In this document: one piece after another, positions 1-64,000 of the stretch
Position numbering within the stretch: the stretch's first letter is position 1
How the letters are laid out: every line of letters begins with the position of its first letter
Notes under the pieces: generated by a model
The model's database searches: none
What the model was told of the DNA's origin: nothing
Seen by the model: the letters and a program-made list of their open reading frames with translations, nothing else
Position numbers and translations under genes: made by a program
Assembly: GCA_947172415.1 (NCBI GenBank)
Contig: OX359191.1
Location: 4,526,001 to 4,590,000, forward strand
DNA from: Chondrosia reniformis
Lineage: Eukaryota; Porifera; Demospongiae; Chondrillida; Chondrillidae
Reading direction: 5' to 3'
DNA: 64,000 bases

Positions 1-880
1 GTGACTTCCTAAGTAGATTTACATTTAGGTCCCCTCAGATTAAAACCTCATGCCACATCGATAGACCATGCTGGATTATATTGAAAAGGGAGTGCAAGGC
101 ACGGTTAGTAGATGAAGATGGTGGCCTTTAGATGTTGCATAGCAACATGGGTGCTTGAAGTAAAGGATGCTTGACTTCTAGCAGTTGTACCTCAAGATCT
201 GATAAAGGAGAGTCTGATGGTGTAGAAATTACGGATGCAGAGCACTGTAGACCTCTGGAGATGTAGGTTAATAGCCCCCCTCCATGATGGTTCCTATCAG
301 CTCTATGTAATGTATACCCTTTATTGTTGACAATATCATCTGGGATGGAAGGATCTAGCCACGTTTCACAAAGGGTAATAATGGTGGGCTTCTGGGTTTT
401 TATTAAAAGGCTAATTTCATCAATTGATGGCAGAAGACTTCTTACGTTAGCACTGAAGACTTTGAAAACAATTTTTGAGGAATTGGGTAGAGAATCTAGT
501 TTGCAAGAGGATCCTACCGGCCTCGTAAGTGAAGAATTAGCCACAGCGGTAGAGTCATTTAGGTTACCAGCAGTTTCAGTAGAGTTACTAAGAAAGTTAA
601 GATCATTACAAGATGTAAAAGGAAGTTCATGAAGTAGACATCTGTGACAAAACCACTCACGCTTGTCCAGCTTATTGTATTGCTTTGGTGTTAGATTGCT
701 ACAGTGTAGATGGCCCTCTTTTCACACCTCGAGCATTTGATGGCTTTTTGACTGCAGTGCACTTCCTTTTGGCAAAATGTGCAGGGATAGCGATTTCTTG
801 GTCCCGGATTAGTTTCTATATCTCCACTTAGGATGATAAGTATAATACCACGGACTATCCCAGTTGGCTTGTGGCTGGTT
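1..880 (-). pseudogene. CR1-like LINE fragment: 2A motif, PHD-type finger, EEP endonuclease
   Basis: This is the N-terminal part of a non-LTR retrotransposon polyprotein, read on the minus strand and cut by the window edge. In order it shows a 2A-like motif (799-825), a cysteine-rich finger with C-x2-C, C-x2-C, H-x2-C and a final W-F-C-x2-C (about 780 to 640), then the start of an AP-endonuclease-like (EEP) domain whose open stretch is 128-544. EEP features are SANVRSLLPSIDEI, CETWLDPSIPD and GGGLLTYI. A frameshift lies near 715-725 inside the finger. The open frame stops at 128, yet the same frame resumes with RPPSS, so the expected Tyr of an IYRPP motif has become a stop codon. A second stop precedes the GDLN metal-binding motif near 30-40. 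PHD plus EEP is typical of CR1-group LINEs. The element is a dead copy; RT would lie beyond base 1. Confidence 0.82.
799..825 (-). other. 2A-like ribosome-skipping motif (LINE copy)
   Basis: The minus strand reads L-S-G-D-I-E-T-N-P-G-P, which matches the 2A consensus D-[V/I]-E-x-N-P-G-P. It is in frame with the first cysteines of the downstream finger and follows a short hydrophobic run (IILIILS). In known 2A peptides the ribosome skips the final Gly-Pro bond, giving two products. 2A-like sequences at the N-terminus of CR1-like LINEs are known from sea urchin, so this placement is expected for the family. Confidence 0.8.
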
Positions 881-1182
881 TCCGCGCTCGTCCGTACCCC
901 TGATTGACGACACCTTGATGCGAAGGCAATCTCAGAGCTGGATGATATCGCTTACGGGGAAAAAAGGATGGAGCGAGGGTCAATATCACTAATATTATCA
1001 TTCCTTACGATTTGTCGTGGGAATTGGAGGCTGTGGTTCCGAGCTGACAAGAGGATGGGTATTGTCCAGTTCAACCCCCCGACGGAGCAGGGTGCTTAGC
1101 CCCTCATGTGGCCTCCTGTGGCTAAATCAGCCTCCCTGACAGCATGGGCTAACCCCCCGTCTGGCAGATTCACTGGGTTACG

Positions 1183-2990
1183 TTGTGCCATGAGAATGAC
1201 AATTTTCAAGACAGGCTGTGGCCTAGGTGCACCAGTGGTGAAGAAAACCCTGGTTCAACCAGAATAGGTGATTCCACTGGTGCCTCACAGGTAGATGTAC
1301 CTGAATGTAATAGCTTTTCTTCGGTCCCCATGACGGGCCAACCAGCCCTATGGACAGAGGAAATGGTTTAGGCACTAATTGATTGCTATGAGCGATCTGA
1401 ACCCAAAAGAGGTGGCTATCAGATGCGTTTAGAGCGGGAATGGCTGAGCAAATACCCACATTTGCCTCAGACCGGTCGAACCCTTGCCTTCCAAGCCAAA
1501 AGGAACTTGGTAGGAGACAGAGTACTGCAAGTAACTGGTAGCCAAGATTTAGATTTGGTTAATGATGCACCGCAAGGTGCCTCTAGAAGGAGAAGGATCC
1601 AAGGGGTGATCTGGAACCTTCAGAGGGATAATATCCTCATGGAGCTCTACCGAGAAAGTAAGCCCATGGAAAAGGGGTATGCCGTGTGGTTGTACCAGGC
1701 TTGGAATGCTAAAATGCCAGACCATAAAACCACAAAGGTAGCGCTAACTACGAGAATTAGTAGAATCCGAAGAGGTCAAGGTCTCTCGAGACTAAACCTT
1801 GTGGAACCTGATTCTTGTGGTTTAGCCACCCTAACTGAGACTGTGGAGGAAGGTGTGGGAGCCCAGGGGCAGGGGGAGCTTCACCAAGTTCAGGCTGTGA
1901 CTGAACAAAATGGTGAGCTGCCTGCAGACCCTGTTGAAACTCCTACAAATGATCATCCTAGTCCCAGGACAAGTGGCAATGATCAACTGATGCAACTTTT
2001 AGGCAAAGCAAAAGATGCCTGTCTCCGAAAGAAACCTGGAGATTTCTCTGACAGAAAACCCTGTGGGGCGGTGCGGTTCAACCATGTTGATACGGCACTG
2101 CTTCAGGAGGCCAATGATTGGGTGGAGAAAGAGTGGCAGGAAGGCCCTAGGTCGGCCTGGCACCTGAACTGCCTAGTCTACTCGGTTGCTATGGCTGTGA
2201 GGGGAAAACAACCTACCAATCGCAGCCATGCAACCAGGGAAGGAAATCAGATAATCAGAAGGGAGGTAAGGGACAGGAAGGTCACATAAGTGACAGGAAG
2301 GCCAAAGGCCTTAGGTTTAGAAGACTGCTTGCCTGGTTGGATGTGGAAATAGCGCGTCAACAGAGTAATAATCCTATGACCAAACGCCAGAAAGTACTCC
2401 GAAGAAAGCTTAGGAGGGAGTTCCATTCATTAAACCTGAATGTGCTGATCAGAGCTCGGGAACAGACACTGGGAAAACTCAGGGTCTGGACCCTACAAGA
2501 GCGAAAATCGGCTGAACGCAGGAAATTCCAGGAACAAAACCACCTTTGGAATACCCAAAGGAAGTTCCAGATGAATGGCAATATTCCAACCTCCAATGAA
2601 GCTCCTTCAATTGAGGTAGTAAGAGACTTTTGGACAAAGATTGTAGGCATTGTTGGTAAGGTCAACAAAGACGACCCAGGGGTGAAAGAATGGCTAAAGG
2701 AAACCAAGAAGAGGGTGGGTAGAACCTCCTCTGAAGGGCCCGATAGCATTGATGAGACCAAACTGAGGAAAGCCTTGAAAAAGGCAAAAAGCTGGTCAGC
2801 CCCTGGGCCGGATGGCATCCACACTTTTTGGTGGAAAGCACTCCCCTCTGTACAGTGTGCCTTGGCAGATGTACTACGGAGGGTGGTGAGCGGAGATCTG
2901 TCAGTCCCAGACTGGTTTACAAGGAGTATTATTAGGATTAGGAGTATTCCCATAGTACAATTCTCAGGGCGACGGCGAAGAGCACTTTAG
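1183..2990 (+). pseudogene. 5' half of a LINE: SANT/Myb-like segment to start of RT
   Basis: Three open stretches (1183-1371, 1423-2289, 2337-2990) form one broken polyprotein. The first two share a frame and are split only by a TAG at 1369-1371; a frameshift near 2285 joins the second to the third, close to a short duplication of gacaggaag. The N-terminus contains a tryptophan- and leucine-spaced block (WTEEM...ALIDCYERSEP...GY..RLEREW) resembling SANT/Myb-like DNA-binding segments of LINEs with restriction-like endonucleases. The third part ends with SWSAPGPDGIHTFWWKAL, the usual entry motif of a LINE reverse transcriptase. Coding similarity ends soon after, near 2935, and the minisatellite begins near 3000. 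No catalytic RT motif remains. The C-terminal half of a similar LINE lies at 53578-54690 in the opposite orientation. Exact clade (R2, NeSL or other) cannot be decided here. Confidence 0.75.
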
Positions 2991-3002
2991 CTGCGTACGC
3001 CA

Positions 3003-6000
3003 TTTTTTCACACTAGATGTGTGTACTAGTGTTATGTACGAGTTGAATGGACCAGTTGTACGTACTAGTTGTATGTATTAGTTGTATGGTCTAGTTCCCT
3101 GTACTAGTTGTAGAACTAGTTGAATGTAATAGTTGTATTTTCGAATTGTATGTACTAGTTACATGTACTGGTTGTAAAAAGAAGTTCTATGTACTAGTTT
3201 TATGTACTAGTTATAGTACTAGTTGTAAGTTCTAGTTATAGTACTAGTTGTATGTACTAGTTGTATATACGACTAATATGTACTAGTTGTATGTACCTGT
3301 TGTATGTAACTATTTGTATGAACTATATGTATGTACTTGTTCCATGTACTAGTTCTATGTACTAGTTATAGTACTAGTTTTAAGTACTAGTTGTATATAC
3401 TTGCTGTATGTACTTGTTGTAGGTCCTCTTTGTATGCACTATTTGTATGTACTATTTGTATGTACTAGTTGTAGGAACTAGTTCTGTCTACTAGTTGGAT
3501 ACTCTAGTTCCATGTACTAGTTGTATTTACTAACTGGTCGTATATACTAGTTGTAGGTAGTCATTGTTTGTACTAGTGGTGTGCGCGAGTTATATTTAGA
3601 AATTGTAAGTACTAGTTGTATTTACTAGTTGAATGTACAAGTTTTATGTACTAGATGTATGTACTTGTTGCAGGTGCTAGTTGTATGTACCAGTGGTGTT
3701 AACTAGTTGTATGTACTAGTTGTATGTAATAGTTCCATGTACTAGTTGTATGTACTAGTTCCACGTACTTGTTCTATGAACTAGTTGTATGTTCTAGTTG
3801 TGAGTACAAGTTGTATATACTAATTTTGTGTACTACTTGTATGATCCAGTTGTGTGTACTAGTTGGTTGTACTAGTTGTTTGTACTAGTTGTATGTACTA
3901 GTTGTAGAAACTAGTTGTGTCTACTAGTTGGATACTCTAGTTTTATGTACTAGTTGTAGAACTAGGTGAATGTACTATTAGTATGTATTAGTTGTATGTA
4001 CTAGTTGTATGTGCTAGTTTTATTTACCAGTTGCATTTAATAATTGCATTAACTAACTGGTAGTACTAGTTGTGGGTACTCGTTGTATGTACTTGTGGTA
4101 TGCACTAGTTATATTTACTAATTGTAAGTACTAGTTGAATGTATGAGTTGTATGTACTAGTTATATGTACTAGTTGAATTTACTAGTTGTAAGTACTTGT
4201 TGTATGTACAAGTTGCATGAACTAGTTGTACATACTAGTAGTGTGAACTAGTTGTACGTACTAGTAGTGTGAACTAGTTGTGTAAACCAGTTGTATGAAC
4301 TAGTTGTATGTACTAGTTGTAGTACCAGTTGTATGTACTAGTTGTATGTACTTTCCATATAAACTAGTTTTATTTAGCTGTAGTTGTATGTTCGAGTTCT
4401 ATGTACTAGTTGTAGTACTAGTTGTAGAACTAGTTGTATGTACTAGTTGTATGTATTAATTATATTTACTAAATGTAGGTACTTGATGTATGTTCTAGTT
4501 GGATGTACTAGTTGGATGTACTAGTTGGATGTCCTGGTTGTATGTACTGGTTGTATATACTAGTTGTATGTACTAGAACTAATTTTATTTAGTATATACT
4601 AGTTCTATGTACTAGTTTTATGTAGTGGTTTATGTACTAATTGCATGTACTAGTTGTATGCACTTGTTGTATGTTCTGGTTTTGTGCAGGTTATGTTTAC
4701 TATATGTATGTACTGGTTGCATGAACTAATTTTATATACTAGCTGTAGTACCAGTAGAATGTGCTTGTTGTATGTAGTTTTTGGATGTACTATATTTTTG
4801 TACTAGTTGTATGTACTAGTTGTAGGTTTTCCTACTAGATATAGTAGGTCCTAGGTGTGTTTAATGGTTTTATAAATTAGTTGTATGTACTAGCTGTAAT
4901 TACTACTTGGATGTACTAGTGGTATGTAGCAGTTGTATGTACCAGTTGTATGTTCTAGAACTAGTTATATTTACTAGTTATAGGTACTAGGTCTATGTAC
5001 TAATTGTATGTAGCGGTTTCATGTACTAATTGTAAGTACTAGTTGTATGTACTAGTTGTATGTACTAGTTGAATGTTCTAGTTTTGTGCAGATTTTGTGT
5101 GCTATTTGTATGTACTAGTTGTATGTTCTAGTTTTGTGCAGATTGTGTGTACTATTTGTATGTACTAGTTGTTGAACTAGTTTTATACACTTTGTGTATG
5201 TACTAGTTGTGTGTACTAGCTTTTAGGACTAGTTCTATGTACTAGTTGTGGTACTAGTATAATTTACTAGTTGTATGTACTCGTCGGATGTACTAGTTGT
5301 ATGTACTATGTTTATGTGCTAGTTATATGTGTATGTAGTAGGTATATATACAATTTGTATGTACTAGTTAATTGCACCAGTTGTATATACAAGCTGTATC
5401 TAATAGTTGTAGGTTCAACTACTAGTTACACTAGGTGCTAGGTGTGTACTACTTGTATGAACTACATGTTTGTACTATTTGTATGCACTAATTGTATTTA
5501 CTAGTTGTCTGTTCTAGTAGTAATTACTACTTGTATGTACTAGTTGAATAACTAGTAGTATTTACTAGTTGTATGTACTAGAACTAATTATATTTACTAG
5601 TTGTAGGCACTAGTTTTATGAACTAGTTGTATGTAGTGGTTTTATGTACTAATGTATGTACTAATTGTGTGGGCTTGTTGTATGTTCTAGTTTTGTGCAG
5701 ATTGTGTGTACAATTTGTATGTACTAGTTATATGAAATAGTTATGATGTACTCGTTCTATGTCCTAGTTCTTTACACTAGTTGAAGTACTAGTTCTATGT
5801 ACAAGTTGTATGTACTAGTTGTATGTACTAGTTGTATGGACTAGTTTTGTGTAACAGTTCTATGTAATATTTGTAAGTACTAGTATGTACGAGTTGTATG
5901 TACTAGTTATATGTACTAGTTGAATTTACTAGTTTTAAATACATGTTGTTTGTACAAATTGTGTGAACAATTTCTATGAACTGGTTGTACGTACTAGTTG

Positions 6001-6947
6001 TGTGAACCAGTTGTTTGAACTAGTTGTAGGACCAATTGTATGTAATACTTGTATGTACAAGTTGTAATTACAAGTTATATGTACTAGATGTATGTATTAG
6101 GTGAATACTCGAGTTCTATCTTCTAGTTGTAGTACCAATTGTATATACTAATTGTATGTACTTTCCATATAAACTAGTTTTATGTAACTGTAGTTGTATA
6201 TTCGAGTTCTATGTACTAGTTGTAGTACTAGTTGTAGGAACTAGTTGTATGTACTAGTTGTATGTATTAATTATATTTACTAAATGTAGGTACTTGATGT
6301 ATGTTCTAGTTGGATGTACTAGTTGGATGTACTAGTTGGATATACTGGTTGTATGTACTAGTTGTATGTACTAGTTGTATGTACTAGTTGTAGGAACTCG
6401 TTCTGTACACTAGTTAGAGACTCTAGTTTTATGTACTAGTCGTAGTACTAGGTGAATGAACTATTAGTATGTACAAGTTGTATGTACTAGATGTATGTGC
6501 TAGTAATATTTACCAGTTGTATTTAAAAGTTGAATTAACTAACTGATAGCACTAGTTGTAGGTACTCGTTGTATGTAGTAGTGATATGTGCTGGTTATAT
6601 TTACTAATTGTAAGTACTAGTTGTATGTATGAGTTGTAGTTGAATTTACTAGTTATAAGGACATGTTGTATGTACAAGTTGTATGAACTCCTTCTATGAA
6701 CTAGTTGTACGTACCAGTCGTGTGAACTAGTTGTGTGAACCAGTTGTTTGAACTAGTTGTATGTACTAGTTGTATGTACTAGTTATATTTACTAGATGTA
6801 GGTGCTAGATGTATTTTCTAGTTGAATGAACTAGTTGTATGTACTAGTTGTATGAACTAGTTGTATGTACTATTTTTATGTACTAGTTGGATGTACTGGT
6901 TGTATCAACTAGTAGTATATACTAGTAGTAGGAATTGGTTTTGTGAA
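3003..6947 (+). repeat. Degenerate 13-bp minisatellite, forward orientation
   Basis: The unit is TAGTTGTATGTAC (13 bp), repeated with many substitutions and small indels. Short reading frames across it are by-products. Longer segments are duplicated inside it: a block around 4290-4560 recurs at about 6100-6370, offset by 1810 bp (shared landmark CTTTCCATATAAACTAG at 4351 and 6161). Confidence 0.95.
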
Positions 6948-6950
6948 ATA

Positions 6951-7478
6951 CAGTTCATTCCACTTTATTTGAATTCGTTTTCAACTAAATTTCGTCTATT
7001 TCAAAAAGAACTCTGGTTACCTGTTTAGTCCCAGTACATCAATTTTGCTGGGAATTTTCGTTAATTTTGTAGAGAATACGGAAGTATTTCAACACAAATA
7101 AGCGAGCTCAAAGTTATTTAGGAGGCAATCACACCTTTAACGGTTAAGAATTTTAGCTAAATCGTAATTAATCAGGGTTAATCAGGGTCTCAATAGGGTG
7201 TTATTCTCTAGCTATACAACATTCACGGTACCAATCACTTATTCTGGAACGAAAACTAGAGATTATCGATCTCGTGGACAACGCTCCATCTGGAAAAAAG
7301 AAAAAAGACACTGCTACTGCTACCTGGCTGCGTAATTTTCTCTTTTTCATTATATTTCAAATGTATATTTGGTGTTTAGACATCCTTTTGCTATTTTGTA
7401 CATAATCCAAATTCAAAATTCCTGTTATTTCAAATTTTTCCTGATTCCCTGGAGATTCGAATTAGGTGGACTGCACTG
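6951..7478. mobile_element. TA-flanked MITE (Tc1/mariner or pogo-like ends)
   Basis: A 528-bp segment without coding capacity interrupts the minisatellite. It begins CAGTTCATTCCAC and ends GGTGGACTGCACTG, which are imperfect inverted repeats, and is flanked by TA on both sides (6949-6950, 7479-7480). TA duplication and CAGT-type ends suit Tc1/mariner or pogo-like non-autonomous elements. Most of it (about 6951-7370) matches, in inverse orientation, 34630-35446 next to Helitron 2. Confidence 0.7.
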
Positions 7479-8031
7479 TAATTGGATACTCTAGTTGTAT
7501 GTACTAGTTGTAGTACAAGTTCAAAGTTCTAGTTGAATGTACTAGTTGTATGTACTAGTTTTAGTACTAGTTGTATGTACTAGTTTTATAAACTAGTTTT
7601 ATGTGCTAGTTGTATGTACTAGTTTAATGTGCTAGTTATATTTACTAGTTGTTAGTACTAATTGTATATACTAGCGGTCAGTATTAGTTGTAGGTCCTCG
7701 TCATTGACTAGTTGAATGTACTAGTTATACTTACTAGTTGTAAGTACTGGTTGTTTGTTCTAGTTGTATGTACTACTTATATGTACTAGTTGGAGGACTT
7801 GTTTAAAGTACTAGTTGTATGTAGTAGTTGTATGTACGAGTTGTATGAACTAGTTGAATGCACTAGATGTATGTACTAGTTTAATGTACTAGTTGTAAGT
7901 ACAAGTTGTGTGTACAAGTTGTATGAACTAGTTGTTTGTTAGTACTATGTACTAGTTGTATGAACTAGTTGTATGAACTAGTTGTATGAACTAGTTGTAT
8001 GAACTAGTTGTATGAACTAGTTTTATTAGCT
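7479..8031 (+). repeat. 13-bp minisatellite, forward orientation
   Basis: Continuation of the same array beyond the MITE. The last 70 bases (about 7955-8025) are near-perfect copies of TGTATGAACTAGT, a recent local expansion of a variant unit. Confidence 0.92.
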
Positions 8032-8548
8032 GTGGCAGCCTTTATATTGTTTTCATTTGCCGATTACGTTGTATGGCGTCATGTTACGGAAAGATATATA
8101 TATATAATACGGGTTGATACTCCACTAGTATAACACTTAATTTATACGGCAATGTATGTCTAATACAGGTTCAGACGGAATTATTATAACACTTAATTTA
8201 TACATCTATACATGGCTTTTGCAAATGGCGGCCTTCATGAAGCTGAAGCTTTTCTATCGTGTTCAGGTCATTTAGGCATCCAGAATCGTTTAGATTCCCA
8301 CTAGATAGTCATATTGTAGCCCAATGAAGTGGTCAAGTACTTTCAGTTAGAAGCGCAATGAAAGAGATAAGTGAGGTTGGTCATAATCCATTAATCCTGT
8401 TTTGATTTAGGTAAATACTCTAATACTGCATGTGTTATGGCACAGTGCAGTCGTACATGCAGTTGTACTAAGTTGTGATTGTTATTTTAAACCAATACAG
8501 AATTTGCGTTATTTGGGCTTCCTAAGACCTATGTCAGTCTAGACTTTC

Positions 8549-9092
8549 TAATGACAGAGGCATTCTAAGTCTGTTTAAAGTTGTTCGAGTGTAGCTTAGC
8601 AGAGGCGTTCTAAGTCTGTCTAAAGTTGTTCAAGTGTAGCTTAGCAGAGGAGTTCTAAGTGTGTCTAAAGTTGTTCGAGTGTAGCTTAGCAGTGGCGTTC
8701 TAAGTCTGTGTAAAGTTGTTCGAGTGTAGCTTAGCAGAGGGGTTCTAAGTCTGTCTAAAGTTGTTGGAGTGTAGCTTAGCAGAGGGGTTCTAAGTCTGTC
8801 TAAAGTTGTTCGTGTGTAGCTTAGCAGAAGGGTTCTATATTTGTCTAAAGTTGTTCGAGTGTAGCTTAGCAGAGGGGTTCTACATTTGTCTAAAGTTGTT
8901 CGAGTGTAACTTGACAGAGGCCTTCTAAGTGTGTCTAAAGTTGTTCGAGTGTAGCTTAGCACAGGGGTTCTACATCTGTCTAAAGTTGTTCAAGTGTAGG
9001 TTAGCAGAGGCGTTTTAAGTCTGTCTAAAGTCGTTCGAGTGTAGCTTAGCAGAGGGGTTATACATTTGTCTAAAGTTGTTCGAGTGTAGATA
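8549..9092 (-). repeat. 45-bp tandem array A
   Basis: About twelve copies of a 45-bp unit containing TCTAAGTCTGTCTAAAG, TTGTTCGAGTGTA and GCTTAGCAGAGG. Because 45 is divisible by three, the minus strand stays open for 110 codons (8630-8962) encoding a 15-residue repeat (SYTRTTLDRLRTPLL). No start context, splice site or flanking domain supports translation. Confidence 0.9.
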
Positions 9093-9834
9093 CACTTACA
9101 TTACAATGTTACATTTACTCAGTAGCGTGAATGAATAATTAGAAGGCCTGTGGCTGCGTATCTTAGTGTTTTAGCTTATCCCTAGCGTGTATGACATAAT
9201 GTACCACTGCATGTGTTTCTATGTAGTATTCTTGCAGTGCTTAGTTGATGTAGACATTCTTTAAATCTATAATTATGGTTGGCAATAGCATAAAAGCGTT
9301 GGTGTGTGCAAGACTTCACTAATTTGTTGGTAATGAGGATATACATTAAAGACTATCTAACAAAGTCTTGGCATCCCTCGTTGCTTGCTGGTTAGTGTTG
9401 AACGTCAACTCATGTTAAATGAGACAAACAAATATATAAAAAATAATAAATCGATATGGAGTTTATGTGGCGCATGAAATGAGCCTTTGGCAGTACCTAC
9501 TATCAATTTGGTGATAACCTTCGCCTTTACAGTAGACTGCAAAGATGAATGTTCAGTTTCAAGCTATATGAACGTCACATAATTCTCACTGTATGACTAT
9601 AAGTTTCTTAAACGTTAAATCTCTAAGGTTGAATAACTGATCAGTAAGGTCAAAATCATATCCCCTTTCGATCCACACTTACGAAGAACTTCCTCTAAGT
9701 TAGATACTTTAGTTGCAATAGAGCTAAGCAGTAAGCATTATTTCCTCTCGTTGTGTTTAGTATAAACACTCTTTGTTTATTATATACACCCTACTGTTTT
9801 GTATAAACATTCTATTAATTAATCACCTTTATAA
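9093..9834. other. Non-coding spacer inside the composite element
   Basis: AT-rich sequence between the two duplicated halves. I see no long reading frame, RNA gene or tandem repeat here. Confidence 0.5.
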
Positions 9835-10369
9835 TATATTGTTTTCATAACGCGATTTATGTATGGCTTTATGTTACGGATATGTATTCATATATATTAA
9901 TATATATATAATACAGGTTAATACGCAACTATTATAACACTTATTTTATACGTCGATATATGTATAATACGAGTTCATACGCAGCTATTGCAACACCTAA
10001 TTTATAGGTCAATACATCGTTTTTGCAAATGGCAGCCGTCAGGGAGCTGAAGCTTTTCTATCATGTTCAGGACACTTTAGCATCCGAAATCATTTGGATT
10101 ATCATTGGATAGCCGTATTGAAGCCCAACGAAGTCGCCAAGTACTTTCAATTAGAAGAGTAATGAAAAATGCAAGTAAGTTTGGTCAATATCTATGAATC
10201 CCCATTTGGTTATAGTAAATACTGTAATACTCCGTCTGTATAGGCCTATGTCATCCTAGAAAGACGTTCTAATGTCTACGATCTGCGTAACATCTGTCAA
10301 TGCTAAGTTATTGTAATTGAAGTTCTACCTGTGCAGCCCGTAGGACTGATTTTGTACAAATATTGAACA

Positions 10370-11150
10370 GAGACGTTCTACGTGTTTGTAAATTTGTACG
10401 TTGTTCGAGTGTAACTTGACAGATGCGTTCTAAGTCTGTCTAAAGTTGTTCGAATGTAGCTTAGCAGAGGGGTTTTAAGTCTGTCTAAAAATGTTCGAGT
10501 GTAGCTTAGCAGAGGGGTTCTAAGTCTGTCTAAAGTTGTTCGTGTGTAGCTTAGCAGAGGGGTTCTAAGTCTGTCTAAAGTTGTTCGTGTGTAGCTTAGC
10601 AGAGGGGTTCTACATTTGTCTAAAGTTGTTCCAGTGCAACTTGACAGAGGCGTTCTAAGTCTGTCTAAAGATGTTCGAGTGTAACTTGACAGAGATGTTC
10701 TAAGTCTGTCTAAAGTTTTTTGAGTGTAGCTTAGCAGAGGAGTTCTAAGTCTGTCTAAAGTTGTTCGAGTGTAGCTTAGTAGAGGGGTTCTAAGTCTGTC
10801 TAAAGTTCTTCGTGTGTAGCTTAGCAGAGGTGTTCTAAGTCTGTCTAAAGTTGTTCGTGTGTAGCTTAGTAGAGGGGTTCTACATTTGTGTAAAGTTGTT
10901 CGAGTGTAACTTGACAGTGGCGTTCTAAGTCTGTCTAAAGATGTTCGAGTGTAACTTGACAGAGGCGTTCTAAGTCTGTCTAAAGATGTTGGAGTGTAAC
11001 TTGACAGAGGCGTTCTAAGTCTGTCTAAAATTGTTCGAGTATAGCTTAGCAGAGGAGTTTTAAGTCTGTCTAAAGTTGTTTGAGTGTAATTTGACAGAGG
11101 CGTTCTAAGTCTGTCTAAAGTTGTATGAGTGTAGCTTGACAGAAGGCATT
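10370..11150 (-). repeat. 45-bp tandem array B
   Basis: About seventeen copies of the same unit as at 8549-9092. Two unit subtypes alternate irregularly: one with GTAGCTTAGCAGAGGGG and one with GTAACTTGACAGAGGCG. Confidence 0.9.
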
Positions 11151-11512
11151 CTACCTGTGTTTGATGTTATCTGAAATTATAGCACTACAACTGTAACTTA
11201 TCACATTGTACAAATTGTGTAGTCAATCATTGTCTTTACTCAACCCTTTTTAATTGCATGTGACATAAAAAGTCCTGTAATGGATTGATCTCATGCTCAT
11301 GAAAGAGAGTTGATTAGACATTAAACAACCTTAAAATTAATATTGGTTAATCGTCTTGACTACCTTTTATTTTCCCGAATCAGGGTACTTGACGAATAAT
11401 AATTAATTACAGAAACAATGCATATATATGTTTATAGTTCTAATGAAAGAAAATGTTCCCTCCTTGGGACACATTTATTGAATGAAACGTCTAAAGGAAA
11501 AAAGAGAAAAAC

Positions 11513-11556
11513 AAGTAGTTCGAGTTCTGGCGCCCCTATGCAAACTCGAACTACTT
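11513..11556. repeat. Perfect 14-bp hairpin, cruciform motif copy 1
   Basis: Arms AAGTAGTTCGAGTT (11513-11526) and AACTCGAACTACTT (11543-11556) pair perfectly around a 16-nt loop containing GGCGCCCC. Related structures occur at 34928-34994 and 52919-52980. Confidence 0.8.
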
Positions 11557-11565
11557 GGCGTATTC

Positions 11566-12761
11566 ATAGATGTCACCTTTACTCATGCCATTTAGCAGCA
11601 CCCTAATAGCTAGAGTGATCCCAGGATGCACCACGCGGAGGTAGGCATGAATGCATCCCACAGGGAGGTGTTTGCTTTCGAGGGGCAAGTGGATGCCCGA
11701 AAGCATGTTACCAGCCCTGGATGTAATGGAGGATGTACAGATGGCGTGGTAGCCAGTGTGACATGTTTAGTGCGTGTCCTGGAAGTGCCTGCATTAAAGG
11801 AAACTGTAAAATTAGAATCAATGTACTGTAACCAAACACAGTTAGTTGGACCAAGTGAGTATAAAGTACTCACTAATATAGTGTGCAAAAGTTGCACAAA
11901 CATGAAGACATTATGTCTAAGTTTGTAGAATGCTTATACATTCATGAACAGTTCATACTTAGTCTGTTATACGTATTAGCTCTTACACCTATTATCCTGC
12001 TAAATTGTGCAGGAGAGTGTCAGCTACTACACACATACTTTACAAAGGCATGTATCCGTCACATGAAAATGTGTAAAAGACATGCATATGCATGTGCAAA
12101 TATATACAATATAATTACACATATACTATATAAACACATATATATATAAACACACATATAATATACAATAACACATATATTATACAATTATACATATAGC
12201 AAATAAATAAATAATTATACCAACGCATTAACTATGTGTATACCTATCTATTATGTAAAATTTAAATTCATACCGAAATATCTCTTGTTTTTTGTTGTAC
12301 AATCGTCTATTAATTATTAAAACGGTAAAATGCTAAGTTCATATTTGTGTACGTAATCCAAAACAAATTTTCATTATATTATAATACAGAGATTTGTTAT
12401 ATACAATTTTGTAAATTACTTGTTCTGTTGACCTTGTAATACTAATTTATGTATATATAGTCATCACTGGATCATCATTATGCTACTTGTAATAGAAACC
12501 AAACAAAAAAAGTTTATTTTGTTAAATGTCAATTAAAGTTAAGTGAGATTCTTAAAAATATAACTGCTCAAAATTGCTAGTGTAACACAATCTTTGTCTC
12601 TCTCTTTTGCCAATATCAATGTCATGATTAAAGGTCTTCCGCCCACTGCCATATACAACACGCTTTGGCAGCTAGCCATATTTGCATGTACCATTAATGT
12701 ATGTCACTTCCAAAGATTGTCATAAATAGTTAGATAGTTATTATAACACACACTCTAGATA
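11566..12761. other. AT-rich stretch with one unrecognised open frame
   Basis: 11610-11930 is open on both strands (100 codons plus, 97 minus). Its composition differs from the surrounding AT-rich DNA, so it might be an exon or transposon remnant, but I recognise no domain. 12060-12200 is TA/CA-rich simple sequence. 12200-12760 is AT-rich with nothing identifiable; the 3' end of Helitron 1 must lie somewhere here or further left. Confidence 0.4.
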
Positions 12762-13400
12762 TCATTCCTCAGGAGTCCAGAAGGAGGCAAAGGTGGTGAA
12801 TGGAGAAAATTCTGTAGAGTTACGTGATGCATTTGCTGGTAAAATAGCAGTGAAGTGGCTTGCATCAAAGAATCCTAAAAGTGGGTAATATTTTTCCACA
12901 TTTGGATGGTAAATAATGCTGTTGTTCAGTCGCTTGTCTTTAGCATCAAAGAGGTTCTGTAAGTCAGCTGCTGAAGTAGTCACATCAATGCATTGCGGCT
13001 GCCTGCGTTGATGTTGAACCGTTCTGTTACGCATAACTCCATACGGGCAAATTGACCTCTCCAAACCAATAGAGAGGGCGTGTAAATGAAATTGATTACC
13101 AGAGGATCCATCTTGTAGTGAACTGCGAACGAGGTCCAACCACTGAATTTCTGCTTCCTTAAAAACTGAAGCTGCACTTCATTCATTTAAGGGTAGAAGA
13201 ATTCTTGCAGTTGGTTGAATGACCTCAAACATATGTTCTCGATGTGTGATGAGGCTGTAGGCAGTCAGCAACCTCAAGTGAGACATGTACTGCTCTGTTC
13301 CAGTAAGGGTTAATGAAATCATGTTGTATATGCAGTTTCCACTTCCTGTAGTGTACACTGGAACATAAGACAATGTAAAGGCAGGTAAACGTTTTTCCCT
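12762..13400 (-). pseudogene. OTU-like cysteine protease domain, C-terminus of Helitron 1
   Basis: OTU domains are cysteine proteases, usually deubiquitinases, and occur in the polyproteins of some animal Helitrons/Helentrons. The nucleophile region reads TTGSGNCIYNMISLTLTG (13324-13380) followed by YMSHLRLLTAYSL, matching the OTU pattern DGNCLF...S..L.G....H..LR. The C-terminal histidine is in DASHFTAILP (about 12840-12870), and the frame ends at 12762. The residue three before the catalytic Cys, normally Asp, is Ser, which may weaken catalysis. A TGA at about 13179-13181 interrupts the domain after LLPLNE, but the same frame continues directly (SAASVFKEAEIQWLDLVRSSL), so this is a single nonsense change. 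The role of OTU in transposition is not known. Confidence 0.75.
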
Positions 13401-15530
13401 CACACCAGCATCTGTACTGTGGAAGCTGCTGAGAATTGCACGGGATGGCTGATTTACTTCCATCAAAGTAGCTGTAATATCACCCTCATGACACTTTGCC
13501 CAATTGCTGATCAAATCAGTAGCCGGATTTTCACAGTTCACCATACTTTCTAACTCTTCTTGAAGTGACAGTACTGGTGAAGCAACATGGGGAACAGAAA
13601 TGATTAGGGGCCGGGGTTGGATTATTAAAGAGAAATTATTCTGCACCGTGGGCATGTGTGTACCTGGAGCAAATTTGGTTGGCGAGTTGGTTTGGATGGG
13701 TGGAGAAGAATTCCTCTGCACTGAAGGTACTGGTCTAGCAATGATAGGAACGGAACTGGTGATTGGTTGATTGGGTTTGTTGGATAGAGAGGAACTACTG
13801 TGCACCAAGAGGTGGGATGTTTGTGACTCATTGTCTGATGTATCATGTGAACCACTTCTCTTCCGTAACCTGGCCATTTCTGCATGCACTCGTTTGTTAG
13901 CCTTGACCTTCTGTGGTTCAAAGCTTGATAGAGCCACACCATCTAGAGTCCTTACACGACTCAAGGCCACATATGCCATCCCTGGTTCGAACACTTTTTC
14001 TCCCGGGTCCAGCACAGCTGCATCTAATGACAGACCTTGAACCTTGTGTAGAGTAGCAGCCCAACAAAGAATGAGAGGTAACTGTGTTCTCTGAAGCACA
14101 GTACCCTGTCGTCCATAGAACCTGACTGACATTGGTCCAATTGGCACCACTTGCTGGTGTCCATTTTCAATTGGAACTTTGTTTAGTTGTCCAACTCGAG
14201 GATCATGAAATTTGATAAGAACATACTCAGGTAGTGTACCTAGGCTTGGTTGATATTTTATGTTTCCTGGCCATTTAAATCCTACTGTGATACCTCGAAC
14301 ACCATTCACAAGTCCATCTCCGCATTTTATGTTTCTTCTCAACATAATTTCCGACCCAACAACCAGTTTCAAACGCCTTGGTAAGCCACCACACTCTTTG
14401 TCACCATTGGGAATGAGTTCTTCTCGTATATGCTCCTTGGATACTGCCCATGTGTGCATCTGCGACTCTCCAAAATCACATGTGATGCTTCAAACAACTG
14501 CACTGTTGCAGAAGTCAGTTTGTGCAGCTCCTGGTCATTACAGAGGTCACAGTCAGAAACCCAAGGGAACAGTCTAAGTGAATTGCAAAATGGTGGGGAC
14601 GAAAGATCCACTTGATTTTTGGATGTCTTGCGAGTTGCTAAGATGGCAATGTCTTCCTGAGTGTGGTCTCCTATTCGAATTCTATTCAGCAGTGATGAGA
14701 AAGACTGATCATTGTGCTGTCGTATGTTATCTTCCAATTCAATCATGCTGAAGAAGTCTTTCCACAAATGGGATGAAAGCCTCCTTGATTGCACCTTTGC
14801 ACTGCTGAATATATAATGTCCATTTACAGGGGACAGTTGGTACAAATCCCCAACAGCAATAACATTAACTCCTCCAAAAATGTCATCCGTAGCAAAGATC
14901 TCGCAAAGCCTTTGATGAACAGCTACGAGTACCTCGTAAGAAACCATGCTGATTTCGTCCACAATGATAGTGTGAACTCCTTTCCAAAGTCGACGAAGTT
15001 CATTGAGAGCCAAAGCACTCAAATGCAACTGATGCGCTGACCTTCCATGTTCCACTTGCAGACTCAGTGCTCGATGAATAGTGAGTCCATTGATGTTAAG
15101 AGCAGCCAATCCTGTAGGTGCCATGACCGTGCATCCATGGAAATCCTTGCTTGCCTGCACTGATCTTTCAATATGCTCCCTGATGGCATGGATCAAGTGT
15201 GATTTTCCTGTTCCAGCCCCACCTGTAATGAACAGGTGGAAGCATTCTGGAGGAGATGATAGTGTTCCCATATGGTATTTATGTGGTTCTGCCGTATACC
15301 TGACAACAATCTCGAATGCCTCTCTCTGTTTTGCATTTAGGCTCAGAATGAGCTCCCTAAATGCTTTCTCAGTGAGGCGAGATCGAGAGATGGCACCATT
15401 GGCATCAACATCCTCCAGCAATGTAGGCGCTACATCTGCCAAGTCTTCCATATTCTCTTGTGCTATAAAATTTTCTCCATTGTACAGTCCTCCATCAGCC
15501 TCCTCCGTTGGATGCTTGGCATCTTCTCTT
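13179..15530 (-). pseudogene. Pif1-like helicase of Helitron 1
   Basis: Superfamily 1B helicase thought to unwind DNA during rolling-circle transposition. Motifs in order: Walker A GGAGTGKSHLI (about 15190-15230), Walker B IIVDEISMV (about 14940-14970), GDLYQLSPV (about 14830-14855), QHNDQSF near motif IV, VGSEIMLRRNI, ATLHKVQGLSLDAAV (about 14020-14070) and YVALSRVRTLDGV (about 13930-13975). The first part (14369-15451) and second part (13179-14459) are in different frames: a single-base frameshift lies near 14440-14460. The reading frame upstream joins the Rep part through one TGA at 15533-15535. A linker rich in Ser, Pro and Asn (about 13560-13850) connects helicase and OTU. Apart from these lesions all core motifs look intact. 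Confidence 0.92.
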
Positions 15531-15532
15531 TC

Positions 15533-17240
15533 TCAATGTTGCACATTAGGAGCCACAAGATCCATGTATGCGGCATCCTTTACAGCCTGTAGCTGTTGCA
15601 CTGCTCGCTGTACTTCCTCTGCAAATGCTTCATGTTGAGCATTGAGGACTTTAAGTTCACTTTTACGAGCAATGAAAGCAGCCATGGCAGTTTCATGGTT
15701 TTGGAGCAAGTCAACCTTTTCTTGCCTCCATGGAATGTACAGTAACATGGGACTATAGTAGTAGTCATCACCATGGCTTGAGGGTGTCATCACCGGAGTA
15801 CGTATACATGCCTGTTTGGTCCTTAACTTGATCCAACCCATATTATCTTGCAACTTGTATCGAGGTTGCGATCGCCGTCCAGGTCCTGTATAGTCGTCTT
15901 TTTTACGACTGTCTTCTCTTGGTATAGTATCATACCACACAGAAAAGTGAGCCAGAGTCATTTCTTCAAAGTCATCTCCCTTTGGCCTTGCAGCATGCCT
16001 ATCAAACAAACCTGGTTGAACGATGGCAGTGTCATGATCTCCCAGTTCAAATAGTTCAGCTCGGCTCTTGAGAAGTTGTGTTCGTTTCTCAGGTCGGACG
16101 GTGTTAACAAACACAACTTTCCTAGTCGAGTCCTTCAGTGGCAAATTGCAAAGTCTGTAGGCAGCCTCTTGGGCACTAAGCTCTCGATGTGACAGCATAG
16201 TATTGCCTACTTTGGATAGTTTTTTGCCAATTGAAGCATTAGCAGGTAGAGTGTTGAGAGCATCTCTGATGGCCTTCTTCACTTCCTCACTTTCTCCCTT
16301 GCACATGTAGGAACAAATGTACGATGCAGTACCATAAACTGATCCAATTAACTGTATGTCCATATTGGCCTGCCATGTAAGGAGCAGATGAATGTTGAAA
16401 GCATTGATATTTTCTTCCCCTTTGTTCCGCTTAAGAAGGTAAAGCGTGACTTGTTTCCTACATCGTTATTGTCCTTCAGGCGTGTTTCACACGACTAAGG
16501 TCTGGGGAAGTCAAAACGACACTCTTTCTTCTTTTTGCTGGTCTTCTGGCTAGTAGTAGTATGCTTGTGCTGCTGGACCCGAAGGATGGTTGATCTGGGT
16601 TCATCCTTTCCACAGCCCTCATCTGGACTTGAATGGATATGTACCTATCAATGAACTCAGGAGCTGATTTGCTAACTGCCTTGGTGTCCAAGTCTTGAGT
16701 ATCTTTAATCCACCACAAGGAATGAACATGTGGTGATCCTCGCAACTGAAACTCAATTCTCCAGAAGAAATCAATCACTTCTCCAATTGGCTTTCCTGAA
16801 CCTTTAATGACTTCTTTCACCAGACATTGGAAGCGATGTGCAAAATGGCGAGCAGTAACCACAGGATTACTGGCCATAAAGTCTCTCCTCTCTTCATCAG
16901 TTAGTAGGTCCACCTGCTCCTCAGTCAGGTTCGGTCCACTGCAGTTGGCTAAAACCACCATGAGATCTTTCCAGTGATGGTCATCTGCACTGAATGTGAT
17001 GAAGAATGTTGGGGGTCCAAGGGAATGCAACATTCTGAACAGATGGACTTTTGCTGACTGCCAGTAGGCTGCAGTACCACGAATATCCCTCATGAAACTG
17101 TAGCAGTTTTCACGTACATCTGGATTTTCTTTTGCCGATGATCCCTTCAAATCACCTGCTGTGAGATAATGTACCTTGCTTTCTTCATGTTTGTTTTTGT
17201 CTTTATTGGTGTTCATATTCTGAGTTCCTGGATTCCACAA
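15533..17240 (-). pseudogene. Rep (HUH, two-tyrosine) endonuclease of Helitron 1
   Basis: The Rep domain nicks and joins single strands during Helitron movement. It begins with a Helitron-like N-terminal block (RDIRGTAAYWQSAKVHLF, GPPTFFITFSADDHHW) and shows the metal-binding HUH motif in RGSPHVHSLWW (His-Val-His at 16722-16730). The catalytic tyrosine pair is in SYICSYMCKG (16301-16321), spaced Tyr-x3-Tyr as in Helitrons. The 16476-17240 and 15533-16363 stretches are separated by a frameshift near 16510, a TAG at about 16495 (after CRFDFPRP) and a frameshift near 16440. The upstream join at about 17240-17270 is also frameshifted. The final frame ends at a TGA (15533) that simply interrupts continuity with the helicase. 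Catalytic residues are all present. Confidence 0.9.
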
Positions 17241-18250
17241 ACGTAGAGCAATAGAAATGCTATTTGCAGCTTGTATGCTTCTACAATATTACAAGCCCAA
17301 AAGAGGTAAGATGGATGCCGTGCCCATCTAGCATCACTACTCATGACACGGATTTGAAAGTAGTACAAGGGAGAGAGTTTGGAATTCCTATGTGTTCCAA
17401 AACCCTTTCTTCCATTGGGATACAAAGTAGGGAATACCATTAGCTCCAGTTGAGGCTCATTGAAAACACTCACAGGTGCTGAGGAAATTCTTTCCAACTG
17501 ATGAACAGGAAATGCTCCATCCTGGATGAGTTTGGACACGGGTATGTCAGGTATCAATGTGTTGCTCCTCACAACACCCGACTCCTCAACATGGTCTGCC
17601 TGACATTCGTCACCTTCCTCTGAAAACTGTTTCTCAGATGGATTAACCACCTTAACATCATGGAAGATGGAATTATTTTCCTTCAGCCAATTCAAAGCTA
17701 GCATTACTTTTCGATAACGACAGCAGTAGTATGTCCTTGTGGGTGAAGTTGCTCTCTCTGGCACACATTCTGACTCACTGGGACGCTGCACGTATACAAT
17801 ATCAGTATCCTCAGCTGGACGAGGCAGTTGGTCTACCGTGTTGGTCATGGGGGTGGGGAAGTTGATGACCTGACCCCTAATTGCCCTCTGGCGTCCACGT
17901 GGTAGCACTACCAGCTTCATAAAAGGAGTAACATGTGAAATTAAGCGTTCCTCTAAGCTGTTGAGTCCTTGCAACTCCTTGGGGACTTCAGAGACTCACA
18001 TGTTATTATCCAAAGCATTACCTGGAATCTCCCTTTTCTTCAATGAGGATATACATCTGGTGCAAAACCAGGTTTTTTCGTCCACTGGAGATTCCAACTT
18101 TATAAAATCAACAAACTCATTGCCATCTTTTGAGAATTTTCCGTGCATTTGATAGCACAGTTTATGACACGCTGTACATACACAAGAAGGGCCTTCACAG
18201 GCCACTTTTCTGAACTTGGCTCTGTTTGTCTAAGGTAGTTTGTTGTGATG
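17213..18250 (-). pseudogene. DUF6570-like cysteine-rich region of Helitron 1
   Basis: This segment lies between the repeat module and Rep. It carries two cysteine clusters, CEGPSCVCTACHKLCY and TWFCTRC (18050-18190), suggesting zinc binding, then LEERLISHVTPFMKLVVLPRGRQ, a block typical of the DUF6570 region found in many Helitron polyproteins, and further on FPTLYPNG and FWACNIVEA. A TGA at 17996-17998 lies in an otherwise continuous frame (NNM, stop, VSEVPKELQGLN); Helitron 2 has NKMKVVDMPSVLLGLN there, showing that the codon was once sense. Two more in-frame stops (near 18224 and 18272) separate it from the repeat module. Confidence 0.75.
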
Positions 18251-18271
18251 TGCTGAATGTTTTCTTTTCTT

Positions 18272-18935
18272 CTAGGTGATGTCTGCCTTGATCAACTGCT
18301 TAGTGTCCACAGAATTCACCGATATTGATGGGTCAGGAATTTTCACACCATCTGTCTTTGTGCTTTCCTCATTGTCATCAGTTAATTGTAATTTTTCATC
18401 TTTCCTTCTGGATGGTTCTTGCATAGCAGCTAAAGTAGCTTGTTTCCCGCGAATGGTTTGCATCCTCATCCTTGCCTTCTCGCGGTCATTTTCCTTTTGT
18501 GCAAGACTTTGTTTGGCACGGTACTGTCGAACATTCATTGCTTTAGTCTGAAGTCTTTTGTCACGGCTTGCCTCATCCTCTTTGTCCACTTTTTCTCTGT
18601 AATTTCGTCTAATGGCTTCCAATCGTGCTTGCCTTGCTGTCTCATCTTCCTGCTTCAGTCTCTGGCTGGCATTACACTTTAAGACTTGCAACCGTGCTTG
18701 CCTTGCTGTCTTATCTTCCTTCTTCAGTCTCTGGCTGGCATTACACTTTAAGACTTGCAATCGTGCTTGCGTTGCTGTCTTATCTTCGTTCTTCAGTCTC
18801 TGGCTGGTATTACACTTTAAGACTTGCAATCGTGCTTGCCTTGCTGTCTTATCTTCCTCCTTCAGTCTTCTAGCCTGATTAACACCTGATCTCAAAAGTC
18901 TCTGTTGTCGTTGCTCACTTTTTCAGCTGTGAATC
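18272..18935 (-). pseudogene. STPR-like 23-residue repeat module of Helitron 1
   Basis: The protein consists of about five tandem 23-residue units of the form RLKxEDKTARQARLQVLKCNASQ, then a degenerate basic tail. At DNA level this is a 69-bp tandem repeat (about 18655-18880). Spacing and character (Arg/Lys/Gln-rich, helical) match the score-and-three-amino-acid peptide repeat (STPR), a DNA-binding module first described in a silkworm transcription factor. In a Helitron it could bind element ends or target DNA; that is inference. A frameshift near 18915 and a TGA at about 18940 separate it from the 2A-bearing leader. Confidence 0.7.
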
Positions 18936-18939
18936 TTGC

Positions 18940-19647
18940 TCAGGACAACGTCCTTTTTTTGCTTAACTGCTGATCACGTTTTTCTGTCTCATTAATTGGT
19001 AATCTTTTCTTTGCCTGTCGGTGCTTGTCAATGTCCGTTGTGTACTGCTGTTCAATTTCAATTGGCAAGGGTGATCCAATTGAGATGCAATAACTTTGCA
19101 TACTTTGTTCACCACTAGACTCTATGGAGATTAACTGTTTATAGCTGTCTTCTCGCTTTTGTGTTTCTTTGGAGGTATCTTGAATTAAACCTGCATCCCA
19201 TTCTTTATTAGCCTGCCTTTCTTTACTGGTGGTAGGGCCTGGATTGACTTCAACATCTCCACTTAAGAGGAGTAACAGTAGAAGCAAAGCCAGACATGAA
19301 GGTCGATGAAAGCGACGTTTTGAAATATACAGAAAAAGGGTATGCAATTGTTTTTGGTAGCGAACATATGTCGTCTTTAGTCTATTAATGTATGCATACT
19401 CACGGCAAACCAAACGGTTTAAGTTTTCTTGATTTGCATCGAGAGAGTATTGCGTTGGATTATGCAAAGCAGTACCATAGCATGTTTGAATAAAAGCACT
19501 AGGTTGGTCTTTACAGTTAGCTACTAATCGAGCTTGAAGTGTGTATATTTCAAAGAATATAAAGGTAGCAACAGCCAATAGACCAATTGCTTTTTTAATT
19601 GCAGGCCTTGTAGGACTAAAGAGTGTACCACAGTGTACAATGTGCAT
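18940..19647 (-). pseudogene. Leader with hydrophobic segments and 2A motif, Helitron 1
   Basis: A 235-codon open frame starts at ATG 19645-19647. Residues about 17-35 are hydrophobic (AIGLLAVATFIFFEIYTL) and could be a signal anchor. A basic stretch (KRRFHRPSC) is followed by a run of leucines and a 2A-like motif ending at residue 138. After it comes a charged linker rich in Glu, Lys and Gln leading to the repeat module. If 2A skipping works, translation would release a roughly 137-residue leader and start a new chain at Pro138. I recognise no family for the leader. A separate frame at 19524-19751 may hold the true N-terminus if a frameshift lies near 19640. Confidence 0.6.
19234..19260 (-). 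other. 2A-like ribosome-skipping motif, Helitron 1
   Basis: The minus strand encodes L-S-G-D-V-E-V-N-P-G-P, residues 128-138 of the leader, matching D-[V/I]-E-x-N-P-G-P exactly. It directly follows eight leucines. Motifs of this kind preceded by a signal-like hydrophobic stretch are known in sea urchin and sponge proteins. Confidence 0.85.
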
Positions 19648-19751
19648 GATTTACCGGGGTTATGTTTCATAGAATGTTTACATCTTTTGGAGCGATGACT
19701 ACACATTGTCAGTTTACCTTCAGTTGGAAGGAACTTTCCAATCAATTTCAT

Positions 19752-20377
19752 GATACTCTATACACAGACATGAAAGAAATCAATATGTGAAGACCAAGTA
19801 GACATACTATAATTGTGAACAGTATATTAATGTTGCTTATGTCAACTTACCAACAAACATTTTGCTAACGATAACTTGCAAGATAATCATGTATATATAG
19901 AGTGTTTTGTTATGCAAGCATTATATAGATAATAACGATTGTATATTATGACATTCCATGTGTATTCTTGGCATAATGTAGATTTGTTGTGCATTAAGGC
20001 TATATATACTGTAGACGTTTTGCGTCTTGAGCGAGTTTTGGTTTGTATATAGCAGTGTTCCTTTGAATACTTTCTTGTTGGGCTTGTATACATATGCTTG
20101 CCCCCTAAGACCGACTCTCTGCTGTCACTCCGAACCGTTGGGACATTATGCATATAAATGCGCAACCAAATGGATGTATGGACCATTTATATTTGCCGTT
20201 TTTAATTATGATACCGTATGACAGTATCATCAGGCTTTACGTTCCATACTATTTGTTTTACACTAATAGGCATCGAGGAGTTGAATTTATATGTAGTGTG
20301 AAAAGGATTAATGTACAGTGATGCATATTTATGCTCATTAATGTTACCATGGATACAAGGTACTCACTTTGTGATGA
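19752..20377. other. Intergenic, upstream of Helitron 1
   Basis: AT-rich sequence with no recognisable gene. The 5' terminus of Helitron 1 is presumably in here, but I could not place it. Confidence 0.4.
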
Positions 20378-21030
20378 CCACACCCACTAACTCCACCCCT
20401 CACTCTACCTTAGCTCTACAACTGCACCCCTTACTTAGCCTTAGCTATATAGAACCATACTCCTACTCAGCCTTAGCTATAGGACCACACCCCTTACTCA
20501 TGCTTAGCTATAGGACCACACCCCTTACTCAGCCTTAGCTATTGGACCACACCCCTTTCTTAGCCTTAGCTATATAGAACCATACTCCTTACTCAGCCTT
20601 AGCTATAGGACCACAACTCTTACTCAGCTTTAACTATAGGATCACACCCCTTACTCAGCCTTAGCTATAGGACCACACCCCTTACTTAGCTTTAGCTATA
20701 GAACCATACTCCTTACTCAGCATTAGCTATAAGACCACCCACTTTACTAAGCCTTAGTTATAGGACCACACCCCTTACTTAGCTTTAGCTAAAGATCCAT
20801 ACTCCTTAATTACTCAGCCTTAGCTATAAGACCACCCACCTTACTAAGCCTTAGCTATAGGACCACACCCCTTACTTAGCCTTAGCTATATAGAACCATA
20901 CTCCTTACTCAGCCTTAGCTATAGGACCCCACCCCTTACTCAGCCTTAGCTATAGGACCACACCCTTTACTCAGCCTTAGCTATAGGACCACACCCCTAA
21001 CTCAGCCTTAGCTATAGGACCACACCCCTT
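20378..21030. repeat. 32-bp tandem repeat array
   Basis: About twenty imperfect copies of a unit containing CTTACTCAGCCTTAGC and TATAGGACCACACCCC. Variants carry TATAGAACCATACTCC. Non-coding. Confidence 0.92.
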
Positions 21031-21622
21031 AGGAAGCTTCTAGCAATCTTAGGCCCATTGGGACAATTTTTGTGCCAGCATTTCTTCGCAGACAACCTTT
21101 TAGCTGGACGGACTTTTGGACTTACATATAACCTTAGATCGTGGAGCATGTAACTTAGGCATACTCGACTCTCTGTCGTGCGTATAGTAGCATATATGCA
21201 GACTATACATTTGTTCACCTGCTACACTGGGTGGCATTGTCAATCAAATAGCATTACGCCCAAATTGTACTACTATCAAACCTTTCCGCATGTTAGATTT
21301 ACATTCGTATCATTAGAATAATCGTCGCTATTCGTAATTATTGCCGGGTCACTACTCGAATGGTTCTCTTGGTAATCAAAATGAATCATTTCACGATGTC
21401 AATACGTGTCAAAGGATTGCGAATACAGTCAATTCATATTCTTTTGACACATGGATTCATATACCGATATACGGTATTTCATATTTTATAGCTAATTGCC
21501 AGAGAACAGTGTTGAACAAATATGACAACTCATTCGGCTAGCTATATATGAATATATCAGCCCAACAACTGTTTATATAGCTCATACATACTAACACCAA
21601 TTAGAGAAAATAAATTACTTAC

Positions 21623-21806
21623 CTCAGCGACGTCTCCCGTCACCGATTTAGTGCTGAAAAGCACTCTTTTCGCTGTATGGCAGCTAAGTATCGCCCACAG
21701 TGCAAATAGGATGAATTGCTGAAAGCTCGAGGGAAGCTTCAGACTAGGAGAATTCATGAACAGTGTCAATTTCGTAAAGAGAACAACTGCTTACCATTGT
21801 TTCCAT
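21623..21806 (-). CDS. Candidate host gene: two exons encoding a signal-peptide-like start
   Basis: On the minus strand ATGGAAACAATG (21795-21806) is followed by GTAAGC; a 76-bp intron ending GAGCTTTCAG leads to an exon at 21623-21718 that ends GCTGAG before GTAAGT. Spliced, it reads METMQFILFALWAILSCHTA followed by KRVLFSTKSVTGDVAE: a short hydrophobic core with a small-residue end, as in a signal peptide. Both introns have standard donors and the exon is 96 bp, in phase 0. Downstream exons were not found and I do not recognise the protein. The assignment rests on splice signals and frame only. Confidence 0.4.
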
Positions 21807-21836
21807 GGTTTTTACCAACATTTACCAACGAAAGAA

Positions 21837-21905
21837 ATGGCATTGAGAGTAGAGGTGCTTAGTGCAGTGAACACGACAGCCATATTCCTAGCGTCGGGTT
21901 ACTTT
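21837..21905 (+). CDS. Candidate first exon, divergent from the minus-strand gene
   Basis: ATG followed by 22 more sense codons (MALRVEVLSAVNTTAIFLAS then GYF) ends at a GTGAGT donor. It starts only 30 bases from the ATG of the opposite-strand candidate, so a shared bidirectional promoter is possible, or only one of the two is real. Joined to the exon-like piece ending at 22039, the frame would run into a stop, so the continuation is unknown. Confidence 0.25.
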
Positions 21906-22027
21906 GTGAGTTAGACTGTATGTAATTCGCCAAATCTACCATCTATTTGGTATACAACCACACTGCACATAGGCTCTTTACACGGTGATAATAGGGGCTT
22001 TAGTGCTCCTTTTTTACAGGCGAATGG

Positions 22028-22511
22028 ATGGCAAGAATAGTAAGTGCATGAAATATACTATTTGCTATATGTGTAAAAGTGCACATGGTACAGTGCAAGT
22101 TACTATCAATACCTCCACTATGTACATAGGCCATCACACAACTAATGATACGGTACGGTATAGAGGTACGGCATATGGAGGAGGTACAGCATATATATGA
22201 CATTGTATTCCTGTTGATTAATGTTTTTTGTTATTCTTTCATGTAGATAAATGAGAAACAAAAAATGAAGAAAAAGTGGTAAGTGTATATAATGATACAA
22301 AGTCCGTATTATATACATGTTGATACAATATATTTAGAGGGAGATGTTGCGGAAGGAAAGAAGAATGAGGAAAAAAGAGAAGGCTAAAGTGGAAGCAGCC
22401 AAAGTAGAAGCCCCTGCTCCATCAACAGCATTGATACCACAGCCTGTACCACCACCCTCACCAAGCAGGCTGTTGCTACATCTTATTGCACGTAACTATA
22501 ACTACCATTAG
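22028..22511 (+). CDS. Candidate small spliced gene, charged protein
   Basis: Three pieces with consensus splice sites form one open frame: ATGGCAAGAATA (22028-22039, inside a 20-nt exon-like piece after TTTTTTACAG and before GTAAGT), 22247-22278 (after CATGTAG, before GTAAGT), and 22340-22511 (after TATTTAGAG). The product would be about 71 residues: a Lys/Arg/Glu-rich helix followed by a Pro-rich stretch (PVPPPSPS), ending at TAG 22509-22511, or continuing if the GTAACT at about 22491 is a donor. No family recognised. Confidence 0.3.
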
Positions 22512-22851
22512 AAAGACTATTAGACTATTGCAGTACACTAACTTACATTTAATACAATACATTAATATATTAAAGACGTTTAGTTGCCCAATAAACCTAT
22601 TCACTGAAATCAACACTAAAATCCAAGCTGGACTTTCCATAGTGTTGGTCACAATAGATAGGTACAGAAGACAATTGTACACTTGATTACTCACCTGAAC
22701 TGATTCCTATGTGCGATTGATATTTTCACTTCAATTCACCTATTGAATGTTTGTGCAGCACATCTATAGACACTGTTTAAAATAAACAATGTCTGTTTAA
22801 CGATAAGGAAATGGTACGTGACTACGATATTATAATTGATTACACATTCGA
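22512..22851. other. Intergenic, nothing recognised
   Basis: AT-rich sequence without repeats, RNA genes or persuasive reading frames. Confidence 0.4.
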
Positions 22852-23380
22852 AATGAATTTAAAATCTAAGTACACATGTGGGAAAAGTAAGGTAAAGTGG
22901 GCTCTGAAATGACAGCCTAACTTGAAAGAAAGGTTTCCTTTACCTTCCTACAGCAAAACGAGTGCGATACTACCTAGGCGTCAGGGTTCGTCTTCAATTC
23001 ACGTAGACAACATCGCTTATAAATTCTGCAATAAGTCCTTGTAAACTATTTAGGTAAAGCGTAAAGTTTATTACAGGACTGCTGGCTAACTTAGGGCACA
23101 TCCAATTCAACTCACATAGAGAACATCTCTATGCAATTAGTCCTTGTCCTGCCAAATTTAATTAATTTAAAATCTTAAGTACACATGTGGCAAAAGTAAG
23201 GTAAAGTGGGCTCTGAAATCACAGCCTAACTTGAAACAAAGGTTTTCTTTACCTTCTTACAGCAAGGCGAGTGCTTTTTGAAGACAAGAAAGTATGCTAC
23301 CTAGGCATCACGGTTCGTCTTCAACTCACGTAGACAACATGGCTTATATGTTATGCAATGCAATAAGTCCTTGTCCGGCC
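22852..23380 (+). repeat. Direct duplication of about 200 bp, roughly 315 bp apart
   Basis: 22852-23042 and 23165-23375 share long blocks (AAGTACACATGTGG, GGTAAAGTGGGCTCTGAAAT, CACGTAGACAACAT, AATAAGTCCTTGT). A weaker third copy of its end lies at 23100-23150. Each contains AAGGTAAAG and CTTTACCTT, able to form a stem. Non-coding. Confidence 0.8.
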
Positions 23381-23529
23381 GAAGTAATCCCAATTTTCCT
23401 AACAACATTCACCTGCAAACTTTTCTTATGTTGCTTCATTAGTCCCTTAAGAAAGCGATTAAAAGCCACAGTTCCAAACACAAAGGTCCAACAGACAGAT
23501 TACAGCTGGAAAACCTCTTCTAAACCAAA

Positions 23530-23855
23530 AGGTGGTTTCCCACTGCTAATATCTGGTTCCGATTCCGGTAGACTTTTGTATGCCATCAATTTCAAGGCCA
23601 TATCTCGTAGAAAACTTTTTGTGGAAGCTTTACGTTACATAGTATGAGTAAAGGTGGTTTTAAATCCCTTTCGATGGTTCAATGTTCGACGCTAAGGAAG
23701 AGAAAGCTACTTTTAAGCTAGAAAACGAAATCTAGCCGAAGGTCCTCCATTTTTTGACAGATATATATATATATATACAAGACTACGAACCGGAAGCCAT
23801 ACGTTAACATAATTTCTGAAAATAATATAAGAGCGCCTGTGGCACCCCAATTATT
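23530..23855 (+). mobile_element. MITE-like repeat, copy 1
   Basis: About 320 bp that matches 35000-35325 almost throughout (AAGGCCATATCTC, AGCTTTACGTTACATAG, GACAGATATATA, GGAAGCCATACGTTAACAT). Both copies end in a GC-rich palindrome-like motif (GCGCCTGTGGCACCCC here). The left end of this copy is not clear. Confidence 0.7.
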
Positions 23856-24094
23856 AATTTTTATTTTGCATATATTATACATTCGAGTGCATGTTGTTTA
23901 CCATGGAACCCACATTGCTTTTGGGGAGTTGCATCTTTTGCATCTCCCCTGAATGCAAAGTTGTAGAACCTGCATCTACACAAGGAAAAGAGATTATAAT
24001 AACATACACAAAAAACCGGTTAAGACACATCTTACGTGTTACATATCCACCTTTCTTGCCTGCCTTCTATTTTGTTTGAGGGCGGAAAACTGGG

Positions 24095-24297
24095 TCAGAG
24101 GGTGGGGTGGTGGAGGTGGTCGGAGTAGTGCTTGGAAGGGGTGGGGACAAGTTGTTGGGAGTAATGTTGGGAGGAGGGGGAGGATTAGTGGGTGTAATAG
24201 GGGTAATGTTCGGTGGGGGTGGTGTATTGGTAAGGGTGTTGGGAGTAGGGTTGGGTGGGGGTGGTGAAGTGGTGGGGGGGTGGGTTGGGGGGTGCAT
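24095..24297 (+). repeat. G-rich tract with many runs of three or more guanines
   Basis: Two hundred bases with more than ten G-runs (GGGGTGG, GGAGGGGGAGG, GGTGGGGGTGG, GTGGGGGGGTGGG) on an imperfect 24-30 bp period (GTTGGGAGTA, GTAATGTT). It could form G-quadruplexes on the plus strand. The opposite strand is open and encodes a proline-rich repeat, probably a compositional effect. Confidence 0.8.
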
Positions 24298-24708
24298 TTA
24301 TGTTTTCTTCAAACAAGAGTGCATCGTCCTATAATATATTTAAATAGAACACGGGATCTAAACGATATTTACATTACCGTAACAGTATACCAATACTATG
24401 GAAACTACAGTATCTCTCAACCGGTTACAGGCTTACCTACAGCTAGGGTATATGGACACATTTCTATTGCTATGATATACGCTGTACAAGGATATATGTC
24501 CGCATTACGGAATATTGAGGTGTTCGTAAATCAGACGTTAGTTAAATACGTATGTCTACGGGTAACAATCCGGACGTTATATTTGTGTCCGCATAATCGC
24601 GACGTCCGCATTTCTGAGAGTCCCATATAAAGGGTTATACTGTATAATTCAATAAATTCGTATACACATGTTATACATTTCCTTTCGTTAAAATTCTTAC
24701 CAATTAAT

Positions 24709-24752
24709 AAAATAAACTTGATAATCATTCGCATGGTTATCAAGTTTATTTT
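24709..24752. repeat. Perfect 16-bp inverted repeat
   Basis: AAAATAAACTTGATAA (24709-24724) and TTATCAAGTTTATTTT (24737-24752) pair fully around a 12-nt loop. It may be a terminator-like hairpin or a small transposon end; no function is evident. Confidence 0.85.
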
Positions 24753-25045
24753 GTTTAGTATACGTACGCCTACGGGTGGTATAGTTTACGTGTCGCTAAA
24801 ACAGGGCCGAGTCAGTCTGCCAATCTTTATTTAGAGGTATATCGTCCAGTATATCATACAACAAATGAAACTCACTACTTCCATGTCATTCATTCTCATG
24901 TTCACAAGTGTCTGAAATTTTATCGCACAGCTGAAATCTTGTCCAACAGCCATAGTTTGCTATAACGGCTGAAATTTGGCATTTGAAGCGAGCATTTGGC
25001 AGTAACAATATTATCGATATTGCCATAACAACCTACGCTACAACA

Positions 25046-25138
25046 ATGAACGTCGAAAAGTGGCTTTTGCTTATAACAGTGTTTTTCAACGCTACAGCTA
25101 TCTATGACTCCCTTCGTGAATACCAAACATCATCTCTA
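25046..25138 (+). CDS. Candidate first exon of a small membrane or secreted protein
   Basis: ATG and 30 further codons with a hydrophobic N-terminus (MNVEKWLLLITVFFNATAI, then YDSLREYQTSSL) end exactly at a GTGAGT donor, in phase 0. It resembles the candidate exon at 21837-21905 in layout (hydrophobic start, N-x-T-A-I, GTGAGT donor). No downstream exon was found and the family is not recognised. Confidence 0.3.
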
Positions 25139-25649
25139 GTGAGTATATTGATTATTTTACTAAGCAATATTGATTATATGTATAAGTAGCAGACCTCCTA
25201 TATTATATACGTGCTGCTTATACATTAACTTATAATAATTATGTAAAGACAATTTGGCCTTTGATCGCCGTCTCTAAGCAAACAGCAGTGTACAATCCAT
25301 ATAAAGATTTATATTTACACTACTCCATGTCAAGAATCGGTGAACACAAAGACGTAGGGTGCTACACTGTAGAGGGAGGGAAACACATTATCAAATCAAG
25401 TTATAGGAGGCAGCCCCGTACTTTGTCGTTTGAAGTCCCTAAGTCTTTAAAACCTTATATGCAGGCTTTACTTTGGTTTTCATCTGTCCAGTTTTCATCA
25501 GTGCCGTTTTCATCAGTGGTGCTAGTGAAGAGAAAGCTAATTAAAGCTTAGAATAGTATACTGAAGTTAGCCTAAGCGTTGGGCATTTCATTTACAAGTA
25601 TTCGAAGATGGAAGCCATATCAAAACTTTTTTGGAAAGGGATTTTTCGG

Positions 25650-27247
25650 TGCCTCTAAATATAGACTTTTCTGTTAATTCTATAGTCTTACAACTCATCA
25701 CTTCCCTCTACTAAAGTCCTACAGTACATTTAGGCAGAGGGGTTCTGCATTTGTCTAAAGCTGTTCGAGTGTAACTTGACAGAGGCGTTCTAAGTCTGTC
25801 TAAAGTTGTTGGAGTGTAACCTGACAGAGGGGTTCTAAGTCTGCCTAAAGTTGTTTGAATGTAGCTTGGCAGAGGGGTTCTAAGTCTATCTAAAGTTGTT
25901 CGTGTGTAGCTTGGCATAGGGGTTCTAAGTCTGTCTAAAGATGTTCGAGTGTAACTTGACAGAGGCATTCTAAGTCTGTCTAAAGTTTTTCGAGTGTAGC
26001 TTAGCAAAGGGGTTCTACATTTGTGTAAAGTTGTTCGAGTGTAACTTGACAGAGGCGTTCTAAGTCTGTGTAAAGTTGTTCGTGTGTAGCTTAGCAGAGG
26101 GGTTCTAAGTCTGTCCAAAATTGTTGGTGTATAGCTTAGCAGAGGGGTTCTAAGTCTGTCTACAGATGTTCGAGTGTAACTTGACAGAGGCGTTCTAAGT
26201 CTGTCTAAAGTTGTTTGAGTGTAACTTGACAGAGGCGTTCTAAGTCTGTCTAAAGTTTTTCGAGTGTAGCTTAGCAGAGGGGTTCTAAGTCTGTCTAAAG
26301 TTGTTCGGGTGTAGCTTAGCAAAGGGGTTCTACATTTGTCTAAATTTGTTGGAGTGTAAATTGACAGAGGCGTTCTAAGTCTCTCTAAAGTTGTTGGAGT
26401 GTAACTTGACAGAGGCGTTCTAACTCTCTCTAAAATTGTTCGTGTGTAGCTTGGCAAAGGGGTTCTACATTTGTGTAAAGTTGTTGGAGTGTAACTTGAC
26501 AGAGGCGTTCTAAGTCTGTCTAAAGTTGTTCAAGTGTAGCTTAGCAGAAGGGTTCTAAGTCTGTCCAAAATTGTTCGTGTGTAGCTTAGCAGAGGGGTTC
26601 TACATTTGTCTAAAGTTGCTCGAGTGTTACTTGACAGAGGCGTTCTAAGTCTGTCTAAAGTTGTTAGAGTGTAACCTGACAGAGGCATTCTAAGTCTGTC
26701 CAAAGTTTTTTGAGTGTAGCTTAGCAAAGGGGTTCTACATTTGTGTAAAGTTGTTAGAGTGTAATTTGACAGAGGCGTTCTAAGTCTGTGTAAAGTTGTT
26801 CGAGTGTAGCTTAGCAGAGGGGTTTTAAGTCTGTCTTAAGTTGTTCGTGTGTAGCTTAGCAGAGGGGTTCTAAGTCTGTCCAAAATTGTTCGTGTGTAGC
26901 TTAGCAGAGGGGTTCTACATTTGTCTAAAGTTGCTCGAGTGTAACTTGACAGAAGCGTTCTAAACCTGTCTAAAGTTGTTAGAATGTAACCTGACAGAGG
27001 CGTTCTAAGTCTGTCTAAAATTGTTCGAATGTAGCTTAGCAGAGGGGTTCTAAGTCTGTCTAAAGTTGTTCAATTGTAATTTAACAGAGGCGTTCTAAGG
27101 CTGTCTAAAGTTGTTTGAGTGTAGCTTAGCCATGGTGTTCTACGTTTGTCTAAAGTTACAGTGCCGCCAAATATAGACTTTTCGGTTAGTCCTATAGTCT
27201 TACAACTCAGGACTTCCCTCTACTAAAGTCTTACAGTACATTTAGGC
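25650..27247 (-). repeat. 45-bp tandem array C bounded by 87-bp direct repeats
   Basis: About 32 copies of the 45-bp unit seen at 8.5 and 10.4 kb. The array is bracketed by direct repeats at 25650-25736 and 27161-27247 (shared: CTCTAAATATAGACTTTTC or its variant, ATAGTCTTACAACTCA, CTTCCCTCTACTAAAGTC, TACAGTACATTTAGGC). The minus strand is open for 248 codons (25711-26457) and again for 65 codons (26530-26727) encoding the 15-residue repeat. The direct repeats suggest the array expanded inside, or was captured by, a larger element. Confidence 0.85.
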
Positions 27248-27820
27248 TCTAAGTTTACTTCTAACTTAAATTAGATTCCCGTGTTTACAAAGATGATTGT
27301 ATTTGTTTATATGCTGTTTATAATAAACACTGTAATGTTTGTATCATCTATTGATTATCATGTTAATCAGTAATAGGGAAGCGTACCGCAAAGACACCGA
27401 CGGCACCTGCCGAATGAATACACTAGTCTTTTGAGCTCTGCAGGCCTTCTTTTAATTTTCAGCCATATTACATGAAGTCCATAATTATGTCCGGCCCCAT
27501 ACGTAATCATTTTGTCATTGTTTACGACAAATTACATCTATGCGTAGAGATACCTTTACTATAACGTTTAATATACTTTTTCAAATTATGTCATCAATAA
27601 ACAAGGGCAAACATTACAATGATAGCGATAAAGATGATGGTACTGTAGGGATGAGACAGTGACGTTTAATCATAGATTATCTATACTACGTAACGTTACG
27701 TATTATAGATAATCTATGGTTTAATATATAGGCATAATTCCTTTGGTTATGTTCCCTTTCTATACAAAGGATGGCTGGTACCAAAGTGTTTTAGCTACGT
27801 GAATGAAAAGAAAATCTTAC
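27248..27820. other. Intergenic region with a long palindrome
   Basis: Non-repetitive DNA except for the palindrome at 27671-27718 listed separately. It may include an intron of the WD40 gene, which runs leftward. Confidence 0.4.
27671..27718. repeat. Near-perfect 48-bp palindrome
   Basis: Outer arms CATAGATTATCTATA (27671-27685) and TATAGATAATCTATG (27704-27718) enclose a second palindrome, TACGTAACGTTACGTA. The weaker symmetry continues a few bases outward. It could be a collapsed MITE pair or a cruciform-forming site. Confidence 0.85.
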
Positions 27821-27909
27821 CCCTTCGTGTGAAACTCTTTGGATATGATTTAGGGATGAACAATAACCAGTGTCCACCTCCCAAAATCTTACAGTACCAT
27901 CATCTGAAC
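27821..27909 (-). CDS. WD40-repeat exon of a host gene
   Basis: An 89-bp exon on the minus strand is preceded by CATTTCTGTAG and followed by GTAAGA. Its translation, GSDDGTVRFWEVDTGYC followed by SSLNHIQRVSHEG, contains the hallmark of a WD40 blade (GSxDGTVRxWEVxTG). WD40 propellers are protein-interaction scaffolds. The WEV..TG..C pattern would suit a ribosome-biogenesis WD protein such as a BOP1-like one, but one blade is not enough to name it. Neighbouring exons of the propeller were not found in the window; the rest of the gene may be interrupted or lost. It is the clearest host-gene remnant here. Confidence 0.6.
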
Positions 27910-30089
27910 CTACAGAAATGTACACTTAGCTGTCGGTCTGTCAATGTTGACACCAAGTTTCTATCCACATCTATCCATTTGAAAGAGTAGTATTTCTTCT
28001 TTACGATTCCCTTCCTTTTCCTCCTACTTTCTTAATCAGCTAAGATTCATCTTAAATTAATACTTCAATCCGACTTCTACTTAGGACGACTTCTACTTTG
28101 GAAAAGAACAAAGATTATGGATTGGTAGCCGCCTACGCGCCGCTGTCACCATGTTTGTTGAAATTCCGTTTTTGGGTACAGCGTTTCCGGGACGTATGAA
28201 GAGCTAAAACGCTTTTATAAATGACTTGATACGTCGAATGGCCTTTGAAGAGGGATATTATAAAGGATTTCATATGACTCTCGTAAATAACTTTGAACGT
28301 TACCAATTTGTTCGGCGATTAGCCAAAGTATTAGGCGTCATGGTACGATAAGGGGAGCAGATTCTAGTACAATTCCTATTGATAAACTATACTGTAACGA
28401 TATAGAACGATCGAAGTTGTTACGCTCCCAGCTGTATAGAATAAGCTATATATAGTCAGCAATGATGCCAAGCTTCTCAAGCTGTCGATCGAAAGGCTAA
28501 TTTGCTAGGTATTGTATTATATCGATATAGATAAAGAAGCGGAAGCGGTTAAATCGTTTATGTACCTGTAGTAGTAGCACCGCAAAGTTTTTAAATGAAT
28601 GCAGCATATCCCTATTAACATGTACATGTACTAAACGGACTCTAGTAGTTAATAGTAAGAGATAGTAAAGTAGGCCATCCTTTCAGTACACTTAAGAATA
28701 GCACTTTAGATGGGTAAATTGTCCAGCAAACTTTGTGTGTCTTTATCTTTGAACATGGAGTCTCCTGATATTAATCTATTTAAGTAGAGTTACTCTCTGA
28801 ACTCATCGTTACAATGTATCTCTCATTTGAATAATAAGAGAAATATATGCTTTTTAAATTATAGTAATGCAAAATGTGGTTCCAGAGAATGTACGCTGTC
28901 AAACACAAACGATAAAGTGTGTCTGAATGCGGCTATCTTCATACTTCTAAGACAAAACTTTGGAAGCATAACAACCCTTGCTCACATCAGGTTAGGTTGT
29001 TTCCAATCCATTTAAGAGTTGTATACAAACCTAGTCTTATTATGCAATACTTAATTGCCTTCGGAAAACTTACGGACACCTCCCATATTTAGCAATTGCC
29101 ATGTAGTTAATGACATTCTTAATTTCAATATATATATAGCTTTCCAAGGTATATAAATGAGTGAAAAACTGAATTTAGTTGCTTATGAAACTGCATTTAT
29201 GGTATGCACAGTGCAGCCAGAACTGGCTAGCTGACAAGTAAATTTTATGTATAAATTACATGCAACATTAATACTACATCCTTTTTACCCTATGCAGAAG
29301 GAATCATCCCAGAACAGTGAACATGAAAAAACAGTAAGGATAGTTGCACAGAACACAAGCCAACTAAGCCATCATTGATACAGTAAAGTGACAATATTGC
29401 ATGTATGTGTGTGTTTTATCTATAATTATGCAAGGCAATGTCTGGACACATAAATTTCTATTGCACTATTTAATTACAACATTTATAAAGCTCAATGACA
29501 CCAACTTCAAGCACGTCGCAATGAATTCCTTCATCAAGTGTTGATGCTAAATGAGTTCGTAGAAGAATCGGCGATAGTGGCAATAATGCTAAAGCCGCCA
29601 TTTTTGAGTAAGTCAAAATTATCACTTCCGTTTACTCTATAATATAGTTATTATTAGTCCAGAATCGTGCCCCCATGTGATTCTAGAAGGCTGTGGGTGG
29701 GACAGCTGTTTAGAGGCGATGGGTGGGGCAGCTACCTGCTCAAGCGGTGGTGCTATATAATCTTGATAGACAAGATTGCACTGCATAAAAAACGCTAATG
29801 TGTTTAGAGGCCAAATTTACAATAATCACAGTAATTTTTTCACTTGCATGCAATTGTACCTTAACGTTAAGTTGCTCTATTCTGTGTGACTGGGTTTTCT
29901 TGATAATCATTTCTATATATATTAGCTGCCTTTATATTTTTTATTCCAGGCTATAGATGTCTGAAAAATGGACAATATACGGTATGTATGCATTCTAAGA
30001 CTCCATTTACATACATCTCATATGAACAGACTGTCATGATTGGCACTATCTTCAACATAATTACACTCAGTCTGTCATTTCTTGGCTCT
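27910..30089. other. Mostly non-coding, nothing firmly recognised
   Basis: About 2.2 kb of AT-rich single-copy-looking sequence. An ATG in good context on the minus strand near 28152 (MVTAARRRLPIHN) could be a first exon upstream of the WD40 exon, but it lacks support. A short G-rich duplication (CTGTGGGTGGGACAGCT, GATGGGTGGGGCAGCT) lies at 29690-29735. Confidence 0.35.
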
Positions 30090-30262
30090 GTTTCTGGAGT
30101 CAAAGTAAATCACCCTGTGGCTGGGGTCGATTACCCTGTGGCTGGGGTTGCTCACCCTGTGGCTGGGGTCAATTACCCTGTGGCTGGGGTTGCTCACCCT
30201 GTGGCTGGGGTCTTTTCATCCTGTAGCTGGGGTCAATTACCCAGTGGCTGGGGTTGCTCACC
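30090..30262 (+). repeat. 21-bp tandem repeat
   Basis: Seven or eight copies of a unit such as AATTACCCTGTGGCTGGGGT. The 21-bp period keeps a seven-residue repeat (NYPVAGV, AHPVAGV) open in frame from 29988 to 30326, but no start or domain supports a protein. Confidence 0.88.
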
Positions 30263-30708
30263 AAGTGCACATGGTTGGGAGGTTTGCCCTGTTTACTGTC
30301 ATTTCCAAGTTATACATATAACCTAACGGGCACATATATTATTAACCATCAAGTAGTAGAGTACACTGTATTGAATGAAAAAAGAATTGGCATTTCGTGT
30401 ACCCTTTCTACTACTTATGGGTGTAACCATGGTCATTACACTGCTAATTGGAATGACCGTCATCCTAATTTAAGGAACTATTATTGTGAAATGGTGCAAT
30501 TGCATAAGAAATGCATTCATCAAAATCATTTGCGACTTAGAAATTCATTGTACCACTTGGCACACAAAAGGAAACATTGTAAGCGTAACGTTTGTTTAGC
30601 ATGTGTGTTAAGCTTACTGTTATTGCTGGCGGAGATGTTGAACTAAATCCGGGACCATATCACAATAATGAAATTTCCAGCCTTCCTGCATCGGCTGCTA
30701 AGTTGACT
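30254..30708 (+). pseudogene. 2A leader of Helitron 2
   Basis: The open frame 30254-30646 ends in a basic and then leucine-rich stretch (KRNVCLACVLSLLLLLA). The 2A motif follows directly but in another frame, so a one-base frameshift lies at about 30625-30630. The upstream part is Cys/His-rich (CNHGHYTANWNDRHPN, CEMVQLHKKCIHQNH), not obviously like the Helitron 1 leader, but the layout of basic stretch, leucines and 2A is the same. A second frameshift in a run of seven A near 30720 connects it to the repeat module. Confidence 0.6.
30631..30657 (+). other. 2A-like ribosome-skipping motif, Helitron 2
   Basis: G-D-V-E-L-N-P-G-P is encoded here, an exact match to D-[V/I]-E-x-N-P-G-P and in the same domain position as in Helitron 1. 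The variable residue differs (Leu instead of Val), as does the codon choice. Confidence 0.85.
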
Positions 30709-30709
30709 G

Positions 30710-31593
30710 ATGATCAAAGTGAAAAAAAGAGGAGAGAGTGAAGCAAGGAGGTCTTCAAGACTATCAATGCTATCAACATATCAGAGAAAGTGTCTAGAGA
30801 ATGAAACAGGGAAAGAAAATTCTGCAAGGCTAGCAAAAATGTCTGAAAACCAAAGACTGCACCTGCAGTGTGAAACAGAACAAAAACGTTCTGTAAGACT
30901 GAGTAAATCCTCTGAAAATCAAAAGAAGCACTTAAAATCAGAAAATGATCAACAACATGAGGGTAGAGTTGCTAAACTTTCCGAAAATAAAAAGAAACGC
31001 TTAAAATCAGAAAGTGCTGAGCAACGTGAGGCCAGAGTTGCTACACTTTCCGAAAATCAAAAGAAACGCTTAAAGTCAGAAAGTGCTGAGCAAACTCAGG
31101 GTAGAGTTGCTAAGCTTTCTAAAATCAAAAGAAACGCCTAAAATCAGAAAGTGTCGAGCACCGTGAGGCCAGAGTTGCTACACATTCTGAGAATCAAAGG
31201 AAGCGTTTAAAGTCAGAAAGTGCTGAGCAACATGAAGCCAGAGTTGCTACACTTCGTGAAAATCAAAAGAAGCGTTTAAAGTCACAAAGTATTGAAGAGC
31301 GTCAAGCACAGCTTGCTACTCTCTCTGTAAATCGTAAGCGAAGGCTACTGTCAGAAACAGATGAAAATCTGGACTCAAGACTAAGTGGTATGAAGGAATG
31401 GAAAAAATCAAGAAGCGTTAAAGAATCTGAACAGGAGCGTACTCTAAGATTGAAGAGAGAAAAGGATCAAGCAAGATTAAGAATGCTGGCATTTAGAAAG
31501 CGAAAACAGGAATTGTTTACAAACCATGAGTCATTAGATGAATACCATGGAGTGCAAAAAACTGAAAATGTACAATGTGCCAGTGTTACTTAA
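30710..31593 (+). pseudogene. STPR-like 23-residue repeat module of Helitron 2
   Basis: About ten units of the form LSENQKKRLKSESAEQREAR plus three residues (23 in all), the DNA showing a 69-bp period. A frameshift near 31120-31130 separates 30710-31141 from the continuation, and the end at 31593 is a TAA inside an otherwise continuous frame with the next segment. Sequence similarity to the Helitron 1 repeats is low, but unit length, basic/polar character and position are the same, which argues that period and fold are conserved rather than sequence. Confidence 0.72.
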
Positions 31594-31602
31594 CAGGTAA
31601 AT

Positions 31603-33048
31603 TTGGCTGTTGGAGATATAGATTTATATAAGGAATCTGCTAATGTATTAGAGTATGATAGTCTATCAAAAGAAGGACTACAAGGGGAACAAATATGGCT
31701 TGTCAACCATACAGTTTTGTATGGTGCTGCTAAGCAAGATTGCACCTACCAAATGTCTGGAGAGAAAGACATGGAAGAGGATGCAGATGTTACTGCTATT
31801 ACAGTTTCAGAATCTGTTGTTACAGTACCAACACTTCAGATTGCATTTCCATCTAATCAAGGCAAAAAATTGAGAAATAATTTGCAAAAGTTTGAAAAGG
31901 TAATTCTAGAAGGGCCTACCCATAAATGGTATTCATGTGGAAAGTTGTGCTATATACAGTTGGGTGCGACATTTATCTTGGATGTTGCAGTTGAGTTACT
32001 CTCTACGATAAATGAATCAATTCAAGATAATATTAAAACTGTTTGGTTTTGTAACAGGTGCAAGAGTTTGTTACAAAGAAAAAGAATTCCAGCAGTGTCT
32101 CAGTTTAATAAAATGAAAGTGGTGGACATGCCTTCCGTGTTATTGGGATTAAATACATTGGAGCAACGTTTCATTTCAAAGGCCACTGTTTTCATGAAAC
32201 TGGTGATATTACCAAGGGGTGGACAAAGGGCTGTCAGGGGGCAAGTGATTAAATTTCTTTCAAATGTTGACTCTCTCATTTTGGAACTCCCCCGTCTACC
32301 TAATGGGAAAGATATTGTTTACATTCAGCAGCCACAGTCACCAGAAAATGAAGACCAAAGTAATGGGCCTGATAAAGCTTACCATTGCTGTCGGTACTCT
32401 AGAGTTATGCAAGCACTGCAATGGCTAAAGCAGCATAACCCCTTGTATAAAGATGTCTCCATCAGCAACATATCAGAAGGTATGTTCGTTTATGGTGAAG
32501 AAGTCACCGAAGGTGAGAACGGCCGACAAGAAGAAAATCTTGAAATGGATGAAACTGGAATTGTCAGGTTGGATGCTCTCCAGCCTAATGTAGTTGCTGT
32601 TGAATTGCTACAAGAAAGTAAATCAATTGAAGACCAGGTTCATAAGTTACAAAGAATAACAGCTACACCATTGAGCATATTTGAGGATCGGGATGATCTT
32701 GAAGCCATGCCTTCTCCAACTTTATATCCTGATGGTGAAAAAAGCTTTGCTAAAATCAGAGAGACCAAGGTTTCACCTCTACAGTATTTCCAAGTGAGAT
32801 TGCTGAGTGCTGATACAAGATGGGCATGTCATCCATCGTTCATCTTTTGGGCATGCAACATTGTGGAAGCATTGAAGTTGCAGAGCAGCATTTCCATCGC
32901 TATGAGAATGCGGTCTTTCAGAGCAAGACACTTTGATAATAAGACTGACAATGAAACTGACGATGAGCACTTACTCACGGCTGGATTGCTAAGAGGACCA
33001 TTGGATGACAATCGCGAATTGCATGAAAGGAAGGAATTTTTTTCATGA
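31603..33048 (+). pseudogene. DUF6570-like region of Helitron 2
   Basis: A 481-codon open stretch containing WFCNRCKSLLQRKRIP, LEQRFISKATVFMKLVILPR, TPLSIFEDRDDLEAMP, LYPDGEKSF and FIFWACNIVEALKLQ. It parallels 17213-18250 of Helitron 1 closely, and is the best preserved part of this copy. The cysteine cluster upstream is reduced (HKWYSCGKLCY). It ends in a run of seven T (about 33040) where one base has been gained or lost; the Rep part continues in the next frame (MKDIRGTQAYWNSV). Confidence 0.82.
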
Positions 33049-34629
33049 AAGACATTCGTGGTACGCAAGCTTATTGGAACTCAGTTAAGATCCAATTATT
33101 TGCGATGTTTCGCACTCTTGGTCCTCCCACATTCTTTATTACACTGAGTGCTGATGATAATAACTGGGTAGACTTGATGATAGTTCTAAGCAAAAGTGGG
33201 GATCAAAATCTCTCAGAGGAAGAAGCAGCCAACCTGTCATCCAGTGGAAAAAGAAACCTGATGAGGTCCAATCTGGTGGTTACAGCTAGGCATTTTGTCA
33301 TCGTTTTCAGTCCTTTGTCAAGGAGGTCATAAAGGATCTGGACAACCCATTGGCGAGGTGGTTGATAACTTTTGGAGAATTGAATTTCAGTTGAGGGGTT
33401 CCCCACATGTCCATTCTATGTGGTGAAAAAGGATGCTCCCAACCTAGACACAACAGTTGGAAGGCAGATTGCCCCACAGTACATTGATCGGTACATATCT
33501 GTGAACATACCAAATGAAGGTAGCAAGGATGAACAACTGCGTTCTTTGGTAATGCACGTGCAGTAACACCATCATACAGTCACTTGCAAAAAGGCAACAA
33601 ACAGATGTCCAAATGTGAAGGATTGTCGATTTGACTTTCCTCAGCCTCTCTCAGAGGTTACAAGGCTGAAAAACAATTATGATCCTGGAAACAAGTCCAG
33701 GTTTTATGTTCTGAAACGATCAGAAGGGGAGGAAAACTGCAATCCATATAATGCACACCTTCTAAAGGCTTGGAAGGCTAATATGGTTATACAGTTGATT
33801 GGGTCTGTTTATGGGACAGCAGCATATGTTTGTTCATATATGTGCAAATCGTAAAGTGAGGATGTTAGGAAACAATCCGGGATGCACTGGAAAGCTTGCC
33901 TCCTCGGACTACAGCAAGAAAGCGCCTCTCAAAGGTTGGCAACACCATGTTGACACACCGTGAATTGAGTGCCCAGGGCAGCATATCGATTATCTCATTT
34001 GCCTCTCAAGGAAAACTCTAGAAAAGTGGTTTTTGTTAACACCACCAAGCCAGAGAAGAGAACACGCTTGCTAAAATGTAAAGCTAAATTGCTTCAATTG
34101 GAGGATGATTCCACTGACATTTTTGCTCCTGGCATCTTTGATAGATATGCCTCACGACCAGACTCACAACACTTTGCCAACATGACGTTGGCTTACTTTG
34201 CAGTCTGGTATGATGTGGATGGATGTGATGGTTCCGTTAGAAGTGGAGCAGGGCAGCCTCGTAGCCAACTGCAAAACAACTTGGGATGGGTGCACCTTCG
34301 AAGGAAGCAAGCTTGCCTTCGAATACCAGTACAGACAGTAGAAAGTCATGGTGATGACTATTATTACAATTTGCTGCTTCTTTACATTCCTTTGAGAAAG
34401 TAACCCGTGGATCTCCTGCTACACCACTCTTCAGCATTGGAGGCTTTCATTGCAAGGCAGGGAGAAATGGTTGTTCTTAATGCAGAGAACCACACTTTTG
34501 CAGACGAGGTGCAGAGGGCTGTTGTACAATTGCAAGCCTTGAAAGATGATGCTCATCAGGATGCAGTTGCACCTATGACACTCCAAGTGCATCGAGAGGA
34601 TGCTGCCAAACCTCCTGTAGAGGCTGAGG
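33045..34629 (+). pseudogene. Rep domain of Helitron 2
   Basis: Continuation with GPPTFFITLSADDNNW, then several frameshifts (near 33300, 33345, 33425, 33570 and 33855). The HUH motif survives as GSPHVHSMW near 33410, and the tyrosine pair as AYVCSYMCKS (about 33820-33850). Later blocks (SRKVVFVNTTKPEKRT, DYYYNLLLLYIPLRK) match Helitron 1. The C-terminal linker ends at 34629; the last residues before the TAA at about 34653 (TKYTFEI) come from the adjoining MITE. Confidence 0.85.
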
Positions 34630-35226
34630 GTACCAAATATACATTTGAAATATAATGAAAAAGAGAAAATTACACAGCCAAGTTGCAGTAGCAATGTCCT
34701 TTTTCTTCTTTCCAGATGGAGCGTTGTCTACGAGATCGATAATCTCTAGTTTTCGTTCCAGAATAAGTGATTAGTACCGTGAACGTTGCAAAGCTAGAGA
34801 ATAACACCGTACTGAGAATGATTAAAGACGTTTTAGCTAAAATTCTTAACCGTTAAAGGTCCGATTGCCTCCTAAATAACTTTGAGCTTGCATATTTGTG
34901 TTGAAAAACTTCCGTATTCTCTACAAACAAATAGTTCGAGTTTAATAAAACTCGTGGGGTGCCAGGCGCCCCTAAGTAAACTCAAACTACTTGGCTGGTT
35001 CTTATAGATATACGGTTAACCGATTTCCGATCGACTCTTGCTGGCCGTCAATTTTTCAAGGCCATATCTCATAGAAAACGTTTTTGCGCAAGCTTTACGT
35101 TACATAGCATTAGTAAGGGTGGTTTTTAAGTCCATTTCGTTCGTTCAATGTTCTACGCTAAGGAAGAGAAAGCTAATTTTAAGCTAGAAAACGAAAGCTA
35201 GCCGAACGTCCGCCATTTTTTGACAG

Positions 35227-35257
<31 letters not shown>

Positions 35258-35446
35258 CAAAACTACGAACAGGAAGCCATACGTTAACATAATTTCTGAA
35301 AACAATATAGGGGCGCCTGTGGTGCCCCAAAAAAAACGAAAATTCCCAACGAAATTGATGTACTGGGACTATACAAGGAACTGGAGTTCTATTCATAATA
35401 GTTGAAATTTCGTCGAAAGCAGATTCGAATTAAGTGGACTGCCCTG
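34630..35446. mobile_element. Truncated TA-type MITE, inverse copy of 6951-7370, with a nested insertion
   Basis: 34630-34927 and 35334-35446 match the reverse complement of the MITE at 6951-7370. Its end (GGACTGCCCTG followed by TA at 35447) is conserved. The other end is missing: Helitron 2 coding sequence adjoins directly at 34629/34630. The interval between the two halves is a separate insertion. Confidence 0.8.
34928..35333. mobile_element. Nested non-autonomous element with cruciform start and GC-palindrome ends
   Basis: The copy at 7060-7070 lacks this segment, so it serves as an empty site: CTCTACAAA joins directly to AACGAAAATTCCC apart from a few bases. The insert starts with a three-stem structure (outer ATAGTTCGAGTTTA with TAAACTCAAACTACT, inner GAGTTTAATAAAACTC and GGGGTGCCAGGCGCCCC) and ends in GGGGCGCCTGTGGTGCCCC (about 35311-35329). 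The two GC-rich motifs are inverted repeats of one another. The body matches 23530-23855. The class of element is not clear. Confidence 0.75.
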
Positions 35447-35454
35447 TATATTTA

Positions 35455-38400
35455 CTGCTAAAATGTACTAGTTGCATGAACTAGTTATATGCACTTATTG
35501 TAAGTACTAGTTGCATGTACTAGTTGTAGGTACCAGTGGTAAGTACTAGGTTTAATCACTTGTTATAGGTACCAGTTATAAGTACTAGTTATATGGTCTA
35601 GTTGTATGTACTAGTTGTATGTACTAGTTTTATGTTCTAGTTGTATGTACTGGTTGCATGTGCTAGTTTATATACTGGTTATATGTACTAATTTTATGCA
35701 CCAGTTATATGTACCAGTTATGCATTAGTTGTAGGTACTATTTATATGTACTAGTTATATGTTCTAGGTGCATGTACAAGTTGTATGAACTAGATGTATA
35801 TTCTAGTTTTATTTGCTAGGTGTATGTACAATTTGTAGTACTATTTGTATGTACCAGTTGCATGTACTCGTTGTATGTACTAGTTGTATGTACTATTCAT
35901 ATGTACAAGTTATATGTGTATGTTCTAGTTATCCTTACTTGTTCTATGTGCAAGTTGTATATACGAGTTGTATGTACTGGCTGTATGAACTAGTTAAATG
36001 TACTAGTTGCATGTACTAGTTGATTGTACCAGTGGCAATCACTAGTTATAGGTACTAGTTATATGTACAAGTTTTATGTACTAGTTGTACGTATATACTA
36101 GTTGTATATTCTAGTTGTATGTACTAGTAATATATACTGGTTATATGTACTACTTATATGTACTAGTTGTATGTCCTCGTTTTATGTATTAGTTGCATAT
36201 ACTAGTTATATACTATTTATATGAACTAGTTATATGTACTATTTATATGTTCTAGTTATATGTGTATGATCTAGATATACCTACTAGGTGTATGAACAAT
36301 CTGTATGTACTAGATGTTTGTACTAGTTGTATGTACTATTCATATGTACAAGTTAAATGTGTATGTTCTAGTTTTCGTTACTAGTTCTATGCACAAGTTG
36401 TATGTACTAGTTGTGTGAACTAGTTAAATATACTAGTTGTATGTACTAGTTGCATATACTAGTTATGTACTAATTGTATGTACTGGTTGTATGTACTATT
36501 TATATGTACTAGTTATATGTACTAGTTATATGTACTGTTTATCTGTAAGAGTTATATGTACTCTTTATATTTGCTACTTATATGTGTATGTTCTAGTTAT
36601 ATTAACTAGTTGTATGTACAAGTTGTAGGTACTAGTTGTATGTACAAGTTGTAGTTAGTAGTTGTATGTACTAGTTATAAGTACTATTTATCTGTACTAG
36701 TTTTATGTACTCCTTATATGTACTTGAAATAAGTGTATGTTCTAATTATCTGTAGAAGTTGAATGTATAAGTTATATGTACTAGTTGTATGTACTAGTAA
36801 TATATACTTGGTGTACGTACTGGTTGTATGTATAAGTTGTAAACACTAGTTATATTGAACCAGTTATTAGTATTATTTTTATGCACTGGTTGCATGTTCT
36901 AGACATATGTATGGTTATATAGACTAGTGTATGTACTTGTTGTATGTACTAGTTAGTTGTACGAGTTTATGGCTTAGTTGTAGTACTAGTTGTATGTATT
37001 AGTTGTATGTACTATTTGTATGTACTAATTGCATGTACTTGTTGTGTATATTAGTTGTAGGACTAGTTTTATATACTAGTTGTATGTACTAGTTGGTTGT
37101 ACGAGTTGTAAGGCCTAGTTGTAGTACTAGTTGTATGAACTAGTTGTAGGCGCTAGTTGTATGTATCAGGTGTATTTACGAAATGTATGTATTCGCTACT
37201 AGTTGAATGCACTAGTTTTTTTATATACTAGGACTAGTTATATTTACTAGTTGTAGGTGCCACTTTTATATATTAGCTGAATATACTAGTTTTATGTTAT
37301 AGTTTTATGTATTAGTTGTATGTACTGGTTATATTAATTAGTTGTAGGTACTAGTTGCATGTATTCGTTACTAGTTGTATGTACAAGGTTTACGGACTAG
37401 TTGTATATGTTCGTTACTAGTTGTATGTACTAGTTGCATATACTAGTATTAGTTATATTTCCTAGTTGTAGGAACTACTTGAAAGTATTAGTTGTATGTA
37501 CTAGTTGTATGACCTAGTTACTAGTTCTTTGTACTAGTTATATGTACAAGTTTTATTTACTAGTTTTACGTACTAGTTGTATATTCTAGTTGCATGTAGA
37601 AGGAATATGCACTGGTTGTATATACTAGTTTTATGTATATACTAGTTGTATGTCCTAGTTTTATGTACTAGATGCATCACAGTTATGTACTTGTTGTATG
37701 GACTAGTTGTATGTACTTGTTTTATATGCTGATTGTATGTACTAGTTGTATATACTGGTTGTATGTACTATATATATGTTTTTTGGATATGATAGTTATA
37801 TGTACTATATATTTATATGGACTAGTTATATGTTCTAGTATTATGTACTAGTTGTATGTATACTTTGTGTGCAATATTTGTATGGACTAGTTGTATGTAT
37901 TGGTTGAATGTACTGTGTGTATGTAGTAGTTGTAAGTACTAGTTATATGTGTATGTTCTAGTTATATGTTCTATCTGTAAGTACAAGTGGTACGTCCTAG
38001 TAATGTATTAGTTGTATATGCAATATATATGTATTATTACATGTGTATGTTCTAGTTTATGTAATATGTGTATGTACAAGTTGCATGTACTAGTTGTATG
38101 TACTAGTTGTACGTAATATTGATATGAACAAGTTATATGTGTATGTTCTAGTTATTCTTACCAGTTCTATGTACAAGTTGTGTGTACAAGTTGTATGAAC
38201 TAGTTGTCTGTAGTAGTTGTATATATGTATTAGTGGTATGTGCTAGTTTTATGTACTATTTATATGTACTAGTTGTATGTACTAGTTGTACGTACTGGTT
38301 GTATATTCTAGTTGTATGTCATAGTTTAATGTTTTAGTTGCATATAATAGTTATGTACTAGTTGTATGTATTAGGTCTCCCTACTAGTTGTATGTATTAG

Positions 38401-40492
38401 GTCTCCCTACTAGTTGTATGTATTAGGTCTCCCTACTAGTTGTATGTACTAGTTCTCCCTACTAGCTGTATGTAATAGGTGTATGTACTACTTATATATA
38501 TTAGTTGTGTGTATTTGTTATATGTACCAGTTGTAATCACTAGTTATGGGTACTAGTTGTATATTCTAGGTGGTTGTATGAACTAGTTATATGTACTAGT
38601 CCTAGGTACTAGTTATATGTACTAGTTCTACGTACCAGTTATATATACTAGTTGTAGATTCTAGTTATTTGTACTAGTTGTATGTACTAGTTATATACAC
38701 TATTTTTATGTTCTAGTTGTATATATTAGTTGTAAGTACCTGTTGTATGTAATGGTTGTATCTACTGGTTGTATCTACTGGTTGTATGCCCTAGTTGTAT
38801 GTACGCTTTATATTGACTAGTGATATTTGTATGCTGTGGTTTTATATTCTAGTTGTATGTACTAGTTGTATGTACCAGTTGCATATACTAGTTATGTACC
38901 ATATAGTTGTATGTACTAGTTGTATGTACCGGTTGTATGTAATAGTTTTATGTACGTATTTATGTATGTACTAGTTATATGTACTGATTGTATATACTAG
39001 TTGTATGAACTAGTTGTATGTTCTGATTGTGTGTACTAGTTGTATGAACTGGTTGTATGTACTATTTTTATGTAATTTTTGTATACTAGTTGTAATCAAA
39101 AGTTATAGGTACTAGTTATATGTACTAGTTGTATGTACTAGTTACATGTGCTCGTTGAATGTGCTAGTTGTTTGAACTAGTTGTATGTTCTAATTTTAAT
39201 TACTAGTTTTATGTACTGGTTGTATGTACTAATTGTATGTACTAGTTGTAATTACTAATTATAGCTACTAGTTATATGTACTAGTTGTATCTACTAGTTG
39301 TATGTACTATTCATATGTACAGGTTATATGTGTATGTTCTAGTTATCCTTACTAGTTCAATGTACAAGTTGTATATGCAAGTTTATGTACTAGTTGTACG
39401 TACTGGTTGTATATTCTAGTTGTATGTACTAGTAATATGTACTGGTTGTATTTACTGGTTATATGCCCTAGTTTCATGTCATAGGTTTATGTACTAGTTG
39501 CATATACTAGTTATGTACTAGTTGTATGGACTAGTTGTATGTACTTGTTGTATGTACTGGTTTTATGCACTAGTTTTATGTACTGGTTATATGTACCAGT
39601 TGTATGTAGTAGTTATATGTTCTTGTAATATGTACTATTTACATGTACTAGTTATATGTGTATGTACCAGTTAAATTTACTAGTTGTATGTACAAGTTGT
39701 ATGTACTAGTTGTATGTACTAGTTTTATGTACTAGTTGTACATATTGGTTGAATGTACTGTTTTATGTATTATTTTTATGTACTAGTTTTATGTACTAGG
39801 TTTATGTACAAGTTGTATGTACTAGATGTATGTTCCAGTTGCATGTACCAGTTGTATGTACCAGTTGCAGGTACTAGTTGTATGTACCAATTGCAGGTAC
39901 TAGTTGAATGTACCAGTTGCATGTACTAGTTGTATGTATTTGGTGTACGTACTAGTTGTATGTATTAGTTGTAAACACTAGTTATAGTGAACCAGTTATA
40001 TATACTATTTGTATGCCCTGGTTATATGTTCTAGACATATGTACTGGTTGTATGGACTTGTGTATGTACTAAGTATATGTACTAGTTTTATGTACTGGTT
40101 GAATTTACTGGTTGTATGTACTGGTTGAATAATCTTTTAGTATGTACCAGTAATATGTCCTAGTTGTGGGTACTAGTTGTAATCACTAGTAATAGGTACT
40201 AGTTATATGTACTAGTTGGAGGTACTAGTTGTACATACTAATTGTATATTCAAGTTGTATGTACTAGTAATATGTACTAGTTGCATATACTAGTTATGTA
40301 CTAGTTGTATGGACTAGTTTTATGTACTGGTTGTATGTACTGTTTGTATGTAATAGTTATATGTACTACTTGTAGGTACTAGTGGTAATCACTAGTTATA
40401 GGTACTAGTTATATGTACTAGTTTTTGTACTAGTTGTACATATAGAGTAGTTGTATATTCTAGTAATATGTACTAGTTGTATGTCCTAGTTT
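35455..40492 (+). repeat. 13-bp minisatellite, forward orientation
   Basis: Five kilobases of TAGTTGTATGTAC-type units with variants TATATGTACTAGT, TGCATGTACTAGT and AGTTATATGTGTATG. A 37-bp sub-repeat with AGGTCTCCCTACTAG is repeated four times at 38360-38460. Confidence 0.95.
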
Positions 40493-40494
40493 CA

Positions 40495-43400
40495 TGAAAA
40501 ATCTAAGATACCATTTTCCTACATGCTATATGCCTATTCTGTAAAAAGAGCCTAAGGGGAACTAAATCTAAAGAGAGCTTTAGATGAAGATACAGGAGTC
40601 TTTTCTTCCTTCTTATCCCTTCTTTCATCTTCTTCTCCACTGCGTCAGAAAACCGTTTCTGGTAATTCCACCCTTCATCAGTGATCCTGGGAGTCTTGGT
40701 CTTTTTCTTTATCTTGATCTTCTGTGAAGCCTTTGCTCAATATGCTAAATCTAGGGGCCTTATATACACTATTTTGGTGCCAAAAGTTAAATAAGGTGTT
40801 AACTAAGCCACAATATGAAATTTAATTTTTTGAAAGGAATGTAGGTCCAATTTACTTTTATAAATTAATTATAAATCTATTAGTAATCTTGCTTGTACAG
40901 GTAAAACAGACTCGGCATAACTATAGACACAAATAGGACATATTATGTAGGTCTACCTTTAGGTCTTATAGTAGTAATATTTCTTTGGAGGTGGGGTAAC
41001 ACAATATGGGGTAACACAAGACAGTCCTTAAGCATACTAGCTACTTTTTGCTTATACTTGATTCTAACTAGAGGCTGCCGGGATAGGAAGGTTTTAAAGG
41101 TTGATTTTAGCTTAAAGTATTTGTAACCCTGCTTAATAAACCTACTGCATAACTGCAAACTTTTAGACTGAAAACTGGAGAAGTCACAACATATTCTGGA
41201 ATTCCTAATTAGTTGTGAAATAAAGACACCATAAGCTGGGGTATTAGGAATATTACTATCTAAATGGGGAAATTTACTATATCAAAGTTAAAGTTCTCTC
41301 GCTTATCATATATTTAGTAATTAATTGATTGTTAGTAATGGTTAAATCTAAGTCTAAAAAGGGGATTTTTTAGGGGTGGTATTTGTCTTTTTAAGAATAA
41401 GTTCTTTCGGGTAAATATCACTAATTGACAGTTTAAAATCCTTGTTGTTAATACATAAAAGGTCATCAATATACCTATAAATATTGGAAAATTTAATAGC
41501 TAATGGTGATGTTATCCTTAAGTAGTTCTCTCATAAACTCATACTCATAGGCAAACAGAAAAAGATTAGCAACTACAGGGGCACAGTCAGTACCCATAGG
41601 GATACCTACACATTACTTAAATACAGAACCGTCTACATATACATAAATGTTGTCAATAAGGTAATTAAAGAGCTCTACTAAATGAACAGCTGTGACTGCT
41701 TTATTGGAGACATTGATAGACAAAAAGGCTTTATCATGACAGACTTCTATATGTTGGGACTTCCTACAGGTATAGTCACTATGAATACGGTTAGTAATCT
41801 TATCTTTAAGTAGGTTATGGGGGATCGCTGTATATAATGTAGAAAAATCAAAACTAGCTAGCTGGGCGTTTCTAGTGGGTATAGACTTAAGACTATCTAA
41901 GACTTCTAGTGTGTTTTCTACTATCCAAGGCATTAACACCGGTATTCCTATATATACCTAGGATGTATTCTCTAAAATGTTTGAGAATTAGTCTGAGTGC
42001 CGAATTTAGAAATCTAGAAAGGGGTCTGGCAGTACATTTGTGAGAGGCAGCTATGAATCTGTAGCTGTAAGGGTTCTTAGGTAGTTTAGGCATCCAGTGA
42101 AAAGAGGGAAGGTTACACCAGTCTGGTTTAGGTTCTAAGTTCTCTAGTTTTAAGAAATCTATGTGTTTCCTAATTAACTGTTGGGGTTCTACTGTACATT
42201 TAGCATAAGTTGAGGTACTGCCTAGTTCTTCATTAATAAATTGTCTATAGTAGGACTTACATATAAATATTATATTATTAGAGGCCTTATCGGCAGGAGC
42301 TATAACATACTTATCATGTAAGTCTGCTAAGAATTTCTTAATTTTAGGGCAAGTAAAAGTCTTCTTGGCTACGGAGGATTTGGTATATGATTTAGACAGC
42401 TTAGAGATCCTATCATTAATTTTCTTAAGTACAGCATTTTCCCACTCACTAAATACAGAAGTAGATACATTTTCTCTATGGGCCCAGGTAATCTTACATT
42501 TTCTAAGACCTTCCTTATACATTTTTAAAGCAGCTACCCAATTAAAGTTATTAGGTTCTCTAAATTTTGGTCCTTTCTTAAGAAGTTTTCTAAGTTTTGG
42601 GTTACTAACAATACGTAGGTCACTTGTTAAAACATGGCCTAAGGGCTTGTAAATGAAGGGGGACTTATGACACTCACATGGTTCTGGTTTTCTAAAGACA
42701 TCTGATTTAGAGGCTTGTGAAAAGTTAGAGATTTGAGGTCCTATTGGTTGGGTATACTTATATACTACACATGGGGGCTCTTTGTTTTGTATAAAGGGTG
42801 GGAGAGTTTCTAACACTAACTTTTGGTTTAAGATACCTGAGAGGCCTATTTTTTCTACACCTTTATTATGAAACATGATTTTAAGAAACCCTTCTGGACT
42901 TGTCGTTTTCGTTGGGTGTTTGGGAAGGCTGGCTGAAGCGCGTGCTTTATTAACGTCTTTAATCATTAGCATAAGTCTAAGCTGAAAAGGTGTTTCTGGG
43001 GTATCGATGAGACATTGTACCGAGTTTAACAAACGATGAAGGTGTCGAGCTTGTAATGCAAAAGTATCGCGTTTAAGTTTGGCTAGAAAGTGCACGTTCT
43101 TGTAAAGTGGTAGTCGTTCTTTTAGCCATTCAGGGTCGTAGGTAGCGTTATTACTACTCCCTGTCGATTTTAGATTGGAGCGGTGATGTTGTCTTTTATG
43201 AGATAAGTGATTAAAAAGGTTCCATACGATGATTTCTTTTTTAAGTTTTGAAATATTGCCAAAGCCTTTAATGTTATCGATAAGTCCATATGGGTAAATA
43301 GAGCAGAGTTCCTTGTACCAGAACGCTTCTCTCAGTAGTCTGAAGCTAGTAGAAGTAGGTGTCTCAGGTATCTGTTCTATGGGCATTATCAAGGCATCAT

Positions 43401-43590
43401 CAAAACTATGGTTATCAGAATTAAAGTGATTGTACAGATACAGTGGTTTAAAACCTTTGGTACTAGTCCTTTGGTTGTTCATTCTACTCCTAAGCATCTG
43501 AGAGGTTTCTCCTACATATTGTACATCACATTGTTTACAAGTAATAAGATACACAACATTCCTACTCTGGCATCCTAGGGGACCACAAGT
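40495..43590 (-). pseudogene. Naiad-type Penelope-like element (GIY-YIG before RT)
   Basis: The main open stretch 41893-43623 (its first dozen codons are minisatellite read-through) begins with a GIY-YIG endonuclease: NVVYLITCKQCDVQYVGET, with the CxxC inserted between the two halves and a downstream H-x5-H (NHFNSDNH). A linker of about 300 residues precedes the RT: KYVIAPADKASNN, FHWMPKLPKNPYSYRFIAAS, then after a frameshift near 41935 SFDFSTLYTAIPH (41613-41939), and after a stop GIPMGTDCAPVVANL and IYRYIDDLL (about 41580-41480). The endonuclease is N-terminal to the RT, the reverse of canonical Penelope elements, and fits the permuted Naiad/Chlamys group. A thumb or 3' part at 40943-41158 remains. 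Stops, frameshifts and lack of a clear N-terminus mark a dead copy. Confidence 0.88.
40643..40690 (-). ncRNA. Degenerate hammerhead-ribozyme-like motif in the Naiad 3' region
   Basis: The minus strand has CTGATGA (40675-40681), a possible stem II (GGT/ACC around GGAATT) and GAAAC, the conserved core of a hammerhead. Stem I pairing is poor, so it is either decayed or coincidental. Confidence 0.4.
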
Positions 43591-44800
43591 AGTATGTACT
43601 AGTTGCATGTACTTGTTCTTCATACTAGTTGTTAGACTAGTTGTATGAACTAGTTGTATGTACTAGTTGTATGTTCTAGTTATAGGAACTAGTTGTCTGT
43701 ACTAGTTGTATGTACTAGTAGTATGTACTAGTTGTATGTACTAGTTGTATGTACTATTTGCATGTACTAGTTGCATGTACTTTACACTAGTTGTTGGACT
43801 AGTTGTATGTACTAGTTTTTCTACTAGTTTAATGTACTAGTTGTATGTACCAGTTGTATATATTTGTTGTATTTATTAGTGTATGGACTAGTTGTATGTA
43901 CAAGTTGCATGTACTAATTGTAGTGCTAGTCGTAAGTACCAGTTGTATGTACTAGTTGCAAGTTCTAGTTGTTTGGACTAGTTGTATATTACTAGTTGTA
44001 TGTAGGAGTTGAAGTATTAGTTTAATTTACTAGGTGAATATACTAGTTGCATGTTCTAGTTGTATGAACAAGTTATGGGTTTTAATGGTATGTACCAGTT
44101 CTATGTGTATGTACTAGTTATATGTACTAGTTTTATGTACTAGTTGTATATAATAGTTGTATGTACAAGTTGTATGTTTTAGTTGTATATACTAATTGTA
44201 TGCGCTAGTTATGTTTACCACATGTAGGTACTAGATGTATGTTTTAGTTGTATATATTGGTTGTATGTACTAGTTGTAGGAACTAGTTCTGTGCATATAC
44301 TTGTTCGATACTCTAGTTCTATGCAATAGTTTTAGTACTAGTTGAATGAACTAGTTCTGTGTACTAGTTTTTTGTACTAGTGGTAATCACTAGTTATAGT
44401 GAACCAGTTATATGTACTATTTATATGCCCTGGTTGTATCTTCTAGATATATGTACTAGTTTGTATGGACTAGTGTATGTACTAGTTATATGTACTAGTT
44501 GTATGTAATAGTTTTATTTACTAGTTAAGAACTAGTTGTATGTAGTGGTTGAATGTACCGGTAGTATGTACTTGTAAAATGTACTATATGTATGTACTTG
44601 TTATATGTACTTGTTGTATCCACTAGTTATATGTACTAGTTGTGTGTACTCGTGGTAAGTAGTAGTTTAATCACTTGTTATAGGTACTAGTTATATGAAC
44701 TAGTTGAATGTTCTTGTGGTAATCACTAGTTATAGGTACTAGTACTATGTACTAGCTGTATGTAGTGGGTGTATGTACTAATTGTTTGAACTACTTATAT
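43591..44800 (+). repeat. 13-bp minisatellite, forward orientation
   Basis: Same unit and orientation as at 35455-40492. It abuts the truncated 5' end of the Naiad element without spacer. Confidence 0.93.
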
Positions 44801-45562
44801 AGAGAACAATAAAAATTTTCTACAGAAATTGTGAAGATGTAGGGGTGGCACAAAAAGCAGAGAAACAAGAAAGGGATGTTACACAGTGAAGCATTAGATA
44901 TATATGGATGAATCATACAACACCCTTGCTTGTAGGATTCTTTCATAGCTAATGCTTCACTGTGTAACATCCCTTTCTTGTTTCTGTGCTTTTTGTGCCA
45001 TCACTACATCTTCAAAATTTTTGTAGAAACTTTTTGTTGTTCTCTAGTTTCTGTACTTTTTATGGAGCATAAGCTAGGAATTTGTTGTATTTTAAACCAC
45101 TTTGGGTTTGCAATTTACGACTGAATATGATGTCATTAAAATGGCAAATTTATTGAGGTCTTGACTCTGGGGCCATGAAAATTGTCATACTCAATAATAG
45201 CGTTATCACTCTCGCTTCTACAAAAGAATACAGCTCGGAAAATTTAGAGTATTTTCGCTTATGAAGTAGTCCGAAGGCTTATTTCATTTTTTAGTTACAA
45301 CGGGCGAAGAAGATGAAGAAGAAGATTAAAAAGATGAAGAAGAAGAAAACGAAAATGGAAAATTTCAAAGTTTGTTCATTTGCCAACGATACTCGGTCGC
45401 TTGCCTTCAAGGCTAATTTATAGCATGGCTGTTCTATATTTAAATCTATGTAGTCTTGTATCGGCGATTTTCAGCCTAATTCGGAATTTCGTTCCTATAC
45501 CAATGTATAGGGAAAACGAAACAACCAGTACCATCCCTACATAGAGAGTATACCGTACTCTC
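44801..45562. mobile_element. Hairpin-bearing non-autonomous element, copy 1
   Basis: Near one end lies a long hairpin: arms 44833-44897 and 44949-45013 (65 nt each, a few mismatches) around a 51-nt loop. The other end carries CCATCCCTACATAGAGAG and a small hairpin (GAGAGTA/TACTCTC, 45544-45562). An inverted copy lies at 49757-50495. The motif ATGTAGGGATGG occurs both in the hairpin arms and at the far end, like an inverted terminal repeat. Non-coding. Confidence 0.75.
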
Positions 45563-48500
45563 TTATTAGTTGTATGTATTAATTATATCGACTAGTTGTA
45601 ATCAGTAGTTATAGGTACTAGTTGTACGGACTCGTTATAGGTACCAGTTGTTTATACTAGCTGTATTTACCAGTTGCATGTACTAGTTGTATGTATTATT
45701 TCCATATACTATTCATATATACAAGTTATATGTGTATGTTCTAGTTTTCCTTACTAGTTCTATGTACAAGTTGTAATTACGACTTGTATGTACTAGTGGT
45801 AATAACCAGTTATAGGTACTAGTTATATGTACAATTTTTATGTACTAGTTGTACGTTCTAGTTGTATATTCTAGTTGTATGTACTAGTTATAGGTACTAG
45901 TTGTATGTCCTAGTTTTATGTACCAGTTGCATATACTAGTTATGTATTAGTTTTATGGACTAGTTGTATGTACTGGTGGTATGAACTGGTTGTATGTCCT
46001 AGTTGTATGTACTGGTTGAATGTACTAGTTATATGTACTATTTATCTGTAGTAGTTATATGTACTCTTTATATGTACTAGTTATAGTTATTTGTACTAGT
46101 TGTATATAGAAGTTCTATGTGCTAGTTGTATGTGCTTGTTGTATATACTATTTATATGTACTAGTTGTATGTCCTAGTTGTATATTCTAATTGTATGTAC
46201 TAGTTATAGGTACTAGTTGTATGTCCTAGTTTTATGTACCAGTTGCATATACTAGTTATGTATTAGTTTTATGGACTAGTTGTATGTACTGGTGGTATGA
46301 ACTGGTTGTGTGTCCTAGTTGTATGTACTGGTTGAATTTACTAGTTATATGTACTATTTATCTGTAGTGGTTATATGTACTCTTTATATGTACTAGTTAT
46401 ATGTGTATGTTATAATTATTTGTACTAGTTGTATATAGAAGTTCAATGTGCTAGTTGTATGTGCTTGTTGTATATACTATTTATATGTACTAGTTGTATG
46501 TCCTAGTTATATGTACTATTTATCTGTACTAATTATATATACTCTTTATATGTACTAGTTATATGTGTATGTTCAAGTTATTTGTACTAGTTGTATGTAC
46601 AAGTTGTATGTACTAGTTGTATGTATTAGTTGTACGTATTGGTTGAATGTACTGTTCGTATGTACTAGTTGTATTTTACTAGTTATGTGTTTATGTTCTG
46701 GTTAAATTTACTAGGTGTATCTACAATTTGTATGTTCTAGATGGATGTACTAGTTGTATATACCAGCTGTGTGTACCTGTTGCATGTACTAGTTGTATGT
46801 ACTAATTGTGTGTACTATTTATATGTACAACTTATATGTGTATGTTCTAGTTATCCTTACTAATTCTATATACAAGTTGTATATACGAGTTGTATGTACT
46901 AGTTGTGTGAACTAGTTATATGTACTTGTTGTATGGACTAGTTATATGTACTTGTGGTATGGACTAGTTATATGTACTTGTGGTATGGACTAGTTGTAGA
47001 TACTAGTTGTATATTCTAGTTGTATGTACTAGAAGTATGTACTGGTTATATGTACTAGATGTATGAACTAGTTAAATTTACTAGTTTCATGTACTAGTTG
47101 TAAGTTCTATTTGGGTGTTCAAGTTGTGTGTAGTAGTTTTTTGTAGTAGTTTAATGTACTGGTTTTTGTACTAGTTTAATGTACTAGTTGGATGTACCAG
47201 TTGTATACATTAGTTGTATTTACTAGTGTATGGACCAGTTGTATGTACAAGTTGCATGTACTAATTGTAGAACTAGTCGTAAGTACTAGTTGTATGTTCT
47301 ACTTGCAAGTTCTAGTTGTATGGACTAGTTGTATATTACTAGTTGTATGTAGTAGTTGAAGTACTAATTTAATTTACTAGGTGGATATACTAGTTATATG
47401 TTCTAGTTGTATGAACTAGTTGTATATCCTAATTGTAAGTCCTAGTTGTATGTAGTAATTGTAGTTCTAGTTTAATGTAATAGTTGTATGAACTAGTTAT
47501 GGGTTATAATGGTATGGAGCAGTCCTATGTGTATGTACTAATTATATGTACTAATTTTATGTACTAGTTGTGTGGACTAATTGTATATAACAGTTGTTTG
47601 TACAAGTCGTATGTTTTAGTTGTATGTACTAATTGTATGTTCTAGTTATGTTTACTACATGTAAATACTAAATGTATGTACTAGTTGGATGTATTAGTTG
47701 TGTGTGCTAGTTGTGGGAACTAGTTCTGCTTATATACTAGTTGGATGCTCTAGTTCTATGCAGTAGTTGTAGTACTAGTTGAATGAACTAGTTCTGTGCA
47801 CTAGTTGTTTGTACTAGTTGTATGTACGAGTTGTATGTGCTAGTTGTATTACTAGTTCTTAATACTAGTTGTAAGTACTGATTTATGTCCTAGTTGTATG
47901 TTCTAGTCGTATGTACGAGTTGTATGTTCTAGCTGTAGTACTAGTTGTATGCATTTGTTGTATGTTCTATTTGTATGTAGTAGTTGCATGTACTTGTTCT
48001 TTATACTAGTTGTTGGACTAATTGTATGTACTAGTTGTATGTACTAGTTGTATGTTCTAGTTATAGGAACTAGATGTCTGTACTAGTTGTATGTACTAGC
48101 TGTATGTACTAGTTGTATGTACTAGTAGTATGTACTAGTTGTATGTACTAGTTATATGTACTAGCTGTATGTACTAGTTATATGTACTAGCTGTATGTAC
48201 TAGTTGTATGTACTAGTTGTATGTATTAGTTGTTTGTACTAGTCTTAGGACTGGTTCTAATGTACTAGTTGTATGTACTAGTTGCGTGTGCTAGTTATAT
48301 TTACTAGTTCTATGTACAAGTTCTTTGTACGAGTTGTAGGTACTAGGGGTTATCACTAGTTATAGGTACTAGTTATATGTACAAGTTTTATGTACTAGTT
48401 GAACGTAATAGTTGTATATTCTAGTTGTATGTACTAGTAATATGTACTGGTTTTATGTTCCAGTTATATGAGTATGTTCTACTTATATGTACTAGGTGTA

Positions 48501-49398
48501 TGTACAATTTGTAAGAACTAGAAGTATGTACCTGTTGTATGTACAAGTTAGATGTACTAGTTTTATGTACCAGTTGCATGTACTAATTGTATGTACTGGT
48601 TGTATGTACTATTTATATGTACAATTTATATGTGTAAGTTCTCGTTATCCTAACTATTTCTATGTACAAGTTGCATGTACGAATTGTATGTACTAGTTGT
48701 ATGTACTAATTATATGTACAATTTATAAGTGTATGTTCTCGTTATCCTTACTAGATCCATGAACAGGTTGTATGTACAAGTTTTATGTACTAGTTGAACG
48801 TAATAGTTGTATATTCTAGTTGTATGTACTAGTAATATGTACTGGTTTTATGTTTCAGTTATGAGTATGTTCTACTTATATGTACTAGGTGTATGTACAA
48901 TTTGTAAGAACTAGATGTATGTATATACCTGTTGTATGTACCAGTTAGATGTACTAGTTTTATGTACCAGTTAAATGTACTAATTGTATGTACTGGTTGT
49001 ATGTACTATTTATATGTACAATTTATATGTGTAAGTTCTCGTTATCCTAACTAGTTCTATGCACAAGTTGCATGTACGAATTGTATGTACTAGTTGTATG
49101 TACTAATTATATGTACAATTTATAAGTGTATGTTCTCGTTATCCTTACTAGATCCATTAACAGGTTGTATGTACAAGTTGTATGTACTAGTTGTATGAAC
49201 TACTTATATGTACTAGTTGTATGTACTAGTTGTAGGCACTAGTAGTAAAAACTAGTTGTATATTCTAGTTGTTTGTACTTGTAATATGTACTGGTTGTAT
49301 GTACAATTTTTTTGTACTAGTTGTATGTCCTTGTTTTTTGTACTAGTTGTATATACTAGTTATGTAGTAGTTGTATTTTTTACTGGTTGTATGTAGTG
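45563..49398 (+). repeat. 13-bp minisatellite, forward orientation, with local higher-order repeats
   Basis: Besides the basic unit it contains two larger tandem duplications: about 317-320 bp (45860-46175 and 46176-46500) and about 396 bp (48355-48775 and 48776-49175). Confidence 0.94.
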
Positions 49399-49399
49399 G

Positions 49400-49620
49400 T
49401 TGTGTGGTTGTTGTTACCAATTCTTTAAGCTAAAATCGACCTTTAAAACGTTCCTATCCCGGCACCTTCTAGTTAGAATCAAGTGTAAGAAAAAGTGGCT
49501 AGTGTGCTTAAGGACTGTCTTGTGTTACCCCATATTGTGTTACCCCACCTCCAAAGAAATGTTACTACTAGAAGATCTAAGAGTGGACTTACATAATATG
49601 TCCTACTTGTGTCTATAGGT
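49400..49620 (+). mobile_element. Penelope (Naiad) 3' fragment
   Basis: About 200 bp that matches the reverse complement of 40918-41140 (shared: TTTAAGCTAAAATC, CTTAAGGACTGTCTTGTG, CATAATATGTCCTA). It sits exactly where the minisatellite changes orientation. Confidence 0.85.
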
Positions 49621-49756
49621 ACATACAACTAGTACATACAACTAGAAACTATTAAATACCACTATATAGTTCATAGAATGAGTACATAATATTATATAGA
49701 ACATACCACTTGAATATCCTTCTAGTACATAGCAAATATTAACAACTAGTATAAAA
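49621..49756 (-). repeat. 13-bp minisatellite, reverse orientation begins
   Basis: First units written GTACATACAACTA on the plus strand. From here to the right end every array has this orientation. Confidence 0.88.
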
Positions 49757-50495
49757 GAGGACGGTAGTCCTCTCTATGTAGGGATGATACGGGTTGTTTC
49801 GTTTTTCGTATTCATTTGTATATGAGCGAAAATTCAAAATAGGCTGAAAATCGCCGAAAAAACGCTATGTATAATTAAACATGCTATAAACATGCTATAA
49901 ACTGGCCTTTAAGGGAAGCAAACATGTTCCCTTATCAAATGAACAAAGTTTGAAATTTCCCATTTTAATTTTCTTCTTCTTCATCTTCTTCGCCCAATGT
50001 AACTAAAAAACGAAATAAGCCTTCAGACTACTACTTAAGCGAAAATACTCTAAATTTTCCGAGCTGTATTCTTTTGTAGAAGCGAGAGCGATAATGCTAT
50101 TATTGAGTATGACGATTTTCATAGCCTCAGAGTCAAGGCCTCAATAAATTCGCCATTTTAATGACGTCATATTCAGTCGAAAATTGCGTAACCAAAATGG
50201 GTTTAGAATTTCTAGCTTATGCTCCATAAAAAGTACAGAAACTAGAGAATAATAAAAAGTTTCTACAAAAATTGTGAAGATGTAGGGATGGCACAAAAAG
50301 CACAGAAACAAGAAAGGGATGTTACACAGTGAAGCATTAGCTATGCATGAATCCTACAAGCAAAGGTGTTGTATGATTTATGCATATATAGCTAATGCTT
50401 CACTGTGTAAAATCCCTTTCTTGTTTCTGTGCTTTTTGTGCCATCCCAACATCTTTACTATTTTTGTAGAAATTTTTTTCTCTATATACATACAA
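49757..50495. mobile_element. Hairpin-bearing non-autonomous element, copy 2 (inverted)
   Basis: Reverse-complement relative of 44801-45562. The long hairpin has arms 50276-50340 and 50392-50456. The end hairpin is GAGGAC/GTCCTC (49757-49772), which differs in sequence from copy 1 but still pairs. Confidence 0.75.
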
Positions 50496-51289
50496 CTATT
50501 ACGTACAACTGGTACATAACTAGTACAAACAAATAGTAAATACAACTAGTACATACCAAATAGTAAACACACCAAGCACATACAATTAGTACATAAAACT
50601 AGTACATTCAACTAGTCCATACAACTAGGACAAAAACTAGGATATATAACTAGTACATACATCTACTACATTTAACTAGTAAATACACATATACCTAGTA
50701 ATTATAAATAGTAAATACAACTAGTACATAAAGCTAGTGCATAACCCAAGTACATATAACTAGTAGACAAACATATTACCAGTAACTACACATATAACTG
50801 GCACTTATAGATAGTACATACACATAGTACATACAACTAGTACATACAACTATAAACTGGTACATACAACTAGTTCACAGAACGAGTACATAATACTAGA
50901 ATGTTCAACTTGTATATACAACTAGTGCATAGCAATTATTTATAACTAGTACATACATACAACTAGTACATAAAACTGGTACATAACTAGTACATACAAC
51001 TAGTACATACAAATAGAACAAACAATTTGTTCATACATCTATTAAATACAATTTTATATGCAGCTAGTACCCACAACTACTAAATATAACTAGGACTAGT
51101 ACATAAAACTAGTGAATACAACTAGTACATACAATTAGTACATACACCTAGTACATGCAACCAGTACATACTACTAGTACATATGAAATAGTACCCACAA
51201 CTAGTACATACAATTAGTACATAGTACATACACTATTACCTAATAATTATAAATAGTACATACAACTAGTATCTACATCATACAACTAG
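50496..51289 (-). repeat. 13-bp minisatellite, reverse orientation
   Basis: GTACATACAACTA-type units with frequent variants. Confidence 0.93.
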
Positions 51290-51291
51290 TA

Positions 51292-52056
51292 CTGTCATAC
51301 CGAATTTGGCCCCCCCCAAAACAGGCCCCCCTGGAACCAAAACAGCAACCAAATTGGTTCCCCCAGGAACCAATTTGGTTGCTGAAATTGGACCCCCTTG
51401 TCTATTTTGGTTCCCCCTCTCAAACTAGGTACTTACATGTGTATGTGTGTGTACAAGGTAAGGATAATTAAGAACATGTAAATAGTGAAATATAGCAAAG
51501 ACAAATATAGAATATTATATATAGAAGACAAATGCAATGGCGAAAAGTCCACAATCTGATCCACAGTTTGCTGCTGTACGCACACCTTTGTCATTGTCAT
51601 TCTCGGCCTTAGGGTGTGCAGTATGGTCGCAAGCTGCCTACGGACTGTGGTGGAGACTTTTGTCTGCATTAAGCTATCGAAGATTTCAACTTCCCCACTT
51701 TGGCACTTATGATTGGATGTGCAGACCCAGTGGTTGTTGTCGTGAACAATCTGTACAAACTGTTCGGGCACAGACTTCCACTTCCTCTAGAATGCTATCG
51801 CCACTGTTCTCCTCGCTCATCTCGGCTTCGCAATCGATTTCGTTCTAAGAAACGTCGGCTTCGCAATCGATTTCGTTCGAAGAAATGACGATTACGCCTT
51901 GTATAGTCGTCACACCTCTACTGTGCCCGCCAATTTTAATGGCGTAAATGAATGGGGGGCCAAATTCGGCAAAGCGGAACCGATTCGGCAGGCACTACGC
52001 TGCCGTTTTAGGCCCGGGGGAACTAATTCGGCGGGGGAACTTTTACGGCATGACAG
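51292..52056. mobile_element. TIR element with TA duplication
   Basis: Ends CTGTCATACCG and CGGCATGACAG are inverted repeats flanked by TA. Near the left end there is a hairpin (AACCAAATTGG/CCAATTTGGTT, about 51347-51385), and both subterminal regions are rich in runs of C or G. It contains a protease-like fragment on the minus strand and a 31-bp direct repeat (TCGGCTTCGCAATCGATTTC) at 51818-51885. No transposase recognised. Confidence 0.75.
51433..51771 (-). pseudogene. Ulp1/C48-like cysteine protease fragment
   Basis: The frame contains FVQIVHDNNHWVCTSNHK and GEVEIFDSL, the His and Asp blocks of Ulp1-type (C48) proteases. The expected catalytic cysteine motif, DCGLFAIAF, is present at 51530-51556 but one base out of frame. 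So one indel near 51560 disrupts an otherwise complete His-Asp-Cys triad. C48-like domains are carried by several DNA transposon groups and by host SUMO proteases; the TIR context favours a transposon gene. The N-terminus is not defined. Confidence 0.7.
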
Positions 52057-52058
52057 TA

Positions 52059-52916
52059 CCTTCCTAGAACCTAGTATAACTAGTACAAGAACCTACCACT
52101 TGTACATACAACTAGTACCTACAACTAGAACATTCAACCAGTACATAGCTAGTACATACAACTAGTACATACAACTAGTACCAACAACTAGTAAATATAA
52201 CCAGTACTAGTCCATACAACTAGTACTTGCAATTAGTACATATAACTAGTACACACATCTATCACATATAACTAATACATAAAAATATAGCTAGTACATA
52301 TAAATAGTACATAAACATAGTACATACAAGTTGTTCATGCAACTACTAGTACATACAACGAGTACATAAAACTAGGACCTATAACTATTACACACTTACT
52401 ACATAAAATTAGTAAATAAATATATAACTAGTACATATTAATAGTGCATCCACATTGTATATATAACTAGTACATAAAACTAATACATGCAACTAGAAAC
52501 TGGTACATACAACTAATATATACATAAAACTAGCACATGTAACTAGTTCATACAACTATTATATACAAACAACTAGTTCATACAACTAGTATTTACAATT
52601 AGGTCGTACAACTATGTTCACACAACTATGAACTAGTACATATAACCAGTACATGCAACTAGTACATACAACTAGTACATACAACTAGTTCATAAAACTA
52701 GTACTAACAACTAGCACATACAACTAGAACATACAATAGTACATAGCTAGTGTATACAACTACTATATACAAACAACTAGTACACAGAATTGTACATACA
52801 ATTAGCACATGCAACTACTACATACAACTAATACATACAACTAGTACCTACAACTAGTACTTTCAACTAGTACATATAATTAGTACACACATCTAATACA
52901 TATAACTAATACATAA
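52059..52916 (-). repeat. 13-bp minisatellite, reverse orientation
   Basis: Same type as 50496-51289. Confidence 0.93.
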
Positions 52917-53310
52917 AACAAGTATTTCGAGTTTGAACACTCGTGAGGCTGGCTCCCCCCGAATTAACTCCAATTACTTGCCGGCATCGTTGGGATTTAA
53001 TATATATTCGTAATACTAACAATTGAGGACGCATAAGTGTCCCGATATTCATAAAGAACATTGGAAAAGCTTCTTTAACTAAAGCTTCCTGAACGCCGCC
53101 ATTTGCAAAAACGATGTGTTGACGTATAAATTAAGTGTTACAACAGTTGCTTATGAACTCGTATTATACATATATCGACGTGTAAAATAAGTGTTATAAT
53201 TGTTGCGTATGAAACCGTATTATATATATATATATCTTACCGTAGCAATAAGCCGTACACCGTAATCGGCAAATGAAGACAATATAAGGGGTTGCCTGGG
53301 GCTTTTACTT
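52917..53310 (-). mobile_element. Cruciform-bearing element, relative of 8032-8450
   Basis: Begins with a degenerate three-stem motif (AAGTATTTCGAGTTTG with AACTCCAATTACTTG) and ends AGGGGTTGCCTGGGGC. The body is the reverse complement of 8040-8260 and 9840-10060 (TTGCAAAAACGATG, CGACGTGTAAAATAAGTG, GATTACGG). It lacks the 45-bp arrays. Confidence 0.7.
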
Positions 53311-54690
53311 GAAAAACAAAAGCCTTAACGGAGAACCTTGTTACTTCTTGCCTTAGTGTACTAAGGCAAGGAGTATCTGGCTTGGACAACCCTCAGTTAG
53401 TTATGTTTTCCTTTCTTTGGGTTTTTAGCCAGAAGCCTCGGCTTTTCCTCCTTCCGACAGCAGCAGACGGGTGCACGTCGGGCCAAAGTTGACCGTCATA
53501 ATAGGAGGGAGTACCTCCATACACCAATCCACCACTGCTTTCCAGAGGTCGACAGGCAAGGACTGGGACAGGACTACTTATCGTCCAGGCCCCAATCCCT
53601 CAACAGATAGATGTCGCATCAATATCCTCACAGCCAAACAGAGAACAGTTCTCTGCATGGCTCTCATCACTTCTAATGCACTTTTTGACAGCTTTGGAAT
53701 TCCCCTAAGGTCTTCCAGGAGCGTGTCCACTGTCCCCAAAGCACCAATTATCATCGGGACTACCTTAATTCGGTAGCCCCTAAATTGTTTCCTCATATCA
53801 GCCGCCAGCTTCTGGTACTTTTGGAACTTCTCCTGCCATCTTCCATTAATATTACTGTCAGTAGGAACTGACATCTCAATAATGAAGATGGACTTACATA
53901 GCCGATCCTCAACCACTAAGTCTGGCCTTCTTTCTGTCATTTCATCATCTGTAGGGATACTAGGATCCCACAAGATTTTGACAGCCCTATTCTCATAGAC
54001 TGGTTTTACTTCTAGTTTGTACCAGGGCTCTTCCTGCTTGAATCCATATTCTTTCAACAGTCTCCACAACACTATCAGTATTGCCCGGTCATGTCTCTCT
54101 TTGTAGAGAGAAAATCCCTTGGGCTCACACATGTTTAGTATGTGTTTGACCGTTTCCATAGCCTTGCCACATTCTCTGCACATTAGGAGGCTAGAATTCT
54201 TCAGAATCCTATTTTGGTACCACCTAGTGTGCAGCACATCATCTTGGGCTGCGAGAATCAGTGCCTCAGTTTGAGGTCTGAGTCTCCCCTCAGAAAGCCA
54301 CACATAAGACTCCCTATTTGTGACTTGTCTGTGGTATGAGCCCTGGTGAGACTTTTCGGCTAGGTTACTTTTTAACCTTTCAGTCTGAGCCTCCCGGAGC
54401 TCACGTGCCACTCTCCTCCATTCTCTTACACTATTTTGTGAGGGATCTGTCTTCAGCCACATTTCCGGTTCTAGTTCTATTCCGTCGCTTCTCAGTATCA
54501 ATCTGGCTTCTTTCAAGACAGTCCTTCTCTGCTTTGAGCACTCCAGCCACTTCTGGTGTTTAACCACAACAGCTATGAGTGGATCATTGGCAGTATGGAG
54601 GTATCTTGCCAGATTCACAACAGCCCTGTCGTGATCCAAAGGAAAACTACAGAGCCCTCTACCACCTTGAGAGCGATTGCCTGGGGCAGC
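53311..54690 (-). pseudogene. 3' part of a LINE with restriction-like endonuclease
   Basis: A 353-codon open frame (53578-54639, open upstream to about 54690) encodes the C-terminus of a non-LTR retrotransposon. It shows the zinc knuckle CRECGKAMETVKHILNMC (C-x2-C-x8-H-x4-C) and then RPDLVVEDRLCKSIFIIEMS, which fits the R/K-P-D-x12-14-D/E motif of the endonuclease in R2-like LINEs. It ends VEGLGPGR at 53578. The 3' UTR has a perfect 11-bp palindromic hairpin (CTTGCCTTAGT/ACTAAGGCAAG, 53347-53370). RT motifs are missing because the copy is 5'-truncated at the minisatellite. It could be the other half of the family seen at 1183-2990. Confidence 0.82.
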
Positions 54691-57600
54691 CTCTAAATAT
54701 AACTAGTTCAAATAAATAGTGCATCCACCTAGTACATACAACTAGTACAAAAAACTAGTAAAGACAACTAGAAACTAGTACATACAACTAGTATATATAT
54801 AAAATTAGTGCATTTAACTAATACATACAACTGGTAAATACGTACAACTAGTACACACATACAACTAGTTCATTCAACCAGTTACTAGTACATATAACTA
54901 GTACATGCGACTAGTACATAAAAGTAGTACGTACAACTAGTACATACAACTACTTCATAAAACTAGTATATAGCTAGTACAAAGAACTAGTGCATACATC
55001 TTGTACATAAAACTGGTTCATATCAAGTACACACAACTAGTACATACAACTAGTACATAGAATTAGTAAATATAACCAGCTAATACAGCTGGTACATACA
55101 AGTAGTACATATACCTAGTACATACACATATATACAGTACATATAAATAGTACGTATAACTAGTATATATAACTAGTACAAACAAATAGTGCATACACCC
55201 AGTACATGCAAATGTAACGAGTGCATATAAGTAGTACATACAACTAGTACATGCAACTAGTACATATAAATAGTACATACATCTACTACCAGGAAATACA
55301 CATATAACTGGAACTTATAAAAGTATATACACACAGTACATACAATTAGTATAAACAACTAGTACATACAACTATAAACTAGTATATACAACTAGTTCAA
55401 AGAAAGATTACATAATACTAGAACGTACAACTTGTATAAACAATTAGTGCATAGCTATTATTTATAACTAGTATATACATACAACTATTACATACAACTT
55501 TTACATACAGCTAGTACCTACAACTACTAAATATAACGAGGACTAGTACATAAAACTAGTGAATACAACTAGTACATACAATTAGTACATACAACTAGTA
55601 CATGCAATTAGTACAAACAACTAGTACATACAAAATAGTCCCCACATCTAGGACATACAATTAGTACATACAACTAGTACATTCAACTAGTCCATACAAA
55701 TAGGACAAACAACTAGGACATGTAACTAGTACATACATCTACTACATATAATCAGTAAATACACATATAACTGGAACTTATAAAAACTACATACACATAG
55801 TACATACAATTAGTACATACAACTAGTACATACAACTATAAACTAATATATACAACTAGTTCATAGAACTAGTACATAATGCTAGAACGTACAACTTGTA
55901 TAAACAACTAGTGCATAGCTATTATTTATAACTAGTATATACATACAACTAGTACATACAACTGGTACATAACTAGTACATACAACCAGTATATTCAAAT
56001 AGAACAAACAATTAGTACATACAACTATTACACACAACTTTTATATACAGCTAGTACCTACAACTACTAAATATAACGAGGACTAGTACATAAAACTAGT
56101 GAATACAACTAGTACATACAATTAGTACATACAACTAGTACATGCAATTAGTACAAACAACTAGTACATACAAAATAGTCCCCACATCTAGGACATACAA
56201 TTAGTACATACAACTAGTACATTCAACTAGTCCATACAAATAGGACAAACAACTAGGACATGTAACTAGTACATACATTTACTACATATAATCAGAAAAT
56301 ACACATATAACTGGAACTTATAAAAACTACATACACATAGTACATACAATTAGTACATACAACTAGTACATACAACTATAAACTAATATATACAACTAGT
56401 TCATAGAACTAGTACATAATACTAGAACGTACAACTTGTATAAACAACTAGTGCATAGCTATTATTTATAACTAGTATATACATACAACTAGTACATACA
56501 ACTGGTACATAACTAGTACATACAACCAGTATATTCAAATAGAACAAACAATTAGTACATACAACTATTACACACAACTTTTACATACAGCTAGTACCTA
56601 CAACTACTAAATATAACGAGGACTAGTACATAAAACTAGTGAATACAACTAGTACATACAATTAGTACATACAACTAGGACATGCAATTAGTACAAACAA
56701 CTAGTACATACAAAATAGTCCCCACATCTAGGACATACAATTAGTACATACAACTAGTACATTCAACTAGTCCATACAAATAGGACAAACAACTAGGACA
56801 TGTAACTAGTACATACATCTACTACATATAATCAGTAAATACACATATAACTGGAACTTATAAAAACTACATACACATAGTACATACAATTAGTACATAC
56901 AACTAGTACATACAACTATAAACTAATATATACAACTAGTTCATAGAACTAGTACATAATGCTAGAACGTACAACTTGTATAAACAACTAGTGCATAGCT
57001 ATTATTTATAACTAGTATATACATACAACTAGTACATACAACTGGTACATAACTAGTACATACAACCAGTATATTCAAATAGAACAAACAATTAGTACAT
57101 ACAACTATTACACACAACTTTTACATACAGCTAGTACCTACAACTACTAAATATAACGAGGACTAGTACATAAAACTAGTGAATACAACTAGTACATACA
57201 ATTAGTACATAAAACTAGGACATGCAATTAGTACAAACAACTAGTACATACAAAATAGTCCCCACATCTAGGACATACAATTAGTACATACAACTAGTAC
57301 ATTCAACTAGTCCATACAAATAGGACAAACAACTAGGACATGTAACTAGTACATACATCTACTACATATAATCAGTAAATACACATATAACTGGAACTTA
57401 TAAAAACTACATACACATAGTACATACAATTAGTACATACAACTAGTACATACAACTATAAACTAATATATACAACTAGTTCATAGAACTAGTACATAAT
57501 GCTAGAACGTACAACTTGTATAAACAACTAGTGCATAGCTATTATTTATAACTAGTATATACATACAACTAGTACATACAACTGGTACATAACTAGTACA

Positions 57601-58289
57601 TACAACCAGTATATTCAAATAGAACAAACAATTAGTACATACAACTATTACACACAACTTTTACATACAGCTAGTACCTACAACTACTAAATATAACGAG
57701 GACTAGTACATAAAACTAGTGAATACAACTAATACATACAATTAGTACATAAAACTAGGACATGCAATTAGTACAAACAACTAGTACATACAATTAGTAC
57801 ATACAACTAGTACATTCAATTAATCCATACAACTACAACAAAGAGCTAGGACATGTAACTAGTACATACACCTACTACATATAACTAGTAAATACACATA
57901 CCTTGTAATTATAAATAGTACATACAACTAGTACGTACAACTAATAGATAAAACTAGTTCATACAATTAGGACATAAAACTAGTACATAAAACTAGTACA
58001 TACAACTAGTACATACAACTAGAAACTAGTATATACAACTAGCTCACAGAATGAGTAAAACGTACAACTTGTATATTCAAATAGTACATAACTACTACAC
58101 CAACTCAACACATTCAAGTACAAGCATATACAAGCACAAGAACCTACCACTTGTACATACAACTAGTACACACAACTAGAACATACAACCAGTATATAGC
58201 TAGTACATACAACTAGTATATACATACAACTAGTACATACAACTAGTACCTACAACTAGTAAATATAACTAGTACATACAAGTAGTATA
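54691..58289 (-). repeat. 13-bp minisatellite, reverse orientation
   Basis: 3.6 kb of the same unit; its central part is organised as the 540-bp higher-order repeat listed separately. Confidence 0.94.
55500..57790 (-). repeat. 540-bp higher-order repeat, about 4.2 copies
   Basis: The block starting ACATACAGCTAGTACC recurs at 55502, 56042 (with one base change), 56582, 57122 and 57662, exactly 540 bp apart. Copies differ by only a few substitutions, far less than the basic 13-bp units differ from one another. A more diverged copy precedes at about 55200-55500. Recent unequal exchange or array amplification is indicated. Confidence 0.93.
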
Positions 58290-59770
58290 TACAATGGAAA
58301 AACCTCCTTATGGACCTACCTCCTTAGAACCATTACGCTGTGTGGTTTTGGCCTTCATCCTCTGGAGAATGTCATCCACCAAAAGTTCATCCCTGGACTG
58401 ACTGGACGATCGCCTTGCTCAAAAGTGGAAAGAGCACTACTGGCCCTCCCAGCAAGACTGGGGGGAATGGGTCTTGTGAACCCAGTCGCAGTGTGCAACC
58501 ATGAGTATGAAGCATCCAAACAGGTTAATTCCATCATTGCACAGGAAAGCACCTTCACAGAGGACCCTACAGGAAACAACCTGGCCAAAGCTGCAGTGAG
58601 AAAAGCAAGGATTGAAAGGCAAACAGACGAGGCGAATGAGTCTATGACCAGCTGCAACCAGCAGCATGTAGATTGCTCGAATGTGCTAGCGAGACAGGTG
58701 CATCATCTTGGATTTCCACTCTCCCTGTTGAAGAGCGTGGTTTCTGCCTCAGCAAGGGTGCCTTTAGGGATGCCATCAGCTTGCGCCACGGCTGGACCAT
58801 ACAGAATGTGAGTTCAACCTGTGCATGTGGTACTCCATTCTCAGTTGATCACGCAATGTCTTGCCACAAGGGTGGTCTACCTACCCTACGGCACAATGAG
58901 ATCCGTGACTTAGCAGCAGAACTGCTGAGGGAAGTATGCCACAACGTTTCTGTGGAGCCAGGGCTGCAGGCCATAGATGGTGAGCACATCCGACCATGTA
59001 CCGCCAATAGGGAGGATGAGGCAAGACTGGACATCAGAGCAAAAGGTTTCTGGAGCAGAGGTCAGGAGGCCTTTTTTGACGTAAAGTTTTTCCACCCAAA
59101 TGCCCCCACCTACCGCAACAGAGACCTGGCAGCTCTGTACAAGATGCATGAAGGAATCAAGAAGAGAGAGTATGGTGAACGAGTGAGGGAAGTTGAACGA
59201 GGAGTGTTCAACCCCTAGTCTTGTCAACTACAGGGGGTATGGCAAGAGAGTGCACTGTCTTTTTCAGAAGGGTGGCTGATGCCATTGCAGAGAAAAGAAA
59301 ACTGCACTACTCCCAAGTGATGGGGTGGCTTCAATGTAGGACCTCATTCGCATTGATCAGATCAGCAATCATGGCCATCAGAGGCTCCAGATCCAAAAGA
59401 CCATGTGGTTTTGCCAGCGTCATCCCCCTTGACACCTCTGAGGGCAAGGTTGGTCCTTAGACAATTAGGCATGTCACTTTTAAACAATATGACTTGAGCT
59501 GTTTTTGTCCCTTTAACTGAAACATTTCAGTACGTACGTATATGTACTTTTCAATGTGATAATAATTAGTTATTTATGTGTACAAATTTATTCATTGATT
59601 GCATTTAAACGTTAACTTTATGTTAATATTGTATTTTAATTTTCACAGATTAGTTTCTTCAACATTTTTCTTATTTGTTGTAAAAAAATTGGTTAATTAT
59701 TATTGAGAGAGAAATAAAAATAAAATGAAAAAATAAAAATAAAAATAAAAAAATAAATAAATCATAAAAA
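58290..59770 (+). pseudogene. 5'-truncated LINE-like retroelement 3' end, endonuclease-bearing
   Basis: The coding part begins at the array junction (TSLWTYLLRTITLCGFGLHP) and continues through FIPGLTGRSPCSKVERALLA and LPARLGGMGLVNP, a thumb-like region. A frameshift near 58665 leads to 58673-59218, with CACGTPFSVDHAMSC (zinc knuckle), RHNEIRDLAAELLREVC and DIRAKGFWSRGQEAFFDVKF, a PD-(D/E)xK-like nuclease core. A further piece (59221-59460) follows after a stop. The 3' end is an A-rich tail of AAAAT units (59710-59770). This architecture is common in invertebrate RT proteins with restriction-like endonucleases. Different family from 53311-54690. Confidence 0.72.
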
Positions 59771-60070
59771 CTACTATATACATACACCTAGTACATACAA
59801 CTAGTACATACAACTAGTAAATATAACTCATCCATGCAACTAGTATATACAATTAGTACTTGCAATTAGAACATATAACTAGTTCACACATCTACCACGT
59901 ATAATTAATACATAAAAATGTAGCTAGTACATATAAATAGTAAATAAACATAGTACATACAAGTAGTTCATACAACTACTAGTACATATAACGAGTACAT
60001 AAAACTAGGACCTATAACTAGCACACACCTACGACATATAATTAGTACATAAGTATATAACTAGTAAATC
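59771..60070 (-). repeat. 13-bp minisatellite, reverse orientation
   Basis: Short array between the LINE-like element and the Penelope palindrome. Confidence 0.9.
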
Positions 60071-60153
60071 ATGTGAAGGACTTCTGCGTGGCTAGGTTCT
60101 TGCATATCGGTACGATCGAGGGAACCACACTAGCCAAAATCAACTTAGAATAG

Positions 60154-60197
60154 ATTCCAAACGTTTCGGTCCAATCCAGGACCTTCATCAGTGGAAT
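60154..60197 (-). ncRNA. Hammerhead ribozyme (left copy)
   Basis: Mirror image of 63424-63467, identical in sequence: stem I AUUCCA/UGGAAU, core CUGAUGA, stem II GGUCC/GGACC, GAAA and cleavage after GUU. See the right copy for details. Confidence 0.85.
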
Positions 60198-60396
60198 TAA
60201 CACTTACAAAACTGAGATGGCAGACTTTATACACATGAAAAAAGCGGAAATAAGGTGTGAATAAATGTGTTGCTAGGGGATGACAGCTTGCATGCATGAG
60301 GTATAAGTCCTCTTGTTTAACTGTGATGTGATATACTGGTATAATGGAATATAAAGTAACTGAAATATGCTAACATGCAGTGACACAGTCTAATAA

Positions 60397-61758
60397 TCAA
60401 GAGGGTGTGTAGAGGTGGATAAGTGGGTTGTACACCCCTGGCAACGGGCCTTCATCTCGGTTCATCTTATGCCGTTCTGTTCGGATGTGCCAGGCTTCAA
60501 GGGTGCATCTCTGGCGGTACCGATGGTTTTGGTCCACCACTTCTGCATCCTCCCACTTGATGGTGTGGTCCTCCTCCATGGCATGCTCTGCCACCGCTGA
60601 CTGGGCTGCCTCGCCTAACCTCAGGGCCCTCTTGTGCTCTGTGAGGCGGTGCTTCAACGTCCTGCTGGTCTGACCGATGTAGACTTTGGGGCAGTTTCCA
60701 CAGGGAATCCTGTAGACTACACCAGTTCTTTGCGGTGCCGGGGTTGGGTCCTTCACTCTGACCAGTGACTGTCGCAGTGTGCAGTGTGGTCGGAAGCATG
60801 TTCGAATTCCCAGTGGGCTGAGAATCCTCCGGATGCATTCCGACAGATGGCGGATGTAGGGGAGGGTTACGGTGACCTTCGGCACATCCTCGTCAGGGTT
60901 GCAAGGTGGGGAAGTTGAGGGGTGCCAGTCCCTAGCAACTAGGCTTCCAGGATAGCCATTGTTGTGGAGGGCCTGTGCAACGTGCTTCTTCTCCTTCTCT
61001 CTATCTGGTACATCAGTACAGATCTTCTCCGCTCGATGGAGTAGAGTGCGTGCCACCGACACTTTGTGGGCCAAGGGGTGGTGCGATTGGAAGTCTAGGT
61101 ACCTATCCGTGTGTGTGCTCTTACGAAATACAGTAGTTGTCAGGGAGCCGTCTATGTGGTGGGTGATCTTTGTGTCCAGAAATGGTAGGGTGTTGTCTGT
61201 CTCTTCTTCAACTGTAAACTGGATGGATGCTTCGATGGTGTTCAGATGTGAGTGGAAGGCTTTGACCTGGTCTTGGGGCAGGGCAGTTACTGTGTCGTCC
61301 ACGTACCTCTTCCAGAAAGGGACTGGGGACTGGTACGTGGACAGTGCTCTCTCTTCTACACTCTCCATGACCAGGTTGGCCACTGTCACCGACACTGGGG
61401 AGCCCATGGCGGTGCCGAACGTCTGCTTGAAGAACTCTCTTCTGTATGCAAGGTAGGTCGCGTCCAGGCAGAATTGAAGGAGCTTCACTACCTGATCCGC
61501 TGAGAGTGCTGTTCGTTCAGATAGTGAGCTGTCCGCCTTGAGTCTCTCACCAGCCACACTTATTGCAAGGTCAGCAGGAACTCTCGTAAAGAGAGACACT
61601 ACATCAAATGACACCAGGATCATCCCACTGCTGAGGGTCTGACTTGTAATAAAGGAGGCAAATTCCGCTGAGTTCTTCACGTGCGAGGTGGACTTGCCAA
61701 CCAGCGGTGAAAGGATGGACACCAGGTGTTTGGATAGCTCATATGTTGGGGAGTTCAA
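60397..61758 (-). CDS. Penelope RT with C-terminal GIY-YIG (left copy)
   Basis: A 453-codon frame encoding most of a Penelope reverse transcriptase and the GIY-YIG endonuclease; the frame is open upstream to the palindrome centre (YGLPKIHKPETPLRPIVSFL). RT motifs: VSFDVVSLFTRVP (A), GTAMGSPVSVTVANL (B), WKRYVDDTV (C, catalytic DD), LPFLDTKI (D) and VFRKSTHTDRYL (E). Then GIY-YIG: GVVYRIPCGNCPKVYIGQT with CxxC between the halves, R-x3-H and the H-x5-H (EHAMEEDH). It ends YNPLIHLYTPS. There is no stop or frameshift, so the fragment is young. N-terminal RT1 is missing; the ATG at 61758 is internal to the real protein. Confidence 0.93.
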   Translation of the reverse strand: MNSPTYELSKHLVSILSPLVGKSTSHVKNSAEFASFITSQTLSSGMILVSFDVVSLFTRVPADLAISVAGERLKADSSLSERTALSADQVVKLLQFCLDATYLAYRREFFKQTFGTAMGSPVSVTVANLVMESVEERALSTYQSPVPFWKRYVDDTVTALPQDQVKAFHSHLNTIEASIQFTVEEETDNTLPFLDTKITHHIDGSLTTTVFRKSTHTDRYLDFQSHHPLAHKVSVARTLLHRAEKICTDVPDREKEKKHVAQALHNNGYPGSLVARDWHPSTSPPCNPDEDVPKVTVTLPYIRHLSECIRRILSPLGIRTCFRPHCTLRQSLVRVKDPTPAPQRTGVVYRIPCGNCPKVYIGQTSRTLKHRLTEHKRALRLGEAAQSAVAEHAMEEDHTIKWEDAEVVDQNHRYRQRCTLEAWHIRTERHKMNRDEGPLPGVYNPLIHLYTPS

Positions 61759-61862
61759 GAAGGATACAATTGGCCGAAGGGGGGTCTCCGGCTTGTGTAT
61801 CTTAGGCAGTCCATACTAAGATACACAAGCCGGAGACCCCCCTTCGGCCAATTGTATCCTTC

Positions 61863-63224
61863 TTGAACTCCCCAACATATGAGCTATCCAAACACCTGGT
61901 GTCCATCCTTTCACCGCTGGTTGGCAAGTCCACCTCGCACGTGAAGAACTCAGCGGAATTTGCCTCCTTTATTACAAGTCAGACCCTCAGCAGTGGGATG
62001 ATCCTGGTGTCATTTGATGTAGTGTCTCTCTTTACGAGAGTTCCTGCTGACCTTGCAATAAGTGTGGCTGGTGAGAGACTCAAGGCGGACAGCTCACTAT
62101 CTGAACGAACAGCACTCTCAGCGGATCAGGTAGTGAAGCTCCTTCAATTCTGCCTGGACGCGACCTACCTTGCATACAGAAGAGAGTTCTTCAAGCAGAC
62201 GTTCGGCACCGCCATGGGCTCCCCAGTGTCGGTGACAGTGGCCAACCTGGTCATGGAGAGTGTAGAAGAGAGAGCACTGTCCACGTACCAGTCCCCAGTC
62301 CCTTTCTGGAAGAGGTACGTGGACGACACAGTAACTGCCCTGCCCCAAGACCAGGTCAAAGCCTTCCACTCACATCTGAACACCATCGAAGCATCCATCC
62401 AGTTTACAGTTGAAGAAGAGACAGACAACACCCTACCATTTCTGGACACAAAGATCACCCACCACATAGACGGCTCCCTGACAACTACTGTATTTCGTAA
62501 GAGCACACACACGGATAGGTACCTAGACTTCCAATCGCACCACCCCTTGGCCCACAAAGTGTCGGTGGCACGCACTCTACTCCATCGAGCGGAGAAGATC
62601 TGTACTGATGTACCAGATAGAGAGAAGGAGAAGAAGCACGTTGCACAGGCCCTCCACAACAATGGCTATCCTGGAAGCCTAGTTGCTAGGGACTGGCACC
62701 CCTCAACTTCCCCACCTTGCAACCCTGACGAGGATGTGCCGAAGGTCACCGTAACCCTCCCCTACATCCGCCATCTGTCGGAATGCATCCGGAGGATTCT
62801 CAGCCCACTGGGAATTCGAACATGCTTCCGACCACACTGCACACTGCGACAGTCACTGGTCAGAGTGAAGGACCCAACCCCGGCACCGCAAAGAACTGGT
62901 GTAGTCTACAGGATTCCCTGTGGAAACTGCCCCAAAGTCTACATCGGTCAGACCAGCAGGACGTTGAAGCACCGCCTCACAGAGCACAAGAGGGCCCTGA
63001 GGTTAGGCGAGGCAGCCCAGTCAGCGGTGGCAGAGCATGCCATGGAGGAGGACCACACCATCAAGTGGGAGGATGCAGAAGTGGTGGACCAAAACCATCT
63101 GTACCGCCAGAGATGCACCCTTGAAGCCTGGCACATCCGAACAGAACGGCATAAGATGAACCGAGATGAAGGCCCGTTGCCAGGGGTGTACAACCCACTT
63201 ATCCACCTCTACACACCCTCTTGA
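61863..63224 (+). CDS. Penelope RT with C-terminal GIY-YIG (right copy)
   Basis: Identical to the left-arm protein except for one residue that I noticed, Leu in place of Arg in NHxYRQRC near the C-terminus (base 63100 T versus G in the left arm). Same RT motifs including YVDD, and the same endonuclease with CxxC and His pair. Like the left copy it lacks the N-terminal RT region, so it could make at best a partial enzyme. The Tyr and Arg residues of the GIY-YIG active site are present. Confidence 0.93.
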   Translation: MNSPTYELSKHLVSILSPLVGKSTSHVKNSAEFASFITSQTLSSGMILVSFDVVSLFTRVPADLAISVAGERLKADSSLSERTALSADQVVKLLQFCLDATYLAYRREFFKQTFGTAMGSPVSVTVANLVMESVEERALSTYQSPVPFWKRYVDDTVTALPQDQVKAFHSHLNTIEASIQFTVEEETDNTLPFLDTKITHHIDGSLTTTVFRKSTHTDRYLDFQSHHPLAHKVSVARTLLHRAEKICTDVPDREKEKKHVAQALHNNGYPGSLVARDWHPSTSPPCNPDEDVPKVTVTLPYIRHLSECIRRILSPLGIRTCFRPHCTLRQSLVRVKDPTPAPQRTGVVYRIPCGNCPKVYIGQTSRTLKHRLTEHKRALRLGEAAQSAVAEHAMEEDHTIKWEDAEVVDQNHLYRQRCTLEAWHIRTERHKMNRDEGPLPGVYNPLIHLYTPS

Positions 63225-63423
63225 TTATTAGACTGTGTCACTGCATGTTAGCATATTTCAGTTACTTTATATTCCATTATACCAGTATATCACATCACAG
63301 TTAAACAAGAGGACTTATACCTCATGCATGCAAGCTGTCATCCCCTAGCAACACATTTATTCACACCTTATTTCCGCTTTTTTCATGTGTATAAAGTCTG
63401 CCATCTCAGTTTTGTAAGTGTTA

Positions 63424-63467
63424 ATTCCACTGATGAAGGTCCTGGATTGGACCGAAACGTTTGGAAT
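63424..63467 (+). ncRNA. Hammerhead ribozyme (right copy)
   Basis: Complete hammerhead core: stem I AUUCCA (63424-63429) with UGGAAU (63462-63467), CUGAUGA (63430-63436), stem II GGUCC/GGACC (63438-63453), GAAA (63454-63457), minimal stem III CG, and cleavage after GUU (63461). A one-base-pair stem III is unstable alone, and such motifs are thought to act as dimers. Hammerheads are known in Penelope-like elements, where they probably process the transcript. Confidence 0.87.
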
Positions 63468-63517
63468 CTATTCTAAGTTGATTTTGGCTAGTGTGGTTCC
63501 CTCGATCGTACCGATAT

Positions 63518-64000
63518 ATAACTAGTACATATTAATAGTGCATCCACATAGTATATATAACTAGTACATAAAAGTAGTACATGCAACTAGAAACTGGTAC
63601 ATGCAACTAATATATACCATAAAACTAGTACATTTAACTAGTTCATACAACTATTATATACAAACAACTAGTTCATACAACTAGTATTTACAATTAGGTC
63701 GTACAACTAGTTCACACAACTATTAACTAGTACATATAACCAGTACATGCAACTAGTACATACAACTAGTACATACAACTAGTTCATAAAACTAGTACAT
63801 ACAACTAGTTCATACAACTAGTATTTACAATTAGTACGTACAACTAGTTGATACAACTAGTAACTAGTACATATAACTAGTACATTCAACTAGTACATAC
63901 AACTAGGACAAGCAACTAGGATATATAACTAGTACATACATCCAACTACATATAGCTAGTAAATACACATATACCTTGTAATTATAAATAATACATACAA
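63518..64000 (-). repeat. 13-bp minisatellite, reverse orientation, to window end
   Basis: Array continues beyond the window. 63520-63720 resembles 52420-52620 closely (shared: GTACATATTAATAGTGCATCCACAT split by small changes, CAATTAGGTCGTACAACTA), so a longer segment is duplicated between these arrays. Confidence 0.92.

Follow-up and report, generated by a model that had tools for sequence, protein, structure and literature searches.

A 2A-like motif in Helitrons of the sponge Chondrosia reniformis is predicted to separate a leader protein from the Rep-helicase

The window analyzed here is a stretch of 64,000 nucleotides from Chondrosia reniformis (C3:4526001-4590000), whose genome comprises 117,379,552 bases in 15 contigs. 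On its minus strand lies a Helitron copy, as indicated by a Rep domain with an H-x-H motif (GSPHVH in the window ORF) and a PIF1-like helicase (PF14214 and PF05970, respectively), and a second Helitron was found on the plus strand. The first copy is a broken relic that is read in pieces, i.e. as nine stop-to-stop stretches in several frames. The following features were assigned; letters denote Helitron families and L numbers individual loci.

20394..21031 (approx.), minus strand: minisatellite upstream of the leader, common to 11 of the 12 fetched family-A copies, the exception being L012
19237..19647, minus strand: readable leader, 137 amino acids from the first Met through the 2A Gly, the first ~14 apparently out of the family frame
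19261..19305, minus strand: Leu-rich context RPSCLALLLLLLLLS, which together with the next G gives the upstream hexapeptide LLLLSG
19234..19260, minus strand: 2A-like (StopGo) core GDVEVNPGP, from translation and genome census
Between codons 19239-19237 and 19236-19234, minus strand: predicted unjoined Gly/Pro bond
18940..19236, minus strand: start of the predicted downstream product (PTTSKERQ...), charged linker, up to the first frame break
18272..18922, minus strand: repeat region, homologous to the repeats of families B and C (Pfam STPRs there) and uncalled in the window ORF
17996..18229, minus strand: Cys-containing segment ahead of DUF6570
17213..17995, minus strand: DUF6570 (E 2.7e-21)
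16476..17288, minus strand: Helitron_like_N / Rep part with the H-x-H motif (PF14214, E 1.7e-27)
15533..16465, minus strand: Rep-to-helicase middle region
14369..15532, minus strand: PIF1 helicase (PF05970, E 5.2e-27)
13179..14489, minus strand: Pif1_2B (E 2e-6), followed by homology to the OTU part of relatives, assigned by similarity to L029/L030
12762..13178, minus strand: C-terminal tail
11512..11557, minus strand: 3' end of the element with a terminal hairpin (AAGTAGTTCGAGTT...AACTCGAACTACTT), then a T run
30631..34574, plus strand: second, decayed family-C Helitron with a 2A (GDVELNPGP at 30631-30657), followed by repeats, DUF6570 and Rep

A sequence-only reading of this DNA had reported the motif GDVEVNPGP behind a leucine-rich stretch without giving its strand. 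Translation of positions 19260-19234 confirmed both the motif, which is on the minus strand, and the leucine run RPSCLALLLLLLLLS, which directly abuts it. The motif lies within 236 open codons (18940-19650, minus strand), in a frame different from that of the repeat stretch. The first ~14 leader residues of the window copy are unlike those of other family-A copies, apparently owing to a frame break, and the leader contains a hydrophobic segment (IGLLAVATFIFFEIYTL) in addition to the Leu tract at the 2A. The motif had also been placed upstream of repeat, Rep, helicase and OTU parts of the element. DUF6570, Helitron_like_N, PIF1 and Pif1_2B were indeed called downstream of it on the same strand, whereas Pfam analysis of the ORFs in the window (E ≤ 0.01) detected neither an OTU nor the repeat family.

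The hairpin lies at the 3' end that family-A copies share. Beyond the minisatellite, positions 21468-22355 are 91-97% identical to the flank of the family-A copy L012, which may mean that the element is longer or, alternatively, that the two sequences lie inside another repeat. The long open frame at 10378-11166 (minus strand) consists of short units in tandem (such as TPLLSYTRTTLDRLR) and probably represents a minisatellite, not a gene. In the second Helitron, the 2A of which is located ~11 kb from the first one on the opposite strand, the Leu context of the motif has been lost.

The whole 117-Mb genome was searched at the DNA level for the pattern GD[VIM]ExNPGP. The search gave 115 exact matches, 64 on the forward and 51 on the reverse strand, with a DV core in 82 cases and a DI or DM core in 33. 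Based on the base composition of the window, ~0.002 matches were expected, and the reversed pattern used as a control had no match in the whole genome. Chance or the compositional bias of Leu-rich, low-complexity sequence, a thought suggested by the Leu-rich tract upstream of the 2A, is ruled out by these numbers and by the fixed side and strand of the motif relative to DUF6570, so that we give this explanation practically no weight and the earlier judgement that chance is unlikely was borne out.

Sites located upstream of DUF6570 (within 6 kb) or Helitron_like_N (within 7 kb) on the same strand were considered Helitron-linked. This applied to 69 of the 115 sites, while 46 do not precede such sequence. 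One of the 69 is ambiguous (C5:5976460, L021), with a Cys-rich motif instead of the Helitron linker behind the 2A. A motif private to a single copy is ruled out by this count, related Helitrons carrying it at the same place. The genome matches to DUF6570 (at least 117) were collapsed into 104 loci, and those to Helitron_like_N (at least 133, with 150 of 153 candidates scored) into 119 Rep loci. At 65 of the 104 DUF6570 loci, the same strand carries a 2A no more than 4.5 kb upstream, compared with ~0.23 loci expected under random placement, and the remaining 39 were without one. The three placement controls (downstream on the same strand, upstream antisense and downstream antisense) each gave zero loci. 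Likewise, a 2A lies at most 5.5 kb upstream at 63 of the 119 Rep loci, and the 56 without an exact 2A comprise 23 with and 33 without DUF6570.

The Helitron-linked sites were sorted by us into five families according to their 2A core sequence. Family A (core VEV) has 14 sites including the window copy, families B and C (core VEL) have 37 sites together, family D has mostly the core IES, and the four sites of family E have the cores MEQ, IEQ and VEQ. The Rep domains of these families fall in two groups, A/B/C and D/E, which are 25-30% identical to each other; the identities are 66% for A-B, 69% for A-C, 85% for B-C and 66% for D-E (L033). The Rep domains of L120-L122, in the ~3 kb upstream of which no 2A was found (three loci read of the 33 Rep loci without DUF6570 or 2A), are 24-34% identical and about equally distant from both groups, and Rep identities therefore do not decide between a single and a multiple origin of the 2A.

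That leader and Rep-helicase share one frame, as the sequence-only reading had it, does not hold for the window copy, but it does for its relatives: an uninterrupted frame running from the leader through the 2A, DUF6570 and Rep to PIF1 was found in four copies of three families. The stop-to-stop frames through the 2A comprise 2,523 codons in L029 (C), 2,555 in L030 (D), 2,510 in L031 (D) and 2,312 in L032 (B). Pfam analysis of L029, L030 and L032 gave the order leader, 2A, DUF6570, Helitron_like_N, PIF1 and Pif1_2B, and L031, which was not scanned, is 98-99% identical to L030 outside gaps. STPRs between the 2A and DUF6570 are confined to families B and C (PF21107; E 2.3e-25 in L029 and 4e-33 in L032). 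OTU (PF02338) was called in C and D, and the B frame stops before the OTU region. All 13 family-A copies that were read (the window copy and L009-L020, of 14 sites) are frame-broken. Because the pattern search selects intact 2A sites, five DUF6570 loci without an exact match were read as well. Three of them (L034, L035 and L037) retain a 2A core that differs by a single residue; L036 seems to have undergone an internal deletion, and L038 aligns in the repeats alone. At the L039 locus, the 2A is located 2.4 kb upstream.

The selection acting on the motif was assessed from the 18 codons ending in NPGP. In four between-family pairs (B-C, C-D, B-D and A-B), this 18-mer is 72-83% identical, with pN values of 0.08-0.25 and pS values of 0.52-0.95, and the same 2A peptide is encoded by different codons. 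The 2A is conserved as a peptide and not as DNA. In the flanks of the three distant pairs, i.e. the leader and the following codons, identity is 18-38% and pN 0.41-0.61, and for the 350 codons after the 2A, identity is 19-29% in these pairs, compared with 58% for B-C. The two values for the 2A inside family E are 0.83 (pS) and 0.16 (pN). Constraint was also observed in the leaders, with a pS of 0.68 and a pN of 0.41 for the last 100 leader codons of B-C, and a pS of 0.61 and a pN of 0.25 for the E leader (62 codons). Among family-A copies, pN and pS are close to each other, as expected of dead copies, and this comparison carries no information on selection; the two D copies are near-identical and equally uninformative in this respect. 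The conservation of the 2A may partly reflect the hydrophobic tail of the leader rather than skipping.

Counted through the 2A Gly, the leader is 172 amino acids long in A (L011), 267 in B (L032:8140-8940, minus strand), 244 in C (L029:396-1127, plus strand) and 281 in D (L030:8052-8894, minus strand). The leaders of B, C and D contain Cys/Trp repeats (CGWG/CGWD), followed by a basic stretch and the Leu tract at the end. A further hydrophobic segment is located upstream, at amino acids 56-72 in A (L011), 3-19 in B and 19-35 in D, and in family C (L029 and L034) it precedes the first AUG and lies behind stop codons. In the family-E copy L033, the 2A follows only 41 amino acids past the first Met, in a frame of 146 codons. 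No Pfam family was called in the leaders of B, D and the window copy, and the sole match of the C leader, TMEM232 (E 0.011), was below the cut-off; the phmmer search of the B leader against the PDB gave only matches with E ≥ 0.077.

The leaders were then compared with the 2A removed. In a set of ~10 sequences, the leaders of B, C and D are similar to each other with E 2.5e-18 or better (phmmer); with the repeats masked in addition, E is still 3e-8 for B-D but 0.02-0.03 for C-D. For the A and D leaders, phmmer gave E values of 0.013 and 0.062 (0.016 and 0.065 with masked repeats) and the profile comparison an E of 0.0073 with a probability of 5% over 49 columns, while the A leader did not match the joint B/C/D profile. 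The two E leaders match each other only. In view of the borderline A-D values, the idea of three unrelated leader types meeting at the 2A was dropped; the A leader may be a diverged relative. Judged by these comparisons, the leader is diverging very fast while the 2A stays, and in A and E it may have been replaced.

Earlier work describes 2A recoding in RNA viruses, in non-LTR retrotransposons and in certain immune genes of sea urchins (PMC4981915), and rates it as widespread among RNA viruses but rare among cellular organisms (PMC12846837). The latter source, a 2026 survey of viral StopGo sequences, names LLLLSG-like sequences as a natural class; in two of its L-rich motifs, 2 and 6, the D is preceded by a terminal (A/S/C)G, and motif 6 was active when assayed in lysate (PMC12846837). 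The upstream hexapeptide of family A, LLLLSG, is identical to the name of this class, and LLLLAG of family C fits it. Families B and D (LLLLGG) depart by one residue, having GG rather than (A/S/C)G before D, and family E has HG before D, as well as Met instead of V/I at position 13 in L033. The core D(V/I)ExNPGP is present in the window copy and in B, C and D. The 2A stands inside a continuous frame with coding sequence on both sides in L029-L032, and in the window copy only within the 236 codons. The sponge motif thus resembles viral 2A/StopGo sequences (FMDV-type, D(V/I)ExNPGP) in its core octapeptide, the G before D, the L-rich hexapeptide and its place at an internal junction of a long ORF. 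It differs from them in belonging to a rolling-circle DNA transposon and in having V, L, S or Q at position 15.

Non-LTR retrotransposons with a 2A, described from Trypanosoma cruzi, sea urchin and others (PMC4981915), are likewise mobile elements in which the 2A stands between a hydrophobic tract and the replication enzymes. In the sponge Helitrons, however, DUF6570, Rep and PIF1 stand downstream of the 2A instead of an APE endonuclease and reverse transcriptase, no RT or APE family being called in the window ORFs or the B, C and D proteins, and the Helitron leaders show no convincing similarity to the three LINE-type leaders compared. The sea urchin NLR 2A signal SpNLR2A6 shares the Leu-rich stretch with (S)GDVExNPGP and a possible tie to the secretory pathway. 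It is described as both a recoding element and a signal sequence, and it is an N-terminal sequence of 26 amino acids (passages of PMC4981915), whereas the sponge 2A ends a much longer leader in A-D. In SpNLR2A6 as translated from the printed primer, the Leu tract precedes SGDVETNPGP. With Helentron-type Helitrons, the sponge elements have in common the Rep and PIF1 helicase and, in C and D, the OTU; OTU genes are noted in Helentrons in the available part of PMC4067079. Unlike in Helentrons, the OTU is fused in frame and a leader and 2A are added. No AP endonuclease family was called in the B, C and D proteins scanned (Pfam, E ≤ 0.01), and the word 'polyprotein' is absent from the Helentron paper (PMC4067079). 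The literature searched, with subscription papers, preprints and repeat databases outside its scope, gave in the portions available no link of Helitrons with 2A-like sequences, and the few co-mentions of '2A peptide', judged by title and opening lines of the abstract, concerned other subjects.

A scan of viral contigs gave 289 relatives. Among the best 80 of these 289, the match covers query residues 893-1140 only, i.e. it is confined to the helicase part, and these relatives are therefore uninformative on the 2A. No relatives were found in viral contigs with the Rep alone or in two scans of prokaryote genome contigs.

Taken together, our results support the earlier proposal of a Helitron polyprotein divided by a 2A into a leader and a Rep-helicase, in which skipping is a prediction. 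We put the probability that the 2A separates the two proteins by ribosome skipping within one long Helitron frame at roughly 0.8. The evidence from sequence is strong; the skipping itself, the destination of each product and the role of the leader go beyond it and are inferred. Against this reading speak the broken frames of the family-A copies read together with their similar pN and pS, the end of the B frame ahead of the OTU region, the 56 Rep loci that lack an exact 2A, the position of the hydrophobic segment of family C before the first AUG, the departures of B, D and E in the residues before D, the early position of the 2A in the short E frame, and the inhibition of 2A by some upstream proteins that are translocated into the ER (PMC2978324). 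In the proposed mechanism, the Leu-rich stretch and GDxExNPG would act in the exit tunnel and block the formation of the Gly-Pro bond. The leader would be freed with NPG at its end, and the ribosome would resume at Pro to produce the Rep-helicase protein. The leader would then be a separate protein of 172-281 amino acids in A-D, which is probably membrane-associated or secretory, and its removal would leave the Rep-helicase free to reach the nucleus. In the simplest reading, a membrane-type protein and a nuclear enzyme would be encoded by one transcript and must not stay fused.

A more far-reaching version, which we put forward tentatively and at odds below even, concerns a lineage of animal Helitrons that bear DUF6570. 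According to this version, the 2A would be an old, fixed junction, at which skipping yields a membrane or secretory leader with Cys/Trp repeats in B, C and D and a nuclear Rep-helicase. The leader would evolve at a very high rate, whole leader modules perhaps having been replaced in A and E, and since the 2A is kept all the while, selection would act on the separation itself.

An alternative role for the motif would be dual targeting, by signal-type hydrophobic segments of the leader and a 2A that works only partly. The skipped product would be a free nuclear Rep-helicase, while the unskipped product would be directed to the ER or membrane and be inactive, so that the efficiency of the 2A would set the dose of transposase, as proposed for the sea urchin NLR 2A leaders. 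Such a role would fit the hydrophobic segments in the leaders of A, B and D and at the 2A in A-D, as well as the joint signal and recoding function of SpNLR2A6 with its Leu tract (passages of PMC4981915). However, the 2A of A-D does not end a 26-amino-acid signal peptide but a leader of 172-281 amino acids, and for B, C and D the Cys/Trp repeats that lie between indicate that the leader may be a protein in its own right. We therefore consider partial skipping of this kind unlikely, although we rank it next after the favored reading of simple separation.

Lower still do we rate two explanations in which the 2A has no present function in Helitrons. The motif might have been active in an ancestor or donor and be idle now, the true Rep start being a downstream Met and the ORF of leader and 2A decaying. 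The broken frames of all 13 family-A copies read and the pN close to pS within this family would be expected in that case, but the purifying selection on the 2A between families (pN 0.08-0.25, pS 0.52-0.95), the constraint on the B-C and E leaders and the four frames that run uninterrupted through the 2A make it improbable. Helitrons capture sequence, and the 2A might also have arrived with the 5' ends of LINEs, its presence in several Helitrons then reflecting capture rather than function. By our reading of two match lists, at least 22 of the 46 2A sites not linked to Helitrons are followed by an APE or RT match (150 of 159 APE and 150 of 1,688 RT candidates were scored), and these sites look like the known non-LTR retrotransposon case. 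When the A-E leaders were compared with three LINE-type leaders after removal of the 2A, however, the best E was 0.076 in the set of ~10 sequences (a fourth candidate, L021, was too short for comparison), and we regard capture, too, as improbable. Separation of leader and Rep-helicase by ribosome skipping thus remains the reading that we favor.

If the prediction is true, a DNA transposon would be using a device hitherto known from viruses, from retrotransposons and from a small number of immune genes. With the 2A present in several families of a DNA transposon and under selection at the protein level, the production of two proteins from one frame, one of them apparently membrane-type, becomes testable, and the sponge Helitrons supply a set of natural 2A variants. 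Should the leader act at the membrane or outside the cell, this would suggest that the life cycle of Helitrons includes a step not suspected before, e.g. passage between cells.

A few further elements were observed in the course of the analysis. At the start of the window (128-822, minus strand, L008) lies a fragment of LINE type. It carries a separate 2A, GDIETNPGP, behind which stands a Cys-rich motif; its APE match is at C3:4525834-4526454, and an RT match is located just outside the window (C3:4524241-4524975). Among the 2A sites with a VER core, C9:2448046 precedes an APE match, and C5:1926376 and C5:1934078 lie 7.7 kb apart. The Helitrons L120 and L122 have N-terminal repeats of the GRPTGTTAEAGYDVS type (GRPTGTT-type), which may be AT-hook-like. 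Finally, three family-A Helitrons (L015-L017, at C5:4587405, 4599370 and 4611335) follow one another at an exact spacing of 11,965 bp, a tandem array that may have been produced by rolling-circle activity or represent a segmental repeat.
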